Part shown: positions 1-64,000 of the stretch, in pieces | Position numbering within the stretch: position 1 is the stretch's first letter | Layout of the letters: the number at the start of each line of letters is the position of its first letter | Source of the DNA: an uncultured Prevotellaceae bacterium | Lineage (GTDB): Bacteria; Bacteroidota; Bacteroidia; Bacteroidales; Bacteroidaceae | Reading direction: 5' to 3' | NCBI GenBank assembly: GCA_949299545.1 | Contig: CASGAM010000029.1 | Span: 1-64,000 of the forward strand | DNA length: 64,000 nt | Program-made: the position numbers and the translations under genes | Notes under the pieces: generated by a model | The model's input: only the letters and a program-made list of their open reading frames with translations | Databases searched by the model: none | Told to the model about the DNA's origin: nothing

Positions 1-139
1 ATTTGTCTTGGAACATAGCAGCCATTTGTATTAGACTGCAAAGTTGCAAAATCAAGTCCGTTTCATTTCAAAAAAACGTGTAATTGACTATATTTCAATA
101 ATTTCAAAGAACTATTTATCCACTTTTACGGGACAGTAG
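1..139 (-). mobile_element. Possible outer edge of an insertion sequence cut by the window
   Basis: On the minus strand an ATG at position 25 opens a frame reading MAAMFQDK before the window ends. About 115 bases upstream of it lies the sequence ACTGTCCCGTAAAAGTGG, reading leftward from about 137. A short terminal-repeat-like sequence about 100 bp before an outward-truncated reading frame fits the edge of a transposon. The other end, the target duplication and most of the transposase lie outside the window, so this is inference only. Confidence 0.25.
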
Positions 140-271
140 TGTTATCGTTTAACTTTAATTTTATGGCGCAAATATACAGTAAATGATAATTACTGCCAAA
201 TAAAAAGCAGAAAAAATTATCACTAAACGTAAATTTAACATTTGATATTACCGTCTAATGTTATTTTCTCG

Positions 272-279
272 TATATTTG
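272..279 (+). promoter_or_regulatory. Promoter -7 element for the XRE/RhuM genes
   Basis: TATATTTG matches the Bacteroidota -7 consensus TAnnTTTG and lies 30 bases before the XRE gene's ATG. No well-spaced -33 TTTG is present; the nearest, at 241-244, is 27 bases upstream. The rest of the 1-309 leader is AT-rich and holds nothing else recognisable. Confidence 0.4.
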
Positions 280-309
280 CATCAAAGTAACGATTAACAT
301 TAAACGTAT

Positions 310-597
310 ATGAAACTAAGAATTAAAGAAGTTTGCCAAATGCGCAGTACAACACAAAAGGAACTTGCCGAAAATTTAGGTGTTTCAGAGGTAACATTAA
401 GCCGTGCATCAAATGGAAATACTTCATTACCATTACTTGAAAAAATAGCTGTTACCCTTGATGTCCCTATATCGGCATTGTTTGAAGCGGAAAGAGATTT
501 TATAGCGTTCGTGCGTAGGAACGGAGAAACATTCACATTCGATAGTGAGCAAGCATTGAAAGAATATGCCGCAACACTGCCAGTGGAAGATAAATAA
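310..597 (+). CDS. XRE-family helix-turn-helix regulator
   Basis: A 95-residue DNA-binding protein. Residues 1-60 form a Cro/C1-type helix-turn-helix, with the segment KELAENLGVSEVTLSRASNG spanning the recognition helices. The rest is a short acidic tail. Small XRE proteins of this form usually repress their own operon or act as antitoxins. The gene ends 16 bases before the RhuM-family gene on the same strand, so the two are probably co-transcribed. That arrangement suggests it controls its neighbour, but nothing in the sequence proves it. Confidence 0.75.
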   Translation: MKLRIKEVCQMRSTTQKELAENLGVSEVTLSRASNGNTSLPLLEKIAVTLDVPISALFEAERDFIAFVRRNGETFTFDSEQALKEYAATLPVEDK

Positions 598-613
598 AAA
601 TTGAGAAAATAAC

Positions 614-1606
614 ATGGGAAAGAGCGAAATAGTAATATACAAGTCAGAGGATGGAAATATCAAAGTCGATGTGCTATTTGAAGATGAAACCGTATGGCTC
701 ACAATCGACCAAATGAGCACTTTATTTGGAAAATCACGCTCTACGATTAACGAGCATATACTGAACGTTTATGCAGAAGGGGAACTTTCCGAGACAGACA
801 CCATAAGAAAAATCGGAAATTCCGATTTTTCCACCAAACCGACCAATTTCTATAATCTTGACGTGATTATTTCAGTCGGTTACCGTGTGAAATCCAAGCA
901 AGGCACACAATTCCGAATTTGGGCGACACAACGGTTACGAGAATACATCATCAAGGGGTTCACGTTGAACGATGAACGTTTCACCACAGGTTCATCCATG
1001 AACTATTTCAAGGAATTACTTGAACGCATACGTGAAATCAGGTTATCTGAAAAAGTATTCTATCAGCAAGTGAAAGACATCTACGCTACAAGCATAGATT
1101 ATGACCCATCAGATGAAATGACATTGGCTTTTTATAAAGAAGTACAGAATAAGCTGCTTTGGGCTGTAAGCGGAAAGACTGCTGCGGAGCTTGTTTATTA
1201 CCGGGCAAACGCAACATTACCTATGATGGGGCTTACGTCTACGAGCAAACCGGGCAAAGTGACCAAAGTGGATGCGCTTACAGGTAAGAACTACCTGAGT
1301 GAAGAAGAAATAAAAGTACTGAAACTTATAGTGGAACAGTATCTTGCTTATGCAGAGTCGCAAGCCACACAACATAAGCCAATGTATATGAAAGATTGGA
1401 TAGAAAAATTACGGCTAATATTGACGATGAACGAAAAGACAATATTAGAGTGTGCTGGAAGTATTTCTCATGAACTTGCTGTAAAGAAAGGTACTGAGGA
1501 ATATGTAAAATACAAAGATGCTCAGAAAAAACTGGAACATTTGAACAGCATAAAAGAGCTTGATAATGACATTAAGAAATTAACTTCTAAAAAGAAGAAA
1601 AAATAA
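614..1606 (+). CDS. RhuM-family (virulence RhuM-like) protein
   Basis: A 330-residue soluble protein. Its N-terminal half matches the RhuM family: a segment with LTIDQMSTLFGKSRSTINEH near residues 29-48, then FYNLDVIISVGYRVKSKQGT and FRIWATQRLREYIIKGF, features of KilA-N/BRO-like DNA-binding modules. RhuM was named from a Salmonella pathogenicity island gene; its biochemical role is unsettled and relatives are common on mobile islands. The C-terminus is lysine-rich (TSKKKKK). No Fic or nuclease motif is visible. It follows the XRE gene closely and sits in an accessory region, in keeping with mobile cargo. Confidence 0.8.
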   Translation: MGKSEIVIYKSEDGNIKVDVLFEDETVWLTIDQMSTLFGKSRSTINEHILNVYAEGELSETDTIRKIGNSDFSTKPTNFYNLDVIISVGYRVKSKQGTQFRIWATQRLREYIIKGFTLNDERFTTGSSMNYFKELLERIREIRLSEKVFYQQVKDIYATSIDYDPSDEMTLAFYKEVQNKLLWAVSGKTAAELVYYRANATLPMMGLTSTSKPGKVTKVDALTGKNYLSEEEIKVLKLIVEQYLAYAESQATQHKPMYMKDWIEKLRLILTMNEKTILECAGSISHELAVKKGTEEYVKYKDAQKKLEHLNSIKELDNDIKKLTSKKKKK

Positions 1607-1609
1607 TAA

Positions 1610-1723
1610 AATATCAATCAGCAAGAACTTACCGCCCTTATCCAGCACAAAGGAGATTACTACAAAGCCACGACAATAGCGGAGCTGGAGAGGATTGTAG
1701 AAAAAATCAAAGCTAAATTTTAA
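1610..1723 (+). pseudogene. C-terminal remnant of an unidentified gene
   Basis: Directly after the RhuM stop, an open frame of 37 codons without a start codon ends at 1723. It includes QQELTALIQHKGDYYKATTI and then AELERIVEKIKAKF. The amphipathic, protein-like composition and lack of any start suggest the tail of a gene whose front was lost by deletion or recombination. I do not recognise the parent family. It could instead be chance open frame. Confidence 0.3.
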
Positions 1724-1807
1724 TATTTATCAACAAATATGGAGGAATGGATACTTGTATTGCAAAATAATTTTTACTTTTGTACTCATGTTTAACCAAA
1801 TAAAAGA

Positions 1808-2314
1808 ATGAAAATGAAGAAAGTATTATTTATGCTGCCTGTATTGGCTGCGTTGTTTATGTTGTCGGCTTGTTCAAATGATGATGAGCCATCTGTTTCT
1901 ACATTTACTATTATCAACAACTCCGAAAAATATGAAACAAGTTTAGACGAATACTTGGACGGTACGATGTATGAAGTCGTTGCATTTGAATTTGACGAAA
2001 ATGGGAATAATATTGGGCAACATAATATAAATGATATTCCGTACGGAGGCGGAAAATCAGAAGCTATAAAAGTTCAAGAATCATGTTCCAAAGTTCAAGT
2101 TTCATTTAAAATGCTTCCTCCTGAATCTTCGTTCTATGATTCATCTTCAAATGCAAGATTATATATAGTATCATTAGGAGTTATCAAGAAGGGTGATAAT
2201 ATAAATATTATACTGGACGGAGAAACAATGACTACAAAGAATCCGTCTATCAAAAGTAGAGCAAATGATGATAACAGCGCAAGATTCTTGGATTGCCTAA
2301 AATCTCTACAATAA
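1808..2314 (+). CDS. Small exported lipoprotein of unknown function
   Basis: A 168-residue protein with a classical lipoprotein signal: charged start, hydrophobic stretch and lipobox LSAC with the lipidated cysteine at residue 22, followed by SNDDEPS. The acidic residues after the cysteine resemble the Bacteroidota surface-export signal, so it may sit on the outer face of the outer membrane. The mature part is mostly predicted beta strand and shows no domain I recognise. A -7 element (TACTTTTG, 1775-1782) lies 25 bases before the start, suggesting its own promoter. It is flanked by mobile-element remnants. Confidence 0.7.
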   Translation: MKMKKVLFMLPVLAALFMLSACSNDDEPSVSTFTIINNSEKYETSLDEYLDGTMYEVVAFEFDENGNNIGQHNINDIPYGGGKSEAIKVQESCSKVQVSFKMLPPESSFYDSSSNARLYIVSLGVIKKGDNINIILDGETMTTKNPSIKSRANDDNSARFLDCLKSLQ

Positions 2315-2336
2315 AATTTACTAATTATAACCATTC

Positions 2337-2364
2337 CAGCCCCGTTCCTTATGGTTCGGGGCTG
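2337..2364 (+). terminator. Hairpin terminator after the lipoprotein gene
   Basis: CAGCCCCG pairs with CGGGGCTG (8 bp) around a 12-base loop, 23 bases past the stop codon, followed by AAACTTTT. The weak T run makes it a modest intrinsic terminator. Confidence 0.6.
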
Positions 2365-2384
2365 AAACTTTTAACAATGCTAAA

Positions 2385-2603
2385 TTATCCGCCATTAAGC
2401 CCCATATATGTACGTGTACTAAACTTACGTGCATATTGCTCGTCTGTAAATTGTCCCATATTTCCTACACGGGAATGAATATTACGTGCATACCTGTGAT
2501 ATGCTGTATTTACTCTTCTCATTCTGGCATCAGATATATTGCTCTGAGCCAACCGCCATCTTTGAGCGGCTAAATCGTCTAAACTTTTTCTTCTGACTCG
2601 GCT
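2385..2603 (-). pseudogene. Arginine-rich phage-type fragment lacking a start
   Basis: On the minus strand, 72 codons read without a stop from just after a TAA (2604-2606) to a TAA at 2385. No ATG, GTG or TTG occurs in the first ten codons. The peptide is basic and clearly protein-like (RRKSLDDLAAQRWRLAQ, then NMGQFTDEQYARKFSTRTYM). It follows three minus-strand tail genes, where further virion genes would be expected, so it is probably a decayed phage structural gene. Its family is not recognised. Confidence 0.4.
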
Positions 2604-2656
2604 TTAAAATTTAATTGTTAGACAAATATATAAAATCTCTGATAGTGTAGCCATAT

Positions 2657-2839
2657 TTATTTTTTATTTCTTCTTCTGCGTGAAGCCATATCTTTACCTT
2701 TCATTTTAGTAACTTTGGTTCCGGTAACTGTATGGAGCTTGTCACGCTGCATTAATACTAAGTTCCTGTATGGTATCTCATAGACCACTTCCCGGTATGA
2801 CAGATGCAGATTTTCCATGAACGATGCAATCTGTCCCAA
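2657..2839 (-). CDS. Prophage tail-chaperone second-frame protein
   Basis: Sixty residues starting at a TTG codon, containing LSYREVVYEIPYRNLVLMQR, which resembles the second half of phage tail assembly chaperones (gpT-like). It ends in a basic tail (ASRRRRNKK). The frame is open further upstream, past the stop of the 2857-3237 gene, up to a TGA near 2930. The two frames therefore overlap by about 75 bases in a -1 relation, as in gpG/gpGT pairs made by ribosomal frameshifting. No canonical slippery heptamer was found in the overlap, so independent start or decay are equally possible. Confidence 0.45.
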   Translation of the reverse strand: MGQIASFMENLHLSYREVVYEIPYRNLVLMQRDKLHTVTGTKVTKMKGKDMASRRRRNKK

Positions 2840-2856
2840 AAGAGTATCATTTCCTA

Positions 2857-3237
2857 CTACCTCGGTTTCGCTGCCAGCAGACTTACGTTCCTCGCCAAGC
2901 TGACAGCTTTGAGAAAAACCTTTGAGTCAATCATAGAGAGTGCTTCATCCAATGCGTTCACATTCTCTTCGTATGTTCCTTTTGCCAGTTCTTCGCTCAA
3001 ACTTTCGTCACCATCAATCAGCCAGGAAAGGGCCTTGCTATAAGCCTCACTTTCTCCTAAAGAGAGCAGGATTTCCCTCATGCTTTCAGCGTCTTTCACG
3101 TCAGACAGATATGATATAGCCCCCGACAATTTATGAATGGTAGGCGGATAGACCGTGTAGCTCTTCCCGTTAACTATTACAGTTCTGAAATCACTTCCGA
3201 TAATGGATTCTGATACTATTTTCGCTCCTTGATTCAT
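2857..3237 (-). CDS. Prophage tail assembly chaperone-like protein
   Basis: A 126-residue, mostly helical acidic protein immediately downstream of the tail-tube gene on the same strand. Position, size and helical character fit the first tail assembly chaperone (gpG-like), which coats the tape measure during tail growth. It begins with a short strand-rich stretch (FRTVIVNGKSYTVYPPTIHK) and then has helices to the C-terminus. The family match is by context more than by motif. The expected tape-measure gene is missing downstream, so the module is a remnant and probably non-functional. Confidence 0.5.
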   Translation of the reverse strand: MNQGAKIVSESIIGSDFRTVIVNGKSYTVYPPTIHKLSGAISYLSDVKDAESMREILLSLGESEAYSKALSWLIDGDESLSEELAKGTYEENVNALDEALSMIDSKVFLKAVSLARNVSLLAAKPR

Positions 3238-3313
3238 TCTGATAAAAATTAAGGGGTGAAGCCATAAAGCCCACCCCTGTTATGGAATACAATCTATACC
3301 TTTTGGATAGGCA

Positions 3314-3865
3314 TTAAACACCAGCTGTTACCTCTTCTGAGTCAAACCAGTATTCCGGAGCGATAGCGGAGTCTTTCGGTTCCAATTCAACTGCACTAAC
3401 AGGAATGCCAATCGCTTTGTCGGTAGTAGCTTCACGGGCGCCAATATCAGCGCGGGGAATTACGCAATACTGATCGTCATCGGTCTGGGCCACAATTAGT
3501 TTTTCGATGTTCACCTTACCTCTTGCACGCTTCCAACCTTTGTCCGTGTTGATGACATCACCTCCCATGAGGTCTTTCTTTGTCGGATAGTCGTACTCGC
3601 CAATCGTAAAGTTTACTGTTACATCACCCATATCCTTATCACTGCGATAGGTCTGACCTGTGAGCTGGTTCTTGTAGTTGGTTCGGCTTGCCTCCGCTTC
3701 TTCAAGCGTCCACGTGTCCTGATGGATATTCTTTACCTCTTTCAAGGTTTCACCCTGCAAAAGAGTATGCAAAGCTTGTCCGGTCAAATCTTCTGTGATA
3801 GCACTTGTCTCGCCATACCAAAGTTTCTTGATATTCACGGCTGTGATTTTCTTTGCTTCTGCCAT
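3314..3865 (-). CDS. Prophage major tail (tube) protein
   Basis: A 183-residue protein with the features of phage tail-tube subunits: a beta-rich body, the segment GQTYRSDKDMGDVTVNFTIG describing a loop-and-strand core, and no signal peptide. Such proteins stack in hexameric rings to form the tail tube. It is the first of three or four minus-strand tail genes, followed by chaperone-like genes in the usual order tube, gpG, gpT. Head, portal, baseplate and lysis genes are all absent, so only this fragment of the prophage survives. Confidence 0.6.
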   Translation of the reverse strand: MAEAKKITAVNIKKLWYGETSAITEDLTGQALHTLLQGETLKEVKNIHQDTWTLEEAEASRTNYKNQLTGQTYRSDKDMGDVTVNFTIGEYDYPTKKDLMGGDVINTDKGWKRARGKVNIEKLIVAQTDDDQYCVIPRADIGAREATTDKAIGIPVSAVELEPKDSAIAPEYWFDSEEVTAGV

Positions 3866-3965
3866 ATTATTTCACATTTAAAACTTCAAATAAAAGTCTA
3901 TAAACTTATTTATAGCAATATCTTTCGTGGTATTGCTATTTTTATTATATTTTTTAGAATTAGTT

Positions 3966-3996
3966 TTTGAAAAATAGAATTCTGTTCTTATCTTTG
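3966..3996 (+). promoter_or_regulatory. Promoter of the higBA pair
   Basis: TTTG (3966-3969), a 19-base spacer and TATCTTTG (3989-3996) match the Bacteroidota housekeeping promoter. Transcription should begin near 4003, leaving a leader of about 18 bases before the ATG at 4021. Toxin-antitoxin promoters are usually repressed by their own antitoxin; no clear palindromic operator is visible here. Confidence 0.7.
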
Positions 3997-4020
3997 CAAT
4001 ATGATAATTGAGTGAATCCG

Positions 4021-4317
4021 ATGAGAATATTTACAGAACAGGCTATAAAAGAATATGCAGAAGCGCATCCTGATGCAAAGGTCGCTTTGCAAGAATGGAC
4101 TACCATAGTCAAGAGAAGCGAATGGACTTGTTTTGCTGATGTAAAGAAAACATTTAATAGTGTTGATAGTGTTGGCAACCAACATTATGTTTTCAATATT
4201 AAAGGAAACAATTACAGGCTGATTGTTGTGATAAAATTCACTATAAAATTCGTTTATATTCGTTTTATTGGCACTCATGCAGAATATGATAAAATAGTTG
4301 ACTGCTCTAAAATTTAA
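4021..4317 (+). CDS. higB: HigB-type toxin (RelE superfamily mRNA interferase)
   Basis: A 98-residue basic protein matching the HigB_toxin family: an N-terminal amphipathic helix, then WTCFADVKKTFNSVDSVGNQ, YVFNIKGNNYRLIVVIKF and YIRFIGTHAEYDKI, which are the typical strands and the C-terminal GTHxEYD signature. HigB toxins cleave mRNA on the ribosome. A GTG nine bases upstream (4012) could also start translation, but the ATG matches the usual family N-terminus. The antitoxin gene follows after 4 bases, the toxin-first order typical of higBA. Confidence 0.85.
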   Translation: MRIFTEQAIKEYAEAHPDAKVALQEWTTIVKRSEWTCFADVKKTFNSVDSVGNQHYVFNIKGNNYRLIVVIKFTIKFVYIRFIGTHAEYDKIVDCSKI

Positions 4318-4321
4318 ACTT

Positions 4322-4687
4322 ATGACAAAGATAGAAACTAAAGCTCAATACGACTGGGCTGTAAAAAGAGTAGAAGAGCTGCTTCCACTGGTGACAGATG
4401 AAACTCCTCTTGATGACCCGAACAGCATAGAGTTGGAACTGCTTTCTAACCTTGTTGCTGATTATTCGGAAGAACATTTTGCATTGGGAGAGCCCTCACT
4501 TGTTGATGTTCTCAAACTCCGTATGTATGAAATGGGGCTTAACCAAAAATCGTTGGCTAAATTGATTGGAGTAAGTCCTTCGCGTTTAAGTGATTATCTT
4601 TCCGGTAAATGTGAACCAACCTTAAAGATTGCCCGAGAAATTAGCCAGAAACTGAATATTGATGCAAATATTGTGCTTGGCGTTTGA
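4322..4687 (+). CDS. higA: HigA-type antitoxin with HTH domain
   Basis: A 121-residue protein with an acidic N-terminal half and a C-terminal XRE helix-turn-helix (NQKSLAKLIGVSPSRLSDYL, about residues 77-96). This is the architecture of the larger HigA antitoxins that pair with HigB_toxin. It neutralises HigB by binding it and probably represses the shared promoter at 3966-3996. The ATG at 4322 is chosen over an in-frame upstream start inside higB because it gives the usual family N-terminus and a 4-base gap. Confidence 0.85.
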   Translation: MTKIETKAQYDWAVKRVEELLPLVTDETPLDDPNSIELELLSNLVADYSEEHFALGEPSLVDVLKLRMYEMGLNQKSLAKLIGVSPSRLSDYLSGKCEPTLKIAREISQKLNIDANIVLGV

Positions 4688-4688
4688 T

Positions 4689-4922
4689 ATGAGAAATGTT
4701 GAGGTAATAGTTGAAAATGCTGGAAAAAATCTGAGTGCTTACATTGATGGCGCTCCGGTGATTACCGTCGGAAACGACGTGAAGGAAATCGAGAAGAACA
4801 TGAAGGAAGCTGTTGAGCTTTATCTGGATTCATGCAAGGAGATGAACATCGCACTGGTGGAAGTTTTGCAGGGAGAGTTCACATTAAAGTCTAAGATAGG
4901 GATATTCAGTAAATGTCCTTAA
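4689..4922 (+). CDS. Truncated HicB-like protein
   Basis: Seventy-seven residues beginning with VEVIVENAGKNLSAYIDGAP and continuing through DVKEIEKNMKEAVELYLDSC, the fold signature of the HicB N-terminal domain (partial RNase-H-like). Normal HicB antitoxins of this group are longer and end in a DNA-binding domain, which is missing. No hicA toxin gene is adjacent. It starts one base after the higA stop, so it may be co-transcribed with higBA. It is either a solitary HicB-domain protein or a decayed antitoxin. Confidence 0.55.
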   Translation: MRNVEVIVENAGKNLSAYIDGAPVITVGNDVKEIEKNMKEAVELYLDSCKEMNIALVEVLQGEFTLKSKIGIFSKCP

Positions 4923-5065
4923 AATATATCATGGCATATGAAGATGATATAACATAATCACTTCCTCGAGGCTGTACATTAATACAAAACTGCGCAATTT
5001 ACTTAATATCCGTTTTTGTATGGATGTTTGACATGTTCTGACAATTTGTAACAGTCCCTTAAAAA

Positions 5066-5142
5066 GCGACCGCTCGCAGCAAAAAAAGCAAGCGGTCGCC
5101 TTGTAGAAGCGACAGGTCGCAAATTTTGTTGCGACCGCACGC
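5066..5142. repeat. GCGAC-family palindromic intergenic repeat, site 1
   Basis: GCGACCGCT (5066-5074) pairs with AGCGGTCGC (5091-5099). Next comes GCGACAGGTCGC (5109-5120), then GCGACCGCACGC (5131-5142), whose reverse complement recurs at 60236-60247. The 4923-5298 space lies between the 3' ends of two convergent genes, so the hairpins may also end transcription from both sides. The remainder of this space holds nothing recognisable. Confidence 0.8.
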
Positions 5143-5298
5143 TGTGGCAAGGCATCAGTTGATACATGTTTCTATAAAAACGGAATTTCAGTAACTGATT
5201 GGATATCTTTGTGTTTGGTGCTTTTGTAAGTGGGCGAGTTTTTTCCCTCCATAATACTTGTGGTATTCTGTACTTTGTGAATGAAGTGTCCTGGAATT

Positions 5299-6138
5299 TT
5301 ACCCTTTTGAGCGAACTACAAGAATGCTTATTTCATAAAGCAGGCAGATGGGGAGGGCGACAAGGCAAAGAGTAAAGGCGTCGGAGGTGGGGGTGATGAT
5401 GGCTGCAATGATAAGGATTACAACAATGGCGTGCTTGCGGTATCGGCGCATGAAAGAGGCAGATAATATTCCGAGGCGGCTGAGAACCCAACAGACTACC
5501 GGTAGCTCAAAAAGGATGCCCATGAGAAAGGTCATGATGATGAGAGTGTCGATGTAGGATTGCAGGGTAATCATGTTTTCCACGTCTGTACTGACCTGGT
5601 ATGTACCGAGAAAACGCACGGTGAGAGGAAAAATGAGGAAATAACACAGTGCGGCACCGATAAGAAACATGGTATAACCGACAATGGTGGCGCGGAGTGT
5701 GTAGTATCGTTCACGGTTGTAAAGTGCAGGAGCGATGAAGCGGAACAATAGGCAAAGGCAGTAGGGCGAAGCGATGAGCAGGCCGGCGTAGAGGGCGGCT
5801 TTGACGTGTATTTTGAACTGTTCGGCCAACCCGGTGTTGATGAGTTGCACGGTGAAATGTTCAGCCGGTGTACCGCCGAGTTGTTCCGATAGACGGTTGA
5901 GTAGGCTGTAGATGACAAAAGAGTCGTTTTTGGGAGCGAGAATAAAAGCAAAAAGTATGTCTTTGAAACAGAAAGCGGCTATTGAACACACGATAATGAC
6001 AATAGCCATGCGTAAAAGCACATCTCTGAGAACGTCAAGATGGTCCCAGAATGTCATTGTCGTATCCGATACAGTTTGCCCTGCCACCGGCTTATGGCCG
6101 GTGGCAGGGTGTATCTGTGGATCCTGTCTGTCGCTCAT
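5299..6138 (-). CDS. tatC: Twin-arginine translocase subunit TatC
   Basis: A 279-residue polytopic inner-membrane protein, the receptor that binds twin-arginine signal peptides on folded proteins. The N-terminal TMTFWDHLDVLRDVLLRM is the conserved TatC start (the usual HLxELRxR region), followed by about six transmembrane segments with FIAPALYNRERYY in the loop. Its ATG overlaps the tatA stop by 4 bases (ATGA), so translation is probably coupled. Length is slightly above the usual 250. It ends the operon that also encodes its likely substrates. Confidence 0.95.
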   Translation of the reverse strand: MSDRQDPQIHPATGHKPVAGQTVSDTTMTFWDHLDVLRDVLLRMAIVIIVCSIAAFCFKDILFAFILAPKNDSFVIYSLLNRLSEQLGGTPAEHFTVQLINTGLAEQFKIHVKAALYAGLLIASPYCLCLLFRFIAPALYNRERYYTLRATIVGYTMFLIGAALCYFLIFPLTVRFLGTYQVSTDVENMITLQSYIDTLIIMTFLMGILFELPVVCWVLSRLGILSASFMRRYRKHAIVVILIIAAIITPTSDAFTLCLVALPICLLYEISILVVRSKG

Positions 6139-6368
6139 TGGCGTGTATCGTCAGCTTTTGTTTCGTCTTTCCGGGCGTTATTGCTGATACTTGTGTCCGT
6201 TCCGCTGTTTCCGGTATTACTGTCGTTGTCAGAACCGTTCATGCCTTCCTTGAAACTGCGCACGCCTTTGCCTAATCCTTTCATTAACTCGGGAATCTTT
6301 TTCCCGCCGAAGAAAATGAGTACGACGAGTACAATCAGTATGATTTCTTGTGTGCCTATTCCAAACAT
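6135..6368 (-). CDS. tatA: Twin-arginine translocase subunit TatA/E
   Basis: A 77-residue protein with one N-terminal transmembrane helix (IILIVLVVLIFFGGKKIPEL) carrying the FGxKKxPEL hinge, then an amphipathic helix (MKGLGKGVRSFKEG) and a polar tail. TatA oligomers form the export passage recruited by TatC. No tatB is present here, so this is a minimal TatAC system in which TatA probably serves both roles. It overlaps tatC by 4 bases and follows the ECF-type gene by 2 bases. Confidence 0.93.
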   Translation of the reverse strand: MFGIGTQEIILIVLVVLIFFGGKKIPELMKGLGKGVRSFKEGMNGSDNDSNTGNSGTDTSISNNARKDETKADDTRQ

Positions 6369-6370
6369 AG

Positions 6371-6880
6371 TTATTTCCGGATTAAATATTTAATGAAGAA
6401 ATAACCTCCGAATATTTGCAGGAGCATACCCGGAATGCCGATGCGGAAGTCTTGTGCGGCGAGATAGAAACTGCCTTTCATGATCCATTCGCCGAGCGTC
6501 CCGACAACCTGATATCCGAGAACAACCGCAACCATCAGACCAATGCTGACTTTATGGTAGCGGTTTGCAGCCATACCTGCCATGATTGCCAAAAGCGTTG
6601 ACTTGAGAAGAATGGCAGGCAATGCCGGTACGGGCGGCATACCGAAGAGCCATGAGTTGACAAGCGGCGAAGCGATGGCGGTAAGAAGTCCCGTGCGCCA
6701 CCCATATTTGTAGGCTCCGATGAGGGTAAAGAAATAAATCGGAAGCCAAGTTGTCCCCCCTTGTGGTATTAAGTGGAACAGTTGTGGCAGGGCGATGTTA
6801 CCGGCTATGAATAACAATGCGGCAAGATAGGTTTTCACATTGTTGTAAGGAAGTGAATAGAGTTTAACGTTTGTTTCCAT
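6371..6880 (-). CDS. ECF-transporter S-component-like membrane protein
   Basis: A 169-residue hydrophobic protein with five to six transmembrane segments and glycine-rich turns (TLIGAYKYGWRTGLLTAIAS), resembling substrate-binding S components of energy-coupling-factor vitamin and metal transporters. The A/A' ATPases and T subunit are not nearby, so it would rely on shared modules elsewhere or act alone. Substrate cannot be inferred. It lies 69 bases after the DUF1893 gene and 2 bases before tatA in the same operon. Confidence 0.6.
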   Translation of the reverse strand: METNVKLYSLPYNNVKTYLAALLFIAGNIALPQLFHLIPQGGTTWLPIYFFTLIGAYKYGWRTGLLTAIASPLVNSWLFGMPPVPALPAILLKSTLLAIMAGMAANRYHKVSIGLMVAVVLGYQVVGTLGEWIMKGSFYLAAQDFRIGIPGMLLQIFGGYFFIKYLIRK

Positions 6881-6949
6881 TGTTTTTTCTTAATTTGTTT
6901 CTTATGCTGTTTGTATGGATTGTTTTTTGATGTTTTACACGTATCTCGT

Positions 6950-7390
6950 TTATGTACCGGCTGAAAGGTGTGCGGATGTCTTTTCTACAAAATTCCGTAT
7001 GGCGCAGACCATCTCGTCGATTGACGTCTTGTCGAAGCAGAGACGTTCGAGCGGACACCATCCGTCATGCGTTCTGTTTTCAACGTGCGGGACGATTGTT
7101 TCGTAGGCGATAATCTGTTCAAAGCCTTCGCTTTTGAACAGTTCGAGAGCGGGGCGGCTGATAATGTCGGTATGCAGTTGCGCGATACGGCCTTTAATCA
7201 TAAGCGACGCGGCGGCTTTGCCGACGACCTTATCTGCAATGAGTGCGCCGGCGAGAAATTGCGGTTCCCGGCAGAGCAGTTCCAGAAGGTCTGTCACGCC
7301 GCGGCGGTTGAATGCGCGCATCTCTCCGTGATTACTGACCACGAGCGTGTGGTGCCCTTCGTGCAGATGTTTGACAAGTTCCAGCATCAT
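6950..7390 (-). CDS. DUF1893-family protein
   Basis: A 146-residue soluble protein matching DUF1893: LHEGHHTLVVSNHGEMRAFN, the segment DLLELLCREPQFLAGALIAD, and KVVGKAAASLMIKGRIAQLH, with family members adopting a cytidine-deaminase-like fold without a known reaction. There is no signal peptide. Its ATG overlaps the stop of the Tat-dependent aldo/keto reductase by 4 bases, implying coupled synthesis. The repeated joining of this family to ferredoxin-like reductases hints at a redox or cofactor role, which is inference. Confidence 0.8.
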   Translation of the reverse strand: MMLELVKHLHEGHHTLVVSNHGEMRAFNRRGVTDLLELLCREPQFLAGALIADKVVGKAAASLMIKGRIAQLHTDIISRPALELFKSEGFEQIIAYETIVPHVENRTHDGWCPLERLCFDKTSIDEMVCAIRNFVEKTSAHLSAGT

Positions 7391-8772
7391 AATGTTCCCT
7401 GTTTGAGTCGTTCCGCGTAACGGTCTATGCGATGCAGTTCCTTGGGAATGTCAATGCTTTGTGGACAGTGGGATACGCATTGGTCGCAACCGATGCAATG
7501 GCTGGCCTGTCGTAACCGCGGTACGCTCCGATCATAGCCGATGAGGAATGCGCGGCGGGCTTCACGGTAATTCCCATGTTCCTGGGATGTGGGCAGGTTG
7601 CTTTCGTTGACACATTTGTTATAATGGATGAGTACGGCCGGTATGTCAATACCGTAAGGGCATGGCATGCAATATTTGCAGTCGTTGCATGGTATTGTGG
7701 GATATTGTTTCATAAGGTCGGCCGTTTGTTGCAGGAACTCCCTGTCGGCATCGGTGAGCGGTTGCAATGGCGAGTAGGTACGCAGGTTGTCCTGCAAATG
7801 CTCCATATATGTCATGCCGCTCAGGACGGTCAGTACGCCTGGGAAAGAACCGGCAAAACGGAAGGCCCACGAGGCGACACTGGCTTCGGGCGCCCTTTGT
7901 TTCAGGCGTGCGATCAGATGTTCCGGCAGTTTCGACAGACGTCCGCCGAGCAGCGGTTCCATAATGACGGCTGGTATGTGCCGCTTTTCGAGTTCTGCAT
8001 ATAAATAATCGGCGTTGACGTTCATACCCGAAGCATATTGCCAGTCTACATAGTTGAGTTGAATCTGTACAAAGTCCCAGTGTACTTTGTCGTGCATGGC
8101 AAGTACTTCATCGAAGACTTCTTTCGTGCCGTGAAACGAGAAACCGAGGTTACGGATGTGTCCAGCCTCGCGTTCGGCCATCAGGAAATCAATCATCCCG
8201 TTCTCGACGTAACGTTTGTGGAATGTTTCTATACCGCCGTTGCCGATGGAGTGCAACAGGTAGTAGTCAATATAGTCTACCTGAAGTTCGCTGAAAGAGC
8301 GTCGGTACATGGCGATGGAATTTTCGCGGGTGTAATTCGAGAAGTTCGAGAGTTTCGTGGCGATGAAGAATTTGTCACGTGGGTGGCGCTTGAGGGCGTT
8401 GCCGGTAGACCGTTCTGACCAGCCTTGTACATAAACAGGCGATGTGTCGTAGTAGTTAACGCCGTGTGCCATGGCATAGTCGATGAGTTCATTGACGGCT
8501 TCCTGGTCGATGACATTACCGCCTTTCTCATGTGCGGGGAGAGTGGGCCAGCGCATGCAACCATATCCGAGAAGGGACACTTTTTCTTTTGTCTTTGGAT
8601 TTTCGCGCATGGTCATTTTGTCTGTCGGAATTTCGCCCTGTGCCTGTAAATCGCCGCCTGCAACGCTTTTGGGCTTGCATCCTGCCAGTACGGCTGTTGT
8701 GGCAGCTGTACTGATGCCCACGATTTTGAAGAACTCGCGGCGTGAGATGTCTTTATGGTGATTTTCGTTCAT
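7387..8772 (-). CDS. Tat-exported aldo/keto reductase with two 4Fe-4S clusters
   Basis: A 461-residue protein. Residues 10-15 (SRREFF) are a twin-arginine motif before a hydrophobic segment, and VLAGC gives a lipobox with Cys32, so the product is probably a Tat-exported lipoprotein. Residues 60-340 are an aldo/keto reductase barrel with the tetrad D109, Y114, K140 and H174. The C-terminus has two ferredoxin motifs (CNDCKYCMPCPYG and CIGCDQCVSHCPQ). Electrons may pass from the clusters to the barrel; the substrate is unknown. It follows the membrane Fe-S protein gene by 52 bases. Confidence 0.9.
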   Translation of the reverse strand: MNENHHKDISRREFFKIVGISTAATTAVLAGCKPKSVAGGDLQAQGEIPTDKMTMRENPKTKEKVSLLGYGCMRWPTLPAHEKGGNVIDQEAVNELIDYAMAHGVNYYDTSPVYVQGWSERSTGNALKRHPRDKFFIATKLSNFSNYTRENSIAMYRRSFSELQVDYIDYYLLHSIGNGGIETFHKRYVENGMIDFLMAEREAGHIRNLGFSFHGTKEVFDEVLAMHDKVHWDFVQIQLNYVDWQYASGMNVNADYLYAELEKRHIPAVIMEPLLGGRLSKLPEHLIARLKQRAPEASVASWAFRFAGSFPGVLTVLSGMTYMEHLQDNLRTYSPLQPLTDADREFLQQTADLMKQYPTIPCNDCKYCMPCPYGIDIPAVLIHYNKCVNESNLPTSQEHGNYREARRAFLIGYDRSVPRLRQASHCIGCDQCVSHCPQSIDIPKELHRIDRYAERLKQGTL

Positions 8773-8824
8773 ATCTTAATTTGGTGTAAGGTTTGATAAG
8801 ATGGGTTTCAGACTCTTCGTTTAC

Positions 8825-10315
8825 TCAGATAATGCGGTGACGTTCATGTCCTTCCACATAGATGGCACTGAATGGGCGCGACGGGCACAAGTTTTCACAC
8901 GCGCCGCAACCGATGCAGCGTTCCGTGTCGACGGCCGGTATCTTTAGCGATTGTGGATTGGCGGCATCAGAAGGTATCATGGTGATGGCGCCGGTAGGGC
9001 AGTGGCGTGCGCAGTTGCCGCATTCTACGTTGTCGGTGAGTGGTACGCAGTTGGCTTTCACCCATACGGCATGTCCTATCTGTATGGACGATTTCTCTGC
9101 GCGGTCTACCAGCCGTATGGCCCCCGTCGGACAGACTTCCGAGCATTTTGTACATTCAGGTCGGCAGTACCCTCGTTCATAACTCATTTCAGGCTGCATC
9201 AGTTTCAGCAGGTCTGTAGAAGGACGCAAGACGCCATTCGGGCACACCGATACGCACAACTGGCAGGCTGTGCAGCGTTGGGCAAAGTGGCGCGCACTTT
9301 CGCTGCCCGGCGGCAGGATGGCTGTTTGTCTGTTAGGGATTTTTTTGTCTTCAATGGTGGCTAATCCGCCGTCCACTTTCATTTCTTGCGCTTTTATTGC
9401 CGTGGTTGCCGTTATCAGAGCTGTGGCGGTCAGGAAACTGCGGCGTGACTGGTCTGGCTCTTGTTGGCCGGTCGGAGCGGAAACAGAGCTTTTTGCCGGA
9501 TGCCGATAGCTGATGGCGTGATGTTTGCAGGTCTCCATACAGTCCATGCAGGTAACACAGCGGCTGTAATCTATTGTTTGGTTTTTTATATCGATACAGG
9601 CGGCCTTGCATTGACGCGAGCAAAGTCCGCACTGGTTACATTTCGTATGGTCGATGACCGGTTTCAACCACGACCAGCGGGCAATAAAACTGAGTATAGT
9701 TCCCACGGGGCATATCGTGTTGCAATATGTACGCCCGCCACGCAGCGCCAGCACGCTGATGATGATGAAACTGAACAAGGCAATGAGGAATGTCGGCAAA
9801 CTTTTCAGCCAAACGTCCGTTTCATAGAAAGTATAGCTTTCAGCCCGTTCTGCAAAACCGGCGAGCAAGTTATTTCCCCATCCGTAAAGCGGTGCCAGCA
9901 GGTTTTGTGCCATTCGGCCGTAGGCGCTATATGGTGCCAGCAAAGCCGTCAGCGAGCCTATACCTGCAACCGTGGCGATGAGAAAGACTGCCAAAACGCC
10001 ATAGCGTAACCAACGTTTTTCCGGAGAATAGTTGAAGCGGTAACGCCGTTTCTTCGGATGTCCGCCGAACCAGGAAACAATGTCTTGCATGACGCCTAAC
10101 GGACAAATGACGGAACAATAGACGCGCCCGAAGATAAATGTTATTGCTATGAGGAACAGTATGATTCCAATATTAAGAGCCAGAATGGCAGGCAGGAACT
10201 GTATTTTAGCCATCCATCCGAACCATGCGTGTATTGTTCCTGTGAAATCAAGAAAAAGCAATGTGATGAGCGTGAAGAACACAAGGGCCAATGTTATTCT
10301 GATTCTTCTAAGCAT
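8825..10315 (-). CDS. NapH/NapG-like membrane ferredoxin with an internal twin-arginine motif
   Basis: A 496-residue fusion. Residues 1-210 have four to five transmembrane helices and the NapH-type motifs CSVICPLG (67-74) and CNTICPVG (198-205). Two 4Fe-4S motifs follow (226-240 and 253-263). At 290-295 comes SRRSFL plus a hydrophobic stretch, an internal twin-arginine signal, then four more cluster motifs (348-358, 388-395, 432-439, 467-477). It looks like NapH joined to a NapG/NrfC-type Tat substrate. A role in passing quinol electrons to periplasmic partners is inferred. First gene of the Tat operon. Confidence 0.88.
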   Translation of the reverse strand: MLRRIRITLALVFFTLITLLFLDFTGTIHAWFGWMAKIQFLPAILALNIGIILFLIAITFIFGRVYCSVICPLGVMQDIVSWFGGHPKKRRYRFNYSPEKRWLRYGVLAVFLIATVAGIGSLTALLAPYSAYGRMAQNLLAPLYGWGNNLLAGFAERAESYTFYETDVWLKSLPTFLIALFSFIIISVLALRGGRTYCNTICPVGTILSFIARWSWLKPVIDHTKCNQCGLCSRQCKAACIDIKNQTIDYSRCVTCMDCMETCKHHAISYRHPAKSSVSAPTGQQEPDQSRRSFLTATALITATTAIKAQEMKVDGGLATIEDKKIPNRQTAILPPGSESARHFAQRCTACQLCVSVCPNGVLRPSTDLLKLMQPEMSYERGYCRPECTKCSEVCPTGAIRLVDRAEKSSIQIGHAVWVKANCVPLTDNVECGNCARHCPTGAITMIPSDAANPQSLKIPAVDTERCIGCGACENLCPSRPFSAIYVEGHERHRII

Positions 10316-10416
10316 ATTGTTTTGTGGTAGTAGTGTGGTTGTTTGTTATATAACGTTTGTAAACGCATTTTACTATTGAAAGCCTTCAAGGCACAATTAG
10401 TGGCTTAAAGGCTTTT

Positions 10417-10447
10417 CAAAGATAAGTATTTTGCTGTAAAATACAAA
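10417..10447 (-). promoter_or_regulatory. Promoter of the Tat/Fe-S operon
   Basis: Read on the minus strand, TTTG (10447-10444), a 19-base spacer and TATCTTTG (10424-10417) give a full consensus promoter. Transcription should start near 10410, about 95 bases before the first gene. A small inverted repeat (AAAGCCTT 10379-10386 with AAGGCTTT 10408-10415) covers the predicted start and could be an operator or a terminator for the upstream hydrolase gene. Confidence 0.7.
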
Positions 10448-10453
10448 ATGATT

Positions 10454-11467
10454 TTATTGGAAGTTCTTGTGCATAAAATCTTCTATTTTGTTGTATGGGA
10501 TGACGCCGGCTTTATTGTCGTAGAGGTCGACGTGGCTTGCACCTGGTATAATGAGTAATTCTTTGTTGTTACCTTTCAGTTTTTTGAACGCATCTTCAGA
10601 AAAATAACGTGAGTGGGCTTTTTCGCCGTGTATGACGAGTACGGCGCTGCGAATCTCGTCACTGTAGGTCAGTAATGGTGTGTTGAGGAATGAAAGGGAA
10701 GAGGTTATGTTCCAGCCATTGTTTGAATTGAGCGAGCGGGAATGGTAGCCACGCGGTGTTTTGTAGTAATCATAATAGTCCTTAACGAATTGTGGTGCGT
10801 CGGCCGGTAACGGGTCTATGACTCCTCCTGCTGTTGCGTAATGGCCGGTACGTGCGTCGTCAGTACGCTGTTCATTTAGTTTTTTACGCAGTTCATAGCG
10901 TGCGTTCGCATCCATAGCGTCAAAATATCCGTTGGCTGTAACGCGACTCATGTCATACATTGTGACGGTTACAGTTGCTTTGATGCGTGTATCTATAGCG
11001 GCAGCGTTAAGGGCCATACCGCCCCATCCACAGATTCCGATGATACCGATACGTTCGGGATCAACGTCGGGATGAATTGACAGGTAGTCGACGGCTGCAC
11101 AGAAATCTTCGGTATTAATGTCAGGCGAAGCCACATATCGCGGTTCCCCGCCGCTTTCACCAGTGTACGAAGGGTCAAATGCAATGGTGAGAAAACCACG
11201 TTCGGCCATGGTCTGGGCATACAGTCCGGAAGACTGTTCCTTGACAGCTCCGAATGGGCCGCAAACGGCTATGGCCGGTAACGGTTTCGTAGCGTCCTTG
11301 GGGCAATATAAGTCGGCTGCCAGCATAATGCCGAAACGATTTTTGAAATATACACGCTGGGTTGTCACTTTTTCACTGGCAGCAAAGGTTTTTTGTAAAT
11401 CTTGTGCTTGAATGTTTGTCATGATAATGAAGATATAAGTTAAGAATATGAAGATCTGTTTTTTCAT
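10454..11467 (-). CDS. Secreted alpha/beta hydrolase (dienelactone hydrolase-like)
   Basis: A 337-residue protein with a signal peptide (about residues 1-21, ending IQAQ). The hydrolase core contains AVCGPFGAVKEQSSGLYAQT, the nucleophile elbow GICGWGG (with Cys where serine is common, as in dienelactone hydrolases) and a late histidine in IPGASHVDLYD, with an aspartate region before it. It probably cleaves an ester or related bond in the periplasm; the substrate is unknown. It lies 36 bases after the acetyltransferase gene, likely in one transcript. Confidence 0.85.
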   Translation of the reverse strand: MKKQIFIFLTYIFIIMTNIQAQDLQKTFAASEKVTTQRVYFKNRFGIMLAADLYCPKDATKPLPAIAVCGPFGAVKEQSSGLYAQTMAERGFLTIAFDPSYTGESGGEPRYVASPDINTEDFCAAVDYLSIHPDVDPERIGIIGICGWGGMALNAAAIDTRIKATVTVTMYDMSRVTANGYFDAMDANARYELRKKLNEQRTDDARTGHYATAGGVIDPLPADAPQFVKDYYDYYKTPRGYHSRSLNSNNGWNITSSLSFLNTPLLTYSDEIRSAVLVIHGEKAHSRYFSEDAFKKLKGNNKELLIIPGASHVDLYDNKAGVIPYNKIEDFMHKNFQ

Positions 11468-11503
11468 GCTGTCCTATAATTTGTTTTTCTGTTTATTACG
11501 GAT

Positions 11504-12070
11504 TTATTTAGACAGAGAGCGTATGAGCCGCGCAGGTACGCCTCCTACGACGGTGTCTGGGAGTACATCATGTGTCACTACTGCTCCGGCTGCGACAACA
11601 GCATTGTCTCCTATTGTAACTCCTTGCAAGATTGTACTGTTTGACCCTATCCACACATTTCGCCCCAACCGGATGGGTGCGGGATAAGTCGTCTGACGGT
11701 CTTCTGCTTTCAGACCATGATTAAGGGTCGCAAATACGACATTGTGTCCTATCTGGCAACCGTCGCCTATGGTGACGCCGCCGTGATCCTGAAAATGGCA
11801 ACAGGCATTGATGAAGACATTCTCGCCCACATGGATGTTTCTGCCGAAGTCTGAATAAAAAGGTGGAAAAACACGAAGGGATGAAGGCACGCGATAACCG
11901 AACAATTCGGATAGTAGTGTCCGCACTTCTTCAGGGGTATGATAGGCGTTGTTCAGGCGAAATGTGATTTGACGGGCACTTTCGCTCATGTCGTTCATAA
12001 AACGGTGTATTTCTTCCGAATTAAGTGCTTGTCCCGTTTTTACATATTCTATAAATTCGTTGAGTTTCAT
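11504..12070 (-). CDS. Hexapeptide-repeat O-acetyltransferase (maltose/galactoside type)
   Basis: A 188-residue cytosolic enzyme from the ATG at 12070; the open frame extends further up but only this start gives the family N-terminus. An N-terminal helical region is followed by the left-handed beta-helix: NIHVGENVFINACCHFQDHG, then GCQIGHNVVFATLNHG and WIGSNSTILQGVTIGDNAVV. The NHG histidine is the usual catalytic base. It transfers acetyl from acetyl-CoA to a sugar hydroxyl. A -7 element (minus TATCTTTG, 12112-12119) lies about 40 bases upstream. Confidence 0.9.
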   Translation of the reverse strand: MKLNEFIEYVKTGQALNSEEIHRFMNDMSESARQITFRLNNAYHTPEEVRTLLSELFGYRVPSSLRVFPPFYSDFGRNIHVGENVFINACCHFQDHGGVTIGDGCQIGHNVVFATLNHGLKAEDRQTTYPAPIRLGRNVWIGSNSTILQGVTIGDNAVVAAGAVVTHDVLPDTVVGGVPARLIRSLSK

Positions 12071-12177
12071 GTCTGTTTTGCTTTTATATAGTATTGTTCC
12101 TTTTGGTTTTACAAAGATAACGTATTGGTTGTGTTGTCGCTGTGGACGGATTACAGATATTTGTACCTGAATTACAG

Positions 12178-12207
12178 ATTTGCCATTGCATGATTGCAAT
12201 GGCAAAT
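12178..12207. terminator. Perfect 13-bp hairpin between MFS and acetyltransferase genes
   Basis: ATTTGCCATTGCA (12178-12190) pairs fully with 12195-12207 around a TGAT loop, 28 bases past the MFS stop. No T run follows on either strand, so it may act as a terminator of weaker kind, an mRNA 3' end protector or a repressor site. Confidence 0.5.
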
Positions 12208-12235
12208 AGGACTTATGTGATAACCGCTAAATGTC

Positions 12236-13384
12236 TTATAAGGCGAATCTATCTTGATGGTGCCGGTAAAAACGCAAAAACAGCAGGAAGCCGACTAATG
12301 CGAATGGGACACCTGCCAGTGCTGTCGCTTCGTAACTATGTGTGACGGCAATGCCTCCCACGTAGGCCCCTACGGCGTTGCCAAGATTAAAAGCGATTTG
12401 TACGCATGCGCCGCCCAACATTTCGCCTCCGGGTGCCACTCGGATGATGAGTAACTGTTCGGGGCTGGAGACTGCAAAAAGTCCGGCTGTGCATAGGGTC
12501 ATAAGTGCTGCCGAGAGCCATGGGTTCTCGGCAGTAAAATAGATGGCGAGCAGGATAAGGCAAAGGCATCCTTGTACGATTGTTCCCACCCGTCCCGGTG
12601 TGTAGCGGTCGGACAGACGGCCACTGGCAAGATTGCCTGCCACCATCCCAAATCCGGCAAGCATCATCAACGCCGTGAGACTGGCTTCTTGGAATCCTGA
12701 AACATTGACAAGCAATGGACTGACATAGCTGTACCAGCAAAACACGCCTCCGTTACCCAATGCCGTGGCGCCGAGTATGAGCCAAGGAGCGGGCTTGCGC
12801 AGAAAACGGAATTGGCCTTTGAACCCCGTGTCTTTTAAACCGCTTACGGCAGGTACCCACCTCCAAATGTAGTACAGGACGATGATGCCCCATACAGCTA
12901 CAAGCAGGAATGTGGTACGCCACGAGATGGTGTGGCTTAACGAGGTTCCGAGCGGAACACCAAACAGGTTTGCGATTGTCATGCCGGCAATCATGATAGA
13001 GACGGCTTCGGAACTTTTCCCTTTTGCTGCTAATTTGGATGCTACGATGGAAGCTACTCCGAAATAGGCACCATGGGGTAGCCCAGAGATGAAACGCCCG
13101 GCAAGCAGAACCCAATAATTGGGGGCTGCTGCTGCACAAAGGTTTCCTGCGATGATGAGTGATACTAATATGAGCAAGATGCGCTTGAGTGCCATCTTGC
13201 GTGCTAAGATGAGTACCGGCGCACCAAAACATACGCCTAAAGCATAAGCAGAAATAAGGTGGCCGGCTACCGTGATGGAGATTCCTAAATCAGCCGCAAC
13301 AGTGGGCAATATGCCCATCATTGAAAATTCAGCTATACCCAACGCTAATGTCCCGAATGCCAGCGCTATCAGACTCTTTTTCAT
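12236..13384 (-). CDS. MFS drug/sugar exporter of the AraJ type
   Basis: A 382-residue inner-membrane transporter with twelve predicted transmembrane helices. It begins KSLIALAFGTLALGIAEFSM, typical of the DHA1 AraJ/YdhP group (the GxAEF motif), and has GRFISGLPHGAYFGVAS and the loop SDRYTPGR. Members export sugars or drugs by proton antiport. Length is close to the family norm. A -7 element (minus TATTTTTG, 13440-13447) sits upstream, in a region divergent from the M6 protease gene. Confidence 0.9.
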   Translation of the reverse strand: MKKSLIALAFGTLALGIAEFSMMGILPTVAADLGISITVAGHLISAYALGVCFGAPVLILARKMALKRILLILVSLIIAGNLCAAAAPNYWVLLAGRFISGLPHGAYFGVASIVASKLAAKGKSSEAVSIMIAGMTIANLFGVPLGTSLSHTISWRTTFLLVAVWGIIVLYYIWRWVPAVSGLKDTGFKGQFRFLRKPAPWLILGATALGNGGVFCWYSYVSPLLVNVSGFQEASLTALMMLAGFGMVAGNLASGRLSDRYTPGRVGTIVQGCLCLILLAIYFTAENPWLSAALMTLCTAGLFAVSSPEQLLIIRVAPGGEMLGGACVQIAFNLGNAVGAYVGGIAVTHSYEATALAGVPFALVGFLLFLRFYRHHQDRFAL

Positions 13385-13550
13385 ATACCTATAAAAACTA
13401 TATCCTGTGAACTATACCTTGACATGACTTTTGCCGGTGCAAAAATACAAATAAAAAGTGACAAACGGAAAAGTGCGATATGGTTATTGGCAAGTATATG
13501 TATAGATTGCAAATTCTTATCTTATTGTTCTTTTATAAGAATAAAATAAT

Positions 13551-13558
13551 TAATTTTG
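13551..13558 (+). promoter_or_regulatory. Promoter -7 element of the M6 protease gene
   Basis: TAATTTTG fits TAnnTTTG, 20 bases before the ATG at 13579. A TTG at 13525-13527 is a possible -33, with a somewhat long 23-base spacer. Confidence 0.4.
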
Positions 13559-13578
13559 CCGGTGCAAGAAATTAACCT

Positions 13579-15534
13579 ATGAGATATTTTTATACAGTAG
13601 TTTTCTTATTCTGTTTGGTCATGCCTTCATGGACGGTACCTGCGCGCCAACGGATGTTGACGGTGCGGATGATTGATGGAGAGATGATGAGGGTACGGTT
13701 TTGTGGTGATGAACATCGCAGTTTTTATTTGAGTGAGGACGGATTTGTTGTCGAATTGGCGGACGACAGTGACAGTTTGTATGTCAAAACGGAATATCGG
13801 CCTTCAGATTTGCTGGCTAACGTACGGCTGAGCGGTATCGGTTCCGTTGAGACTGCACCCATCAAACCTTTGGGGAGTCCGAAGATACCGGTTATTCTTG
13901 TGAATTTCAATGACCTTCACATGTCTGTAGCTGAAACAGATGAAGCTTGTAACGCTTTTTATGATTTGTTCTGCAATGGGACAAGGGATGGTCAGCTTTA
14001 TACAGGTGCGGGTAGTGCCGGTGCCGTACGCGATTATTTTGCCCAACAAAGTGACAGTGTTTTTTTACCCGAGTTTGAAGTGTTCGGGCCGGTAACACTC
14101 TGCAAACCCATGGCATATTACGGGCAAAATTCGGGTAACAGGAAAGATGTCAACTTTAGTGAGTTTTGTGAGGAAGCATTACAGTTGGCTATGGAGGGAA
14201 CAGCTGTAGACTGGAGTCGTTTTGATAACGATGGTGATGGTACAGTGGATTTGGCTTTTTTCATATATGCCGGAACGGGAGAGAATGTGAGCGGAGCTGA
14301 TCCCAATACCATTTGGCCTAAGGAAATGCTCAGTCCAATGGTTATCAACGGCATAGAGGTCGCCGTGATGGGCTGTTGTAATGAACTAATCATCGAAAGC
14401 GGTGAAAAAGTTGTGGACGGAATCGGTACGATGTGTCACGAAATAATGCATGCACTTGGCATGCCGGACATGTATGACACAAATTATGTAGGGTTAGGCA
14501 TGAGTTATTGGTCGTTGATGGATTGTGGAAATTTTTGTAAAAATGGCTATGTGCCATGCGGTTTGACGGCTTATGAGCGTGAGTTTCTGCAATGGCGGCC
14601 TATTGAGGAACTTGATGGGAGTAGTACGCTAACTCTTAGACCCTTGGAGGCTGGTGGATGTGGATATAAAATCGTTAATTCTGCCAATCCTGCCGAATAT
14701 TATATTATAGAGAATCGGCAAGCGGTTGGTTGGGATGTCGGTTTGTGTACGCTTGGCAGTGGTATGTTGGCTGTCCATGTGGATTATGATGAGAATGTAT
14801 GGTCGGCGAATAGAGTGAATGCTGTGACAGACCATCAGCGGATGTCCATCATCCCGGCCAACAATTTGTATGTCGGACAATATAATGCTCAAAGCGTGGA
14901 GGAATTGCTTAACGCGCTGAATGGCCAGCCTTATCCTGGCAATACGGGTAATACGGCACTGACCGATTATTCCATTCCTGCTGCAACTGTTTTTTCCGGC
15001 GGTTTTATGGGAAAGCCGATTACACAGATTCGTGAGACGCCGGATGGGAATATCGTTTGTAAATTTATGGCTCGCGGCGTATTGGATATACCTGATTCGA
15101 CAACTGCGACGGTTGAAAGAATTACTGCTGACGGTTTTGTCCTGAGATGGGATACCGTTGAACATGCAGAGGCTTACCGTGTAATGGTTTATGACGTTTC
15201 GGAAGAAAGAGAAAGTGTCTTGTTGGAAACCATTGACTCTGTATTTACGAATCGTTTCTCTATTGAGGGACTGCCATCTGGGATAAACAAGGTGGTTTGT
15301 AAGGTTTGTGCGGTGTCTGATGAGTATGAAGATTCTCAATGGATGAATTACGAAATAGTATTTCCAGCTGACGGTATTGAAGAACCGTTTGAGCAGGAAA
15401 CGACAATCCAGGTTTATAACCTTTCAGGTCAGTGTATAGCAGAAGGAATGAAAAATGATATCAGATATTTGTTGCAGAAAGGAATTTATATATTCCGTCA
15501 AGGCACTATGTCTGAAAAAGTTGTCATCCGGTGA
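13579..15534 (+). CDS. Secreted M6-family metalloprotease with type IX sorting domain
   Basis: A 651-residue secreted zinc protease. A signal peptide covers residues 1-22. The M6 catalytic motif HEIMHALGMPD is at 287-297, giving two zinc histidines and the catalytic glutamate. WSRFDNDGDGTVDLAFFIYA near 215 is a calcium-binding-like loop usual in this family. A fibronectin-III-like segment (about 515-600) precedes a C-terminal module VYNLSGQC... GIYIFRQG typical of type IX secretion sorting domains, which are removed during surface export. It probably degrades host or dietary proteins. It converges on susD. Confidence 0.88.
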   Translation: MRYFYTVVFLFCLVMPSWTVPARQRMLTVRMIDGEMMRVRFCGDEHRSFYLSEDGFVVELADDSDSLYVKTEYRPSDLLANVRLSGIGSVETAPIKPLGSPKIPVILVNFNDLHMSVAETDEACNAFYDLFCNGTRDGQLYTGAGSAGAVRDYFAQQSDSVFLPEFEVFGPVTLCKPMAYYGQNSGNRKDVNFSEFCEEALQLAMEGTAVDWSRFDNDGDGTVDLAFFIYAGTGENVSGADPNTIWPKEMLSPMVINGIEVAVMGCCNELIIESGEKVVDGIGTMCHEIMHALGMPDMYDTNYVGLGMSYWSLMDCGNFCKNGYVPCGLTAYEREFLQWRPIEELDGSSTLTLRPLEAGGCGYKIVNSANPAEYYIIENRQAVGWDVGLCTLGSGMLAVHVDYDENVWSANRVNAVTDHQRMSIIPANNLYVGQYNAQSVEELLNALNGQPYPGNTGNTALTDYSIPAATVFSGGFMGKPITQIRETPDGNIVCKFMARGVLDIPDSTTATVERITADGFVLRWDTVEHAEAYRVMVYDVSEERESVLLETIDSVFTNRFSIEGLPSGINKVVCKVCAVSDEYEDSQWMNYEIVFPADGIEEPFEQETTIQVYNLSGQCIAEGMKNDIRYLLQKGIYIFRQGTMSEKVVIR

Positions 15535-15571
15535 AAGTTGTACTTTTGTTCTATTTCCTTTTGTCGGTAGC

Positions 15572-17200
15572 TTAGTAGCCCGGATTTTGGTCTAATTGGG
15601 GATTCAGGGCTCTGGCCTTGTCCGGTATAGGGAATACTGTCGTATATCCGCTTGATTCTTTTTCTAATTGGGGACGATCTGTGTAAGATTGGATATATGT
15701 GCCGAACCTTATCATGTCTTGCCGTCGCCAGCCTTCCCACATCAGTTCCAATTTTCTTTCTTCTAATATGTTGTGCAACGTTGCCGGGCGGAATGGCATG
15801 CCGGAACGGCTGCGCACGGAATTGAGCTCGTTGTCGCCATTCTCTCCGTTACGTACTTTTGCTTCACTTTTCATCAGCAATACGTCGGCGTAACGGAACA
15901 AAACAATGTCGTTGTCCGACAATTTGCCGTCTTTCAAGCCTTTCTTGTCTACTTCGTATTTTTTCATTCTTGCTCCTGCCGTTTTTTCGTAAGGTTGGAA
16001 CGAGACGTCGAGTTTGATGTTCCACGGCAGGTATTCGAGGACTGTACCATTGTCGAGGCGTATGGTGTCACCGTTTAGGTCGAGGACGACACCCGCATAG
16101 AATGTTTCATCAAAACGGTTGTCGACCGTATCGGTGCCGTATGCGAATGTTTTAAGTGTTTCAAGTGTGGCACCGGTCCCGTTTTCCCCTCCCAGTCCGT
16201 ATGCTTTGGCATGGTTGTAGTGGCGTGAGCGGAAAGTGTATTGCATTTGGTTTTGGATAGTGTATTTGTCTGTAGGTATGGTGAAGATGTTTTCCACTGA
16301 TGTTTCGTTGTAGACGGTAAAGTTGTCAGACATGTGTTGGGTAAGATCGTAGCCGTATTTGGTAATGGAGTCGCAATAAGCCATGACGGCTTGCCATGCG
16401 TTGAACTTTTCGTTCTCCATGAGCAGCCAGTGTTTATTTCCATCAGGTCGGATGCCGTCAGTCCAATCATTATCGGTATAGACCTCCACGTTTAAATAGA
16501 GTTTTGCAAGGAGGAAAAATGCCACAGGCCGTGTGATGCGGCCATAATAATCGCCTTTGAAATTGCTTCGTTCCGTACTGAGGTTTGGTAGTGCCGTTTG
16601 AAGTTCTTTGACTACAAAATCGAAAATGTCCTTGCGTTCGGATTGACGCACATTATTGATGGGAGTCGAAGAAGACATGACAAGAGGCACTCGTCCGAAC
16701 AAGTCAAGCAGATAATAATAATACATGGCTCTGAAGGCTTTTACTTCGGCAATGTAGGGCGTGAATATTTGTGGGGTAGTGCTGTTTCCTTGCAGTTCGT
16801 TTAAACGTTCAAGAGATTTGTTGCTTAGAACGATAACTTTGTAAAGGTATTCCCACGTGGCAGTGATAACATCATTCGTGATACCCCATTTGTGTAGGAA
16901 AAGTCCTTGCCAAAGTCCGCCATCATACCAGTCGCCTCCTCTTGTAGGTAACATGGCTTCGTCTGTGGTCAGTGTGTTGAGGTCGTAAATGCCGCGGCAG
17001 GTGCCTTGCAATCCTTGGCTGTCTTCGTATCCGCCCACATAATTATATAAAGTGGCCACTGTGTTGAGGTATGCGTTAACAGGTGTGTCATATGCGTCTT
17101 CCTCGGGGAGTTGATCAAGCGGTTCTTCTTTCAAGAAGTCCGAACATCCGCCCAATAGCGGCCATAAGGTTATGATGAATATTGTGTGCCATTTTTTCAT
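15572..17200 (-). CDS. SusD/RagB-family surface nutrient-binding lipoprotein
   Basis: A 542-residue outer-membrane lipoprotein: signal peptide with lipobox LLGGC (Cys19), then SDFLKEEPLDQLPEEDAY, the standard SusD start. Tetratricopeptide-like helices follow (AEVKAFRAMYYYYLLDLFGR is the conserved motif), and the C-terminal RNILEERKLE-like segment appears as LHNILEERKLELMWEGWRRQ. It binds a polymer at the surface and caps the TonB-dependent channel. It starts 12 bases after susC ends. No glycoside hydrolase is adjacent, so the ligand is not indicated; it might be peptide. Confidence 0.95.
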   Translation of the reverse strand: MKKWHTIFIITLWPLLGGCSDFLKEEPLDQLPEEDAYDTPVNAYLNTVATLYNYVGGYEDSQGLQGTCRGIYDLNTLTTDEAMLPTRGGDWYDGGLWQGLFLHKWGITNDVITATWEYLYKVIVLSNKSLERLNELQGNSTTPQIFTPYIAEVKAFRAMYYYYLLDLFGRVPLVMSSSTPINNVRQSERKDIFDFVVKELQTALPNLSTERSNFKGDYYGRITRPVAFFLLAKLYLNVEVYTDNDWTDGIRPDGNKHWLLMENEKFNAWQAVMAYCDSITKYGYDLTQHMSDNFTVYNETSVENIFTIPTDKYTIQNQMQYTFRSRHYNHAKAYGLGGENGTGATLETLKTFAYGTDTVDNRFDETFYAGVVLDLNGDTIRLDNGTVLEYLPWNIKLDVSFQPYEKTAGARMKKYEVDKKGLKDGKLSDNDIVLFRYADVLLMKSEAKVRNGENGDNELNSVRSRSGMPFRPATLHNILEERKLELMWEGWRRQDMIRFGTYIQSYTDRPQLEKESSGYTTVFPIPDKARALNPQLDQNPGY

Positions 17201-17212
17201 AGTTGTGGTTAT

Positions 17213-19990
17213 TTAGAATTGTATGCTAAGACCGAGGGTATATGAACGGAAAATCGGATAAGTCCTTTTATCGTCTACGCCTAAAGTGTTGTTGACGATG
17301 TAACTGTTGATGATAGGCGTCAGCCCGGAATAGCCGGTGATGGTAGCAATGTTATTGACAGAGGCAGATATTCTGAGTCTCCTGATGTAGTTTTGCCACT
17401 TCTTTAAAGAGATATTCCAGCCGACAGTGAGGTAATCAAAGTTGATGTAGTCGCCGTCTTCCAACCAATAATCAGTGGCGGTCTGGTCGTAAATATTACG
17501 TTCTGGAGCTTCTGAAAGTACGTTGTAATCAGGCATACTGCCCATATTCATATAAGTCAACGAAGTTCCGTTGTATATTTTGTGCCCAAATGCACCGTTG
17601 ATTTGGAGCGACACATCAAAATTCTTGTAACGGAAACTAAAGTTGGAACCTAAAAGTGTTTTGGGTGTGGCTTGTCCTGCAATGTATCGGTCACCGCCGT
17701 CTTCAAGATTGATACCTCCCCCGTCAAGATCTGCTATTTCATAGGCATACGTGCCGTCCTCGCGCTGGACAAGGCCGGTGCAGTGGGGCAGGTAGAATAC
17801 TCCCAATGGTTGCCCTACGATTTGGTAAACGATATGATTGTAACCTCCATGCAGACCGGCACCGGTAACATCGGCGATGGGGGTATATTCCGGTGCGCTC
17901 ATATACTCACCATTATACATACCACTCAATGAAAGCAATTTGTTCCTTTGGAAAGTGACGTTGACATTAATGTTCAGTTCCATGTCTTCTTGCCGAATAG
18001 GAGTTAATCCTATTCCCAACTCCACACCACTGTTGCGCAAAGAACCTAAGTTGGCCAGCAATTTGTTGTAGGCGAATGGAGGAACGCTGACTTCATACTG
18101 ATAAAGCATGTCCCGGGTTGTAGCGCGGTAGTAATCAAGGGTCAGGATAGCTCTTCCTCCCCAAAAACCGGCGTCCATACCTATGTTGTAGGTTTCTTTC
18201 ACTTCCCATCTCAGATCGGGATTGGCATTTCTGATAATTCCCATTGTCACCATCGGGTCGCCGCCTGAAGAAACTACACCATTAGGCTTCACCAATTGTT
18301 GTGACGTGTATGATTCGATGGCGTCCTGGTTACCGGTCAGTCCGTATCCTGCACGCAACTTCAGGTTGTTAAGCCATGTAACAGGTTTCATAAATTCTTC
18401 TTCACTGATATTCCATGCTCCGGATACAGAGGGGAAAAATCCCCATTTATGATTAATGCCGACTTTTGACGAACCGTCTGTTCTGGCGTTTACAGTTAAC
18501 ACATAACGATCGTTGTAAACATAATTTATACGTCCTAACAATGATGCTAATTTAGGGTTTTCATAGTATGAACCCGTTCCTTCCCATGGACGTACAGCGC
18601 CGGCCTGTAGGTTGTGAAAGCCGAAAAGGTCTGTTGTGAAATTGGTAACTGTGGTATAAAATCCTGAGATGGTACGTTGTTGTAATTCTCCAAGTGCCAC
18701 AAGGTCTATCTTGTGTTTATTGAAACTGCGGTTATAGTTTAAAAGAACGTTGCCGACCCAGTCTTCCACCTTCCTTTCGCTTCTATAGGCTTGGCCGTGC
18801 GCCCAAACGGTTGTCGGAAGGTATTGCCCGACATCAATGACATTATAAAGATATGAGCCGAATGCTTGCAGCTTTAGGTAAGGTGTGATGTCTAAGCTTA
18901 TTTTCAGATGGGCGTTGAAATAAGCGTTGGCTTCTTCATTGTCTGCTTCAATCCATGCCAATGGATTGGTAATCCAGCTGGCGGTTGTGACTTGGTCCCA
19001 ACTGCCGGAAGTCGTGTTTTTATGGTTGGGGAATGTCGGATTGAAAGCGGCAGCAGAGTAAAAAGTCTTTTGCAGGTCTATCGGTAATTGGTTCTTGTTG
19101 ACGGCCCCCATCACTCCCAAGTCGAAACGAAGCCTTTTCTCGAAAGCTTGTTGGGTAATGTCTATTTTCGCAACATAATTCCGGTAATCTGAATTGCGCA
19201 ATACGTCCGTCCTGTCTAATATGCCGAGTGATGCGCGATAGTAGGCGTTGTCTAAACCTCCTCCGAAAGCAATATGATGGTTTTGTATCCATCCCAGTCT
19301 GGAAATCTCTTTCGTGAAATCCGTATTCTCGCCCAGGTCCAGGAATGCCATGCCTCTTTGTTGGGCTACTTCGCGGAATCTTTCACCTGACAGCATGTCG
19401 AGAGTTTTATATATGGACTCTATGCCGTAATTGCCATCGTAGCTGAAACGAAATTGTCCTCCGCTGCCTTGCTTGGTTGTCACTTTGATAACGCCGGAAG
19501 CGCCCCGGGCTCCATATTGTGCCGTTTCGGAGGCGTCTTTCAAAATAGTAAAGCTTTCGATGTCAGCCGGGTATATCATGCTGAGTGTGCTTAAGTCTGC
19601 AAAGACATCGTCAATGATGACTAGGGGATCATTACCGCCGGTTAACGAAGTTGTACCCCTGACACGTACGGAGTTCAGGATAGCTTCTCGTCCGGGAAGG
19701 ACACTTACACCGGCTACCTGACCACTCAAGGCATTCAGCGGATTGGACACAAGTCCTTTGTTCATCCGTTTTTCGGAGACAAGATCTACAGAGCCAGCTA
19801 CTGTCAATCGGCCTCCTTTCGCATAACCTATTTGAATAATATCTTCAGTTGTGAGGGTATCTTTGATAATCCAAGGGATAGAATCTGGCAACAGTTGCTC
19901 ATTTTGTGCGGTAGCTGTTGTAAAAGCTGTGATAAAAAATACTGTTTGCAACCATATATGGTTCAACTGGGATAAATGACGTTTTTTCAT
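17213..19990 (-). CDS. SusC/RagA-family TonB-linked outer-membrane transporter
   Basis: A 925-residue beta-barrel importer. A signal peptide (to about residue 29) is followed by a short linker and the plug domain: NPLNALSGQVAGVSVLPG, VRVRGTTSL, PLVIIDDVFADLSTL and ILKDASETAQYGARGASGVI. The barrel fills the rest and ends in an aromatic residue (LGLSIQF). The usual N-terminal carboxypeptidase-regulatory-like domain is missing, making it shorter than the common 1,000-plus residues. It forms a pair with the adjacent SusD. A promoter lies at 20057-20088. Confidence 0.95.
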   Translation of the reverse strand: MKKRHLSQLNHIWLQTVFFITAFTTATAQNEQLLPDSIPWIIKDTLTTEDIIQIGYAKGGRLTVAGSVDLVSEKRMNKGLVSNPLNALSGQVAGVSVLPGREAILNSVRVRGTTSLTGGNDPLVIIDDVFADLSTLSMIYPADIESFTILKDASETAQYGARGASGVIKVTTKQGSGGQFRFSYDGNYGIESIYKTLDMLSGERFREVAQQRGMAFLDLGENTDFTKEISRLGWIQNHHIAFGGGLDNAYYRASLGILDRTDVLRNSDYRNYVAKIDITQQAFEKRLRFDLGVMGAVNKNQLPIDLQKTFYSAAAFNPTFPNHKNTTSGSWDQVTTASWITNPLAWIEADNEEANAYFNAHLKISLDITPYLKLQAFGSYLYNVIDVGQYLPTTVWAHGQAYRSERKVEDWVGNVLLNYNRSFNKHKIDLVALGELQQRTISGFYTTVTNFTTDLFGFHNLQAGAVRPWEGTGSYYENPKLASLLGRINYVYNDRYVLTVNARTDGSSKVGINHKWGFFPSVSGAWNISEEEFMKPVTWLNNLKLRAGYGLTGNQDAIESYTSQQLVKPNGVVSSGGDPMVTMGIIRNANPDLRWEVKETYNIGMDAGFWGGRAILTLDYYRATTRDMLYQYEVSVPPFAYNKLLANLGSLRNSGVELGIGLTPIRQEDMELNINVNVTFQRNKLLSLSGMYNGEYMSAPEYTPIADVTGAGLHGGYNHIVYQIVGQPLGVFYLPHCTGLVQREDGTYAYEIADLDGGGINLEDGGDRYIAGQATPKTLLGSNFSFRYKNFDVSLQINGAFGHKIYNGTSLTYMNMGSMPDYNVLSEAPERNIYDQTATDYWLEDGDYINFDYLTVGWNISLKKWQNYIRRLRISASVNNIATITGYSGLTPIINSYIVNNTLGVDDKRTYPIFRSYTLGLSIQF

Positions 19991-20056
19991 AGGCCGTGGT
20001 GTGAAAGGGTAAGTTTAAAAGATGCTTCACGCCGGGTTTTGTTGTAAGGTAACAAA

Positions 20057-20088
20057 CAAATATATGAAAAACGGTTGATAAGTTCAAT
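20057..20088 (-). promoter_or_regulatory. Promoter of the susCD pair
   Basis: On the minus strand ATTG (20088-20085), a 20-base spacer and TATATTTG (20064-20057) form a near-consensus promoter, with the susC ATG about 67 bases further on. No hybrid sensor or sigma/anti-sigma gene is next to the pair. Confidence 0.6.
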
Positions 20089-20128
20089 ATTATAAGGTAA
20101 AATAATGGTGATTAAGGTACAAAAGGAA

Positions 20129-20884
20129 CTATTCTCTCAGTTTGATAATTCGCCAGTTGCCGTTTTCGTCTTCAGTCAATGCAGATTTGGTTTCAACCCA
20201 GTCTCCAGAATTGAGGTAATGAATATGTTCAATATGGCAATTTATTGGTTGGTGGATGTGTCCGCAAATAATTCCGTCGAAATAGTTTTCACGGGCGAAT
20301 GATACTAACTGTTGTTCAAAATTGGTGTAGTTGGATACAATCTGTTTTACCTTGAGTTTTAGCCTTTGTGCAATATTTACTGGGCGGAGTCTTTTGCGAA
20401 GCCGTCGCCTGTTGTAAGCGTCGTTGGCTTTTAACGCCAGTTCGTAAAGTGAGGCACCGAATTTAGACAGCCATGTGAAACGTCGTGTAACATTGTCAAA
20501 TATGTCACCATGTGTCACGAAATATCGTTTGCCCGCGCTTTCAATGGTAAAATCAGCTACGAAGCGGATGCCGTGTGATACCATCGGTGTCAGTCGTTTG
20601 AGAAAATCATCGTGGTTGCCCGGTATATAAATGATTTCTGTGCCATCTTTTTTAAGAGCGGCAAGAGTTTTTTGTATTTTCAGATAAGGTCTTTTCCAAG
20701 CAACTTTGCGATGTTTCTTAAGATACCATGCGTCGATAATGTCTCCGTTCAAAATCAGCAATCTGCATCTGACGGATTGCAGGAATCCGATCAGTTCTTT
20801 GATTTTTGATTGGGGAAGTCCTAAATGTAAATCAGAGATAATAATTGTTTTATAATAACTTTTTTGCATCTGCCGTTTTTGCAT
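20129..20884 (-). CDS. Calcineurin-like metallophosphatase (LpxH-like), copy 1
   Basis: A 251-residue enzyme with all metal-binding motifs of the UDP-2,3-diacylglucosamine hydrolase-like family: ISDLHLG, GDIIDAW, PGNHDDF, VTHGDIFD and GHIHQP. The motif spacing matches LpxH2-type proteins, which cleave pyrophosphate bonds, though many relatives have unknown substrates. It is clearly paralogous to the 22194-23000 gene; both share the LYYLNSGDWVE-type C-terminal segment (HYLNSGDWVET). The two flank a glycosyltransferase, implying a joint role in glycolipid or surface glycan processing. A -7 element lies at 20983-20990. Confidence 0.88.
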   Translation of the reverse strand: MQKRQMQKSYYKTIIISDLHLGLPQSKIKELIGFLQSVRCRLLILNGDIIDAWYLKKHRKVAWKRPYLKIQKTLAALKKDGTEIIYIPGNHDDFLKRLTPMVSHGIRFVADFTIESAGKRYFVTHGDIFDNVTRRFTWLSKFGASLYELALKANDAYNRRRLRKRLRPVNIAQRLKLKVKQIVSNYTNFEQQLVSFARENYFDGIICGHIHQPINCHIEHIHYLNSGDWVETKSALTEDENGNWRIIKLRE

Positions 20885-21078
20885 GTTTGTTTATCGGCGA
20901 GGCTGCGTGGAGAGACTTGGTGCATCAGTTGTCCGTTATGGTTAGGTTGATGGATAGTGTTGTGCTTCGCATCGCCGTCATGCAAAGATAAGTTATTTGC
21001 TGAAATATGTTTTGTTTTGCCTGATAAATCGTAGCAAATTAAGGTTGTTTTTTTATTATGTCCTTTACAAGATTGCAG

Positions 21079-22197
21079 TTAATCCGTGTTTGTGTGATGT
21101 AAGGTTTGTTGACAGATGGCGTCGTTGATTGTTTGTTCGATGGCACTCAGAATGTATTTCGGGGCGTTTTCAACCCATGTGCGGAACATGGGAGAGGGAC
21201 TGTAATTTACTGAAAAACGTAAGAGTTCTGAAAGATTGAAATCTTTAGAGACAATGCCTGCGCCGTTTCGGGAAGCGTCCAACGCGTTGCAGTCTTGTTC
21301 TATATGTGCCGGAACCATCATGATGGGTTTCCCAAGATACATGGCTTCGCAAACGGACTCAAAACCGGCTGTGCTGGCATAGGCTTTACAACCTTCCATT
21401 TGGCGCAAAAACTCCACGTCGTCTAATTGGTAGAAACTCAAGGTTTCATCAACCGTTTTGATGGCCGGTGCGCCGGTTTTGTCCCAAAAGAAACGGAGCG
21501 GTGTCTCAGGATGGTTCTTATGCCATTCAAGAATGTATTCGGAAAAGCCCGCATTAAGCATGTATCCGTGAATGTAGTCGCCTTCATACGGATGTAACTT
21601 GAATATTTCGTTGCGTAACAAAGGCGGGACAACTGTAATGTGTTCGTAATTGTCTTCAGGCATCTCATGGAAAGATAAGGCTAATTTCCTGCATGAGCCT
21701 AAAGACGTGAGACGTGTGAAGTATTGTAATAATTTCAGTCCCGAACGGTTGTGGCGTGGCAGACTGAAATCGTGGTGCAGGAACAAGTATTGGTGTCCGA
21801 TGCAGATTTGGGGCGTTTCAATGCGGTGAAGGGCATAGGTAAGTCCGGTCAGCAACTCATAAAAATTGATTACGGCGTTTGCACCGCTTGATTCTATCCT
21901 TTCTTTTATGAAACGGATACTTTGCACATAGGATGGTAATCTCAGCAGACAATAGAGTGCGCTTCTTGTTAGTTTGCTGCGCTTATTGTTGTTGTCTGGC
22001 TGGAAATTGGGACTTTCAAAACGAACCACAGGAGCTTTGATATTCCGCAGGAAAAAATCCGGAAGTTTGCGGTTGTTGCTTTTACCCACTAATATTTCTG
22101 TTACCTCATGGCCGTTTTTCGTGAGTATTCCTTCCATTGCAATGGCCTGTGTCAGGTGGCCGCGTCCTTCGCCTTGTACGATAAAAACAAATTTCAT
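21079..22197 (-). CDS. MurG/GT28-like glycosyltransferase
   Basis: A 372-residue cytosolic protein with a GT-B fold. It starts FVFIVQGEGRGHLTQAIAM, where GxGHLTQA is the donor or acceptor loop of MurG-like enzymes, and has a C-terminal donor-binding region ASTAGFESVCEAMYLGKPIM, ending in the familiar P-AHIEQDCNA segment. It likely moves a sugar from a nucleotide donor to a lipid or glycan. Its start overlaps the stop of the preceding phosphatase gene by 4 bases, showing coupled expression. Acceptor and product are unknown. Confidence 0.85.
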   Translation of the reverse strand: MKFVFIVQGEGRGHLTQAIAMEGILTKNGHEVTEILVGKSNNRKLPDFFLRNIKAPVVRFESPNFQPDNNNKRSKLTRSALYCLLRLPSYVQSIRFIKERIESSGANAVINFYELLTGLTYALHRIETPQICIGHQYLFLHHDFSLPRHNRSGLKLLQYFTRLTSLGSCRKLALSFHEMPEDNYEHITVVPPLLRNEIFKLHPYEGDYIHGYMLNAGFSEYILEWHKNHPETPLRFFWDKTGAPAIKTVDETLSFYQLDDVEFLRQMEGCKAYASTAGFESVCEAMYLGKPIMMVPAHIEQDCNALDASRNGAGIVSKDFNLSELLRFSVNYSPSPMFRTWVENAPKYILSAIEQTINDAICQQTLHHTNTD

Positions 22198-23000
22198 ATA
22201 GCAGATGATAAACGGGGAATCGTTGTGTCTTTTAATATTTCATATTCCATAGGTGTATCAGTGTACATTAAAATATGCCAGTTACCAGATTCATCTTCTG
22301 TTAAAGCAGACATTGTTTCCACCCAGTCGCCTGAATTAAGATAATGGATATTGCCGTAATAAGTGTTAGCCGGGTGATGGATATGACCACAGATGATGCC
22401 GTCGAACCGACGTGCCAAAGCGAAGTCGGACAATGTGCTTTCAAAGTCTGAAATGTATGAGACGGCAGTTTTGACTTTTTGTTTGATTCTTTGGGAGAGG
22501 GAGTAATAAGGTTTGCCACGGTATGTCCTGTAACGGTTATATATGCTATTGAACCAAAGCAGAAATGTGTAGCCCGTGTCTCCTAATTGAGCAAGCCATT
22601 TCATTTGGGTCGTTACTCGGTCGAAAATGTCACCATGTGTCACATAATATCGTTTACCGTTGCTTTCCAGTATATAGTCTTTTACAATACGGATATTACC
22701 TAATTGCAAGGGAGCCAAATTGTCTAAAAAGTCATCATGGTTGCCGCGGATATAAATGATTTCTGTTCCGCAGTTTTCCATCAGTTTCATGAGGATTTTA
22801 AAGAATTGAGTATGCTCGGATTGCCAGCGACGCGTGCCGCTTTTCTTGATATGCCATCCGTCGATGATGTCACCGTTGAGTATCAGACGGTCGCAGTTCA
22901 CTGCGCGAAGGAAATTACTGACTTCCTTTACTTTGGAATGTGAGGTTCCCAGATGGATGTCTGAGAGTACGATCGTTTTGTAATGTTGTCTTATATACAT
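22194..23000 (-). CDS. Calcineurin-like metallophosphatase (LpxH-like), copy 2
   Basis: A 268-residue paralogue of the 20129-20884 gene with the same motifs in order: LSDIHLG, LNGDIIDGW, RGNHDDF, VTHGDIFDRV and CGHIHHP, and the shared HYLNSGDWVETMSALTEDE tail. It overlaps the glycosyltransferase gene by 4 bases and leads the three-gene group. A -7 element (minus TACTTTTG, 23025-23032) precedes it. Retention of two diverged copies around one transferase suggests different substrates, possibly a lipid pyrophosphate intermediate, which is inference. Confidence 0.88.
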   Translation of the reverse strand: MYIRQHYKTIVLSDIHLGTSHSKVKEVSNFLRAVNCDRLILNGDIIDGWHIKKSGTRRWQSEHTQFFKILMKLMENCGTEIIYIRGNHDDFLDNLAPLQLGNIRIVKDYILESNGKRYYVTHGDIFDRVTTQMKWLAQLGDTGYTFLLWFNSIYNRYRTYRGKPYYSLSQRIKQKVKTAVSYISDFESTLSDFALARRFDGIICGHIHHPANTYYGNIHYLNSGDWVETMSALTEDESGNWHILMYTDTPMEYEILKDTTIPRLSSAI

Positions 23001-23140
23001 TGCACTTTATTTAAAATGACTATACAAAAGTAGGTATATGTTGTGACAACACGATGAACATATTGTTAAGATGTTGTGAATTATCGTACAATCCGATCAT
23101 GTTTATGTATTGCAGTTACAAGTCAAGTTGCTTACTGAGG

Positions 23141-23698
23141 CTATGCGTCAGAGACGCCTGTTTCTGTTTGGGAGAGAAGTCCTGTCAGTTGGTCGATTTG
23201 CAGGTGTCTGATTTCAGCATTGGCCATGCGTGGAATCATTTTTATGGTAGTATGTAGTGCCACGGCTGATATGGCACGGCAGAAAAGGCCGTGGCTGATA
23301 GCAAGGACGCATCCGCCGGCATATTGTTTTGTGATATTGGTAAGGAATCTTGTGGCCCGTTCGAACATGGATTCAACAGATTCAGCCCGTTCGTCCAAGA
23401 TCGGACGTGCTTCCCTTATATCCATACCGGTGAAAGGTCCCCAGTCACGTTCTCTCAACAACGGGGTATATATGATGGGTTTCCGCAGGCTTTCGTTGAT
23501 GATTTGAACGGTATCGACGCAGCGTTGAAGGTCACTGCAAAAAACTGCATCAAAAGAAATGTCCTGTAGTTCATCTCTCAGCCGTTTCGCTTGATTAATG
23601 CCTTCGCTTGTCAGATGTCCCGGCATGTGGCCTTGCAGGATGTTTTTAAGGTTTTCCTCTGTTTGCCCATGTCTGATAAGGTATAATTGTAATGCCAT
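23141..23698 (-). CDS. Histidine phosphatase family protein (phosphoglycerate-mutase-like)
   Basis: A 185-residue enzyme from the ATG at 23698, which gives the usual MALQLYLIRHGQTEEN start; an upstream in-frame ATG adds ten unlikely residues. The RHG motif holds the phosphorylated histidine, and CSDLQRCVDT, LLRERDWG and ISHGLFCR (second histidine) complete the site. Such proteins are often called cobalamin-phosphate phosphatase or broad phosphatase; the substrate here is not indicated. The 140 bases before the neighbouring phosphatase gene hold only its promoter element. Confidence 0.88.
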   Translation of the reverse strand: MALQLYLIRHGQTEENLKNILQGHMPGHLTSEGINQAKRLRDELQDISFDAVFCSDLQRCVDTVQIINESLRKPIIYTPLLRERDWGPFTGMDIREARPILDERAESVESMFERATRFLTNITKQYAGGCVLAISHGLFCRAISAVALHTTIKMIPRMANAEIRHLQIDQLTGLLSQTETGVSDA

Positions 23699-23770
23699 GC
23701 TTCGGAAAAGGTTATATATATTTTGCAAAAGAACATAATTATTTTCATTTATCCAATGTTTTTTTTGTCA

Positions 23771-23799
23771 TTTGGGAGATGTTTGTCGGAATATATTTG
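23771..23799 (+). promoter_or_regulatory. Promoter of the DUF308 gene
   Basis: TTTG (23771-23774), a 17-base spacer and TATATTTG (23792-23799) lie about 41 bases before the ATG. The spacer is slightly short of the usual 19-21. Confidence 0.5.
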
Positions 23800-23840
23800 T
23801 ACCTTAGCCGTGTGTTTAAGAAAACTAAAGCTAAAAAGTT

Positions 23841-24392
23841 ATGAAAATTGTTAATAGTTACGTGTTCCGTGCCCTTTGTGCTATTTTGGCTGGTATACTT
23901 TTAGTGTATAATCCGGAGCGGATAACGGGGATGTTGGTACAGGTCATAGGAGGCTTGTTTTTCTTGTCAGGCCTACTGACGCTCATCAATTACTTGTTGA
24001 TACGTTTTTCCGAAAAAACTGATGTTATCCCTAATTTTCCAATTGTAGGATTGGGCAGTTTGCTTTTCGGAGCGTTTCTTGGTTTTTTCCCTTCCTATTT
24101 TATCGCATATTTGATGTATCTTTTGGGCTTCTTGTTGGTAATCGGTGGAATTAATCAGATATGGAATATGATTAGTTTGCGTAAACTGTTACCTTTTAAT
24201 TGGTGGTCATTTTTAATTGCTATCATTGTCATTGCGATGGGAATTATCGTTATTTTCAAACCGATGGAAACGGCTTCATTACCGTTTGTCCTACTGGGGT
24301 GTACGTCCATTGTATATGGTGTGACAGAAATGATAAGCGGTGTACGTTGGCGGAAATACCATAAGGAAAAGAACAAAGTGATTATCGAGTAG
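23841..24392 (+). CDS. DUF308/HdeD-like membrane protein
   Basis: A 183-residue inner-membrane protein with six predicted transmembrane segments arranged as three repeated hairpins, the DUF308 pattern also seen in the acid-resistance protein HdeD (for example AILAGILLVYNPERITGMLV and IAMGIIVIFKPMETASLPFV). The function of most relatives is unknown. It ends in a short charged tail. It is monocistronic: it has its own promoter, and two hairpins separate it from the convergent hydrogenase gene. Confidence 0.85.
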   Translation: MKIVNSYVFRALCAILAGILLVYNPERITGMLVQVIGGLFFLSGLLTLINYLLIRFSEKTDVIPNFPIVGLGSLLFGAFLGFFPSYFIAYLMYLLGFLLVIGGINQIWNMISLRKLLPFNWWSFLIAIIVIAMGIIVIFKPMETASLPFVLLGCTSIVYGVTEMISGVRWRKYHKEKNKVIIE

Positions 24393-24497
24393 GCAAGAGA
24401 CCGCGTCATGGCAGACGCGGTTGCTTGCGGTAGATAAAAATAATAAAGGACTTCGCTAAGGATGCCGTTAGGCAAACTTCGGTCGAAGTCCTTTATT
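24393..24497. terminator. Double hairpin between convergent DUF308 and hydrogenase genes
   Basis: The first hairpin pairs GCAAG and CCGCGTC (24393-24407) with GACGCGG and CTTGC (24414-24428). The second is a 14-bp perfect stem, AATAAAGGACTTCG (24442-24455) with 24484-24497, around a 28-base loop. Placement between two gene ends suggests a bidirectional terminator. Confidence 0.65.
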
Positions 24498-24554
24498 GTG
24501 TTTGGCCGGCTGGTTGTCCGGAGGAGTAACGACTCCAACCGGAAGCCGTTTTTA

Positions 24555-25997
24555 TTATTCCTTTTTCTTCAGTTCCGTATCAAACTGGCGGATGGCTGCC
24601 ATTCCTTCGTTGCAGGCACATGGGCCGCTGATGCAACCGCCGGGACAGGCCATCACCTCAATCATTTTTGTAGGGCATTTACCGGTTTTCGCATAAGCGC
24701 GCAATGCGGCAATATTCTTTTTGTTCAAGTCCGCAATGATGGTACCTTGCAGATTAGGGTCGCCTACCATGTTCTTGACTGCAGTGAAAACTCCGCCGGT
24801 CTTTGCAAAACCGTGAGCATCATGTCCTGCATGTTCTTCAGGGATAAAATCGCTGCAAGAATCTATGTCGGTTTCCATGCCTTCAAAAACGGCATCCAGT
24901 TCGCGGAACGTCCATACGAAGTCCACATTAGGATCTTCCCTGCCTTCAGCCTTTTTGGAAGCACAAGGAGCGATAAACACGTTAATGGCATCGGGATGCT
25001 TTTTGCGGGTATATGCTGCCGTGTACCTCATGGGCGAACCAGTGCTTGAGACGTAAGGCATGATTTCCGGGATATGTTTTTTTGCTAATTGGACGTATGC
25101 AGAGCAGCAGCTTGTTGTCATGAAAGCTGCGCCTTCTTCCAATTTCTCCTTAAACTCGGCTGCTTCATTGCGGATGGTCTCTTCTGCGCCATAGGCAACT
25201 TCGATAACATCATGGAAACCGATAGCTTTCAATGCGCCGAAGACTTTTTCTATTGGTTGTTTGAATTGGGCCAGAACGGAAGGCGCAACCATCGCTACCA
25301 CTTTCCTTCCGGTTTTAATGCGTTTTAGCACGTCGAATACGCTGCATGTATCAAATATGGCGCCGAAAGGACAGGCGTTCAAGCACTTGCCGCAGTAGAT
25401 ACATTTCTTCGGGTCGATATGTTCCACACCGTATTCATCTTTGGATATGGCTTTGACGGGACATGCTTCCTCACACGGTACCGGGATATAAACAATGGCG
25501 TGGTAAGGGCAAACCTGATGGCATTTGCCGCAACTGATACATTTTTCGTGGTCGATATAGGCTTTCCCCTCGTTATCGTAGCGGATGGCATCTTTCGGGC
25601 AGTTGTTATAGCAGGCTTGTGCGGCGCATCCGCGGCAGAGGTTACTCACCTCGTAGTTTATCTTTACGCATGAAGAACAAGCCTCGTCCATCACACTGAG
25701 GATGCTTTTTTCCGGATTGATGTTTTCGCGTTCGAGCATCCGTTTTGCATATGCTGACAGGTTGTCGGTCTCGTCTTTTTCATCTGTCATGTCAAATCCC
25801 ATCATAGCCATTGTCTTGTATTTCGTGACGGCACGTTCTTTATACACACAGCAGCGTCCTTTGGGTTTTTGTTTGCGCGGATGCAGTTCAACGGGGAGTT
25901 TGTTGATGTTTTCTAACAATTCGTTTTTTTTCCACATGTTTACCAGTCTTGCCAGTAACTGGTAGCGGATAAACATAATGTTGTTGTTGTAGGCCAT
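24555..25997 (-). CDS. hydA: Monomeric [FeFe]-hydrogenase with ferredoxin domains
   Basis: A 480-residue cytosolic enzyme that interconverts protons and hydrogen. The N-terminal part has cysteine motifs for several 4Fe-4S clusters (CRGCAAQACYNNCP, CISCGKCHQVCP, CIYCGKCLNACP). The H-cluster domain has TTSCCSAY, APCASKKAEG and EVMACPGGCISGPC, corresponding to the L1, L2 and L3 signatures. L1 departs from the common TSCCPxW, as in the putatively ferredoxin-linked group B enzymes known from Bacteroidota and Clostridia. It is divergent from the maturase operon and probably disposes of fermentation electrons. Confidence 0.92.
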   Translation of the reverse strand: MAYNNNIMFIRYQLLARLVNMWKKNELLENINKLPVELHPRKQKPKGRCCVYKERAVTKYKTMAMMGFDMTDEKDETDNLSAYAKRMLERENINPEKSILSVMDEACSSCVKINYEVSNLCRGCAAQACYNNCPKDAIRYDNEGKAYIDHEKCISCGKCHQVCPYHAIVYIPVPCEEACPVKAISKDEYGVEHIDPKKCIYCGKCLNACPFGAIFDTCSVFDVLKRIKTGRKVVAMVAPSVLAQFKQPIEKVFGALKAIGFHDVIEVAYGAEETIRNEAAEFKEKLEEGAAFMTTSCCSAYVQLAKKHIPEIMPYVSSTGSPMRYTAAYTRKKHPDAINVFIAPCASKKAEGREDPNVDFVWTFRELDAVFEGMETDIDSCSDFIPEEHAGHDAHGFAKTGGVFTAVKNMVGDPNLQGTIIADLNKKNIAALRAYAKTGKCPTKMIEVMACPGGCISGPCACNEGMAAIRQFDTELKKKE

Positions 25998-26028
25998 TGT
26001 TTATTTCATATTTTTAGATTAGAGACGG

Positions 26029-26065
26029 CAAAGCTACAAAAAAAAGATAACTTTTCTTATCTTTG
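26029..26065. promoter_or_regulatory. Divergent hydA / hydEGF control region
   Basis: Minus TAGCTTTG (26036-26029) serves hydA, with its ATG about 30 bases on. Plus TATCTTTG (26058-26065) serves hydE and lies only 10 bases before its ATG, so the hydE mRNA may be almost leaderless. Between them AAAGATAA (26043-26050) and TTATCTTT (26057-26064) form an inverted repeat that overlaps the hydE element, a plausible site for a shared regulator. No good -33 is seen for either. Confidence 0.55.
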
Positions 26066-26075
26066 TGTTAATTTT

Positions 26076-27152
26076 ATGATGGAAAATAAAAATAAACGTT
26101 CCGATTTCTCTTACCGTTACCTTGTAGACAAGTTGGCGGCGGGAGAAACCTTGCAGCGGGAAGAGTGGCGTGCCTTGCTTGAAGATACCGATGCCGGGCA
26201 TGAGGCATATTTGCAAAAGGTTGCAGAAACCGTGACTGCACGGAACTTTGGAAAAGGCGTTTATGTCAGAGGGTTGATTGAAATCTCCTCATACTGCCGT
26301 AATGACTGTTTTTATTGTGGTTTGCGGCGTTCAAACAGGCAGGCGCTGCGCTATCGTTTGTCGGCGGACGAAATTCTGGCCTGTTGTGAGGAAGGAGCGC
26401 GCTTGGGCTTTGCGACATTTGTCTTGCAGGGAGGCGAGGATGGCGGTCAGGGCGATGAGTGGTTGGCTGCCGTTGTAGGTTCTATAAAGCAACGGTTTCC
26501 CTCTTGCGCGGTGACATTGTCGGTCGGCGAGCGTCCGGAAGCGGCTTACCGGCTTTTCCGGGAAGCCGGCGCCGACCGTTATCTTTTGCGGCACGAAACG
26601 GCCAATGCCCTCCATTATGCGTTGCTTCATCCGAAGGAAATGAGTCTTGAGCGCCGTCTGGATTGTCTGCGGGGCTTAAAAGCCCTGGGATTCCAGACCG
26701 GAGCCGGTATGATGATCGGTTCGCCCGGACAGACGGCAGATTGTTTGCTGGATGATATAGCCTTGCTGGAAGCCATTCGTCCGGAAATGATTGGCATGGG
26801 ACCCTTCTTGCCGGCCGCACATACGCCGTTTGCCGGAAAAGAAGCCGGTTCGGCCGCCATGACCCTGAAACTGATTGCGCTGATGCGCCTGCGTTTTCCC
26901 CGTGCCTTGATACCGGCTACGACGGCTTTGGCAACACTTAGCCCCACGGGGCGTGAAGATGCGATACGGTGTGGCGCCAACGTGATTATGCCCAATTTGT
27001 CACCGCTTGCGGTAAGGAGCAAATACAGCATTTACGACCATAAGGCCTGTACCGGATGTGAGTCGGCACAGGCTTTGAAACTGACAGAAGACATGCTTGC
27101 CCGTATCGGTTATCACATCGTCTACGGGCGTGGCGATTACGAAAAAGAATGA
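26076..27152 (+). CDS. hydE: [FeFe]-hydrogenase maturase HydE (radical SAM)
   Basis: A 358-residue radical SAM enzyme. The cluster motif CRNDCFYC lies in GLIEISSYCRNDCFYCGLRR near residues 65-84, close to the position in known HydE proteins. Downstream are the barrel segments LQGGEDGGQGDEWL and GAGMMIGSPGQTADCL. HydE acts on the HydG product to build the bridging dithiomethylamine precursor of the H-cluster. The second ATG at 26079 is also a possible start. It leads the hydE-hydG-hydF operon, with a 31-base gap to hydG. Confidence 0.93.
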   Translation: MMENKNKRSDFSYRYLVDKLAAGETLQREEWRALLEDTDAGHEAYLQKVAETVTARNFGKGVYVRGLIEISSYCRNDCFYCGLRRSNRQALRYRLSADEILACCEEGARLGFATFVLQGGEDGGQGDEWLAAVVGSIKQRFPSCAVTLSVGERPEAAYRLFREAGADRYLLRHETANALHYALLHPKEMSLERRLDCLRGLKALGFQTGAGMMIGSPGQTADCLLDDIALLEAIRPEMIGMGPFLPAAHTPFAGKEAGSAAMTLKLIALMRLRFPRALIPATTALATLSPTGREDAIRCGANVIMPNLSPLAVRSKYSIYDHKACTGCESAQALKLTEDMLARIGYHIVYGRGDYEKE

Positions 27153-27183
27153 ATGAACTTGATATAGAACGTAAAAACAAAAT

Positions 27184-28605
27184 ATGAGTTATCTGGTTAC
27201 ATCGGCTAAAGCTGAAGACTTTATTTCCGACGAGGAGATTCGCGAAACTATCGATTACGCCGCAGCACATGCAAATGACCGCAGCCTGGTTGAATCCATA
27301 TTACAGAAAGCGCGCCAGTGCAAGGGGCTGACCCATCGCGAAGCCGCCGTCCTGCTGGAATGTGATTTGCCCGACCTCGTGGAGGAAATGTTCGGACTGG
27401 CAAAAGACATCAAACAGCGGTTTTACGGCAACCGCATTGTGATGTTCGCCCCTCTTTATCTTTCAAACTATTGTGTGAACGGTTGTGTTTACTGTCCGTA
27501 TCATGCGCGGAACAAGAGCATACGCCGCAAGAAACTGACGCAGGACGAGATACGCCAGGAGGTGATTGCCTTGCAGGATATGGGACACAAGCGGCTTGCG
27601 CTTGAAACTGGTGAAGACCCGAAAAACAACCCCATCGAATATGTGCTTGAAAGCATCAAGACCATATACGGCATCAAGCACAAGAACGGCGCCATCCGCC
27701 GCGTGAACGTGAATATTGCTGCCACCACGGTTGAGAACTACCGGCGGCTGAAGGAGGCCGGCATCGGCACATACATCCTTTTCCAGGAAACATATAACAA
27801 GGCGAACTATGAGATGTTGCACCCATCCGGGCCAAAGAGTGATTACGCTTATCACACCGAGGCGATGGACCGTGCGATGCAGGGTGGTATCGACGATGTC
27901 GGCATCGGCGTGCTTTTCGGGTTGGAGACATACCGTTATGATTTTGTGGGCTTGCTGATGCACGCCGAACATCTCGAGGCTGTTTACGGAGTAGGACCGC
28001 ATACCATCAGTGTGCCGCGTTTGTGTATGGCCGATGATATTGATACGGCCGATTTCAAGAACTGTGTGCCCGACGAGGTGTTCTACAAGATTGTTGCCGT
28101 GATTCGCATGGCCGTTCCTTATACAGGTATGATTGTTTCCACGCGGGAGAGCAAGCGCAGCCGTGAGCGCGTTTTGGAGCTTGGCGTTTCGCAGTTGAGC
28201 GGAGGGTCGCGCACCAGTGTGGGAGGTTATGTCCGTGAGGAAACGGAGGACGAAAATTCCGCACAGTTCGACGTAACCGACCGCCGCACACTCGACGAGG
28301 TGGTGGCCTGGTTGTTGGAACTCGGCTATATTCCCAGTTTCTGTACGGCCTGCTATCGCGAAGGGCGCACCGGTGACCGTTTCATGTCTTTGGTGAAGAA
28401 GGGGCAGATTGCCAACTGCTGTCTGCCGAATGCTTTGCTCACGCTCAAGGAGTATTTGTCGGATTATGCTTCTACTGAGACGCGTCGTCTGGGCGAGGCG
28501 ATGATCGGGCGCATGTTGGGAGAGATTCCCGGTGAGAAAGTCAGAGAAAATGCGCGCAGGTATCTTGAAGAAATAGCAAACGGCAAACGGGATTTCAGGT
28601 TTTAA
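27184..28605 (+). CDS. hydG: [FeFe]-hydrogenase maturase HydG (tyrosine lyase)
   Basis: A 473-residue radical SAM enzyme that splits tyrosine to give CO and cyanide ligands for the H-cluster. The N-terminal cluster motif CVNGCVYCPYHARN (near residues 98-111) and the C-terminal motif CTACYREGRTGDRF (near 391) for the second, five-iron cluster are both present, which separates HydG from ThiH. FGLETYRYDFVGLLMHAEHL is a family hallmark. It ends 16 bases before hydF. Confidence 0.95.
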   Translation: MSYLVTSAKAEDFISDEEIRETIDYAAAHANDRSLVESILQKARQCKGLTHREAAVLLECDLPDLVEEMFGLAKDIKQRFYGNRIVMFAPLYLSNYCVNGCVYCPYHARNKSIRRKKLTQDEIRQEVIALQDMGHKRLALETGEDPKNNPIEYVLESIKTIYGIKHKNGAIRRVNVNIAATTVENYRRLKEAGIGTYILFQETYNKANYEMLHPSGPKSDYAYHTEAMDRAMQGGIDDVGIGVLFGLETYRYDFVGLLMHAEHLEAVYGVGPHTISVPRLCMADDIDTADFKNCVPDEVFYKIVAVIRMAVPYTGMIVSTRESKRSRERVLELGVSQLSGGSRTSVGGYVREETEDENSAQFDVTDRRTLDEVVAWLLELGYIPSFCTACYREGRTGDRFMSLVKKGQIANCCLPNALLTLKEYLSDYASTETRRLGEAMIGRMLGEIPGEKVRENARRYLEEIANGKRDFRF

Positions 28606-28621
28606 ATCAGTTCGTATAAGT

Positions 28622-29815
28622 ATGAAAGAAGAAACTCCGCGTTCAAATCGTTATTATGTCGGCCTGTTCGGCCGTCGCAACTGTGGCAAGTCTTCGCTGG
28701 TCAATGCCTTGACGGGACAGGATACGGCAATTGTTTCCGATGTGCCGGGGACAACGACGGATACGGTTCAGAAAAATATGGAGCTGCCCGGCATTGGGGC
28801 GGCCGTCATTGTGGATACGGCCGGTTATGACGACGAAGGCGGGTTGGGAGCGTTGAGAGTCGGGCGTACACGACAGGCCGCACGACGCATCGACCTGGCC
28901 CTGTTGCTTGTTACGGGTGTGCCGGAAGATGTCGCTCCCGAAAGGCAATGGCTTTCGCTGTTTTCCGATGAAGGTGTACCGGTAATTTGTGTATATAATA
29001 AGGTGGACGAGTGGGGGGAAAGTTATGTGGACGAGTGGCAGAAGCATCTCGGACAACCGGTTCTCGCCGTATCCGCACGGACGGGAAAAGGATTGGCTGC
29101 TTTGCGTGGTGCAATGGCAGACGTCAGTCGCTCGGATGACGAGCCGGACGACTTGACCGGCTCATTAGCCGGTGCTGGCGATGTGGTTTTGCTGGTCATG
29201 CCGCAGGACATACAAGCCCCCAAAGGACGGTTGATTCAGCCGCAGGTGCAAACATTGCGCAACTTGCTCGACAAGCGGTGCATCGCCATCTGTTGTACGC
29301 CGGAACAGATGCCGGCCACACTGAAGGCACTGCATGACCCCCCGTCACTGGTCATTACAGACTCGCAGGTATTCCGGGTAGTGGAGCCGTTATGTCCCCA
29401 GGGGACAAAGCTGACGTCCTTTTCCGTGCTGTTTGCCCGTTACAAGGGGGACATCAGCCGGTTCATGGCGGGGGCGGAAAGGCTCAGGAACCTGTCTCCC
29501 GACAGCCGGATACTGATAGCAGAGTCCTGTACCCATGTGCCGCTGCATGAAGACATCGGTCGCGTGAAGTTGCCACGCCTCTTGCGCCAGCGTTTCGGTG
29601 AGGGCCTGGGTATCGATATTGTTGCGGGCAATGATTTTCCTGACGATCTGACAAAATACGATTTGGTGATTCATTGCGGTGCCTGTATGTTCACGCGCCG
29701 CCATGTCATGGGGCGTTTGCGCCAGGCTTGCCGGCAACATGTTCCGATGACGAATTATGGCATCGCCATCGCTTGTCTGACCGGCATACTCGACAAGGTG
29801 GTTTATCCTGATTGA
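28622..29815 (+). CDS. hydF: [FeFe]-hydrogenase maturation GTPase HydF
   Basis: A 397-residue scaffold GTPase. The N-terminal G domain has the P-loop GRRNCGKSS (residues 14-22), the switch VPGTTTDTV, DTAG and NKVDEWG. The C-terminal domain has the cluster ligands: CTHVPLHEDIG and HCGACMF, matching the CxH...HCxxC pattern. It carries the diiron subcluster and delivers it to apo-HydA. With hydE and hydG it completes the full maturation set, so the neighbouring hydrogenase can be made active from this locus alone. Confidence 0.95.
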   Translation: MKEETPRSNRYYVGLFGRRNCGKSSLVNALTGQDTAIVSDVPGTTTDTVQKNMELPGIGAAVIVDTAGYDDEGGLGALRVGRTRQAARRIDLALLLVTGVPEDVAPERQWLSLFSDEGVPVICVYNKVDEWGESYVDEWQKHLGQPVLAVSARTGKGLAALRGAMADVSRSDDEPDDLTGSLAGAGDVVLLVMPQDIQAPKGRLIQPQVQTLRNLLDKRCIAICCTPEQMPATLKALHDPPSLVITDSQVFRVVEPLCPQGTKLTSFSVLFARYKGDISRFMAGAERLRNLSPDSRILIAESCTHVPLHEDIGRVKLPRLLRQRFGEGLGIDIVAGNDFPDDLTKYDLVIHCGACMFTRRHVMGRLRQACRQHVPMTNYGIAIACLTGILDKVVYPD

Positions 29816-29865
29816 AGGGAAAACCATGTTTTTGGGGAAGTTATCAAAATGTCATTTTGTATTTT

Positions 29866-29890
29866 AAATCCCCGCGAGAATGGGATTTTT
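29866..29890 (+). terminator. Intrinsic terminator of hydEGF
   Basis: AAATCCC (29866-29872) pairs with GGGATTT (29882-29888), then a T run to 29890. It lies 50 bases after the hydF stop. Confidence 0.65.
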
Positions 29891-30410
29891 CCGTCGGATA
29901 GGCTGATTCGGCGCGAAAATGCGCTCCATATTAATCGAAAATGGCGGTATGTTGTTTGTTGTCAGCCTTATAGCAGCGAAAATGCTTGAATAAAAATCGC
30001 GTGAAATAGGAACCGAACCGCTTTCCGGCTGCAATAATCAGGCGTCTCAGAAGGACTTTGTGCGAGGTTTCCGCAGGAAAGAATATTTGCGACCTGTTGC
30101 AATTTTGATTTCCGGCTTCACTTTTTTATTTTCTAAGCCTGGAAATTTTGTTTTTACAGTATGTTTCTTTATAAATACTGTATAAAAATTACATTTTTAT
30201 GAGTTTATACACTGTTTTCCTTGCATAAATATTCATCCATTTCGCTGTTTTGTGTTTTTGGGATAAAAGGAGAGTTGTTGAAATGGAGCTTATTGTAATA
30301 TTATGCTACTGAAAGCACTGTTTTAGTGTCATAATGTCTGCGTAAGTAAAACAGCGATATTCCCGTATTCCTTCATTAAGGTCAGATGGCTTGCTTTTCG
30401 CGGGGCAGCG
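29891..30410. other. Gene-free convergent spacer with a degenerate repeat copy
   Basis: About 520 bases between hydF and the MFS gene hold no coding sequence. CGAAAATG occurs three times between about 29915 and 29985. A degenerate copy of the GCGAC-family repeat (TTTGCGACCTGTTGCAA) lies around 30087-30102. An AT-rich hairpin is formed by TACAGTAT (about 30157) and ATACTGTA (about 30176). Nothing else is recognisable. Confidence 0.55.
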
Positions 30411-31607
30411 TCACCTGAGTTTGTTCTTCATGAAATGCGGTGTGACATACAGGTTGAAGAATATCATGGAAACGACGCACAAGATGCTGCCGACAAGGTA
30501 GACTGTGTTGAAAGCGAAATGTTCGGCAATGATGCCGCCGCTGGATATGCCGAGTCCTATGCCCACATCCCAGGCAGTCAGGTAGGTGCTGGTGGCCGTT
30601 CCGCGCTGGTTGTTTTGCGCGAGGTTGACATAGAGCGTATTGTAGGCCGGGAACATGACACCGAAACCGATGCCCAGCATGAACGGTACCAAAAAGAATA
30701 TGAAAGCGGTGGCCGAAACACTGTAGCCGATGATATGGGCGCAGCAGGACAACAGCAGAAAGGCGGTTGCCACGACATAGAAGCCGTAAGAAATGGTCTG
30801 AGTGATATAGCCGCGGTCAACAAACTTCCCGGCGAAAATGCGGCTGATGCCCATTCCTACGGCCATCAAGGTGAAGAAGAAACCGGTAGGGACATCCAGT
30901 CCTATCTCGTGGGCGTATATGGCGATGTAGTTGGTCGTGGCGCCGTAGGGGATGGATAGCAGCAATAGTGCGACGCTTGCCGGAATGCCTTTGAGCAGGA
31001 TGAATCGGTCGAGCGAAACGGGCGGACGTTTGACCGGTGTTTTGCGCGGAGCCTTGACCGCGAGCGCCATCAGCAGGCCGACGGTACAGGTCAGCAGTCC
31101 GGCAGTGAAAATATGCTCATAGCTCAGGTGCGAATCGTGAAGGAACAGTCCCGTCATCGGGCCTATGCTCATGGCCGTGTTGTTGGTGAGTCCGTAATAT
31201 CCCAATGCTTCGCCCCGTCGGGCCGACGGGGTGATGTCTATTACCAGGGTGTTGCCGCCTACGGTTACCGTACCGAAGGCAAATCCGTGAAGCACCCGCA
31301 ACATGATGAATGCCGTCAGCAGTCCGGCTAAAAGATAGCCTGCAAAAACGGCTGTGAACAGGAAGTATGCCGCGATGTAAATGGGTTTACGCGCAAAGCC
31401 GTCGTACAAATAGCCCATGAACGGGCGTATGCAGAGTGCCGAAACGGTGTAGCAGCTCAATACTGCGCCAATCATGCTTTCGGTGCAGGAGAACGTTTCG
31501 CGCAGATAGAACGGCAAAACAGGAACAAGCAGCCAAAACCCGAAATATAACAGGAAATTGGCTGCCAGAATACATATATAACTGCGTGTGAAAAGCGGTT
31601 CTTTCAC
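30411..31607 (-). CDS. MFS transporter
   Basis: A 398-residue inner-membrane protein with twelve predicted transmembrane helices. It starts SYICILAANFLLYFGFWLLV and has the typical loop RPFMGYLYDGFARKPIYIAA between helices 2 and 3 and the segment RVLHGFAFGTVTVGGNTLVI. It resembles the drug-exporter-like MFS group common in Bacteroidota; the substrate is not indicated. It begins 7 bases after pheS and is probably co-transcribed with it, though the functional link is not obvious. Confidence 0.9.
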   Translation of the reverse strand: MKEPLFTRSYICILAANFLLYFGFWLLVPVLPFYLRETFSCTESMIGAVLSCYTVSALCIRPFMGYLYDGFARKPIYIAAYFLFTAVFAGYLLAGLLTAFIMLRVLHGFAFGTVTVGGNTLVIDITPSARRGEALGYYGLTNNTAMSIGPMTGLFLHDSHLSYEHIFTAGLLTCTVGLLMALAVKAPRKTPVKRPPVSLDRFILLKGIPASVALLLLSIPYGATTNYIAIYAHEIGLDVPTGFFFTLMAVGMGISRIFAGKFVDRGYITQTISYGFYVVATAFLLLSCCAHIIGYSVSATAFIFFLVPFMLGIGFGVMFPAYNTLYVNLAQNNQRGTATSTYLTAWDVGIGLGISSGGIIAEHFAFNTVYLVGSILCVVSMIFFNLYVTPHFMKNKLR

Positions 31608-31614
31608 GTCTCCT

Positions 31615-32634
31615 TTAGTTTGCTGCCTGGAATTCTTCGAGGAAGCGGGTGTCGTTTTCGGAGAACATGCGCAGGTCTTTTACTTGATACTTGAGGTTGG
31701 TGATACGCTCGATACCCATGCCGAAGGCGTAGCCCGTATATGTCTTGCTGTCGATGCCATTAGCTTCGAGTACGGCAGGATCCACCATGCCGCAGCCTAA
31801 GATTTCGACCCAACCAGTGTGCTTGCAGAAAGAACAACCTTTTCCGCCGCAGATGTTACAGCTGATGTCCATTTCGGCTGACGGCTCTGTAAACGGGAAA
31901 TAGGACGGGCGCAGGCGGATTTGTGTCCCCTTGCCGAACATTTCCTGTGCGAAGAGCAGCAGCACCTGTTTCAAGTCGGTAAATGATACGTTCTTGTCGA
32001 TATACAAGCCTTCTACCTGATGGAAGAAACAGTGCGCACGCGCTGAAATGGCCTCGTTACGGTAGACACGTCCCGGGCAGATGACACGGATGGGCGGCTG
32101 CATGCGCTCCATGACACGGGCCTGTACGGAAGAGGTGTGGGAACGAAGCACGATGTCGGGGTGTGCTTCGATGAAGAACGTGTCCTGCATGTCGCGTGCC
32201 GGATGGTCGTCCGCAAAATTCATGGACGAATAAACGTGCCAGTCGTCTTCCACTTCCGGGCCTTCGGCCAGGGTGAAGCCGAGACGTGAGAATATGTCGA
32301 CGATCTCGTTCTTGACAATCGTCAGCGGATGGCGTGTACCGAGTGCGATGGGGTAGGGCGTACGAGTGAGGTCAAGGTCATCGGCCGTACTGTCTTTTGT
32401 TTCGGCAGCCTCTTTCAGGGCAGCGATCTTTTGTTGGGCTTTATCCTTCAGTTCGTTGATTTTCATGCCCACTTCCTTTTTCTGGTCGGCCGGCACATTC
32501 CTGAAGTCTGCCATCAGGGCGTTGATGCACCCCTTCTTGCTCAAATATTTAATGCGCAATGCTTCAACTTCCTCAGCGTTAGATGCTTGCAGATGTTCAA
32601 CTTCTTCAAGAAGTTCTTGTATTCTTGCTATCAT
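31615..32634 (-). CDS. pheS: Phenylalanine--tRNA ligase alpha subunit
   Basis: A 339-residue catalytic subunit that charges tRNA-Phe, working with PheT, which is not in this window. An N-terminal coiled coil (residues 1-90) binds tRNA. The class II core includes LRSHTSSVQARVM, FHQVEGLYID, GWVEILGCGMVDPAVL and the motif 3 sequence FGMGIERI. Length equals the family norm. A -7 element (minus TAACTTTG, 32677-32670) lies 36 bases before the start, in a spacer divergent from the DUF4348 gene. Confidence 0.97.
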   Translation of the reverse strand: MIARIQELLEEVEHLQASNAEEVEALRIKYLSKKGCINALMADFRNVPADQKKEVGMKINELKDKAQQKIAALKEAAETKDSTADDLDLTRTPYPIALGTRHPLTIVKNEIVDIFSRLGFTLAEGPEVEDDWHVYSSMNFADDHPARDMQDTFFIEAHPDIVLRSHTSSVQARVMERMQPPIRVICPGRVYRNEAISARAHCFFHQVEGLYIDKNVSFTDLKQVLLLFAQEMFGKGTQIRLRPSYFPFTEPSAEMDISCNICGGKGCSFCKHTGWVEILGCGMVDPAVLEANGIDSKTYTGYAFGMGIERITNLKYQVKDLRMFSENDTRFLEEFQAAN

Positions 32635-32761
32635 ATTCTTTATTTATAATGTTGCGTGCAAAATCCGTGCAAAGTTAAACAATTATTGGTAATAATTATC
32701 GGTTATTTAAAATAAATAGCTTACTTTTGCGTGAATTTACAGGGCTAAGTTCTATGTTAGT

Positions 32762-33607
32762 ATGAAAGTAAGGTTTATTGGATATGTGTTCGCAGCCGTG
32801 ATGGCAGCCGCTTGCGGTGGCGGAAAATCGGGGAATGGCACTTATCTGGCGGCAGATGTTTTGGCCGACACGTTGGAGACGGAAGACAGTTCACGGTATT
32901 CGTTTGAGGTAGTGGATGAAGAACAGCAGTTGCCGGCCAATGCCGATATGCTGTTTGATGATTTCGTTTTTGTTTTCATTCAAAGCAAGGCCGTTCAGTT
33001 GCAGCGGGTGCATTTTCCGTTTCCCATGGTGGAGGGAGAAGATACCGTGTGGGTTTCCCGAAAGGATTGGCAGCATGAAAACCTTTATCTCAATCAGGAT
33101 GTTTACACGGTGTTTTACGATGATGTCAGCAAGATGGACCTTGAGAAGAGTGTGGGCCTTGAACATGTTGACGTAGAACATTTTCTTCCGGGAGAGGAGT
33201 TGTATGATACATACCATTTTGAGAAGGAGAATGGCAAGTGGTATATGGTGGAAAAGGACAGACGCCCTGTCAGTGAATCGCCTTTGGCTTCTTTCATGGC
33301 GTTTTACCGTCGCTTCTCTACTGATTCGTTGTACAGTTACCAGCATATTGCCGATGTTCTGGAATGTTCCATATATGATCCGGAGAATGAATCCGGGAGA
33401 ATCAGCGGCAGCATAGATAAAAGCCAATGGTCGGCATTCTGTCCTGTTTTGCCGGTTGAGCATATAACGAATGTCCGGTACGGACAGACTTATGACAGGC
33501 CTGACAAGATGCTGATGGTTGTCCGTGGTGTTGCCAACGGACTGTCCGACATCCTTACGTTTAAGCGCAGGAAAGGCGAATGGATGTTGGTTGCCTATGA
33601 GAATTAA
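32762..33607 (+). CDS. DUF4348-like lipoprotein
   Basis: A 281-residue exported protein with a signal peptide and lipobox AAAC (Cys18). The body carries two similar halves with the DUF4348 pattern: DDFVFVFIQSKAVQLQRVHF, the WVSRKDWQHENLYLNQDVYT segment, then FMAFYRRFSTDSLYSYQHIA, and a closing FKRRKGEWMLVAYEN. Function is unknown; the fold resembles small periplasmic sensor or NTF2-like domains. A -7 element TACTTTTG lies at 32722-32729. It ends 11 bases before murB. Confidence 0.75.
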   Translation: MKVRFIGYVFAAVMAAACGGGKSGNGTYLAADVLADTLETEDSSRYSFEVVDEEQQLPANADMLFDDFVFVFIQSKAVQLQRVHFPFPMVEGEDTVWVSRKDWQHENLYLNQDVYTVFYDDVSKMDLEKSVGLEHVDVEHFLPGEELYDTYHFEKENGKWYMVEKDRRPVSESPLASFMAFYRRFSTDSLYSYQHIADVLECSIYDPENESGRISGSIDKSQWSAFCPVLPVEHITNVRYGQTYDRPDKMLMVVRGVANGLSDILTFKRRKGEWMLVAYEN

Positions 33608-33618
33608 GTTTTCCGCTT

Positions 33619-34665
33619 ATGTTTACAGAACAGTATGATTGCCCTCTTTTGGCGCATAACACATTTGGGGTCGAAGCCAAAGCCTATTGCTTGCTGACGT
33701 ATGCAAGCGAGGATGAGTTAAAGGCGGTACTGGCACATGTTGGTCAGCAGCATACGGGTCGCCCGTTGTTGCATATCGGCGGGGGCAGTAACTTGTTGTT
33801 CCTTTCCGATTATGAGGGGGTGCTGCTCCATTCCGCCATCCACACCGTTGAAGTGACGGGGCAGACGGAGGAGCATGTTTTCCTGCGCGTGGGAGCCGGT
33901 GTGGTTTGGGATGATTTTGTGGAGTATTGTGTGGAGAACCACTATTACGGGGTAGAGAACCTCTCGCTTATTCCCGGCGAGGTCGGAGCTGCCGCAGTGC
34001 AGAATATCGGCGCTTACGGAGCTGAGGCTAAAGACGTGATAGAAACGGTAGAAACCATTTCTATGGAAGATGCGTCAAAGCATGTCTTTACGAATGCCGA
34101 TTGTGCTTATGGCTACCGTAAGAGTTTCTTTAAGACAGGCGAGGGCAGGCAATATGCCGTGACGTATGTCAATTTTAAACTCAACCGCCTTTTTATACCT
34201 AACATGGCTTATGGAGGTATCCGCGCCGTTTTGGAAGAAAAGGGGATTCCTTCGGATGAGGTTACGGCAGCAGATGTGCGCCGGGCCGTTATCGGCATCC
34301 GCCGTTCAAAATTGCCTGACCCTTGCGAGCTTGGCAATGCCGGGAGCTTTTTCATGAATCCGGTAGTCGGGCGCGATGTTTATGAACGTCTTTCTGCCAA
34401 ATGGCATGATATGCCGTATTACATATTGGAGAACGGGCAAGTGAAGATCCCTGCCGGATGGCTCATAGAACAGTGCGGATGGAAAGGTCGCCCGCTCGGA
34501 CGTGCTGCTGTTCACGACAAACAGGCATTGGTACTTGTAAACAAAGGCGGCGCTACCGGCCGTGACATACTGGCCTTGTGCGAGGCGGTACGCTCTGATG
34601 TCAGGCAAAAGTTCGGCATCGATTTGCGTCCTGAGGTTAATATCATTGGAGGAATGGTAAAATGA
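33619..34665 (+). CDS. murB: UDP-N-acetylenolpyruvoylglucosamine reductase
   Basis: A 348-residue FAD-dependent cytosolic enzyme that makes UDP-N-acetylmuramate for peptidoglycan. FAD-binding is shown by IGGGSNLLFLSDYEGVLLH, then LIPGEVGAAAVQNIGAYGAE, YGYRKSFFK, the catalytic serine-containing GNAGSFFMNPV and a C-terminal RPEVNIIG. Its length and insertion pattern fit the E. coli-like type I enzyme. Its stop overlaps the next gene's start by 4 bases. Confidence 0.96.
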   Translation: MFTEQYDCPLLAHNTFGVEAKAYCLLTYASEDELKAVLAHVGQQHTGRPLLHIGGGSNLLFLSDYEGVLLHSAIHTVEVTGQTEEHVFLRVGAGVVWDDFVEYCVENHYYGVENLSLIPGEVGAAAVQNIGAYGAEAKDVIETVETISMEDASKHVFTNADCAYGYRKSFFKTGEGRQYAVTYVNFKLNRLFIPNMAYGGIRAVLEEKGIPSDEVTAADVRRAVIGIRRSKLPDPCELGNAGSFFMNPVVGRDVYERLSAKWHDMPYYILENGQVKIPAGWLIEQCGWKGRPLGRAAVHDKQALVLVNKGGATGRDILALCEAVRSDVRQKFGIDLRPEVNIIGGMVK

Positions 34666-35423
34666 AAGTCACTTTTTTAGGTACGGGTACCAGTACGGGA
34701 GTTCCCCAAATAGGCTGTACATGCAAGGTTTGCCGGAGTACGGATAAGAAAGACAAACGGTTGCGCAGCTCAGTATGGGTGGAAACAGAAAAAGCCCACG
34801 TTCTCATCGATTGTGGCCCGGATTTCCGACAACAGATCATGACCGTGCCGTTTTGTCCCATCGATGCTGTACTGATTACCCACGAACATTATGACCATGT
34901 GGGAGGTGTCGATGACCTGCGCCCGTTCAGCGTTTTTGGAGATGTACCCATTTATGCTCTTCCGCGTACGGCACAGGCGTTGAGACGTTCACTGCCATAT
35001 TGCTTTATGGAGCATAAATATCCTGGAGTTCCCATGCTTGACTTGCAGGAGATAGATGCGCACCGCCGGTTAAAGGTAGCCGACATCTTGGTTACTCCCA
35101 TAGAGGTCATGCACGCCAATCTGCCCATCCTTGGATACAGGCTTAACAATATGGCTTATATTACGGATATGAAAACAATCAGTGAAGAGGAGTTACCATA
35201 TCTTCAGGGACTTGAATTGTTGATTGTGAATGGCCTGCGCCACGAGGCTCATTATTCGCACCAGACAATAGAAGACGCTTGTGCTTTTGCGCAGCGCATA
35301 GGCGTGAAACAGACTTATTTGATACACATGGGACACCATATTGATGTGCATGCCGTTGAAGATGCTGCCTTGCCGTCCGGCGTGCATTTGGCTTATGACG
35401 GACAGCAAGTGGAGTGTTTATGA
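34662..35423 (+). CDS. MBL-fold phosphodiesterase (PhnP-like)
   Basis: A 253-residue metallo-beta-lactamase-fold hydrolase. Motifs are FLGTGTSTGVPQIGCTCKVC at the start (with the cysteines seen in PhnP-like enzymes), the metal site THEHYDHVGG, and later histidines in EVMHANLPILGYRL and THMG-like HMGHHIDVH. PhnP acts on cyclic phosphoribose; many Bacteroidota relatives are uncharacterised and no phn cluster is present, so the exact substrate is open. It follows murB with a 4-base overlap and converges on the caspase operon. Confidence 0.88.
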   Translation: MKVTFLGTGTSTGVPQIGCTCKVCRSTDKKDKRLRSSVWVETEKAHVLIDCGPDFRQQIMTVPFCPIDAVLITHEHYDHVGGVDDLRPFSVFGDVPIYALPRTAQALRRSLPYCFMEHKYPGVPMLDLQEIDAHRRLKVADILVTPIEVMHANLPILGYRLNNMAYITDMKTISEEELPYLQGLELLIVNGLRHEAHYSHQTIEDACAFAQRIGVKQTYLIHMGHHIDVHAVEDAALPSGVHLAYDGQQVECL

Positions 35424-35459
35424 TGGTTTTATAGTGGATAGGGTACTTATTCTTTTTAC

Positions 35460-35924
35460 CTATTTGTTCCACTCCTCAAGAAATTTTTGTTTATTGAATG
35501 TCGGGCTTGTAGAGTCATTGGTAGAAAGTGTCTTGCATAACGAATCAAAGACTTCCGATTTACTAAGCGTTAGGGTTATAAAAACCGTGTAGCCGTTTTT
35601 TATTTTCACTACGGAATCAGTAGTTATTTCTGCCCCTTCAATGGCAGTTTTGGCTGTTGCTACGGTTTCGCTGATAAACTCGTCTGAAGACAATCCTGTA
35701 AGGGTTTGATGGGAAATATAGCTTTTAGTCGTATTTTCAACTTTGCCATTAACCATTGTTGCCAAAAGGTTCTTTGCATGCAGTAAGGCTTTTTGGCGTG
35801 CAAGCATGGCCGATTTTGCCGAAGCGCTTTGTGTAGCTTCAAAGACTTTGCTTTCTTTATCTGCATAGATATGGACTGAGAGCGTTGACAAGCAAAAAAC
35901 GAAGAATAGAGTTTTTAATTTCAT
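35460..35924 (-). CDS. Exported LPP20-like small protein, last gene of the caspase operon
   Basis: A 154-residue protein with a signal peptide (to about Ala21). The mature part has an alpha-helical stretch (SAKSAMLARQKALLHAKNLL) then strands (KIKNGYTVFITLTLSK), the helix-then-strand pattern of LPP20/FlgT N-terminal-like domains. No enzymatic motif is visible. It overlaps the upstream gene by 4 bases and shares with the next two proteins an exported, A/K-rich helical character. I do not know its function. Confidence 0.65.
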   Translation of the reverse strand: MKLKTLFFVFCLSTLSVHIYADKESKVFEATQSASAKSAMLARQKALLHAKNLLATMVNGKVENTTKSYISHQTLTGLSSDEFISETVATAKTAIEGAEITTDSVVKIKNGYTVFITLTLSKSEVFDSLCKTLSTNDSTSPTFNKQKFLEEWNK

Positions 35925-36955
35925 TGTTTTGTCTCTTCTGTAGTATTGTCAATAATCAAATCAACCACACTGACTTGTAGGTCGGGTTTCCGTATTTTGT
36001 TTTCGGAAAGCCAACGGGCAAAACGGGCAGAGGATATGGACGGTAGTTGAGAATAGCCATCGGGAAGGTCGTTTCCCGTATCTGCCGTCATGCTGAAGAA
36101 AAAGTCTTTTGTGAAAGCGGATTCAGAGAAAAGATAATAAATCCTGATAACATCGTAATCTCGGTCTGTAATCAGTTCCAGTTCGTCTACTGTTTCCCGT
36201 TCAGAAGGTAATGCGGCAGCATAATCGAAGAAAGTGTACCACCTGTTGGCTTCAATCGTTACATCATCGTCGGTGTCAAACGCAGAGTAGGGCAGCATAC
36301 GGAAAGCATTCTCCCCGTTATCCATAAAAAGTACCAAATGGCCGGACTGGGAGCAACGGAAACGGGTGACAAATAAGTCGCCTTGCCGGAAAACCGAGTT
36401 CTTACCACCCTTGATAACAGCCTTTCCGTCCTGTATTGTCTGTTCTGCAATATTTTGTTTTTGCCCATTTTGAATTTGGAACTCAAATTGAGGCAGGACT
36501 TGTTTTATCGGTTGGGCATAACCTTTCACCGTACACGACCATCGCATGGCGTCAACCTTCTTTTTCAGTTTTCCGAAAATATTGTTTTTAAGAATTTCTG
36601 TTTCCTCGGAAGTGAAGCGGGGAGTAGCGATGTCGGCTCTCCATATACCTTGTGGAAACTGAGATGTCAGGTCAAGGTAATGTTCATAACTGTCTGCTTC
36701 ACCTTCATACGTTTTCATGAAATTACCATAAGTTATCGACGTTCCGAATTTTTTCTCTACAGCTTCCTGTCGTGCGATGTTAAGAAGTTCCTCTTTGTTG
36801 AAGGTTTCGGATTCCGGGACGGTAACAACAGTCGTACCTTCCACCTGCACCCACTCAGCAGGCGGCTCACCCTGAAAAAGCTGAGCCGACGCTGAGAATG
36901 TGTGCAATGTGAAAACTATGAGTATGCGTAACTTATTCTTCAGATAATCCTTCAT
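35921..36955 (-). CDS. Exported protein with FlgT-N/LPP20-like and DUF4384-like parts
   Basis: A 344-residue protein from the ATG at 36955, which gives a clean signal peptide (to Ala24, SASAQ); a longer frame adds nine residues. The N-terminal half has NKEELLNIARQEAVEKKFGT, typical of FlgT-N-like repeats. The C-terminal half (RQGDLFVTRFRCSQSGHLVL, then FDTDDDVTIEANRWYTF) resembles DUF4384, a domain often found with caspase-like and secreted kinase proteins. This suggests a partner of the operon's caspase. It overlaps its upstream neighbour by 23 bases. Confidence 0.6.
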   Translation of the reverse strand: MKDYLKNKLRILIVFTLHTFSASAQLFQGEPPAEWVQVEGTTVVTVPESETFNKEELLNIARQEAVEKKFGTSITYGNFMKTYEGEADSYEHYLDLTSQFPQGIWRADIATPRFTSEETEILKNNIFGKLKKKVDAMRWSCTVKGYAQPIKQVLPQFEFQIQNGQKQNIAEQTIQDGKAVIKGGKNSVFRQGDLFVTRFRCSQSGHLVLFMDNGENAFRMLPYSAFDTDDDVTIEANRWYTFFDYAAALPSERETVDELELITDRDYDVIRIYYLFSESAFTKDFFFSMTADTGNDLPDGYSQLPSISSARFARWLSENKIRKPDLQVSVVDLIIDNTTEETKQ

Positions 36956-37571
36956 TGACGAACTCACTGATTTTTGTTGCATATTTTTGGGCTGCCTGAG
37001 ATTCTTTCATGGCATTTTCGTAAGCTCTGATACGTGCTTTGGATGCTGCGCTTTCGCTGGCAATGAAATAGCTTTGCATTTCGTAAGTGCCGTCACCGTT
37101 GTCTCTGATGACTGTGAAACTCGGTTCGAGTTCACCTTTGATTTCTTTTTCCACTTCACGTTCATAGGCTGCATAAAAATGTTCAAATTCTCCTTCTGCG
37201 TCCGTTCCGTCACCCGAGATGTCCGAAGCGACTCGTCCCTTTACGTGGCTGCCTGCCCTTTGGGCATAAGTTACAATCGCATTGTTGTAAGCCATTTGTA
37301 CGCCGACGTTTTTAGATTTGAATTTGGAAGCTATGCCTACAATTTCAACTGCATCATCGCCTAACTCGGACAGTTTGTCGAAATGTTTCAGCAAAACGAC
37401 ATCTTCGCTGCGTGATGTCCCGTAAATCTTCCAGTTGCCTTTCTTAAATTCTTTTTTCTTTGCCTTGAATTCTTTTTTCAATGCTTTTTCCAATGCCTTG
37501 TTCTGAGCCTGCACCTCAGCTACTGGCGCCATCAATAACAGCGCGAATAGAAATGTTAATAGTTTTTTCAT
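36933..37571 (-). CDS. Exported lysine-rich LPP20-like protein
   Basis: A 212-residue protein with a signal peptide (to Ala22, EVQAQ), then a strongly basic helix (about 26-47, KKEFKAKKKEFKKG). After this comes KIYGTSRSEDVVLLKHFDKL and a helical and strand-rich region (GVQMAYNNAIVTYAQRAGSH), similar to LPP20-family outer-membrane proteins. No catalytic motif is evident. It begins 8 bases after the FISUMP gene and overlaps the next gene, so it is fully embedded in the operon. Confidence 0.6.
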   Translation of the reverse strand: MKKLLTFLFALLLMAPVAEVQAQNKALEKALKKEFKAKKKEFKKGNWKIYGTSRSEDVVLLKHFDKLSELGDDAVEIVGIASKFKSKNVGVQMAYNNAIVTYAQRAGSHVKGRVASDISGDGTDAEGEFEHFYAAYEREVEKEIKGELEPSFTVIRDNGDGTYEMQSYFIASESAASKARIRAYENAMKESQAAQKYATKISEFVNEGLSEE

Positions 37572-37579
37572 TGTTATTA

Positions 37580-39571
37580 TTATTTATCTTTAACTGGACG
37601 TATACACCCACTTGTGCCTACAGCTATTCCAGATATTGAATGTTCTTCAGACGTTAGTTCGATTGCTTTCATATAATAACTTACAATTTTGTAATATTGA
37701 CCGCATAAATAGAAAGTTGAAGAATTGTTAGAATTTAATGGTAAAAAAATACTATTCCCATTTTCTCCTATAACTTGCCAGCCATCTATGTTTTTATATG
37801 TCTTTTTTATCCAAATGCATTTGCTTCGTAATTCTTCTATTTCTTCTTGATCTGGTGTACGCCATGTGGTTCCTAACATTTTTACAGTAGGGTCATATAT
37901 TGTTCCACTGATATAGTTTCCCGTGCTACTTCGAAGTATAGAGTATGATTCTCCTATATCTTCTGGAGTATTGGAACTAAGATTATAACTTCTCCATAAG
38001 ACACTTAAACCTAAATCGACGGCCTCTTCCGTTGAAATGTCGACTTCTAATGATGTCGTAAATTTACCAGTATTACTATAATATGCAATACTATCTTCTC
38101 TTTGAACGTATATACAATAATAATAAGTTGTACCTACTTTTAAATTTGATAAATTAGCTGTAATTGCATCGCCGTTATAAATGCCAGATATAAAGTTACC
38201 TTCTTCTATATTAGGATATTCTTTTGTTCCATACCATATCCCAATTTTTTGTACATTTGAAGAACATTTTATGAGTCCTGATACAGATGCTGTGGTTGCA
38301 GTTATGTCTGTTGCGGAGTTGACTTCGCCATAAATATTGTTGTCATACACTGGTCGTATAGACATTTGGTATTCTTTCAGATCATCATTTGTACAATAAT
38401 AATCTTGTGATAGTTCAAAATGACACACGTAGTCAGTAGCAACAAAATCTTGTGTACCGATTCTGTAGAATCCCCTATCGCCAACGAATCCTATACCGTT
38501 ATTTATACCTCCAGCAGGCAGAAATATGCTATTATTATTTGGTCCTGTTATTTTATATCCCATGGTATTTTTATATTTAATCCATTCCCATGTACATTCA
38601 GTTCTTAATTTTTCCCATTCTTCTTTGGTTGGAATACGATAATTAGTACCTAATTGATACCAAGCTGCATCATATCCACTTCCACTGATGTTTTTAATGG
38701 TTGGGTAGTCATTTCTGTTCATTGAAGATATTCCGATCGGATCGCCCCAACCGTAATATCTTCCATATTCCTCGGGTGAGTCTGCTCCTAAATTACAACT
38801 TCTCCAAAGAACGCCTATTCCTAAATCTATATTTTCCCCCTCAGAGATCTCAATTTCTTTGGTTTGAAATGACAAATTATTTCCATAAATTCTTTTACCA
38901 TTGATTTCTATGCATGCACAGTAATAATATGTGCTTCCTGGTTCTAAGTCAGTGATCTCAGAAAAGAAAGATTGTCCATCAATGGAAGTGTATTGTATAA
39001 TATCAATATTATTGTATTGCAGGTCGTTTTCAGATTTACTCAGTAAAAAGCCAATTTCAGTCGTTTCTGGTGCTAAATCATCAATTGTTATATTGTCTGA
39101 TAAGCTACCCATAAGAGTTACCGATGTCTGTGTAATGTTATTTGCAACACTAGTTTCTAGTTCATAATTATCTAATGGAACTGTAAATTGATAAGATTTT
39201 GATATAGTACAAGTAGAATCGTTATTAGCCCAAATTAGTACTTCAATTTTGTATTGAGATCCTTTGTAAAGATTTTCAAATACAGCTTTATAAGTATTTC
39301 CTTTTACTAATGTAGGGGATATTCTTTTTTGGATAAGCCAACTATTATATTTATTGACTGTAAGATCAAAACGAATTGAATCAATGGGATCTCCTGTTAT
39401 ATCAAAACTAACGTCAAATTCAACAGTTCTGTCATGAAAGGCGGGGTCGGTAAATGTTAAATTGTTTATATATGTTTCCCCGTTGCTCCAATCATATGGC
39501 TCTTGCATGCAACTGTAGTTAGAAAATATTATTAGCAAGACAATAAGTATATATTGTATCTTTTTTCTCAT
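37580..39571 (-). CDS. Surface lipoprotein with two FISUMP domains
   Basis: A 663-residue lipoprotein (lipobox NYSC, Cys21). Two fibronectin-III-like segments alternate with two FISUMP (Fibrobacter succinogenes major paralogous) domains, seen in GVLWRSCNLGADSPEEYGRY and again in VLWRSYNLSSNTPEDIGESY. FISUMP proteins are surface or adhesive in nature. The gene is visibly more AT-rich than its neighbours, pointing to recent acquisition or replacement within the operon. The second FISUMP domain looks shorter than the first. It lies 11 bases after the beta-barrel gene. Confidence 0.75.
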   Translation of the reverse strand: MRKKIQYILIVLLIIFSNYSCMQEPYDWSNGETYINNLTFTDPAFHDRTVEFDVSFDITGDPIDSIRFDLTVNKYNSWLIQKRISPTLVKGNTYKAVFENLYKGSQYKIEVLIWANNDSTCTISKSYQFTVPLDNYELETSVANNITQTSVTLMGSLSDNITIDDLAPETTEIGFLLSKSENDLQYNNIDIIQYTSIDGQSFFSEITDLEPGSTYYYCACIEINGKRIYGNNLSFQTKEIEISEGENIDLGIGVLWRSCNLGADSPEEYGRYYGWGDPIGISSMNRNDYPTIKNISGSGYDAAWYQLGTNYRIPTKEEWEKLRTECTWEWIKYKNTMGYKITGPNNNSIFLPAGGINNGIGFVGDRGFYRIGTQDFVATDYVCHFELSQDYYCTNDDLKEYQMSIRPVYDNNIYGEVNSATDITATTASVSGLIKCSSNVQKIGIWYGTKEYPNIEEGNFISGIYNGDAITANLSNLKVGTTYYYCIYVQREDSIAYYSNTGKFTTSLEVDISTEEAVDLGLSVLWRSYNLSSNTPEDIGESYSILRSSTGNYISGTIYDPTVKMLGTTWRTPDQEEIEELRSKCIWIKKTYKNIDGWQVIGENGNSIFLPLNSNNSSTFYLCGQYYKIVSYYMKAIELTSEEHSISGIAVGTSGCIRPVKDK

Positions 39572-39582
39572 ATTGTTTTATA

Positions 39583-40281
39583 TTATTTTATTGTTAACTT
39601 AGAATTCTTTTTAAGATATCGGTTTCCATTCAGCATGAATCCTATGGATACGGAGAGTGTATTCATTTTGTTGCCTAAGTTGCCTTTGTAAAAGGTATTG
39701 GCAAAACCTATGTTTTTGATGCCAATTCGGTAGAAGCCATATTCCAATCCGAAACCATAGTCATATCCAAACAAATAATTATTATTACCGACATCGGTGT
39801 TATCATATCCACTTAAGAAATTAATGAATGAACCATTTATAAATATGCGGATATTGTTATCTAAGAGGAACTTAATTTCAACGCCGATTGGGACGTTTAG
39901 TCCTCTGTATGCCATATAACCTTGATGGATATCCAAATAAGAGTATGGATAATCATAGTCATAGTCGCGAGTAGGGAAAAATTCTCCGTAATCTACAGCA
40001 TTCAGTTGCATAAAGCCGGCTCCCCAACGTATGGAGGTTGCCATCCAGTTGGGGGTCCATGTTCTTGGGAGAATATGTTCCAAAACTATGTTTGCAGAGT
40101 ATATTTGTGGGTTGTCACTTAACATTTTTTGCTGGAATACACCTCTGCTGTCGTATTCATATCGCATACCGAATCCTATGTTTCCTTCTATGCCTATTCT
40201 GGGCTTTACTTGCGCATGTGCCGTGTCGGGCATCAGCATTATCAGATAGAGGAGTGCAAATATTTTTATTAATCGTTTCAT
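39583..40281 (-). CDS. Outer-membrane beta-barrel protein
   Basis: A 232-residue protein with a signal peptide (to Ala23, TAHAQ). The mature part alternates aromatic and hydrophobic residues in strands (IGIEGNIGFGMRYEYDSRGV, GYDYGFGLEYGFYRIGIKNI) and ends with SVSIGFMLNGNRYLKKN, fitting a small eight-to-ten-stranded outer-membrane barrel. It could anchor or carry the other exported products of the operon. It starts 18 bases after the caspase gene ends. Confidence 0.7.
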   Translation of the reverse strand: MKRLIKIFALLYLIMLMPDTAHAQVKPRIGIEGNIGFGMRYEYDSRGVFQQKMLSDNPQIYSANIVLEHILPRTWTPNWMATSIRWGAGFMQLNAVDYGEFFPTRDYDYDYPYSYLDIHQGYMAYRGLNVPIGVEIKFLLDNNIRIFINGSFINFLSGYDNTDVGNNNYLFGYDYGFGLEYGFYRIGIKNIGFANTFYKGNLGNKMNTLSVSIGFMLNGNRYLKKNSKLTIK

Positions 40282-40299
40282 GTTTCTGTTTTATGATTG

Positions 40300-42624
40300 T
40301 TATTTACTATATTCGACAAAAGACTCGTTTATACGTCCGCTGACTTGTATGACAGGATCTTGATTGACCTGTTCGCCTTCAAGTTCTTTTACTAAGTATG
40401 GGATGCCGTGAGTGTTTTTATCGCTGATGTATTGATAGAGTTCGTCAAAGGTCAGGATGCCGTCCGCATTGAGGTCACTCTTTGCATGGTCTTGCATGGC
40501 CTTGAAGAGAGTGTATGAGAAGAGTCCGTGCTTCTTGTCATTATACCAGTTTGCATATTGGTCTTCTCCTGCTGCTGAAAGTATCACGAATTTGGCTAAT
40601 TTGTCCGGTTTCGGCCGGCGTACGAATTCTGTTGCCGAGGCTTCCATTGAGATGGCCTGTCCGGAGAAGCAGGCGTCTGTCATGATATTGATGCGGTCTA
40701 CAGGCAGTGCCCCCAACATTTTGTAGATGTCTTGCAGGGATGTGGCTTGTTCCTTGCAACTTTTGGGATTAGAACGGACACCCAGCAAATAAGGTTCGCC
40801 CATGAACGGGTAGCCGTGTCCGGAATAGAAGAAATATACTTCTTTTGCACCGGTCCGACTGATGAGTTCCTCTAATTTGTGTTCGCCATCATTAAATCCG
40901 AAAATATTGTCGAAATCGCTTTTGTCTGCATTGGTCTTGAAGATGATGTTACCGGCCGGAATACCGATGGTCTTTATCAGATAATCACGCATGGTTGTGG
41001 CGTCGTTTACAGCATAGTTGACAGGGCCTACTTTTGTAGTTCCCTGTTTGCCGGTTGCCACTTTATAGTCCGTATTACCTATGATAACGGCCACGGCATT
41101 GGCTTTTTGGTCTGTTTCAGGGATGTTGGTGTCGACTTCTGCCGTTCTTTCATATACATTTTCCTTTTGAGAGGCTATTTCAGGATATTTCTGCTGGAAT
41201 GCGTTGTGAATGGTTACTTCCACGGCCACCCGTCGATATTCCGGACCCACTTCATCGGCTACTTCTGCGAAATGTTCGTAGTGCACATTGGCTACGCGGA
41301 ATGCTCCGATATAGCGTTCCATGAAGTCGCGAATGTCAAGTGTACGCAGATATGCCAACTGTTCGTTGCTGTTGATGCCGCTTTCACGTGTTACCGTGAT
41401 ATAATCAAATGCTCCATTGACGAAACATTCCGCTTCGTTTATTTCGCCGAAAGCGCCGTCGTAAGGTACGGTGTTCTTGAATGGCGAAGCGTCTGTACCG
41501 CCAATGATTTTTACCGTCACTTCTGTTCCCGGGAGTATGTATTCTTCTATTTTGGATTCGATGGTGCTTTTGATGATACCTGCCGTTTGCAGGGCTGCCT
41601 GTGAATCCTTGAGCCGGTATTTTCCTGAAGCCCAGTCTTCGGTTGCATTGTCTATATTGAGCTTTTTAAGTTGTTCGTTCAATACTTGGACGTCGTAGCG
41701 TATTTTCATGTTATATTCAGTCTCACCACCGGACTTTATTTCAGGCATGACCTCTGCATTGACATCAACTTTGGTGTTTTCTGTCAATTTTTTGTTGGCC
41801 TTCAACTCCGCAAGCAGGTTTAGAAGGAGTTCTTTCAGATCGCCTTTTATTTCATTGGTTATGTCCTCAGCCTGTTTGACGGCTTTCACGACCTCTTCTT
41901 CTTGTTGATTCTTTTTTACTTCCTCTTTTTCTTCCGGTTCCGGCTTGGGCATTTTGTACCATACAGGATTATAGGGAACAAGGGCTAATTCCTGCATTTT
42001 TGATTCTGTACGTCCTGTGAGATTAAAACGATGCAGGTCTTCTCCGACTTGAATATATAAGCTGGCGTTAGTATTTTTGGTGATTTCTTTCCTGATAGGG
42101 ATGTTAATCTCGCCTGTAATGTTCTTGTTAATGTTAAGTGTGAGCTGTTCAGAAGGCAGAGGCTTGTACTTTTTATCTTCAATTATGATGTAAATGTTGC
42201 TTTGGGCTGCAAAAGTGGCGGTTGTTCCTTTTTGAAGACGCAAGTCTACCTTAAACCGCATCATTCCGCTGTTGGAACGTTTCTTAAAATCGGATATGGC
42301 ACAATAACTGTTGGGCATGACGGAAATCAGTTCCGCACCTTTAAGATTGGTATATTTATGAGGGTTGTCCGGATTTTCTATATCGTATGGAACGTCCCGG
42401 TTGGTAACAACATCGCGCCATCCTATATTTGACAGTGTCGAATCGATGGCAGGATTGATTTTTGATTTCTTTATCTTATAGATGCCGTTAGGCGTCTGGT
42501 TTAACAGCATGTATCCATAATTTGTAGCGACATAGTTTTGTGCTGAAAGTCCTGTGGAGATCAAAGACAGACTACATACCAAGGACAATGTGGAACTGAG
42601 TTTTATAAAATTATTTCTCAACAT
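40300..42624 (-). CDS. Secreted caspase-like (C14) protease with OmpA-like segment and EF-hand
   Basis: From the ATG at 42624 (774 residues; a longer frame adds 13) there is a signal peptide to SAQ near residue 29, then a beta-rich N-terminal region. A charged coiled linker (KPEPEEKEEVKKNQQEEEVV) follows. An OmpA-like segment is suggested by NEQLAYLRTLDIRDFMERYI and GPEYRRVAVEVTI. The C14 domain has His603 in YSGHG and Cys652 in TDACFSG. After it, DLNADGILTFDE is a canonical calcium-binding EF-hand loop. It probably cleaves after basic residues as metacaspases do; the targets are unknown. It heads a six-gene operon. Confidence 0.88.
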   Translation of the reverse strand: MLRNNFIKLSSTLSLVCSLSLISTGLSAQNYVATNYGYMLLNQTPNGIYKIKKSKINPAIDSTLSNIGWRDVVTNRDVPYDIENPDNPHKYTNLKGAELISVMPNSYCAISDFKKRSNSGMMRFKVDLRLQKGTTATFAAQSNIYIIIEDKKYKPLPSEQLTLNINKNITGEINIPIRKEITKNTNASLYIQVGEDLHRFNLTGRTESKMQELALVPYNPVWYKMPKPEPEEKEEVKKNQQEEEVVKAVKQAEDITNEIKGDLKELLLNLLAELKANKKLTENTKVDVNAEVMPEIKSGGETEYNMKIRYDVQVLNEQLKKLNIDNATEDWASGKYRLKDSQAALQTAGIIKSTIESKIEEYILPGTEVTVKIIGGTDASPFKNTVPYDGAFGEINEAECFVNGAFDYITVTRESGINSNEQLAYLRTLDIRDFMERYIGAFRVANVHYEHFAEVADEVGPEYRRVAVEVTIHNAFQQKYPEIASQKENVYERTAEVDTNIPETDQKANAVAVIIGNTDYKVATGKQGTTKVGPVNYAVNDATTMRDYLIKTIGIPAGNIIFKTNADKSDFDNIFGFNDGEHKLEELISRTGAKEVYFFYSGHGYPFMGEPYLLGVRSNPKSCKEQATSLQDIYKMLGALPVDRINIMTDACFSGQAISMEASATEFVRRPKPDKLAKFVILSAAGEDQYANWYNDKKHGLFSYTLFKAMQDHAKSDLNADGILTFDELYQYISDKNTHGIPYLVKELEGEQVNQDPVIQVSGRINESFVEYSK

Positions 42625-42796
42625 TTTTTGTAATGGGATAATCATATAGTTAATAACTGACAAGTGTTTTCTTGCAAGGGAATCCGACTGGATTAGAAAC
42701 GAAAAGTTTATTCTGACAATTTTTCAGTTAGATGTGCATGCGTTATAGTCTTTATGCCTATTGATCTCCCAGCGTCAGCGGTGATTTATTGATGTA

Positions 42797-43253
42797 ACTA
42801 CACAAAAAAAGCGTGGAGATCTGACCATGTTACCCGTCCCACGCTTCGAGGCTCTCGCATTGCCCAGTATAGTAGAACGAGCAACGCAGAACCCACGCCG
42901 ATAATTATATACAATACACCCTATAACTATTAATGCACGCTCGTCCGGTAAAGATACAGGAAATACGTGATAACAGAAATAGGGATGTTTATATATTAAA
43001 CATCCCATGAGCATCTACAGTTGCTTTATTCCTGACTATACTTTTTGAATTTGCGAGATTCGAAGCGTCAAGGATATGCGCACGATAAACGCTTTCTTAT
43101 ATATAGTGGTTCTTCTTTGTTCCCTCCACAGCAGCCGCTGACATACTTGTCTTTTTTCAAGATATTTTCTGTTTGCGTCGGCGTGGGTTCTTAACTTGTT
43201 AAGTAAGTCGGACACTTCCGAAAAACTTAGATAGCGTAAGATTTTTTAAGAAC
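42797..43253 (-). ncRNA. Putative structured RNA or leader upstream of the caspase operon
   Basis: On the minus strand a consensus promoter (43260-43290) and a terminator (42809-42846) bound about 450 gene-free bases. A perfect 14-bp inverted repeat, AGAACCCACGCCGA (42888-42901) and TCGGCGTGGGTTCT (43178-43191), could close a roughly 300-base domain. Inside is a 10-bp hairpin (42982-43006). The 6-base core GCGTGG occurs twice before the terminator arm CCACGC, allowing alternative pairings. No known RNA family was recognised; tmRNA and RNase P signatures are absent. Confidence 0.5.
42809..42846 (-). terminator. Intrinsic terminator upstream of the caspase gene
   Basis: On the minus strand AAGCGTGG pairs with CCACGCTT (8 bp), followed by a run of T. 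It lies about 185 bases before the caspase start, so it either ends a separate RNA or attenuates transcription into the operon. Confidence 0.75.
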
Positions 43254-43259
43254 CAAAAG

Positions 43260-43290
43260 CAAAGTTATTGTATTTTTTAGAACAAACAAA
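43260..43290 (-). promoter_or_regulatory. Promoter for the putative RNA/leader
   Basis: On the minus strand TTTG (43290-43287), a 19-base spacer and TAACTTTG (43267-43260) match the Bacteroidota consensus. No comparable promoter was found between the terminator and the caspase start. Confidence 0.65.
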
Positions 43291-43570
43291 ATATTAAATA
43301 AAAAAATATAGAAGAATGTTTATTTTTTTATGAAAATATGTGTGAGCGTAGATTAGGCTGGAAATATGTTTGTCTGGATATTGGATTGGCCGTGCTTGGT
43401 TTAGGCCGTCAATAGGTTGTTGTCAAGTCCCTGATTGCCGGTACATATCAAATTCAGTTTTTATAAAAACGATTTCATACCTTTCTATATCTATAAGTTG
43501 TTGTTAATTTGAGAGTTAAGAATGAATTTTCATGCAGTTTTTCCCTCCCTGCTTTTTGCCGGAATTACAA

Positions 43571-43643
43571 GCGGTTGCAGCAAAATTTGCGACCTGTCGC
43601 TTCTACAAGGCGACAGGTCGTGTTGTCAGAAACGACAGGTCGC
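43571..43643. repeat. GCGAC-family palindromic intergenic repeat, site 3
   Basis: GCGACCTGTCGC (43589-43600) pairs with GCGACAGGTCG (43610-43620) around a 9-base loop. A further ACGACAGGTCGC follows at 43632-43643. The flanking AAGCGGTTGCAGC (from 43570) resembles the extra module at site 1. The copy lies just beyond the 3' end of the MATE gene. Confidence 0.8.
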
Positions 43644-43703
43644 TTTGCGAACGTGTCTGGATAGAAGGTTCAGGGATATGAGTGTTTAGTTTTTCTTTGC
43701 CTT

Positions 43704-45071
43704 TCAAGATTGTGAGTTTGTCCTCGTTTTGTTAAGAAATCTCTTGAGGAAAAGGACGCCCGCCATGGTGAGTGCTACAGGATAGGCATACCAGATGCCG
43801 GCAGGTCCGCCGTGAAGGGTAAAGGCAAAGAGATAACTGAGGGGCAGAGAAACAAGTATATAGCATACAAAAGCATAACGCATGAGGGGCTTGACATCGG
43901 CTATGCCGCGCAGCGCGTTGGCAAAATTGGTTTGCAATCCGTCGCCCATCTGGTAAAGTACAAATGGGGGAAGTAGCGTAAGGGCGATGGCATTTACCTG
44001 GGCATCGTCGGTGAAAAGGCTTGTGGCATGTATGCCTGCTGCAGCAATGCTACCACTGATGACGACCCCGGAAATAAAAATGAGTATACAACCGGCGAAG
44101 GCACTGCGGCGTACGCCGGTCATGTCAGCCTGGCCACTGAAGTGGCTGACACGTATGGCCACAGCTGCACCTATGCCGTAATATATCATGAAGCAGGCTG
44201 CGCCGATGGTACACATTACTTGATGGGCGGCGAGTGCCGCTGCCCCCATCCAGCCTTGCATGAGTCCAGATAGGGAGAATGAAGCGGTTTCCATGCCCAT
44301 TTGCAAGCCTAACGGTAATCCCATGCGGTTGAGTTGCCGACGATAGGAGTGTGAGGTATGGCGTTCAAAGAAACCTGCACGATGCAGTCGGAACCGGGTA
44401 CTGCGCAGGAAAAATACAACCATGGCGGCTGTCATGGCGAGACGGGAAACAAAAGTAGAGATGCCGGCACCCGTCAGTCCGAGACTGGGAAAAGGGCCTA
44501 TTCCATAGATGAGAAGCCAGTTGCCGATAATGTTAAGTGCATTGGCTCCGATAAGCATCCACATGGCTGTAGAAGTACGCCCGACAGCATCCGTGAATTG
44601 CTTGAAAGCGTTGAATATGGTTTGGAGGGGGATTGAGAGGGCGACAATGATAAGATAAGGACGGATGGTGGGGAGCAGACTTTCTGGTTGTCCAAGGCGG
44701 TCGAGTTGGCTGTATAACACTCCCAACAGGAAAAGCAGAATCGTGCCAAGCAATGCGCCAGACAGAACGGCAGCGCGCAGGGCACGACCGGCAGCGCGGG
44801 CGTCGTCGCGGGCGTGGAGGGGACCGACGACAGGCGTGACTGCGTAAGAATAACCCAAGGCAAAGACTAAAACGAGGTTCATGATATTGTTTACGAAGCC
44901 TGCAGCTGCCAGGTCGTGGGCGCTGTAGCGTCCCACCATGAGGGTGTCGGCTACGCCCTGTATGATGGTGCCAAGTTGCCCGATGATGATGGGAAATCCT
45001 AATGCAAGAAGGGGGACGATGTGGCTCAGCCAGTCTCGCGGGATGATATGCAGTGGTTTATGAGAGGACAT
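43704..45071 (-). CDS. MATE-family efflux transporter
   Basis: A 455-residue inner-membrane protein with twelve predicted transmembrane helices in two similar halves. GFPIIIGQLGTIIQGVADTL and DTLMVGRYSAHDLAAAGFVN are the N-terminal MATE signature, and VALSIPLQTIFNAFKQFTDA follows; the second half starts near MGLPLGLQMGMETASFSLSG. Such proteins export cationic compounds using sodium or protons. It lies 15 bases after the GT2 gene. Confidence 0.92.
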   Translation of the reverse strand: MSSHKPLHIIPRDWLSHIVPLLALGFPIIIGQLGTIIQGVADTLMVGRYSAHDLAAAGFVNNIMNLVLVFALGYSYAVTPVVGPLHARDDARAAGRALRAAVLSGALLGTILLFLLGVLYSQLDRLGQPESLLPTIRPYLIIVALSIPLQTIFNAFKQFTDAVGRTSTAMWMLIGANALNIIGNWLLIYGIGPFPSLGLTGAGISTFVSRLAMTAAMVVFFLRSTRFRLHRAGFFERHTSHSYRRQLNRMGLPLGLQMGMETASFSLSGLMQGWMGAAALAAHQVMCTIGAACFMIYYGIGAAVAIRVSHFSGQADMTGVRRSAFAGCILIFISGVVISGSIAAAGIHATSLFTDDAQVNAIALTLLPPFVLYQMGDGLQTNFANALRGIADVKPLMRYAFVCYILVSLPLSYLFAFTLHGGPAGIWYAYPVALTMAGVLFLKRFLNKTRTNSQS

Positions 45072-45086
45072 GGTCTTCAGTGTTTT

Positions 45087-46238
45087 TTAATGATTGTGTT
45101 TGCGTGGTCGTTGAGGGCTTATGGCATGGTGTATCATGATTGCTAAATGGCGTATGGGCAACAGGATGAGAAGGGGGGCAAGACGGAGTCCGAATGTTTG
45201 TTCGCCGAGGGCACGACAACTGTTACTGAATGTGACCGACTGCCAGATAATGAGAGTTATGCAAGCAGCGGTGGTGGTTACCGGTGTGAGCCATTGACGC
45301 GACATGACCGCCATGATGTTGAAGGTACACCATGACAACAACAGGAGCAGAGGCATTATTTGTCTGAAATTAAACCGCAGACGATAAATGAACGTATGTC
45401 TGAAGTGTTTACGTGTCTCCATGTAAAAGTTGTTGTCTTCTTTGATGGTTTCGGTATGTGGCACATCGATGATTACACCGGCTTCGGGAGTGGCGGTAAT
45501 GCTTGTGTTGCGGGGAGTGCTGTGACGGTTGACGAGCAGTTCGGTAGCATCGCCCGGAAGATTGAAGTCATCGGCGAATCCTTTATGGGCCAGGAAAAAA
45601 CTTTTTCTGTAGCCGAGATTGGCCGGAGTACAACGATATGCGCCGTGAGTGGCGGCGTGGGTGAGGTTCTGCATTTGATGGTAGAACCTGAAAAAAAGCT
45701 GCCGATGGGGTATGTTGTCGGAATAGTTGGCATATCCTAAAACAATGTCTGTATCGGTCGTGAACGCATCTGACATGGCTTGCAGCCATTGTGCAGAACG
45801 TGGCCGGCTACCGGGAACTGTCAAGATGATGCGGTCGTTGGCTGCCGCCTTGAAGGCGATGGTAAGTGCCACACGTTCGGGGCTGCCGTGGCGGGTGCCG
45901 CGGGGCACAAACGTGTGGCGCAATCTTGGATAGCGTTCTTCGAGAGCTTGCAATACATCCGTCGTTTCGTCGGTAGAGGCAATGTCTACGACGATGACTT
46001 CAAATGTGGGATAGTCTTGCTCCAGAATGACAGGCAGGGTATGCCGTAGTGTTTCAGCTTGATCATGTGCCGGAATGACAATGGTCAATGGCTCCCGGTT
46101 GCGGAGACTTTCATGTTTACGTCTTGCAATCCGGGCTATCTCGCCATACGTCCACACTACATACATTTGGAATATCCAAACGATGATGAAGCATGCGCCG
46201 GCTATATATTCGGGCTGAACCATTTCCAGAGCGTTCAT
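45087..46238 (-). CDS. Membrane-anchored GT2 family glycosyltransferase
   Basis: A 383-residue protein. One N-terminal transmembrane segment is followed by the GT-A catalytic domain: LTIVIPAHDQAETLRHTLPV, VIVVDIASTDETTDVLQALE and the acceptor-side segments. A C-terminal hydrophobic region (IMPLLLLLSWCTFNIMAVMS) adds two or three membrane spans. The usual DxD is not clear by eye. It probably extends a glycan at the inner membrane. Its start overlaps the lysA stop by 4 bases, an unusual but close pairing. Confidence 0.85.
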   Translation of the reverse strand: MNALEMVQPEYIAGACFIIVWIFQMYVVWTYGEIARIARRKHESLRNREPLTIVIPAHDQAETLRHTLPVILEQDYPTFEVIVVDIASTDETTDVLQALEERYPRLRHTFVPRGTRHGSPERVALTIAFKAAANDRIILTVPGSRPRSAQWLQAMSDAFTTDTDIVLGYANYSDNIPHRQLFFRFYHQMQNLTHAATHGAYRCTPANLGYRKSFFLAHKGFADDFNLPGDATELLVNRHSTPRNTSITATPEAGVIIDVPHTETIKEDNNFYMETRKHFRHTFIYRLRFNFRQIMPLLLLLSWCTFNIMAVMSRQWLTPVTTTAACITLIIWQSVTFSNSCRALGEQTFGLRLAPLLILLPIRHLAIMIHHAISPQRPRKHNH

Positions 46239-47398
46239 TCTGCAAAATCTTCAGTCACATAGCCCCGTGGCAATTCGCGGCAGTTGTAGTGTGACGCCAT
46301 GATTTCGCCATACGCGCCAGCCGAACGGAGAGCGAGGAAGTGGCCGCGGCTGCATTTGTTGAGGTCATAGGCTTTGGCAAATACGTCGCTCGATTCGCAG
46401 ATTGGTCCTACGACATCATACGTTTCTTCCGGTTCATTGCTGCTGAGGTTTTCGATGGCGTGGGTCGCCTGATAAAGTGCCGGACGGATGAGGTCGGTCA
46501 TGCCGGCATCAACAATGGCGAATTGCTTGTACGTGGCTTTCTTGACGTATAGTACGCGGGTAATAAGACTGCCGCACTGGCCTACGACGGCACGGCCCAG
46601 TTCAAAATGTAGCTGTTGTCCCGGGCGTAACCGTAAGTGTTTGCGGTAAGTGTTGAAGTAGTCTTTGAAGTTAGGTACAGGCTCTTCCTCGGGATGTTCA
46701 TAATCAATACCCAAGCCGCCTCCCACGTTAATGCTTGCCACACTGATATGATGCCGTTCCAATCTTTCCTGCAACTCGTTGATACGATTACAGAGGGCCA
46801 CGAAATCGCCCATTTCGAGGATTTGTGAACCGATATGGAAATGTAATCCTGTAAATTCAACGTTTGTCATGTTCTGAGCGAGCGTGATGACTGCTTCCAT
46901 ATCTTCCATGGCAATACCGAATTTATTTTCGGAGAGTCCCGTGGTGATATTGGCGTGTGTATGGGCGCCTACATTAGGATTGATGCGGAAGGCTACCCGG
47001 GCCTTTTTGCCTTTTGCACCGGCTAACAGGTTGATGACTTCCAATTCGGGAATGCTTTCCACATTGAACTGGCCGATATTATGGTCGAGGGCAAGATTGA
47101 TTTCCCAGTCGCTTTTACCAACACCGGCAAAGACAATCTCTGAAGGATGGAAGCCTGCGTCGATAGCTGCCTGTATCTCGCCACCGCTAACGCAGTCGGC
47201 ACCAAAACCTGCCTGGCTGATGATATTCAGTACCTTGGGATTGGCATTGGCTTTGACTGCATAATGCAGATGGTAGTCACTGTTGTTCCCTATTTCCGCG
47301 CGGATACAGTCAAGTGTCCGTCTGAGCAGGGCTGTATTATAGTAATAAAAAGGTGTTTTGATGTTTTCAAATTTCTGTATCGGGAATGAACCTTTCAT
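46235..47398 (-). CDS. lysA: Diaminopimelate decarboxylase
   Basis: A 387-residue PLP enzyme that turns meso-diaminopimelate into lysine. The PLP lysine is in LHYAVKANANPKVL, near residue 49. Further conserved parts are FGADCVSGGEIQAAIDAGF, the GLHFHIGSQI loop, INVGGGLGIDY, and GPICESSDVFA with the partner-chain cysteine. Length is near the family norm. A terminator separates it from lysC upstream, so it probably has its own promoter, although both belong to the lysine pathway. Confidence 0.96.
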   Translation of the reverse strand: MKGSFPIQKFENIKTPFYYYNTALLRRTLDCIRAEIGNNSDYHLHYAVKANANPKVLNIISQAGFGADCVSGGEIQAAIDAGFHPSEIVFAGVGKSDWEINLALDHNIGQFNVESIPELEVINLLAGAKGKKARVAFRINPNVGAHTHANITTGLSENKFGIAMEDMEAVITLAQNMTNVEFTGLHFHIGSQILEMGDFVALCNRINELQERLERHHISVASINVGGGLGIDYEHPEEEPVPNFKDYFNTYRKHLRLRPGQQLHFELGRAVVGQCGSLITRVLYVKKATYKQFAIVDAGMTDLIRPALYQATHAIENLSSNEPEETYDVVGPICESSDVFAKAYDLNKCSRGHFLALRSAGAYGEIMASHYNCRELPRGYVTEDFAE

Positions 47399-47437
47399 GG
47401 ATGAGACCTTTTAAAATGTTGTCTTATTTGTTGTTAA

Positions 47438-47461
47438 AAGCCCCGCCGTAGGGCAGGGCTT
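47438..47461 (-). terminator. Intrinsic terminator after lysC
   Basis: On the minus strand AAGCCC pairs with GGGCTT, followed by TTAAC, 18 bases beyond the lysC stop. The GC-rich interior can pair further (GCCC with GGGC). Confidence 0.65.
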
Positions 47462-47478
47462 GGTCAAACTTTAGTTTC

Positions 47479-48801
47479 TCAATCTTGACCGAAAAGGGTG
47501 TCGCTGAATGCTTGCAGGGCACGCTTCTTATCTTCACCTTTTACAAGGAAAGAGATATTGTGCTTGCTGCCGCCGTAAGAAATCATACGTACAGGGATGT
47601 CTTTGAGGGCTTGTGCTGCCAGACTCTCAAAACCTACATTGTCCCATGAAAGGTCACCTACAACGCAAATGATGCACATGTCTTCATTGACACTGACAGT
47701 ACCGTATTTCATAAGATCGGCTACAATGTCTTTCAGATAAGTCGTGTTATCGATAGTGACTGATACGCCAACTTCTGAGGTCGTAATCATATCGATGCTG
47801 GTCTTGTAGCTTTCAAAAATCTCGAATACCTTGCGCAGGAATCCGTATGCCAACAACATGCGGCCGGAATGTATTTGGATAGAGACAATATTGTCTTTTG
47901 CTGCTACGGCCTTTATTTTACCATGTTGTATTTCATTGTTGATGATAGTTCCTGGGGCAGACGGGTCCATGGTGTTGAGCAATCGCACAGGTACACCTGC
48001 AAACTTGGCCGGTTGGATACAGGTCGGGTGGAGAATCTTGGCTCCGAAATAGGCAAGTTCCGCAGCTTCCTCGAAATAGAGCTGGCGTACGGGAGAAGTC
48101 TTTTCCACAATGCGTGGGTCATTGTTGTGCATGCCGTCAATGTCAGTCCATATCTGTATCTCTTCGCAGTCGATGGAAGCGCCGATGAGACAGGCTGTAT
48201 AATCGGATCCGCCGCGCAACAGGTTATCAACTTCACCATAAGCATTGCGACAGATGAAGCCTTGGGTGATATAAATTTCATATCCGGGATTTTCAGCAAG
48301 TTGAACCGCTAGCTTTTCCTTGATGTAGTTGACATCTGGTTCGGCATTTTTGTCGGTGCGCATAAATTCAAGAGCTGAGAGCAGCACGGTTTTGACGCCA
48401 CATTCCTTGAGGTAATTTGTCACCATGTTCGTGCTGATGATCTCGCCTTGCGCAAGGATAATTTTCTCTTCAAATGATGTAAAGAGTATTTTAGTAAAAC
48501 TGCGCAGATAATTGAACTCTTCGCTAATGAAAGCAAGTGTTTTTTGTTTGTATTCGTCGGTGGCGTATAGTTCTTCAACATGTTGCCGGTATTTTCTTTC
48601 CAACTGGTTGATGACGTTGTTTGCGCCTTCCGGATTTTTCTTATACAGATAATCGGATATTTCCACCAAAGTGTTGGTCGTACCAGACATGGCAGAAAGT
48701 ACAACGATTTTAGGTTGTCCGTCGTTTGTGATAAGTTTGGACACGTCTTTCATTCTTTGTGCGGAACCGACGGAAGTTCCTCCGAATTTCATTACTTTCA
48801 T
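47479..48801 (-). CDS. lysC: Aspartate kinase
   Basis: A 440-residue monofunctional kinase that phosphorylates aspartate, the first step toward lysine, threonine and methionine. It begins MKVMKFGGTSVGSAQRMKDV, the kinase signature, with later LLRGGSDYTACLIGASIDCE and WTDIDGMHNNDPRIV. The last 140 residues form two ACT domains (TTSEVGVSVTIDN) that usually bind end-product lysine for feedback control. No homoserine dehydrogenase domain is fused. It lies 38 bases after the ftsE-like gene. Confidence 0.95.
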   Translation of the reverse strand: MKVMKFGGTSVGSAQRMKDVSKLITNDGQPKIVVLSAMSGTTNTLVEISDYLYKKNPEGANNVINQLERKYRQHVEELYATDEYKQKTLAFISEEFNYLRSFTKILFTSFEEKIILAQGEIISTNMVTNYLKECGVKTVLLSALEFMRTDKNAEPDVNYIKEKLAVQLAENPGYEIYITQGFICRNAYGEVDNLLRGGSDYTACLIGASIDCEEIQIWTDIDGMHNNDPRIVEKTSPVRQLYFEEAAELAYFGAKILHPTCIQPAKFAGVPVRLLNTMDPSAPGTIINNEIQHGKIKAVAAKDNIVSIQIHSGRMLLAYGFLRKVFEIFESYKTSIDMITTSEVGVSVTIDNTTYLKDIVADLMKYGTVSVNEDMCIICVVGDLSWDNVGFESLAAQALKDIPVRMISYGGSKHNISFLVKGEDKKRALQAFSDTLFGQD

Positions 48802-48839
48802 ATCGCGTTTGTTTTTAATTTGTTATCAAAATAAGATGT

Positions 48840-49556
48840 TTATTCTATGCTTTCTGTTTTAATATCGAGCGCCATGAGATGAATGTGGAATTCTTCCGTG
48901 CAATCTTCGACCCGGCCATCAGCACAACGGTAGACAATACCTGGAAACTCGCGGATGAGAGCTTCGTTATGAGTACTCATGATGACAGTAGTGCCTTTGC
49001 GACTGATGTCATACAACAAGGCTGCTGCACGACGGCTGTTTTCCTGGTCAAGATTACCTGTCGCTTCGTCGGCGATAATCATTTTGGGGTGGTTGAGTAT
49101 GGCGCGCGCGATGCAGACACGTTGTTGTTCACCGCCCGATAATTCGTATGGCATTTTGTCTGCTTTGTCCTCCATGCCGACTTGAGTGAGGACTTCTTCA
49201 ATCCGTTTCTGTCGTTCGTTCTTCTTTTTCATGCCGGTGGCCCGGAGAACAAAATCGAGGTTGAGGCGGACATTGCGATCCATGAGTAGCTGGAAGTCTT
49301 GGAACACAATGCCTAATTGCTTGCGCAATTTTGCAATGTGTTTCTGTTTCAGTTTTATCATGTCGTATTCCAATACTTGTGCCTCGCCCTTCCGTACATC
49401 CAGCTCGCCGTAAAAGGTTTTCAGTAGTGACGATTTGCCGGCACCTACTTTTCCTATGAGGTAGATGAACTCTCCGGCGTCAGCTTCAAAGTTGACATCG
49501 GTAAGTATGGGATGTGTTTCGTATGCTATGTCTGTATGCCGGTATCTGATGTGCAT
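48840..49556 (-). CDS. ftsE: FtsE-like cell-division ABC ATPase
   Basis: A 238-residue ATPase with Walker A GKVGAGKSS, signature LSGGEQQRV, Walker B MIIADEATGNLD and the switch histidine in MSTHNE. FVFQDFQLLMDRNVRLNLDF-like wording near residue 85 (VFQDFQLLMDRNVRLNLDFV) is typical of FtsE. With FtsX, FtsE controls peptidoglycan hydrolases at the septum; no ftsX is nearby, so assignment rests on the motif pattern. It starts 27 bases after hisIE. Confidence 0.8.
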   Translation of the reverse strand: MHIRYRHTDIAYETHPILTDVNFEADAGEFIYLIGKVGAGKSSLLKTFYGELDVRKGEAQVLEYDMIKLKQKHIAKLRKQLGIVFQDFQLLMDRNVRLNLDFVLRATGMKKKNERQKRIEEVLTQVGMEDKADKMPYELSGGEQQRVCIARAILNHPKMIIADEATGNLDQENSRRAAALLYDISRKGTTVIMSTHNEALIREFPGIVYRCADGRVEDCTEEFHIHLMALDIKTESIE

Positions 49557-49583
49557 AAGTGGAAATGGATATATAGGTACTTG

Positions 49584-50198
49584 TCAATGCTTCTTCCACC
49601 CCGGATTGTGGCGTTCCTGCAATTCTGCTGCCATCTGCTCTATGCGCATACCTTTGGCGGTAAGTAGTACGATAAGATGGTAGAGCATGTCAGAACCTTC
49701 GTAAATAAGTCGTTCATTACTGCCATTTACGGCTTCAATTACAGCCTCAAGAGCTTCTTCGCCTACTTTCTGTGCCATGCGGTTGAGTCCGTCTTTGAAA
49801 AGACTTGTCGTATATGAGCCTTCAGGCATTTCGCGGTGGCGCTGTTCTATGAAATCTTGTAATTCACTGAGGAATAACAATGGGTTTGCTTCATTTTTCT
49901 CGCCCCAACAGGTGTCTGTTCCTGTATGGCATACCGGCCCTTCGGGATGAACCTGAATGAGAAGTGTGTCATTGTCACAGTCGTTTTTAATGGAAACCAC
50001 GTGCAGGAAGTGCCCGCTTTGCTCTCCTTTAGTCCATAAACGGTTCTTTGTGCGGCTGTAAAATGTGACCTTGCCTATTTCTAACGTTTTTTCATAAGCT
50101 TCTTTGTTCATGAATCCTAACATCAGCACGGTTTTTGTGGTCGCGTCTTGAATGATGGCCGGCACAAGACCGTTCATTTTGTCGAAATCTATTTCCAT
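49584..50198 (-). CDS. hisIE: Histidine biosynthesis bifunctional HisIE
   Basis: A 204-residue fusion of phosphoribosyl-AMP cyclohydrolase (residues 1-105, with VLMLGFMNKEAYEKTLEIG, the TFYSRTKNRLWTKGEQSGH signature and cysteines for zinc) and phosphoribosyl-ATP pyrophosphatase (residues 110-204, with KVGEEALEAVIEA and EGSDMLYHLIVLL). It carries out steps two and three of histidine synthesis. It ends the hisH-hisA-hisF-hisIE run, 58 bases after hisF. Confidence 0.96.
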   Translation of the reverse strand: MEIDFDKMNGLVPAIIQDATTKTVLMLGFMNKEAYEKTLEIGKVTFYSRTKNRLWTKGEQSGHFLHVVSIKNDCDNDTLLIQVHPEGPVCHTGTDTCWGEKNEANPLLFLSELQDFIEQRHREMPEGSYTTSLFKDGLNRMAQKVGEEALEAVIEAVNGSNERLIYEGSDMLYHLIVLLTAKGMRIEQMAAELQERHNPGWKKH

Positions 50199-50256
50199 AA
50201 TATATTATATATGTATAAACTGTTTTTGAGGTGTATTTTTGTTCTATGGCTATTCG

Positions 50257-51015
50257 TTAAATCCTGACGTTGATGCCTTCTTGTTGCAGATAATCTTTGA
50301 GTTCCCGGATGGGTATCTCGCCGAAATGAAAAACACTTGCAGCCAGCGCCGCATCGCTCTTCCCGATAGTGAATGCGTCGCGGAAATGTTCTTTTCTTCC
50401 CGCACCGCCCGAAGCGATGACAGGAATTGTGAGTTCGTCAGACAATCGTGCTAATGCTTCATTGGCATAGCCTGTTTTTACGCCGTCGTGATCCATCGAA
50501 GTGAAGAGTATTTCGCCGGCGCCTCTGTCGGCTGCTTCCTTTGCCCAGTCAAAAAGGCCAAACTCTGTTTGTATGCGCCCGCCATTCAGATAACAAAACC
50601 ATCCTCCGGGAGTTTCTTTGGCGTCAATGGCAACTACGCACACTTGTGAGCCGAAATGACGCGCTATTTCATCTATCAGTTCGGGTCTGCGGATAGCGGC
50701 TGAATTAACACTAACTTTGTCAGCTCCTGCACTGAGTAGTCGTTCCACGTCGGCTAATTCATTGATACCGCCACCAACGGTGAAGGGGATAGATAGCTCT
50801 GCGGCTACACGTTCTACCATTTCGGTAAATGTCTTTCGGCCTTCATGACTGGCTGTTATATCAAGATATACCAGTTCATCGGCACCTTGTTCGCTGTATG
50901 CTTTACCGAGTTCAACGGGATCGCCTGCCTGACGCAGGTTCACAAAATTAGTGCCTTTTACGGTTTGCCCGTTCTTGACATCGAGGCAAGGTATGATTCG
51001 TTTTGCCAAACTCAT
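50257..51015 (-). CDS. hisF: Imidazole glycerol phosphate synthase cyclase subunit HisF
   Basis: A 252-residue TIM barrel from the ATG at 51015; eight further upstream residues are unlikely because [20 protein letters not shown] is the canonical start. DVKNG holds the catalytic aspartate, with the second in [20 protein letters not shown] and VIASGGAG are the phosphate loops. It joins HisH to make imidazole glycerol phosphate. It overlaps hisA by 4 bases. Confidence 0.97.
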
Positions 51016-51749
51016 TGTTTTTGTTGTTTTTCGGCCCATGAGGCCAGTTCTTCCAATGATATTTTTCCTTCGTATATGGCTTTCCCGAAGACTACAGCAG
51101 GAATGCCGGCGCTGTTGAGCGTTTTGATATCGTGTAGACCGCTTACGCCTCCACTGGCAATCAGCTTACATTCAGGAAACTCAGCCATAACTTCTTTATA
51201 TAGGGTAGTGGCTGGGCCTTGTAACATACCGTCTTTACTGATTTCAGTGCATAACACATGTTTGACGCCTTGGTTTATATAGCTTTCAAGAAAAGGTATG
51301 AGTGCCTTAGTACTTTCTTCTTTCCAACCGTTGATGGAGATAAAACCATTTTTTACGTCAGCACCCAATATGATACTCTCAGCTCCGTATTTCTCTAGCC
51401 ATGTACCGAACAAAACAGGGGATGTAATGGCGATACTACCGATAGTGGCTAACTTTGCACCGCAATCGAAAGCAATGTGCAAATCATGGTCGGTTTTAAT
51501 GCCGCCGCCAAAGTCTATTGTGAGAGAAGTATGTGTAGCTATGCGCTCCAGCGTTTTGTGGTTGACAATGTGCTTGGAACGCGCACCATCAAGGTCCACA
51601 ACATGTAGCCGATGGAAACCGTATGCTTCAAATTCTTGGGCTACGCTAAGTGGATCTTCATTGTATACCTTTTGAGTGCTGTAGTCTCCTTTAGTCAGGC
51701 GTACACATTTGCCATCTATGAGGTCGATGGCCGGTATTAATTCAATCAT
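51012..51749 (-). CDS. hisA: ProFAR isomerase HisA
   Basis: A 245-residue TIM barrel: [20 protein letters not shown] carries the first catalytic aspartate, [19 protein letters not shown] the first phosphate loop and [12 protein letters not shown] the second. It isomerises the intermediate ProFAR to PRFAR. It overlaps both neighbours by 4 bases, so the hisH-hisA-hisF products are made with coupled translation. Confidence 0.97.
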
Positions 51750-52342
51750 AAATCCAGTTCTAAAAAATTTTGCAGGATGCGTTTGCCGATATTGCCGCTT
51801 TTTTCAGGATGGAACTGAGTGGCGTAGAAATTATCTTTCTGCATGGCTGCGCTAAAGGGAATGATATAATCACTTGTAGCAGTCGTAAATGAGTTGGTTG
51901 GAACATAGAAACTATGTACAAAATAAACGAACTCACCTTCTTTTATACCTTTGAAAAGGGGACCTTTCAGTTCGGAAAGACTGTTCCATCCCATGTGTGG
52001 GACTTTGTCTTCATGACGTTGTGGTTTGAACCGTTTAACTTCGGCATCGAAAATACCGAGGCAATCGACGTTACCTTCTTCACTATGGCGACACATGAGC
52101 TGTTGTCCGATGCATATGCCGAGGACGGGTTGCTTGAGTCCACGGATTACTTCATCTAAACGATGCTCATGCAAATAGTTCATGGTACTTTTTGCTTCGC
52201 CTTGTCCCGGGAAAAGGACGCGGTCGGCTTGCATGAGCCGTTCCGGTGAATCGGTTACTTCCGGGGTGATGCCAAGGCGTTTCATGGCATTTACCACAGA
52301 ATAAATATTTCCTGCGTTATATTTAACGATGGCTACTTTCAT
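51746..52342 (-). CDS. hisH: Imidazole glycerol phosphate synthase glutaminase subunit HisH
   Basis: A 198-residue class I glutamine amidotransferase that feeds ammonia to HisF. The nucleophile is in VLGICIGQQLMCRHSEE (the elbow reads GICIG where GICLG is common), and the catalytic histidine and glutamate in ATQFHPEKSG. The start MKVAIVKYNAGNIYSVVNAM is standard. A -7 element (minus TATCTTTG, 52382-52375) sits about 33 bases before the ATG. Confidence 0.97.
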   Translation of the reverse strand: MKVAIVKYNAGNIYSVVNAMKRLGITPEVTDSPERLMQADRVLFPGQGEAKSTMNYLHEHRLDEVIRGLKQPVLGICIGQQLMCRHSEEGNVDCLGIFDAEVKRFKPQRHEDKVPHMGWNSLSELKGPLFKGIKEGEFVYFVHSFYVPTNSFTTATSDYIIPFSAAMQKDNFYATQFHPEKSGNIGKRILQNFLELDL

Positions 52343-52374
52343 CTTTTGATATTCATTTCATCAACTCGTGGCTG

Positions 52375-52382
52375 CAAAGATA
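52375..52382 (-). promoter_or_regulatory. Promoter -7 element of the his genes
   Basis: The minus-strand sequence TATCTTTG matches TAnnTTTG. No -33 element was clear at the usual spacing. Confidence 0.45.
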
Positions 52383-52479
52383 CGAAATTTAGCGTATGTG
52401 TTGAATAGTTTATAATTAAAAATAAGTATATGCTTACATTTAGACGCATTCTATCTCACATCCTGTTACATAAATGTTT

Positions 52480-54006
52480 TCAGGCGTGTTTTTTTAAAAA
52501 CAGTTTGTTTGTGATGGCTTCCGGTAACTCATTCTCGTAATGTGTTACCATAATCAAAGTTTTGTTTTTGCGTTGGCAGAAAGCGTTGATGATGTTGCGA
52601 ACCATTTGCCTGTTTTTGTCATCCAATCCATGAAGAGGTTCGTCAAGGATGAGTAGTTCAGGATCTTTTACGAATGCTCGTGCTAAAAGGCAGAGTCGCT
52701 GTTCTCCGCTGGATATTCTTAGGAAAGTCTTATCTTTTAACTCTTTGATTCCGAATAAATCCATCCACCATTCACAAATTTCTCGTTGTTCGGGTTTAGG
52801 CCGAACGTATAATCCGACGGAATCATTCAAGCCGCTTGCTACGATGTCAATGGCAGGCAGATCTTTCATATAAGCCCGGTGCATTTCGGGACTGACATAT
52901 CCGATATGGCGTTTGATGTCCCAAATACTTTCACCAGAACCTCGTTTACGCCCAAATAGTTCTATGTTGCATGCATAACTTTGAGGGTTATCAGCGCAAA
53001 CAAGGCTCAGGAGTGTGGATTTTCCTGCACCGTTCTCACCGCTTAACGCCCATTTTTCGCCTTGTTTCACGTTCCAGTTTACATCTTTCAAAATAGTGCG
53101 TTGTCCATATACGATACTGACATGGTTGAATTTGAGGATGAAACCTTCATCATCAGTAGTGGTGAAGGTTTCCGGTTTTTCCGGATAGCCTAAAATATGG
53201 CGTACAAGCTTTATGTCGGGTGCTGAAGTCTGTTTATGCTCGGAATAGTAAACTTGTCGGCTTACTTTGGGAAGCACTTCAAGGTGTTCTACAGGGATAA
53301 CATGTGTGATGAAGTCGGGTATATCGTCCGTCTTGGATAATACAAGGATTACCTGAAGATCTGTTTCTTCAATTAATGTACGCAGCAGATCTGACAGTTG
53401 ACGGCGTGTTGGTGCGTCAAGTCCTATGAACGGGTTATCCATGATAAGAATACGTGGTCCCGAGAGCAATGTTTTGGTAAGTTGGAATTTTCTGAGTTCT
53501 CCACTTGACAGCAAGATGATGTATTTGTCAAGTAAAGTGTCTAAATGGAACATTCCATATAGTTTTTCACGTAATAAAAGCCGCCTTTCGTGTGCTTCTT
53601 GTTGTTCTGTTTCAGACATTCCAAAGGTGTTGCCGTTTTCAGCATTGGCGAATGCGTCTTCGAGTAATCGGCCGACCGTAGGCGTATTTTCGTCAATATC
53701 GTGTTGGTTCCATCGTTGTTGATAGTAATAGGTACTGTCGTTATCTCCGTATGAGTCCCTGAAAGTGATGTACTTTATGTTGTCGCTCACCAACTTGAGA
53801 GGTGAAGGTGAGAAATCATATTTCACTTCATTCATCAACAAAGGATATTTGCCTGTTATGATGTCGACAAGGCGTGATTTTCCGCTTCCGTTTGGACCAG
53901 CGATAGCTATTTGTTCACCTGCGTTGATGGTTAGGTTAACAGGCGCTTTCATGCGGTATAATGGGTGGCGTGTGACACCGTTGGTAATCTCAATGGTTTT
54001 TTGCAT
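52480..54006 (-). CDS. Double ABC-type ATPase (ModF/PhrA-like)
   Basis: A 508-residue cytosolic protein with two ABC ATPase domains: Walker A GPNGSGKS (near 35) and GENGAGKS (near 323), and signature-like LSSGELRKFQLTKTLLSGPR and RISSGEQRLCLLARAF. It lacks membrane segments. Its arrangement matches ModF, first named near molybdate transport genes, whose role is still unclear. No molybdate gene is nearby, so it should not be called a molybdate transporter. It is 10 bases after ruvC. Confidence 0.85.
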   Translation of the reverse strand: MQKTIEITNGVTRHPLYRMKAPVNLTINAGEQIAIAGPNGSGKSRLVDIITGKYPLLMNEVKYDFSPSPLKLVSDNIKYITFRDSYGDNDSTYYYQQRWNQHDIDENTPTVGRLLEDAFANAENGNTFGMSETEQQEAHERRLLLREKLYGMFHLDTLLDKYIILLSSGELRKFQLTKTLLSGPRILIMDNPFIGLDAPTRRQLSDLLRTLIEETDLQVILVLSKTDDIPDFITHVIPVEHLEVLPKVSRQVYYSEHKQTSAPDIKLVRHILGYPEKPETFTTTDDEGFILKFNHVSIVYGQRTILKDVNWNVKQGEKWALSGENGAGKSTLLSLVCADNPQSYACNIELFGRKRGSGESIWDIKRHIGYVSPEMHRAYMKDLPAIDIVASGLNDSVGLYVRPKPEQREICEWWMDLFGIKELKDKTFLRISSGEQRLCLLARAFVKDPELLILDEPLHGLDDKNRQMVRNIINAFCQRKNKTLIMVTHYENELPEAITNKLFLKKHA

Positions 54007-54016
54007 AGTTGTGGTA

Positions 54017-54595
54017 TTATTTCAAACCTTTTATTTTTTCCGGATTTTTTTTAATAAAGTCTTTCCAGCTATGGCAACGCCCGTCGGTTTGCGGCCGTCC
54101 CATTTGGAGATAATGGCAATAAGCTGCTGCCAGTCCGTCGGTAGCATCCATGAACGGCAGTAAAGAATTCTCGGGAATGTGTAGCATACGCACGAGCATG
54201 TCTGCAACTTGTTCTTTGCTGGCCTGTCCGTTGCCGGTAATGGCCATTTTGATTTTCAGTGGCGCATATTCGGTGATTGGGATGTCGCGGTGTATGGCTG
54301 CAGCGATTGCTACACCTTGCGCACGCCCGAGTTTCAGCATACTTTGAACATTTTTTCCAAAAAAAGGTGCTTCTATGGCGAGTTCATCGGGCAAGTAAGC
54401 ATCGATAATGCCACACATCCGTTCAAAGATCCTTCCTAATTTAAGGTAATGGTCTGTATATTTCCTCAAATCGATGACTCCCATCGTTACCATTTCTGCT
54501 TTTCTGTCGCAAACTTTCAGAACGCCATATCCCATGATGGTGGTGCCGGGGTCAATCCCGAGAATTATTTTTTCGGTGGCTGGGGTATTTTGCAT
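54017..54595 (-). CDS. ruvC: Crossover junction endodeoxyribonuclease RuvC
   Basis: A 192-residue nuclease from the ATG at 54595, chosen because it directly follows the upstream stop and gives a normal N-terminus. The catalytic carboxylates appear in [26 protein letters not shown] and [12 protein letters not shown]. It resolves Holliday junctions with RuvAB. The C-terminal lysine-rich extension ([13 protein letters not shown]) is short and typical of Bacteroidota copies. Confidence 0.96.
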
Positions 54596-54596
54596 T

Positions 54597-54908
54597 TTAT
54601 GCCTCCTCAATGACTTCGAGCAAGGTTGTAAATCCTACGGCTTTGTCTTTAAATACTTTCATCATTTCATCATTGAGAGCTACTCCTTGTTGGCTGTACC
54701 ATCTGTGGAGACTGGCCGAATCTTCAACCTCAAATTGCAATGAAAAGCATTCAGAATTTTCATCGCGGTGGGAAAGTATCTTACATAGTCTTGGTTTTCT
54801 CAAGGTGCCAAATTCAAGAACCTTTTGAATATAAACTTCATGAATCCAAATAATGAAATTTTTGGCATCTTCAAAATTTACTTGATAGGTTGTGTTGTAA
54901 ATAAGCAT
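54597..54908 (-). CDS. DUF4286-family protein
   Basis: A 103-residue soluble protein with a ferredoxin-like or dimeric-barrel fold, matching DUF4286: [20 protein letters not shown], then [20 protein letters not shown] and [16 protein letters not shown] ending. Function is unknown. Next to ruvC it is a common Bacteroidota arrangement, and its stop is one base before ruvC's ATG. A -7 element (minus TAACTTTG, 54942-54935) precedes it, divergent from the DUF1573 gene. Confidence 0.85.
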
Positions 54909-55046
54909 ATCGTTGTTTGCGTTTTCTTGTAGTGCAAAGTTAACAAAAACGCGTGTTTCGTGCTAATAAATCTTATTTTTATGGTAAAAAGAAACCGTTC
55001 ATTGGCGAAAAGATGTAATTTTACCACGAATTTTAAAAAAAGGAAT

Positions 55047-55487
55047 ATGAAAAAACTTCTGATACTAGCTTTATTGGCTTTTGGACAAATGAATGGCCTG
55101 ATGGCACAGAAGAATGCCAAAATGGCGGAAATAAAGTTTGAGGAGACTTCGCACGACTTTGGTGAAGTTTATGTGGATACCCCTGTTGTTAAATACACGT
55201 TTGTTTTTACCAATACGGGAGATGCTCCTTTAGTCCTTCATTCGGCAACTGCTTCTTGCGGATGTACCGTGCCGGAATATACAAAGCAACCGGTTAAGCC
55301 GGGCGAGAAGGGGCAAATAGCTGTTACATATAATGGGTATGGCATGCAGCCGGGACATTTTAGCAAAACAATTACAATCAATTCCAATGCTAAAAGTGAG
55401 CGGGTGCGCCTTTATATAACAGGTGACATCACAGAACGTCCAACCGAAGAGAAAAGCGATGTGTTCAATAAAAGCCGTATTTTTTGA
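55047..55487 (+). CDS. DUF1573-family exported protein
   Basis: A 146-residue protein from the ATG at 55047, where the typical signal peptide begins (LLILALLAFGQMNGLMAQ); earlier in-frame codons give an unlikely extension. The mature part holds an Ig-like fold with the DUF1573 signature: FEETSHDFGEVYVDTPVVKY, ASCGCTVPEYTKQPVKPGEK. The CGC pair in it is typical. Function is unknown, but members are abundant periplasmic or surface proteins in Bacteroidota. Its 3' end overlaps the HAD gene by 29 bases. Confidence 0.88.
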   Translation: MKKLLILALLAFGQMNGLMAQKNAKMAEIKFEETSHDFGEVYVDTPVVKYTFVFTNTGDAPLVLHSATASCGCTVPEYTKQPVKPGEKGQIAVTYNGYGMQPGHFSKTITINSNAKSERVRLYITGDITERPTEEKSDVFNKSRIF

Positions 55488-56250
55488 TATAGACGGTACG
55501 CTTGTATCGTTTAAGACCCATAGTATTCCGGAAAGCACGTTACAAGCTGTTGCAGAATTGAGGCAAAAAAGTATCAAAGTGTATATAGCCACGGGACGTC
55601 CGTTGCCTTTCATTGACAATCTTGGCAGTTTGGAATATGATGGGATGATAACGGTGACTGGAGCGCATTGTTTTACCCGTGAGGGACAAGTTATTTATCA
55701 TCACCCTATATCATCAGACAATGTCAGTCGTGTGGCGCAATACCATGAGGTTCACTGTGATGCTTATCCGATTATGGTCGTGGCGGAAGATGACTTGTTT
55801 GCAACATCGTTGAATGCAGATGTGAGAGACGTGATGCAATTGTTGGATATACCTCTTCCTTCTGTAAAGCCTATGTCGCATGCCTTGGATAAGACTGTTT
55901 TGCAGTTGATTTCTTTTTTTCGTTCCGACCGTGAAGACTATTTTATGAGACACCTTATGCCGGATTGTGTTTCCATGCGTTGGCATCCATATTTTACGGA
56001 TGTCATTGCAAAGGGGGTTAGTAAAAGTGTCGGTATAGACCGAGTGCTGGAGTATGAAAGTATCCGACTTGAAGAGACCATGGCTTTCGGTGACGGAGGC
56101 AATGATATGGCAATGATAAAACATGTGCCTTACGGCATTGCCATGGGTAATGCTTGTGATGAATTGAAAGCTGTGGCTTGCCATGTAACGTCTGATGTTG
56201 ATCATGACGGTATTGCGGTTGCGTTGCGCCGATATGGTCTTATCGGTTAA
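55459..56250 (+). CDS. HAD-superfamily phosphatase (Cof-like)
   Basis: A 263-residue Cof-type phosphatase from the ATG at 55459. Motif I is VFFDIDGTLVSF with the nucleophile aspartate and the acid aspartate; motif II lies in VYIATGRPLPFIDNL; the cap spans about 85-185; motifs III and IV are in KGVSKSVGIDRV and AFGDGGNDMAMIKHV. Members act on sugar phosphates or nucleotides; the substrate is not indicated. It begins inside the DUF1573 gene, so its translation may depend on it. Confidence 0.92.
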   Translation: MCSIKAVFFDIDGTLVSFKTHSIPESTLQAVAELRQKSIKVYIATGRPLPFIDNLGSLEYDGMITVTGAHCFTREGQVIYHHPISSDNVSRVAQYHEVHCDAYPIMVVAEDDLFATSLNADVRDVMQLLDIPLPSVKPMSHALDKTVLQLISFFRSDREDYFMRHLMPDCVSMRWHPYFTDVIAKGVSKSVGIDRVLEYESIRLEETMAFGDGGNDMAMIKHVPYGIAMGNACDELKAVACHVTSDVDHDGIAVALRRYGLIG

Positions 56251-56257
56251 CTTCAAT

Positions 56258-56878
56258 TTATCTTTCTCTTGTTGAGGGTGTCAAAGTGATGATGCCTGTT
56301 TCCTCCAACATGTTTTTGTAAAACTCAGCTTTTTTTTCTATGTTCATTGGATATGCGCGCGAACTGGAAGGCATTCGGTAGTGCCTGAGTGTGCGCCCGT
56401 CGATGCAGAATGTGCTATACCCACCAACAGACGGTGGCGCATATCCGAATCTCTCGCAGAGAGTATCCGTAGCTTTCTGGCCGGTTGTGACAACCGTTGT
56501 GCATAGGGGAATTCGTTTTAGCAGTAAGCCAAGGTCGGTAGGGACCACCGTTTCCAGATACTTGTCGGAAGCATTATCCCGTAGGCGTCTTGCCACTGTT
56601 ATCGTGTCATAAAGGGCAATACCGTATTGTTGCAAGAATTGTTCTATCGCCTGTTTGCGAAACCGTTTTCCGGAGATGTCTACAAAATAGTTCTTGTCTG
56701 AATGGAAGACGATTCCCATAATACGCCACATGTCATTAATGAAGTTAGGATAATAGAAATCCATGCACCAGCGTTTTTTCTGGGGTGGAAAACTTCCTAA
56801 CATAAGCAGGCGGGCGTTAGGTGGTAAAAAAGGTTGTAACGGATGTGTTTCGCTTTCGGGAAAGTCTTGTCGTACCAT
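56258..56878 (-). CDS. Uracil-DNA glycosylase superfamily protein
   Basis: A 206-residue protein with the UDG-superfamily pattern: ARLLMLGSFPPQKKRWCMDF for motif 1, YYPNFINDMWRIMG, then ITVARRLRDNASD, TVVTTGQKATDTL, and HYRMPSSSRAYP for motif 2. It is closest to the mug-like or family 6 glycosylases that remove uracil or thymine opposite guanine. The specificity cannot be read. It is the first gene of a minus-strand pair with DUF4421, 15 bases apart. Confidence 0.8.
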   Translation of the reverse strand: MVRQDFPESETHPLQPFLPPNARLLMLGSFPPQKKRWCMDFYYPNFINDMWRIMGIVFHSDKNYFVDISGKRFRKQAIEQFLQQYGIALYDTITVARRLRDNASDKYLETVVPTDLGLLLKRIPLCTTVVTTGQKATDTLCERFGYAPPSVGGYSTFCIDGRTLRHYRMPSSSRAYPMNIEKKAEFYKNMLEETGIITLTPSTRER

Positions 56879-56893
56879 AAATGACGGATTTTG

Positions 56894-58111
56894 TCAGTTT
56901 CTGTATTGCTTGCGTTTATGGAAATTAAATCCTACGTAAAAATTGAGAGTCCCAAATGTATTATTGATGGACAGTTTTTGATGTCTGTAGTTATAATTAT
57001 GTATGATGAGCGACATTCCTGCAAAATATTTCGTATTGTTCCAAACGAGGCCGAGTCGCCCGATGACGTCAAAATTGAAGTCGTCTATGTGTAATGGGAA
57101 GAGAGGATTCTCTTCTTGTTCGACGGATGTTTCAGGTATTTCGTTTTCAGGTATGGGACTGATATGTGTTATTTTATAGCCGATGGCAGGGGAAATGGAG
57201 GCGCACAAAAGGAAGTTGCGTTTGAAAACCCAGTTGTAGGCATATCCAACGCTGAGGCTGATGTCTGTATATTTGAGCTTGTCAAACATGAACTCGCGGC
57301 TGAACTGGTGCGCACTATTGTGGGTAAGTGCCTCGGGTAGTGCATGGTAGTCGAAGTCCAATTCATGCTGTGTGCATGAGATGCCGACTTTCCATGTGCC
57401 GCAACTTTTGCGTTGGACGGTGCTTTGTGCAAAAGCTGCCGGATAAGAGAATCGTTTGTGGTTGAAGATGTAGTAAGCGTTGATGCCGGTAACTTTTACG
57501 TTGATACCATTACAGTCTGTTCCTTCAACGCTTTCTGCGCTTTCGCCAAACCCTTTTACTTTCCTTAGCCTGAAATTGTTACCGGTACGTCGGTAAATGA
57601 GGTCGCATCCGAGCATGGCGCTATATAGGCTTAACTCAAATTCTGTAGTCTCGGATTTGAAACCGTTTTGGAAAGAGTTAGCTTCAAATGTATAGCCGAG
57701 GAAAATCCACCTCCATCCGAGGTACGGACCGAAGCGGAATGAAGGTTTGGGTGAGAATACGAGTTGTTGGTCACGTTCATGGCTCGTCAGTTTGTAGTTT
57801 TCGAAGCTGTTTGTGTTTTGGAGCATGAATGCCCAATTGTAGCGGTTGGGGGTAATGTATGTCGTGTCGGTGGCGTTGAATGCGTCGATAAAACGTGTTA
57901 TGATGTTTCCTTTCTTGTCTTGCGCTACCGGTGCGGTTATACTCTCGGTTATACGGTTTGTTGTGGTATCTGTAACGTATGTCATACCTGCCGTGTCCGG
58001 TATCGAGACGTTTGACGTCGGATGAGCGGTTACGGTGCGGGATGTGTTGCCGCTTAATGGGGTGGCGATGGCGGCAATGATGACATATAGCCACAGACGT
58101 ATGTTTTGCAT
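56894..58111 (-). CDS. DUF4421-family outer-membrane protein
   Basis: A 405-residue exported protein. The N-terminus has a signal-like stretch, and the mature part is strand-rich: TTYITPNRYNWAFMLQNTNS, KPSFRFGPYLGWRWIFLGYT, ISLSVGYAYNWVFKRNFLLC and a C-terminal LNFYVGFNFHKRKQYRN. The pattern of alternating aromatic strands fits an outer-membrane beta barrel. DUF4421 has no settled function. It ends near the UDG-like gene and starts 10 bases after the Gfo/Idh gene, forming a three-gene minus-strand run. Confidence 0.8.
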   Translation of the reverse strand: MQNIRLWLYVIIAAIATPLSGNTSRTVTAHPTSNVSIPDTAGMTYVTDTTTNRITESITAPVAQDKKGNIITRFIDAFNATDTTYITPNRYNWAFMLQNTNSFENYKLTSHERDQQLVFSPKPSFRFGPYLGWRWIFLGYTFEANSFQNGFKSETTEFELSLYSAMLGCDLIYRRTGNNFRLRKVKGFGESAESVEGTDCNGINVKVTGINAYYIFNHKRFSYPAAFAQSTVQRKSCGTWKVGISCTQHELDFDYHALPEALTHNSAHQFSREFMFDKLKYTDISLSVGYAYNWVFKRNFLLCASISPAIGYKITHISPIPENEIPETSVEQEENPLFPLHIDDFNFDVIGRLGLVWNNTKYFAGMSLIIHNYNYRHQKLSINNTFGTLNFYVGFNFHKRKQYRN

Positions 58112-58121
58112 TACAGCTTTT

Positions 58122-59111
58122 TTATAGTTTTCCTAATATCTTGTCCATCACCCAGTTTACAGTGGTTGCACTGACACTGTCGCAGGTGCAGACATTCTTT
58201 TTCTGCAAGTGTTCAACGACCTGTTTGATGAGTGGCAACTGAACGTGTTCGGGATTGGTCACAATAATCTCACGGCGTCCGTTTTCTGTGTGCAGGGCGA
58301 TGGGGTCGTAAGTGAAGACTGAGAAACATATTTGTCCTTTGTCACCGATGATTTCAATACGGTCTGTTTTGGCCGATTCGTGTGCTACAAAACACCAGGA
58401 ACCGGAACCGGGCAGCCCGTCGGCGAACTCAAAGGCAGCACTGACGGAGTCTTCGGTCGAATAGAGACCTTTACGGTTCGTACAGTAACCTTGCGCGCGG
58501 ATGATAGGGCCGAAAAGTTCTTGCAAGAGGTCGAGCTGATGGGGCGCGAGGTCGTAGAAATAACCGCCGCCTGCAATGTCACGGATGACGCGCCATGGAC
58601 GGTTTTGGCTGTTGTAGTCCAAATCGCGAGGTGGGACGGCAAAGCGCACTTGTACATTCAGTACACGTCCTATATGGCCTTCCTGCAGCAATTCTTTGAT
58701 TTTTAAAAAGTAGGGCAGATAGCGGCGGTAGTATGCTGCGAAACAGGGGACACCAGTTTCTTGTGAGATACGGTTGATGCGGGTGCATTCTTCGTAACTG
58801 GCAGCCAAGGGTTTTTCAACATAGGCCGGTTTGCCGTTTTTCATGGCCATAATAGCGTAGGTGGCATGCGATGATGGTGGCGTGGCTATATAGATGGCGT
58901 TTACATCGGGATCTTCCACCAGTTCCTGGGCATCAGTATACCATTTGGGGATGTAATGGCGTTCGGCATAAGAGCGTGCTTTTTCTTTGTTACGGCTCAT
59001 GACCGCTTCCACAGATGAACCTGGGATGATGCTGAAAGCCGGCCCGCTTTTTTTCTCGGTGGCTTCTCCACAACCGATAAATCCCCATTTGATTTTTTTT
59101 AAGTCTTCCAT
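58122..59111 (-). CDS. Gfo/Idh/MocA-family oxidoreductase
   Basis: A 329-residue NAD(P)-dependent dehydrogenase from the ATG at 59111, with the Rossmann start KWGFIGCGEATEKKSGPAF. NAYIATPPSSHATYAIMAM and KPAYVEKPLAASYEECTRIN carry the conserved EKP motif, and GGGYFYDLAPHQLDLLQELF has the catalytic H-x-D region. It probably oxidises or reduces a sugar or inositol; the substrate is not indicated. A -7 element (minus TATTTTTG, 59140-59133) sits about 22 bases upstream. Confidence 0.9.
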   Translation of the reverse strand: MEDLKKIKWGFIGCGEATEKKSGPAFSIIPGSSVEAVMSRNKEKARSYAERHYIPKWYTDAQELVEDPDVNAIYIATPPSSHATYAIMAMKNGKPAYVEKPLAASYEECTRINRISQETGVPCFAAYYRRYLPYFLKIKELLQEGHIGRVLNVQVRFAVPPRDLDYNSQNRPWRVIRDIAGGGYFYDLAPHQLDLLQELFGPIIRAQGYCTNRKGLYSTEDSVSAAFEFADGLPGSGSWCFVAHESAKTDRIEIIGDKGQICFSVFTYDPIALHTENGRREIIVTNPEHVQLPLIKQVVEHLQKKNVCTCDSVSATTVNWVMDKILGKL

Positions 59112-59220
59112 GTCGTTTGTGATGGGTTTGAACAAAAATACAAAAAAAAATGTTACCAAGGTATGTGGGTAAAAAAAAATGTGGTACTTTTACATCGTAA
59201 TCAATATTTGTTATTTAGCG

Positions 59221-60144
59221 ATGGAAGATAAAGAAAAAGATAAAATGGATGTTCTTTTCCGGCAGCGTTCTTATATGTCTTGTTTGGCTGAAGGAATGAA
59301 ACTGCCTACCCGTAATTTCCTCCCTTTGTTGAGATTTCTGTATCCTTCGTTGTTGTTCTTGGTTGCTGTTTCCGGTGTGGCAGGTCTTTTGTCAGGCCAA
59401 ATGGCGCTTGCGGGAGCATTGCGTTCTATCGGTGGAGTGGGGAACACGTTTTTGATAGTGCAGATTGTATTTTGCGCATTATGGTTTTTAGGCATGGCGT
59501 TTTATTGGGGGCAGATAATGTTTGCCATCAGACATTATAATGTGACGGGAACTTTGGAAGGACTTTCGTTCCGGCGGAATTTACGTCCGTTGGGAACGAT
59601 TTGGGCGAGAGCTTTCGTGTTGCTGATTATTGCTACGGCGCTTCTGCTTGTTGTGTCGGTGGCTACTGTTTTCGGACAACCCGTAATCGGTGTATGGGGC
59701 TTAGTGATGATGGTGGTGTTCGTTTTGGCAGTGATGGTGCCTTATGTGGCGGTTTGTCAGGAAGGCTTGCTCTTTCCGGAACGACCGCTGGTGCGTTGTT
59801 TCCGCTCTTTCCGTTTGGGATTCCGTTATTGGTCCGGTTTCTTCATTGTTAGTTTGTGTAGTGCTCTGTTGGCCGGCATTTTGTTGTTTGTAGTTTTGCT
59901 GCCTTCATTCGTATTGACATATGCCGTAAGTCTGTCGGTGACAGCAGTCCTTAACGGGGATGTGGCGGAAATGCCGTCTTATACGATAGGACTGCTTGCA
60001 TTTTTTTACATGCTCTCAACGCTCTTGATGCTGATTATTTCATGGATCAAGTTCTTTCCGCTTTCATTCCTTTACGGTTCTGTGGTTTCACGAGAGGTTG
60101 AAAAGGTGGCTTACGAGAATAGTCAGGAAAATGCTGATGTCTGA
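59221..60144 (+). CDS. Uncharacterised polytopic membrane protein
   Basis: A 307-residue protein from the ATG at 59221 (an earlier in-frame ATG adds a hydrophobic run unlikely to be translated). After a polar N-terminus there are about six hydrophobic segments: FLLPLLRFLYPSLLFLVAVS-like (FLPLLRFLYPSLLFLVAVSG), FLIVQIVFCALWFLGMAFYW, FVLLIIATALLLVVSVATVF and others, with a long gap of polar loops. No known transporter motif is visible. Its family is not recognised. A large palindromic repeat follows its stop. Confidence 0.65.
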   Translation: MEDKEKDKMDVLFRQRSYMSCLAEGMKLPTRNFLPLLRFLYPSLLFLVAVSGVAGLLSGQMALAGALRSIGGVGNTFLIVQIVFCALWFLGMAFYWGQIMFAIRHYNVTGTLEGLSFRRNLRPLGTIWARAFVLLIIATALLLVVSVATVFGQPVIGVWGLVMMVVFVLAVMVPYVAVCQEGLLFPERPLVRCFRSFRLGFRYWSGFFIVSLCSALLAGILLFVVLLPSFVLTYAVSLSVTAVLNGDVAEMPSYTIGLLAFFYMLSTLLMLIISWIKFFPLSFLYGSVVSREVEKVAYENSQENADV

Positions 60145-60165
60145 TTTCCGGTATTTTTAGGGGTA

Positions 60166-60247
60166 AAATTTGCGACCTGTCGCTTTCCAGAAGCGACAGG
60201 TCGCAAATTTATTTTCTGGCTTTGTAATTTTTGCTGCGTGCGGTCGC
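60166..60247. repeat. GCGAC-family palindromic intergenic repeat, site 4
   Basis: AAATTTGCGACCTGTCGCTT (60166-60185) pairs perfectly over 20 bp with 60191-60210 around a TCCAG loop. Then GCGTGCGGTCGC (60236-60247), the reverse complement of the module at 5131-5142, ends in TTTTTT. It follows the 59221-60144 gene by 22 bases and could act as its terminator. The rest of the 60248-60544 space holds only the next gene's promoter. Confidence 0.85.
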
Positions 60248-60394
60248 TTTTTTGAGACCTTTTCAACGACTGTTTTTTTGTATGCAATAGTTTGATTTAC
60301 AAACAACAGAATGGTCGATGAAAGACGATAGCCTATTCCGGGGTTTTTGATGTGAAGTGAAGTCTGTTGCTTTCATTAAGGAAAAAACTATGTT

Positions 60395-60428
60395 TTTGGC
60401 TCGGATTTGTTTTATATTGTTATATTTG
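60395..60428 (+). promoter_or_regulatory. Promoter of the GH127-type gene
   Basis: TTTG (60395-60398), a 22-base spacer and TATATTTG (60421-60428) are near consensus. Transcription should begin near 60435. Confidence 0.55.
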
Positions 60429-60544
60429 TAAAAAGATTAACCTAAAAAGATATGGAATTGAATTATAAAAAACGTTTCGTGAATAGACAAACATCCGGTG
60501 GCCAAACAACCCTAAAATGCGTTCCATTTTTGGATGCTACGAGT

Positions 60545-63500
60545 ATGAACAGTCTATACAGGATTTTTGTATCGCTTTTGACTGTTGCGGCCCTGGGACA
60601 ACCTGTAATGGCTGTGACGGATGGGATTTGTGAAACACGTCCTGCTTGCGTGACCGGACAAGGTTACCGTACGATTGTCGGCGTGGAACCGGTCATCGTG
60701 GAGCATCCGATAGGTACCGTACCGCGTTTGCCATTTTCAGTGTGGGTAACTTATTCCGACGGCTATGCTGAATTTCGTCAGGTGAGGTGGGACAATTCAT
60801 CCTCAACTGCTGAAGAGCGGCAAGCCTCATTTATCGACAATTCGCCCGGCGAGACTTATCGTATAAGAGGTTTCATATCAGGTGACGACACGACACCGGA
60901 TGGTTATCCCATATATGCAAACGTCACTGTTACAGACAGTATGCAGGCCATACCGCCATCCGTACCGTCTGCCCGTCCGTTACCATTGAACAAGGTGCGG
61001 ATTACGGGAGATAACCGACTGACTTCAAATCGTGATTTGGCCATCAAGACGATTGCAGGATGGGATGTTGCGCAGCAACTGTATAATTACAGGGATACTT
61101 ATGGCCTTCCCACCGACGGTTATCCCGTTGCCGATGGTTGGGATTCGCCTACGACCAAACTCAAAGGGCACGGTTCGGGACACTATATGTCGGCTCTTGC
61201 ATTGGCTTATGCCGTTTGTACAGACGACACTGTCAAGGCTCGCTTGCGGGAAAACATAACTCGTATGGTCGATGAACTGCGCCAATGTCAGGAACGCACC
61301 TTCGTGTGGCATGAAGAACTTGGACGTTATTGGGAGGCACGTGACTTCGCCCCTGAGGATACGCTACGGGTTATGAACGGCACGTGGGATGACTTTGACC
61401 GCTACAAAACACAATATAAAGAATACGGTTATGGATATCTTAACGCAATTCCAGCGCATCATGCGGCCTTGATAGAAATGTATCGCCCTTATAATAATAG
61501 CAGCTGGGTGTGGGCGCCTTATTATTCCATTCACAAACAGTTGGCCGGACTTATCGACATTGCAACCTATGTGGACGACCCGCGTGTGGCAGATAAGGCG
61601 CTGCTTATCGCAAAGGATATGGGCTTGTGGGTATGGAACAGGCTTCATTATCGCACGTTTGTCGATGACAACGGCACGCAGCAGGAAAGGCGTGCAAGGC
61701 CGGGTAACCGTTACGAAATGTGGAATATGTATATTGCCGGAGAAGTCGGTGGCATGAGTGAGTCGCTTGCAAGGCTTTCAATGATGGTCGACGAGCCTGA
61801 CGACAGTATGCGTCTGGCAGAAGCTGCGGGTTATTTCGACAGCCCTGCTTTTTACGACCCTTTAGCGCGCAACATCGACGCTGTACGCACCCGGCATGCA
61901 AACCAGCACATACCGATGATTGTCGGTGCGCTGAAAACTTATTCTGCCAAAAAAGAACCGCGCTATTACTGCATTGCGGAAAATTTCTGGGAGATGATTC
62001 AGGGGCGTTACCGTTATGCCACGGGTGGTGTCGGTAACGGGGAAATGTTCAGACAGCCATATACGCAGATGCTCAGCATGGCGACCAATGTGACTACTGA
62101 CAACGAAAGTAACCTTTACCCGTCGCCGAACCTTAACGAAACATGCTGTGCTTACAATTTGGCCAAACTGACCAAAGATCTTAACTGTTATAATCCAGAC
62201 GACGCCCGCTACATGGATTATTATGAGCGGGTGCTTTATAATCAGATTGTCGGCTCTTTGCATCCGAGCCATTACATGACAACTTACCAATATGCTGTCG
62301 GACTTAATGCTTCAAAGCCGTGGGGCAACGAAACACCTCAGTCGACCTGTTGTGGGGGAACGGGTTCTGAGAATCACGTCAAATACCAGGAAGCGGCCTA
62401 TTTCGTTTCTGATACATCTGTTTGGGTCGCTCTTTATATGCCCACGGAGGCACGATGGGATAGCAAACGTGTTACTATCCGTCAGGATTGCCGCTGGCCG
62501 GCAGAACATAGCGTCATCCGTATCACCGAGGGCAAAGCACGTTTTGCCATGAAGCTGAGGGTGCCATATTGGGCAACCGGCGGGTTTAGTGTGACGCTGA
62601 ATGGGAAACCTGTTGCTGCTGTTTTCCAGCCGGGGACTTATGTTACCATACCTGCACGCGAATGGACATCGGCCGATGTGGTGGAAGTGTGTATGCCTTT
62701 TACTGTACATATTGACTATGCGCCTGATAAAATGGAAACAGCTGCGACGGGTAAAAATGAAACGAAGACGGCTTTTGAACCTATGTGGGCCGGCGCGCTG
62801 ATGTACGGCCCTTTGGTCATGGCTGCTACGGGGATTGAAACATGGGAAGAAGCGACTGTTAAGATGTCTTCTGATTTGAGGGACATTCTCCCTGCCGGGC
62901 CTAAGGACGGCGTGGGGGCAGATGCAAACCTTTATTCATTGTCATTCAACGGAATGACATTCTTTCCGGATTATTATGTTGACCGCAATGCCACGCATTA
63001 TTTACGGCTCAATCTGTTGGGCGACCTTTCTGCAGCAACCAAAAGAGTGTTGCGTGCAAGAATTGCTGCAACCGCAGCTTATAAGGCCGTCCATTATACG
63101 CCGGTGTCGTTTGACGCATTGACAAAAGCCGTTGCGTCGGCTGCGGAGTTGGTTGAAGCGGCTGCTGTCTCACAAGAAGCGGCTGAGCGGTGCATGTCGG
63201 ATATCGATTGTGCCGTGGATGGACTTGAAGCGGTGGTTATGAACAAGACAGAGCTTGCTGAGGCATTGGCTACCGTAAAAGAACTTGATACGGAGCTTTA
63301 TACTAATGAGAGCTTTGGACGCCTTCAAGCGGAGATGGTCAAATCGGATAGCTTGCTCCTTGCGGAGACGTCGCAGGCAGAATTGGATTATCAGACTTAT
63401 TACTTAGGGCTTCTTGCAGGTGAACTCGTGTTTGCTGCTGAGGTTGACAAAACCGCCCTTGGTGAACTTTTGCAGTTGGCCGCGTCCAGAAAAGCAGCAC

Positions 63501-63892
63501 AAGAGGCTTGGCTCGCATTGCCTGTTAAAGTGCCGGAATATGCACCGTGGGCACCGCACGGGTATGCCCGAATGGTGGAACAGTATCATTTGGCACAAAA
63601 CGTTTACAATAATATCGGCATGCGTTACAGCCGTGAACAGACCGAGCGCGCGGAGGCTGCCCTGAAGGCTGCCGTCAATACCATGCGTCCGGGCAATTTA
63701 GCTGAACCGGAAGATCTTGGTACGTTGCTGGAATTAATGGAGAAGGCCCCAAAAAGTGCAGGTTTGCAGAAAACAGCAATATGTTCGGCTATAGAATATG
63801 CCGAAATGGTTGTGAAATATGTAAATGACGGCAGCGGTACGCCGGATATGATAGAGGATGCCGAGAAACGCATCAGGGCGGCAATTGAGTAA
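60545..63892 (+). CDS. Large secreted GH127-type beta-L-arabinofuranosidase
   Basis: A 1,115-residue secreted enzyme from the ATG at 60545, where a signal peptide of 23 residues begins; an upstream start at 60452 adds 31 polar residues. A beta-rich N-terminal domain (about 30-125) precedes the catalytic domain: KLKGHGSGHYMSALALAYAV, SWVWAPYYSIHKQLAGLIDI, NETCCAYNLAKLTKDL (E532, C534, C535) and STCCGGTGSENHVKY (C602, C603). These cysteines and glutamate correspond to the zinc and catalytic site of GH127. The last 270 residues are FIVAR-like helical repeats. It likely removes arabinofuranose from plant glycans. Confidence 0.88.
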   Translation: MNSLYRIFVSLLTVAALGQPVMAVTDGICETRPACVTGQGYRTIVGVEPVIVEHPIGTVPRLPFSVWVTYSDGYAEFRQVRWDNSSSTAEERQASFIDNSPGETYRIRGFISGDDTTPDGYPIYANVTVTDSMQAIPPSVPSARPLPLNKVRITGDNRLTSNRDLAIKTIAGWDVAQQLYNYRDTYGLPTDGYPVADGWDSPTTKLKGHGSGHYMSALALAYAVCTDDTVKARLRENITRMVDELRQCQERTFVWHEELGRYWEARDFAPEDTLRVMNGTWDDFDRYKTQYKEYGYGYLNAIPAHHAALIEMYRPYNNSSWVWAPYYSIHKQLAGLIDIATYVDDPRVADKALLIAKDMGLWVWNRLHYRTFVDDNGTQQERRARPGNRYEMWNMYIAGEVGGMSESLARLSMMVDEPDDSMRLAEAAGYFDSPAFYDPLARNIDAVRTRHANQHIPMIVGALKTYSAKKEPRYYCIAENFWEMIQGRYRYATGGVGNGEMFRQPYTQMLSMATNVTTDNESNLYPSPNLNETCCAYNLAKLTKDLNCYNPDDARYMDYYERVLYNQIVGSLHPSHYMTTYQYAVGLNASKPWGNETPQSTCCGGTGSENHVKYQEAAYFVSDTSVWVALYMPTEARWDSKRVTIRQDCRWPAEHSVIRITEGKARFAMKLRVPYWATGGFSVTLNGKPVAAVFQPGTYVTIPAREWTSADVVEVCMPFTVHIDYAPDKMETAATGKNETKTAFEPMWAGALMYGPLVMAATGIETWEEATVKMSSDLRDILPAGPKDGVGADANLYSLSFNGMTFFPDYYVDRNATHYLRLNLLGDLSAATKRVLRARIAATAAYKAVHYTPVSFDALTKAVASAAELVEAAAVSQEAAERCMSDIDCAVDGLEAVVMNKTELAEALATVKELDTELYTNESFGRLQAEMVKSDSLLLAETSQAELDYQTYYLGLLAGELVFAAEVDKTALGELLQLAASRKAAQEAWLALPVKVPEYAPWAPHGYARMVEQYHLAQNVYNNIGMRYSREQTERAEAALKAAVNTMRPGNLAEPEDLGTLLELMEKAPKSAGLQKTAICSAIEYAEMVVKYVNDGSGTPDMIEDAEKRIRAAIE

Positions 63893-63942
63893 AGAGTAAG
63901 AGGGTGAATCGCAATTACGACAATCCCTCTTCGTGCATAAGA

Positions 63943-63972
63943 AAGAAGGTGTGCTTTTTGGCACACCTTCTT
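63943..63972 (+). terminator. Intrinsic terminator after the GH127-type gene
   Basis: AAGAAGGTGTGC (63943-63954) pairs with GCACACCTTCTT (63961-63972), a 12-bp perfect stem followed by TTGTTTTTT, 50 bases past the stop. This is a strong terminator. Confidence 0.9.
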
Positions 63973-64000
63973 TTGTTTTTTATGATACGTTGTTTTTATT

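What the first reader, a model, noticed from the sequence alone, without database searches (positions are those of the whole stretch)
35460..42624. Six-gene operon built around a secreted caspase-like protease with OmpA-like and EF-hand parts
Seen: six consecutive minus-strand genes spaced 18, 11 and 8 bases, then overlapping by 23 and 4. The first encodes a C14 domain with an intact His603/Cys652 dyad, a signal peptide, an OmpA-like segment and a canonical EF-hand loop. Every other product has an export signal: a beta barrel, a FISUMP lipoprotein, an LPP20-like protein, a FlgT-N/DUF4384-like protein and a small LPP20-like protein. Known: C14 caspase domains and DUF4384 co-occur in bacterial systems of unclear role. 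Inference: this is an envelope-located, possibly calcium-responsive proteolytic module in which the caspase processes its operon partners or a surface substrate. I know of no description of this gene set.
Basis: partly seen in the sequence, partly recalled or inferred. Interest (0 to 1): 0.8.

Follow-up and report, generated by a model that had tools for sequence, protein, structure and literature searches.

The report
Envelope caspase operon with leader RNA
A Bacteroidales genome carries an operon for a caspase-type protease that is predicted to be anchored in the cell envelope; partner genes of the same kinds sit beside such proteases in many related genomes, and the operon is preceded by a conserved RNA structure, matched by no Rfam family, that likely controls whether it is transcribed.

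The parts
43287..43290 (-). TTTG, candidate -33 box, 19 nt before the -7 box
   Evidence: sequence; 21 of 48 leader copies have TTG-N17-23-TAnnTTTG within 300 nt upstream, shuffles mean 1.3, max 4 of 300
43260..43267 (-). TAACTTTG, Bacteroidetes-type -7 box (consensus recalled)
   Evidence: TAnnTTTG within 300 nt upstream in 47 of 48 copies, shuffles mean 7.7, max 15 (L112 left out, too little upstream sequence)
42795..43121 (-). leader RNA element (nhmmer core 42805-43096)
   Evidence: 49 copies in fetched sequence; covariation; 421-nt stretch folds with z -6.1; no Rfam match
43052..43058 (-). TCTCGCA, 5' side of the kissing loop
   Evidence: helix 3: 98.7% of cells paired, 5 of 7 pairs with both-side changes
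42853..42859 (-). TGCGAGA, 3' side of the kissing loop
42802..42903 (-). 3' domain with terminator-like outer stem and T run (model R1)
   Evidence: R1 match 103.2 bits; structure from A6
40300..42624 (-). secreted caspase, 774 aa: beta domain ~56-222, helix 233-276, OmpA-like module ~284-472, caspase 505-774
41209..41775 (-). OmpA/MotB-like module with Asp378 and Arg427
   Evidence: fold; Asp378 in 26 of 26 and Arg427 in 24 of 25 rows with a letter
40816..40818 (-). catalytic His603 codon
   Evidence: 55 of 55 His
40669..40671 (-). catalytic Cys652 codon
   Evidence: 55 of 55 Cys
40441..40476 (-). EF-hand loop D717-E728, lineage-specific
   Evidence: insertion in 9 of 55
39583..40281 (-). small predicted outer-membrane barrel, 232 aa
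   Evidence: relatives in the same place in L062 and L063; no significant Pfam match
37580..39571 (-). fn3/FISUMP-like, probably surface lipoprotein, 663 aa
36933..37571 (-). LPP20-like exported protein, 212 aa
   Evidence: 80% identical relative in L063, 64% in L070; LPP20 assignment inconclusive
35921..36982 (-). FlgT_N/DUF4384-like exported protein, 353 aa
   Evidence: family A1; model pLDDT 82
35460..35924 (-). small LPP20-like exported protein, 154 aa
   Evidence: relatives in L062 and L063

Best explanation
This operon encodes a caspase-type cysteine protease that is predicted to be exported and tethered to peptidoglycan by an OmpA-like module, together with FlgT/DUF4384-like, LPP20-like, barrel and FISUMP-like partners, and its transcription is likely gated by a structured leader RNA. 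Steps shown here by sequence: the gene order and intact dyad; the recurrent linkage of caspase with the FlgT/DUF4384-like gene; the leader with its own -7 box, kissing loop and terminator-like hairpin ahead of this and other operons. Steps inferred: RNA polymerase starts at the -7 box and by default tends to stop at the 3' hairpin, whose apical loop kisses the upstream hairpin; a trans-acting factor (a NusG paralogue is my favourite, as four leader copies sit directly in front of one) or a ligand lets it read through; the FlgT/DUF4384 and LPP20-like proteins form an outer-membrane/periplasmic scaffold that holds and restrains the caspase against the cell wall; when released, the caspase cuts exported proteins, perhaps the FISUMP-like lipoprotein, probably after Arg/Lys as recalled for orthocaspases.
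Against: 24 of 33 FlgT-caspase loci show no strong leader, some for lack of upstream sequence. In the order sample only 26 of 52 genomes with a FlgT match above the weakest had it within 10 kb of a scored caspase match. No transcript, activity, localisation or binding data. The FlgT fold had no PDB match at E<=0.001. The 3' hairpin may end a free small RNA rather than gate the operon. Window proteins alone do not reach Pfam cut-offs for OmpA, LPP20 or DUF4384.
Confidence: 0.5

Rival explanations
1. The leader is an independent small RNA, made from its own promoter and ended by the 3' hairpin; the operon downstream has another promoter, and position beside operons reflects a shared neighbourhood only.
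For: Each copy ends in a GC stem with a T run before the gene; a separate terminated transcript is consistent with that. A 10-of-12 sigma-70-like site lies at 42904-42933, inside the leader, though that consensus does not suit Bacteroidetes.
Against: 45 of 49 copies have a same-strand ORF starting within 260 nt; 33 of these 45 first ORFs look export-signalled against 34 of 86 later ORFs by a home-made rule.
Confidence: 0.25
2. The module is a death or anti-phage device: damage to the envelope releases the caspase, which kills the cell.
For: Bacterial caspases occur in defence systems (recalled); PADLOC's generic caspase model matches (E 3e-5, and 3.3e-13 for a relative).
Against: No partner matches a PADLOC model; products look exported, away from cytoplasmic targets; leader regulon holds T9SS-sorted, LRR, S8-protease and barrel proteins rather than defence genes.
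Confidence: 0.12
3. The caspase releases or matures surface proteins, as periplasmic transglutaminase-like LapG does for an adhesin (recalled), with the transglutaminase-like partner as a second protease.
For: Transglutaminase-like relatives with Cys/His/Asp conserved recur in the operons; FISUMP-like and other lipoproteins are frequent neighbours.
Against: No substrate or cleavage site identified; no LapG or LapA homologue tested; Pfam transglutaminase matches are weak (6 of 15 at E>=0.014; DUF553 in 2 of 15, best 2.5e-4). Partly compatible with the best explanation.
Confidence: 0.3
4. The leader is a dispersed repeat or mobile element without regulatory role.
For: Up to 10 copies per genome in the genus by DNA match, up to 17 by R1; a partial match in one phage record.
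Against: Within-genome copies are mostly 56-75% identical; pairs covary; fixed orientation to a downstream gene and a -7 box upstream of 47 of 48.
Confidence: 0.06

Closest known systems
Prokaryotic metacaspases/orthocaspases (peptidase family C14, PF00656)
   Same: PF00656 over cut-off, His-Cys dyad, metacaspase-like fold; OmpA in 14 metacaspase operons already reported (PMC3501461, section 13 read)
   Different: Exported, OmpA-like module inside the same protein, EF-hand insertion, fixed FlgT/DUF4384 and LPP20-like partners, leader RNA
DUF4384-bearing cyanobacterial orthocaspases
   Same: DUF4384 associated with a caspase domain (PMC7475262, passages)
   Different: There in one protein; here a separate exported FlgT_N/DUF4384-like protein
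UpxY/NusG-paralogue antitermination in Bacteroides capsule operons
   Same: A 5' leader with a termination step ahead of an operon; a NusG paralogue gene directly behind some leader copies (PMC7819879, passages)
   Different: Here one leader family heads many unlinked operons; factor and read-through not shown
Bacteroidales-1, Bacteroides-1 and other structured RNAs of Weinberg et al. 2010
   Same: Structured RNAs of Bacteroidales (PMC2864571, passages)
   Different: No Rfam 15 model matches this leader
Flagellar FlgT/FlgP-type outer-membrane ring proteins (recalled)
   Same: FlgT_N found in 3 of 23 and LPP20 in 1 of 15 partner proteins, weakly
   Different: No flagellar gene was seen beside them; ring formation untested

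Membership tests
Peptidase family C14 (caspase-like) | PF00656 above its cut-off | tested here: met
   49.2 bits against 21.4
Peptidase family C14 (caspase-like) | His-Cys catalytic dyad | tested here: met
   55 of 55 aligned caspases
Peptidase family C14 (caspase-like) | caspase fold | tested here: met
Peptidase family C14 (caspase-like) | proteolytic activity | not testable with these tools
   needs protein
OmpA-like peptidoglycan-binding domain | PF00691 match | tested here: inconclusive
   none at E<=1 for the window protein; E 0.032 for one relative
OmpA-like peptidoglycan-binding domain | OmpA/MotB fold | tested here: inconclusive
   2zvz_A (MotB) E 5.1e-3, prob 0.99; 6u83 (FopA1) E 5.1e-3, prob 0.92
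OmpA-like peptidoglycan-binding domain | Asp and Arg that bind diaminopimelate (recalled from OmpA) | tested here: met
   Asp378 26 of 26, Arg427 24 of 25 rows with a letter; 42 rows in all, the rest gapped there
EF-hand calcium protease | canonical loop conserved in the system | tested here: not met
   loop in the window protein, insertion in 9 of 55 caspases
DUF4384/FlgT_N proteins | Pfam match in the family | tested here: met
   DUF4384 20 of 23, FlgT_N 3 of 23; window member alone none
LPP20 proteins | PF02169 match | tested here: inconclusive
   1 of 15 at E 0.011
Known anti-phage caspase systems | system partners in PADLOC | tested here: not met
   only the generic caspase model matched; no match for the other window proteins or a transglutaminase-like relative
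Known RNA families (Rfam 15) | match to any model | tested here: not met
   none for the leader over gathering scores; best 18.0 bits, E 0.5, gathering 50
NusG-paralogue antitermination leader (UpxY-like) | NusG paralogue gene behind the leader | tested here: inconclusive
   4 of 49 copies (L149, L157, L159 by Pfam, L141 by phmmer); not at the caspase operon
NusG-paralogue antitermination leader (UpxY-like) | read-through depends on the factor | not testable with these tools
   needs strains

The most novel reading that the evidence does not exclude
A previously undescribed class of kissing-loop terminator leader RNA, spread through Bacteroidales, governs a surface/envelope regulon through a NusG-type antiterminator; one of its targets is a peptidoglycan-tethered caspase machine with a FlgT/LPP20 scaffold and a partner transglutaminase-like protease, that is, a regulated extracytoplasmic caspase pathway in gut bacteria.
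Probability: 0.3. Interest if true: 0.9.

Novelty: new variant of a known kind. Interest (0 to 1): 0.72.

Why it matters
Bacterial caspases are mostly discussed as cytoplasmic death or defence enzymes; a conserved exported module with fixed partners makes an envelope role testable. The leader gives a second, independent handle: a structured RNA with strong covariation that ties the caspase operon to other surface-protein operons and points to a shared signal or antiterminator in an order that dominates the gut.

Tried and rejected

Rows dropped: A1 holds 23 of the 24 cluster members (L098 left out); A2 15 of 19; A4 31 of the 49 proteins besides the window and two loci; A5 44 of 49 leader copies (L153, L164, L159, L167, L171 left out: the first four rows were close to others or held N by eye, the fifth for brevity); A6 39 of those 44. 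In one search the five weakest FlgT genomes (G026, G039, G070, G163, G174) were left out of the linkage count. At most three caspase candidates per genome were scored, so linkage there is a lower bound.
Full report
1. Observation. The caspase matches PF00656 at 49.2 bits (cut-off 21.4) and nothing else in Pfam at E<=1. It is the only PF00656 match in the window's own assembly, which is 79% complete. The window genome is placed in the same family (f1) as G384, whose contig has the same length and the same match as a record titled uncultured Bacteroidaceae bacterium, so a Bacteroidaceae host is likely.

2. Is the set real beyond this genome? A protein search returned 49 proteins, 48 of them long relatives at 44% identity or more (only 7,998 candidates were scored). 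Two relatives keep the core order: L062 (G384) caspase-barrel-FlgT-FISUMP-LPP20-like, and L063 (G548) caspase-barrel-FlgT-LPP20-like-lipoprotein-LPP20-like-Sel1 protein-transglutaminase-like. L064 (G197, another family) has caspase-FlgT. In 18 fetched loci the OmpA-like module sits in its own gene (WD40 propeller or barrel N-terminus) next to a TPR-caspase gene. The fusion in the window and the neighbouring genes elsewhere point to the same functional pair.

3. Statistics. Family sample, 301 genomes: caspase-query match in 54, FlgT-like in 46, both in 45; 42 of 45 within 10 kb, median gap 1.7 kb, 15 genera (Fisher p 2.6e-43, not corrected for relatedness; the match may lie in the OmpA module or the caspase). 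The nine genomes with a caspase match only are mostly weak short matches. Order sample, 295 genomes: 80, 57, both in 54; 26 of 52 genomes linked within 10 kb. LPP20-like and transglutaminase-like profiles match 78 and 95 of 301 genomes, so these two also occur without the caspase; in the window's own genome the transglutaminase-like protein is on another contig, in a 1,298-aa predicted lipoprotein (L102). In the window's genus only 2 of 18 genomes have a caspase match, so the operon is patchy.

5. Leader RNA. Upstream of the operon, a 421-nt stretch folds at -137 kcal/mol, z -6.1, none of 100 shuffles as good. nhmmer finds 49 copies in the fetched sequence; note that L132-L171 were fetched because they match the window's leader, so only their context, not their number, is informative. 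Alignment A5 (44 copies) gives 37 pairs, 17 with both-side changes. By eye the loops of the two hairpins are complementary; with this kissing helix 97.4% of cells pair, 22 of 44 pairs change on both sides, 91 such cells against 24.1 in shuffles, and slid versions pair at 41.6-47.6%. The kissing helix itself pairs in 98.7% of cells, with five of seven pairs changed on both sides, including TCTCGCA/TGCGAGA, CTTCGCA/TGCGAAG and CCTGAGA/TCTCAGG. I chose these columns on the same alignment, so an independent set would be a fairer test. The outer stem of the 3' hairpin is followed by a T run, like an intrinsic terminator. 47 of 48 copies have TAnnTTTG within 300 nt upstream (shuffled mean 7.7, maximum 15). 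No Rfam family matches.

6. Where the leader sits. In 60 sources surveyed with model R1 (the window and loci fetched for caspase or transglutaminase-like matches before the leader was noticed), there are 9 strong hits, all upstream of FlgT-caspase operons (window, L062, L063, L067, L071, L098, L105, L111, L112), two weak ones also upstream (L073, L077) and one weak one elsewhere (L099). L105's lies 750 nt from the first ORF of the run; L111's overlaps the listed ORF start; L063's is 184 nt from the caspase ATG behind a doubtful 80-aa ORF. That is 9 of 33 loci with FlgT in the caspase run and 0 of 20 without (some loci lack upstream sequence). With 6.3 copies per genome (126 in 20) and an assumed 1,500 transcription units, about 0.13 of the other 32 would be expected; 8 are seen. 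R1 was built partly from these loci, but they had been found by nhmmer with a model that started from the window copy alone. In two genomes of other families, G021 and G025, R1 hits lie about 0.74 kb upstream of the FlgT gene on the same strand, with a caspase behind. In the order sample 37 of 149 genomes have R1.

7. Other leader operons. First downstream genes include FG-GAP/PKD giants, DUF4595 lipoproteins, an LRR protein with a T9SS tail, a FadL-like barrel, an S8 protease with a sorting tail, a PEGA protein heading the FISUMP/LPP20/transglutaminase-like operon of G378, CXXX-repeat peptides with a radical SAM maturase, a LytTR protein, and NusG paralogues (26 proteins scanned in all from 21 of the 40 leader loci L132-L171). 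45 of 49 copies have a same-strand ORF within 260 nt; 33 of the 45 look export-signalled by a home-made rule, against 34 of 86 later ORFs. In the window's genome the only other copy found (G000:C23) is in front of a NusG paralogue. UpxY proteins prevent premature termination in 5' leaders of Bacteroides fragilis capsule operons (PMC7819879, passages), the closest working model.

8. Known or new? OmpA in 14 metacaspase operons and surface functions in 16 are in print (PMC3501461, section 13 read). My searches (for the caspase system; 96, 98-100, 108 for the leader) found no description of this gene set or leader; the library lacks most subscription papers, and supplements could not be read. I file the system as a new variant of a known kind; the leader may deserve more once tested.

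Noticed in passing
window 43589-43643: Three near-copies, alternately inverted, of a GCGACAGGTCGC-type sequence between the caspase leader and the convergent gene upstream (inverted repeats I2, I5).
   Followed up: no
L102:5332-9228 (G000:C17): The window genome's own transglutaminase-like protein is a 1,298-aa predicted lipoprotein with a CarboxypepD_reg-type N-terminus by my home-made profile, preceded by a 211-aa lipoprotein-like and a 289-aa exported-looking gene.
   Followed up: partly
L136, L137, L138 (leader loci): The leader also heads small peptides with an RREFFKKAAK Tat-like start; in L137 these match a CXXX-repeat radical SAM target family (E 1.3e-10) with its maturase (E 1.8e-186).
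   Followed up: partly
L152:2187-4511: A tubulin-like protein (PF13809, E 1.2e-19) is the second ORF behind a leader copy.
   Followed up: no
L068:2378-4975 and similar TPR-caspases: Split-type caspases carry, just before the caspase domain, a stretch that matches the OmpA-module profile outside the OmpA part; the OmpA-module protein and its caspase neighbour seem to share a further domain.
   Followed up: no
phage record MT839469.1:1482-1576: A 95-base, 78.8% identical piece of the leader in an unannotated 4.3-kb faecal phage record.
   Followed up: no
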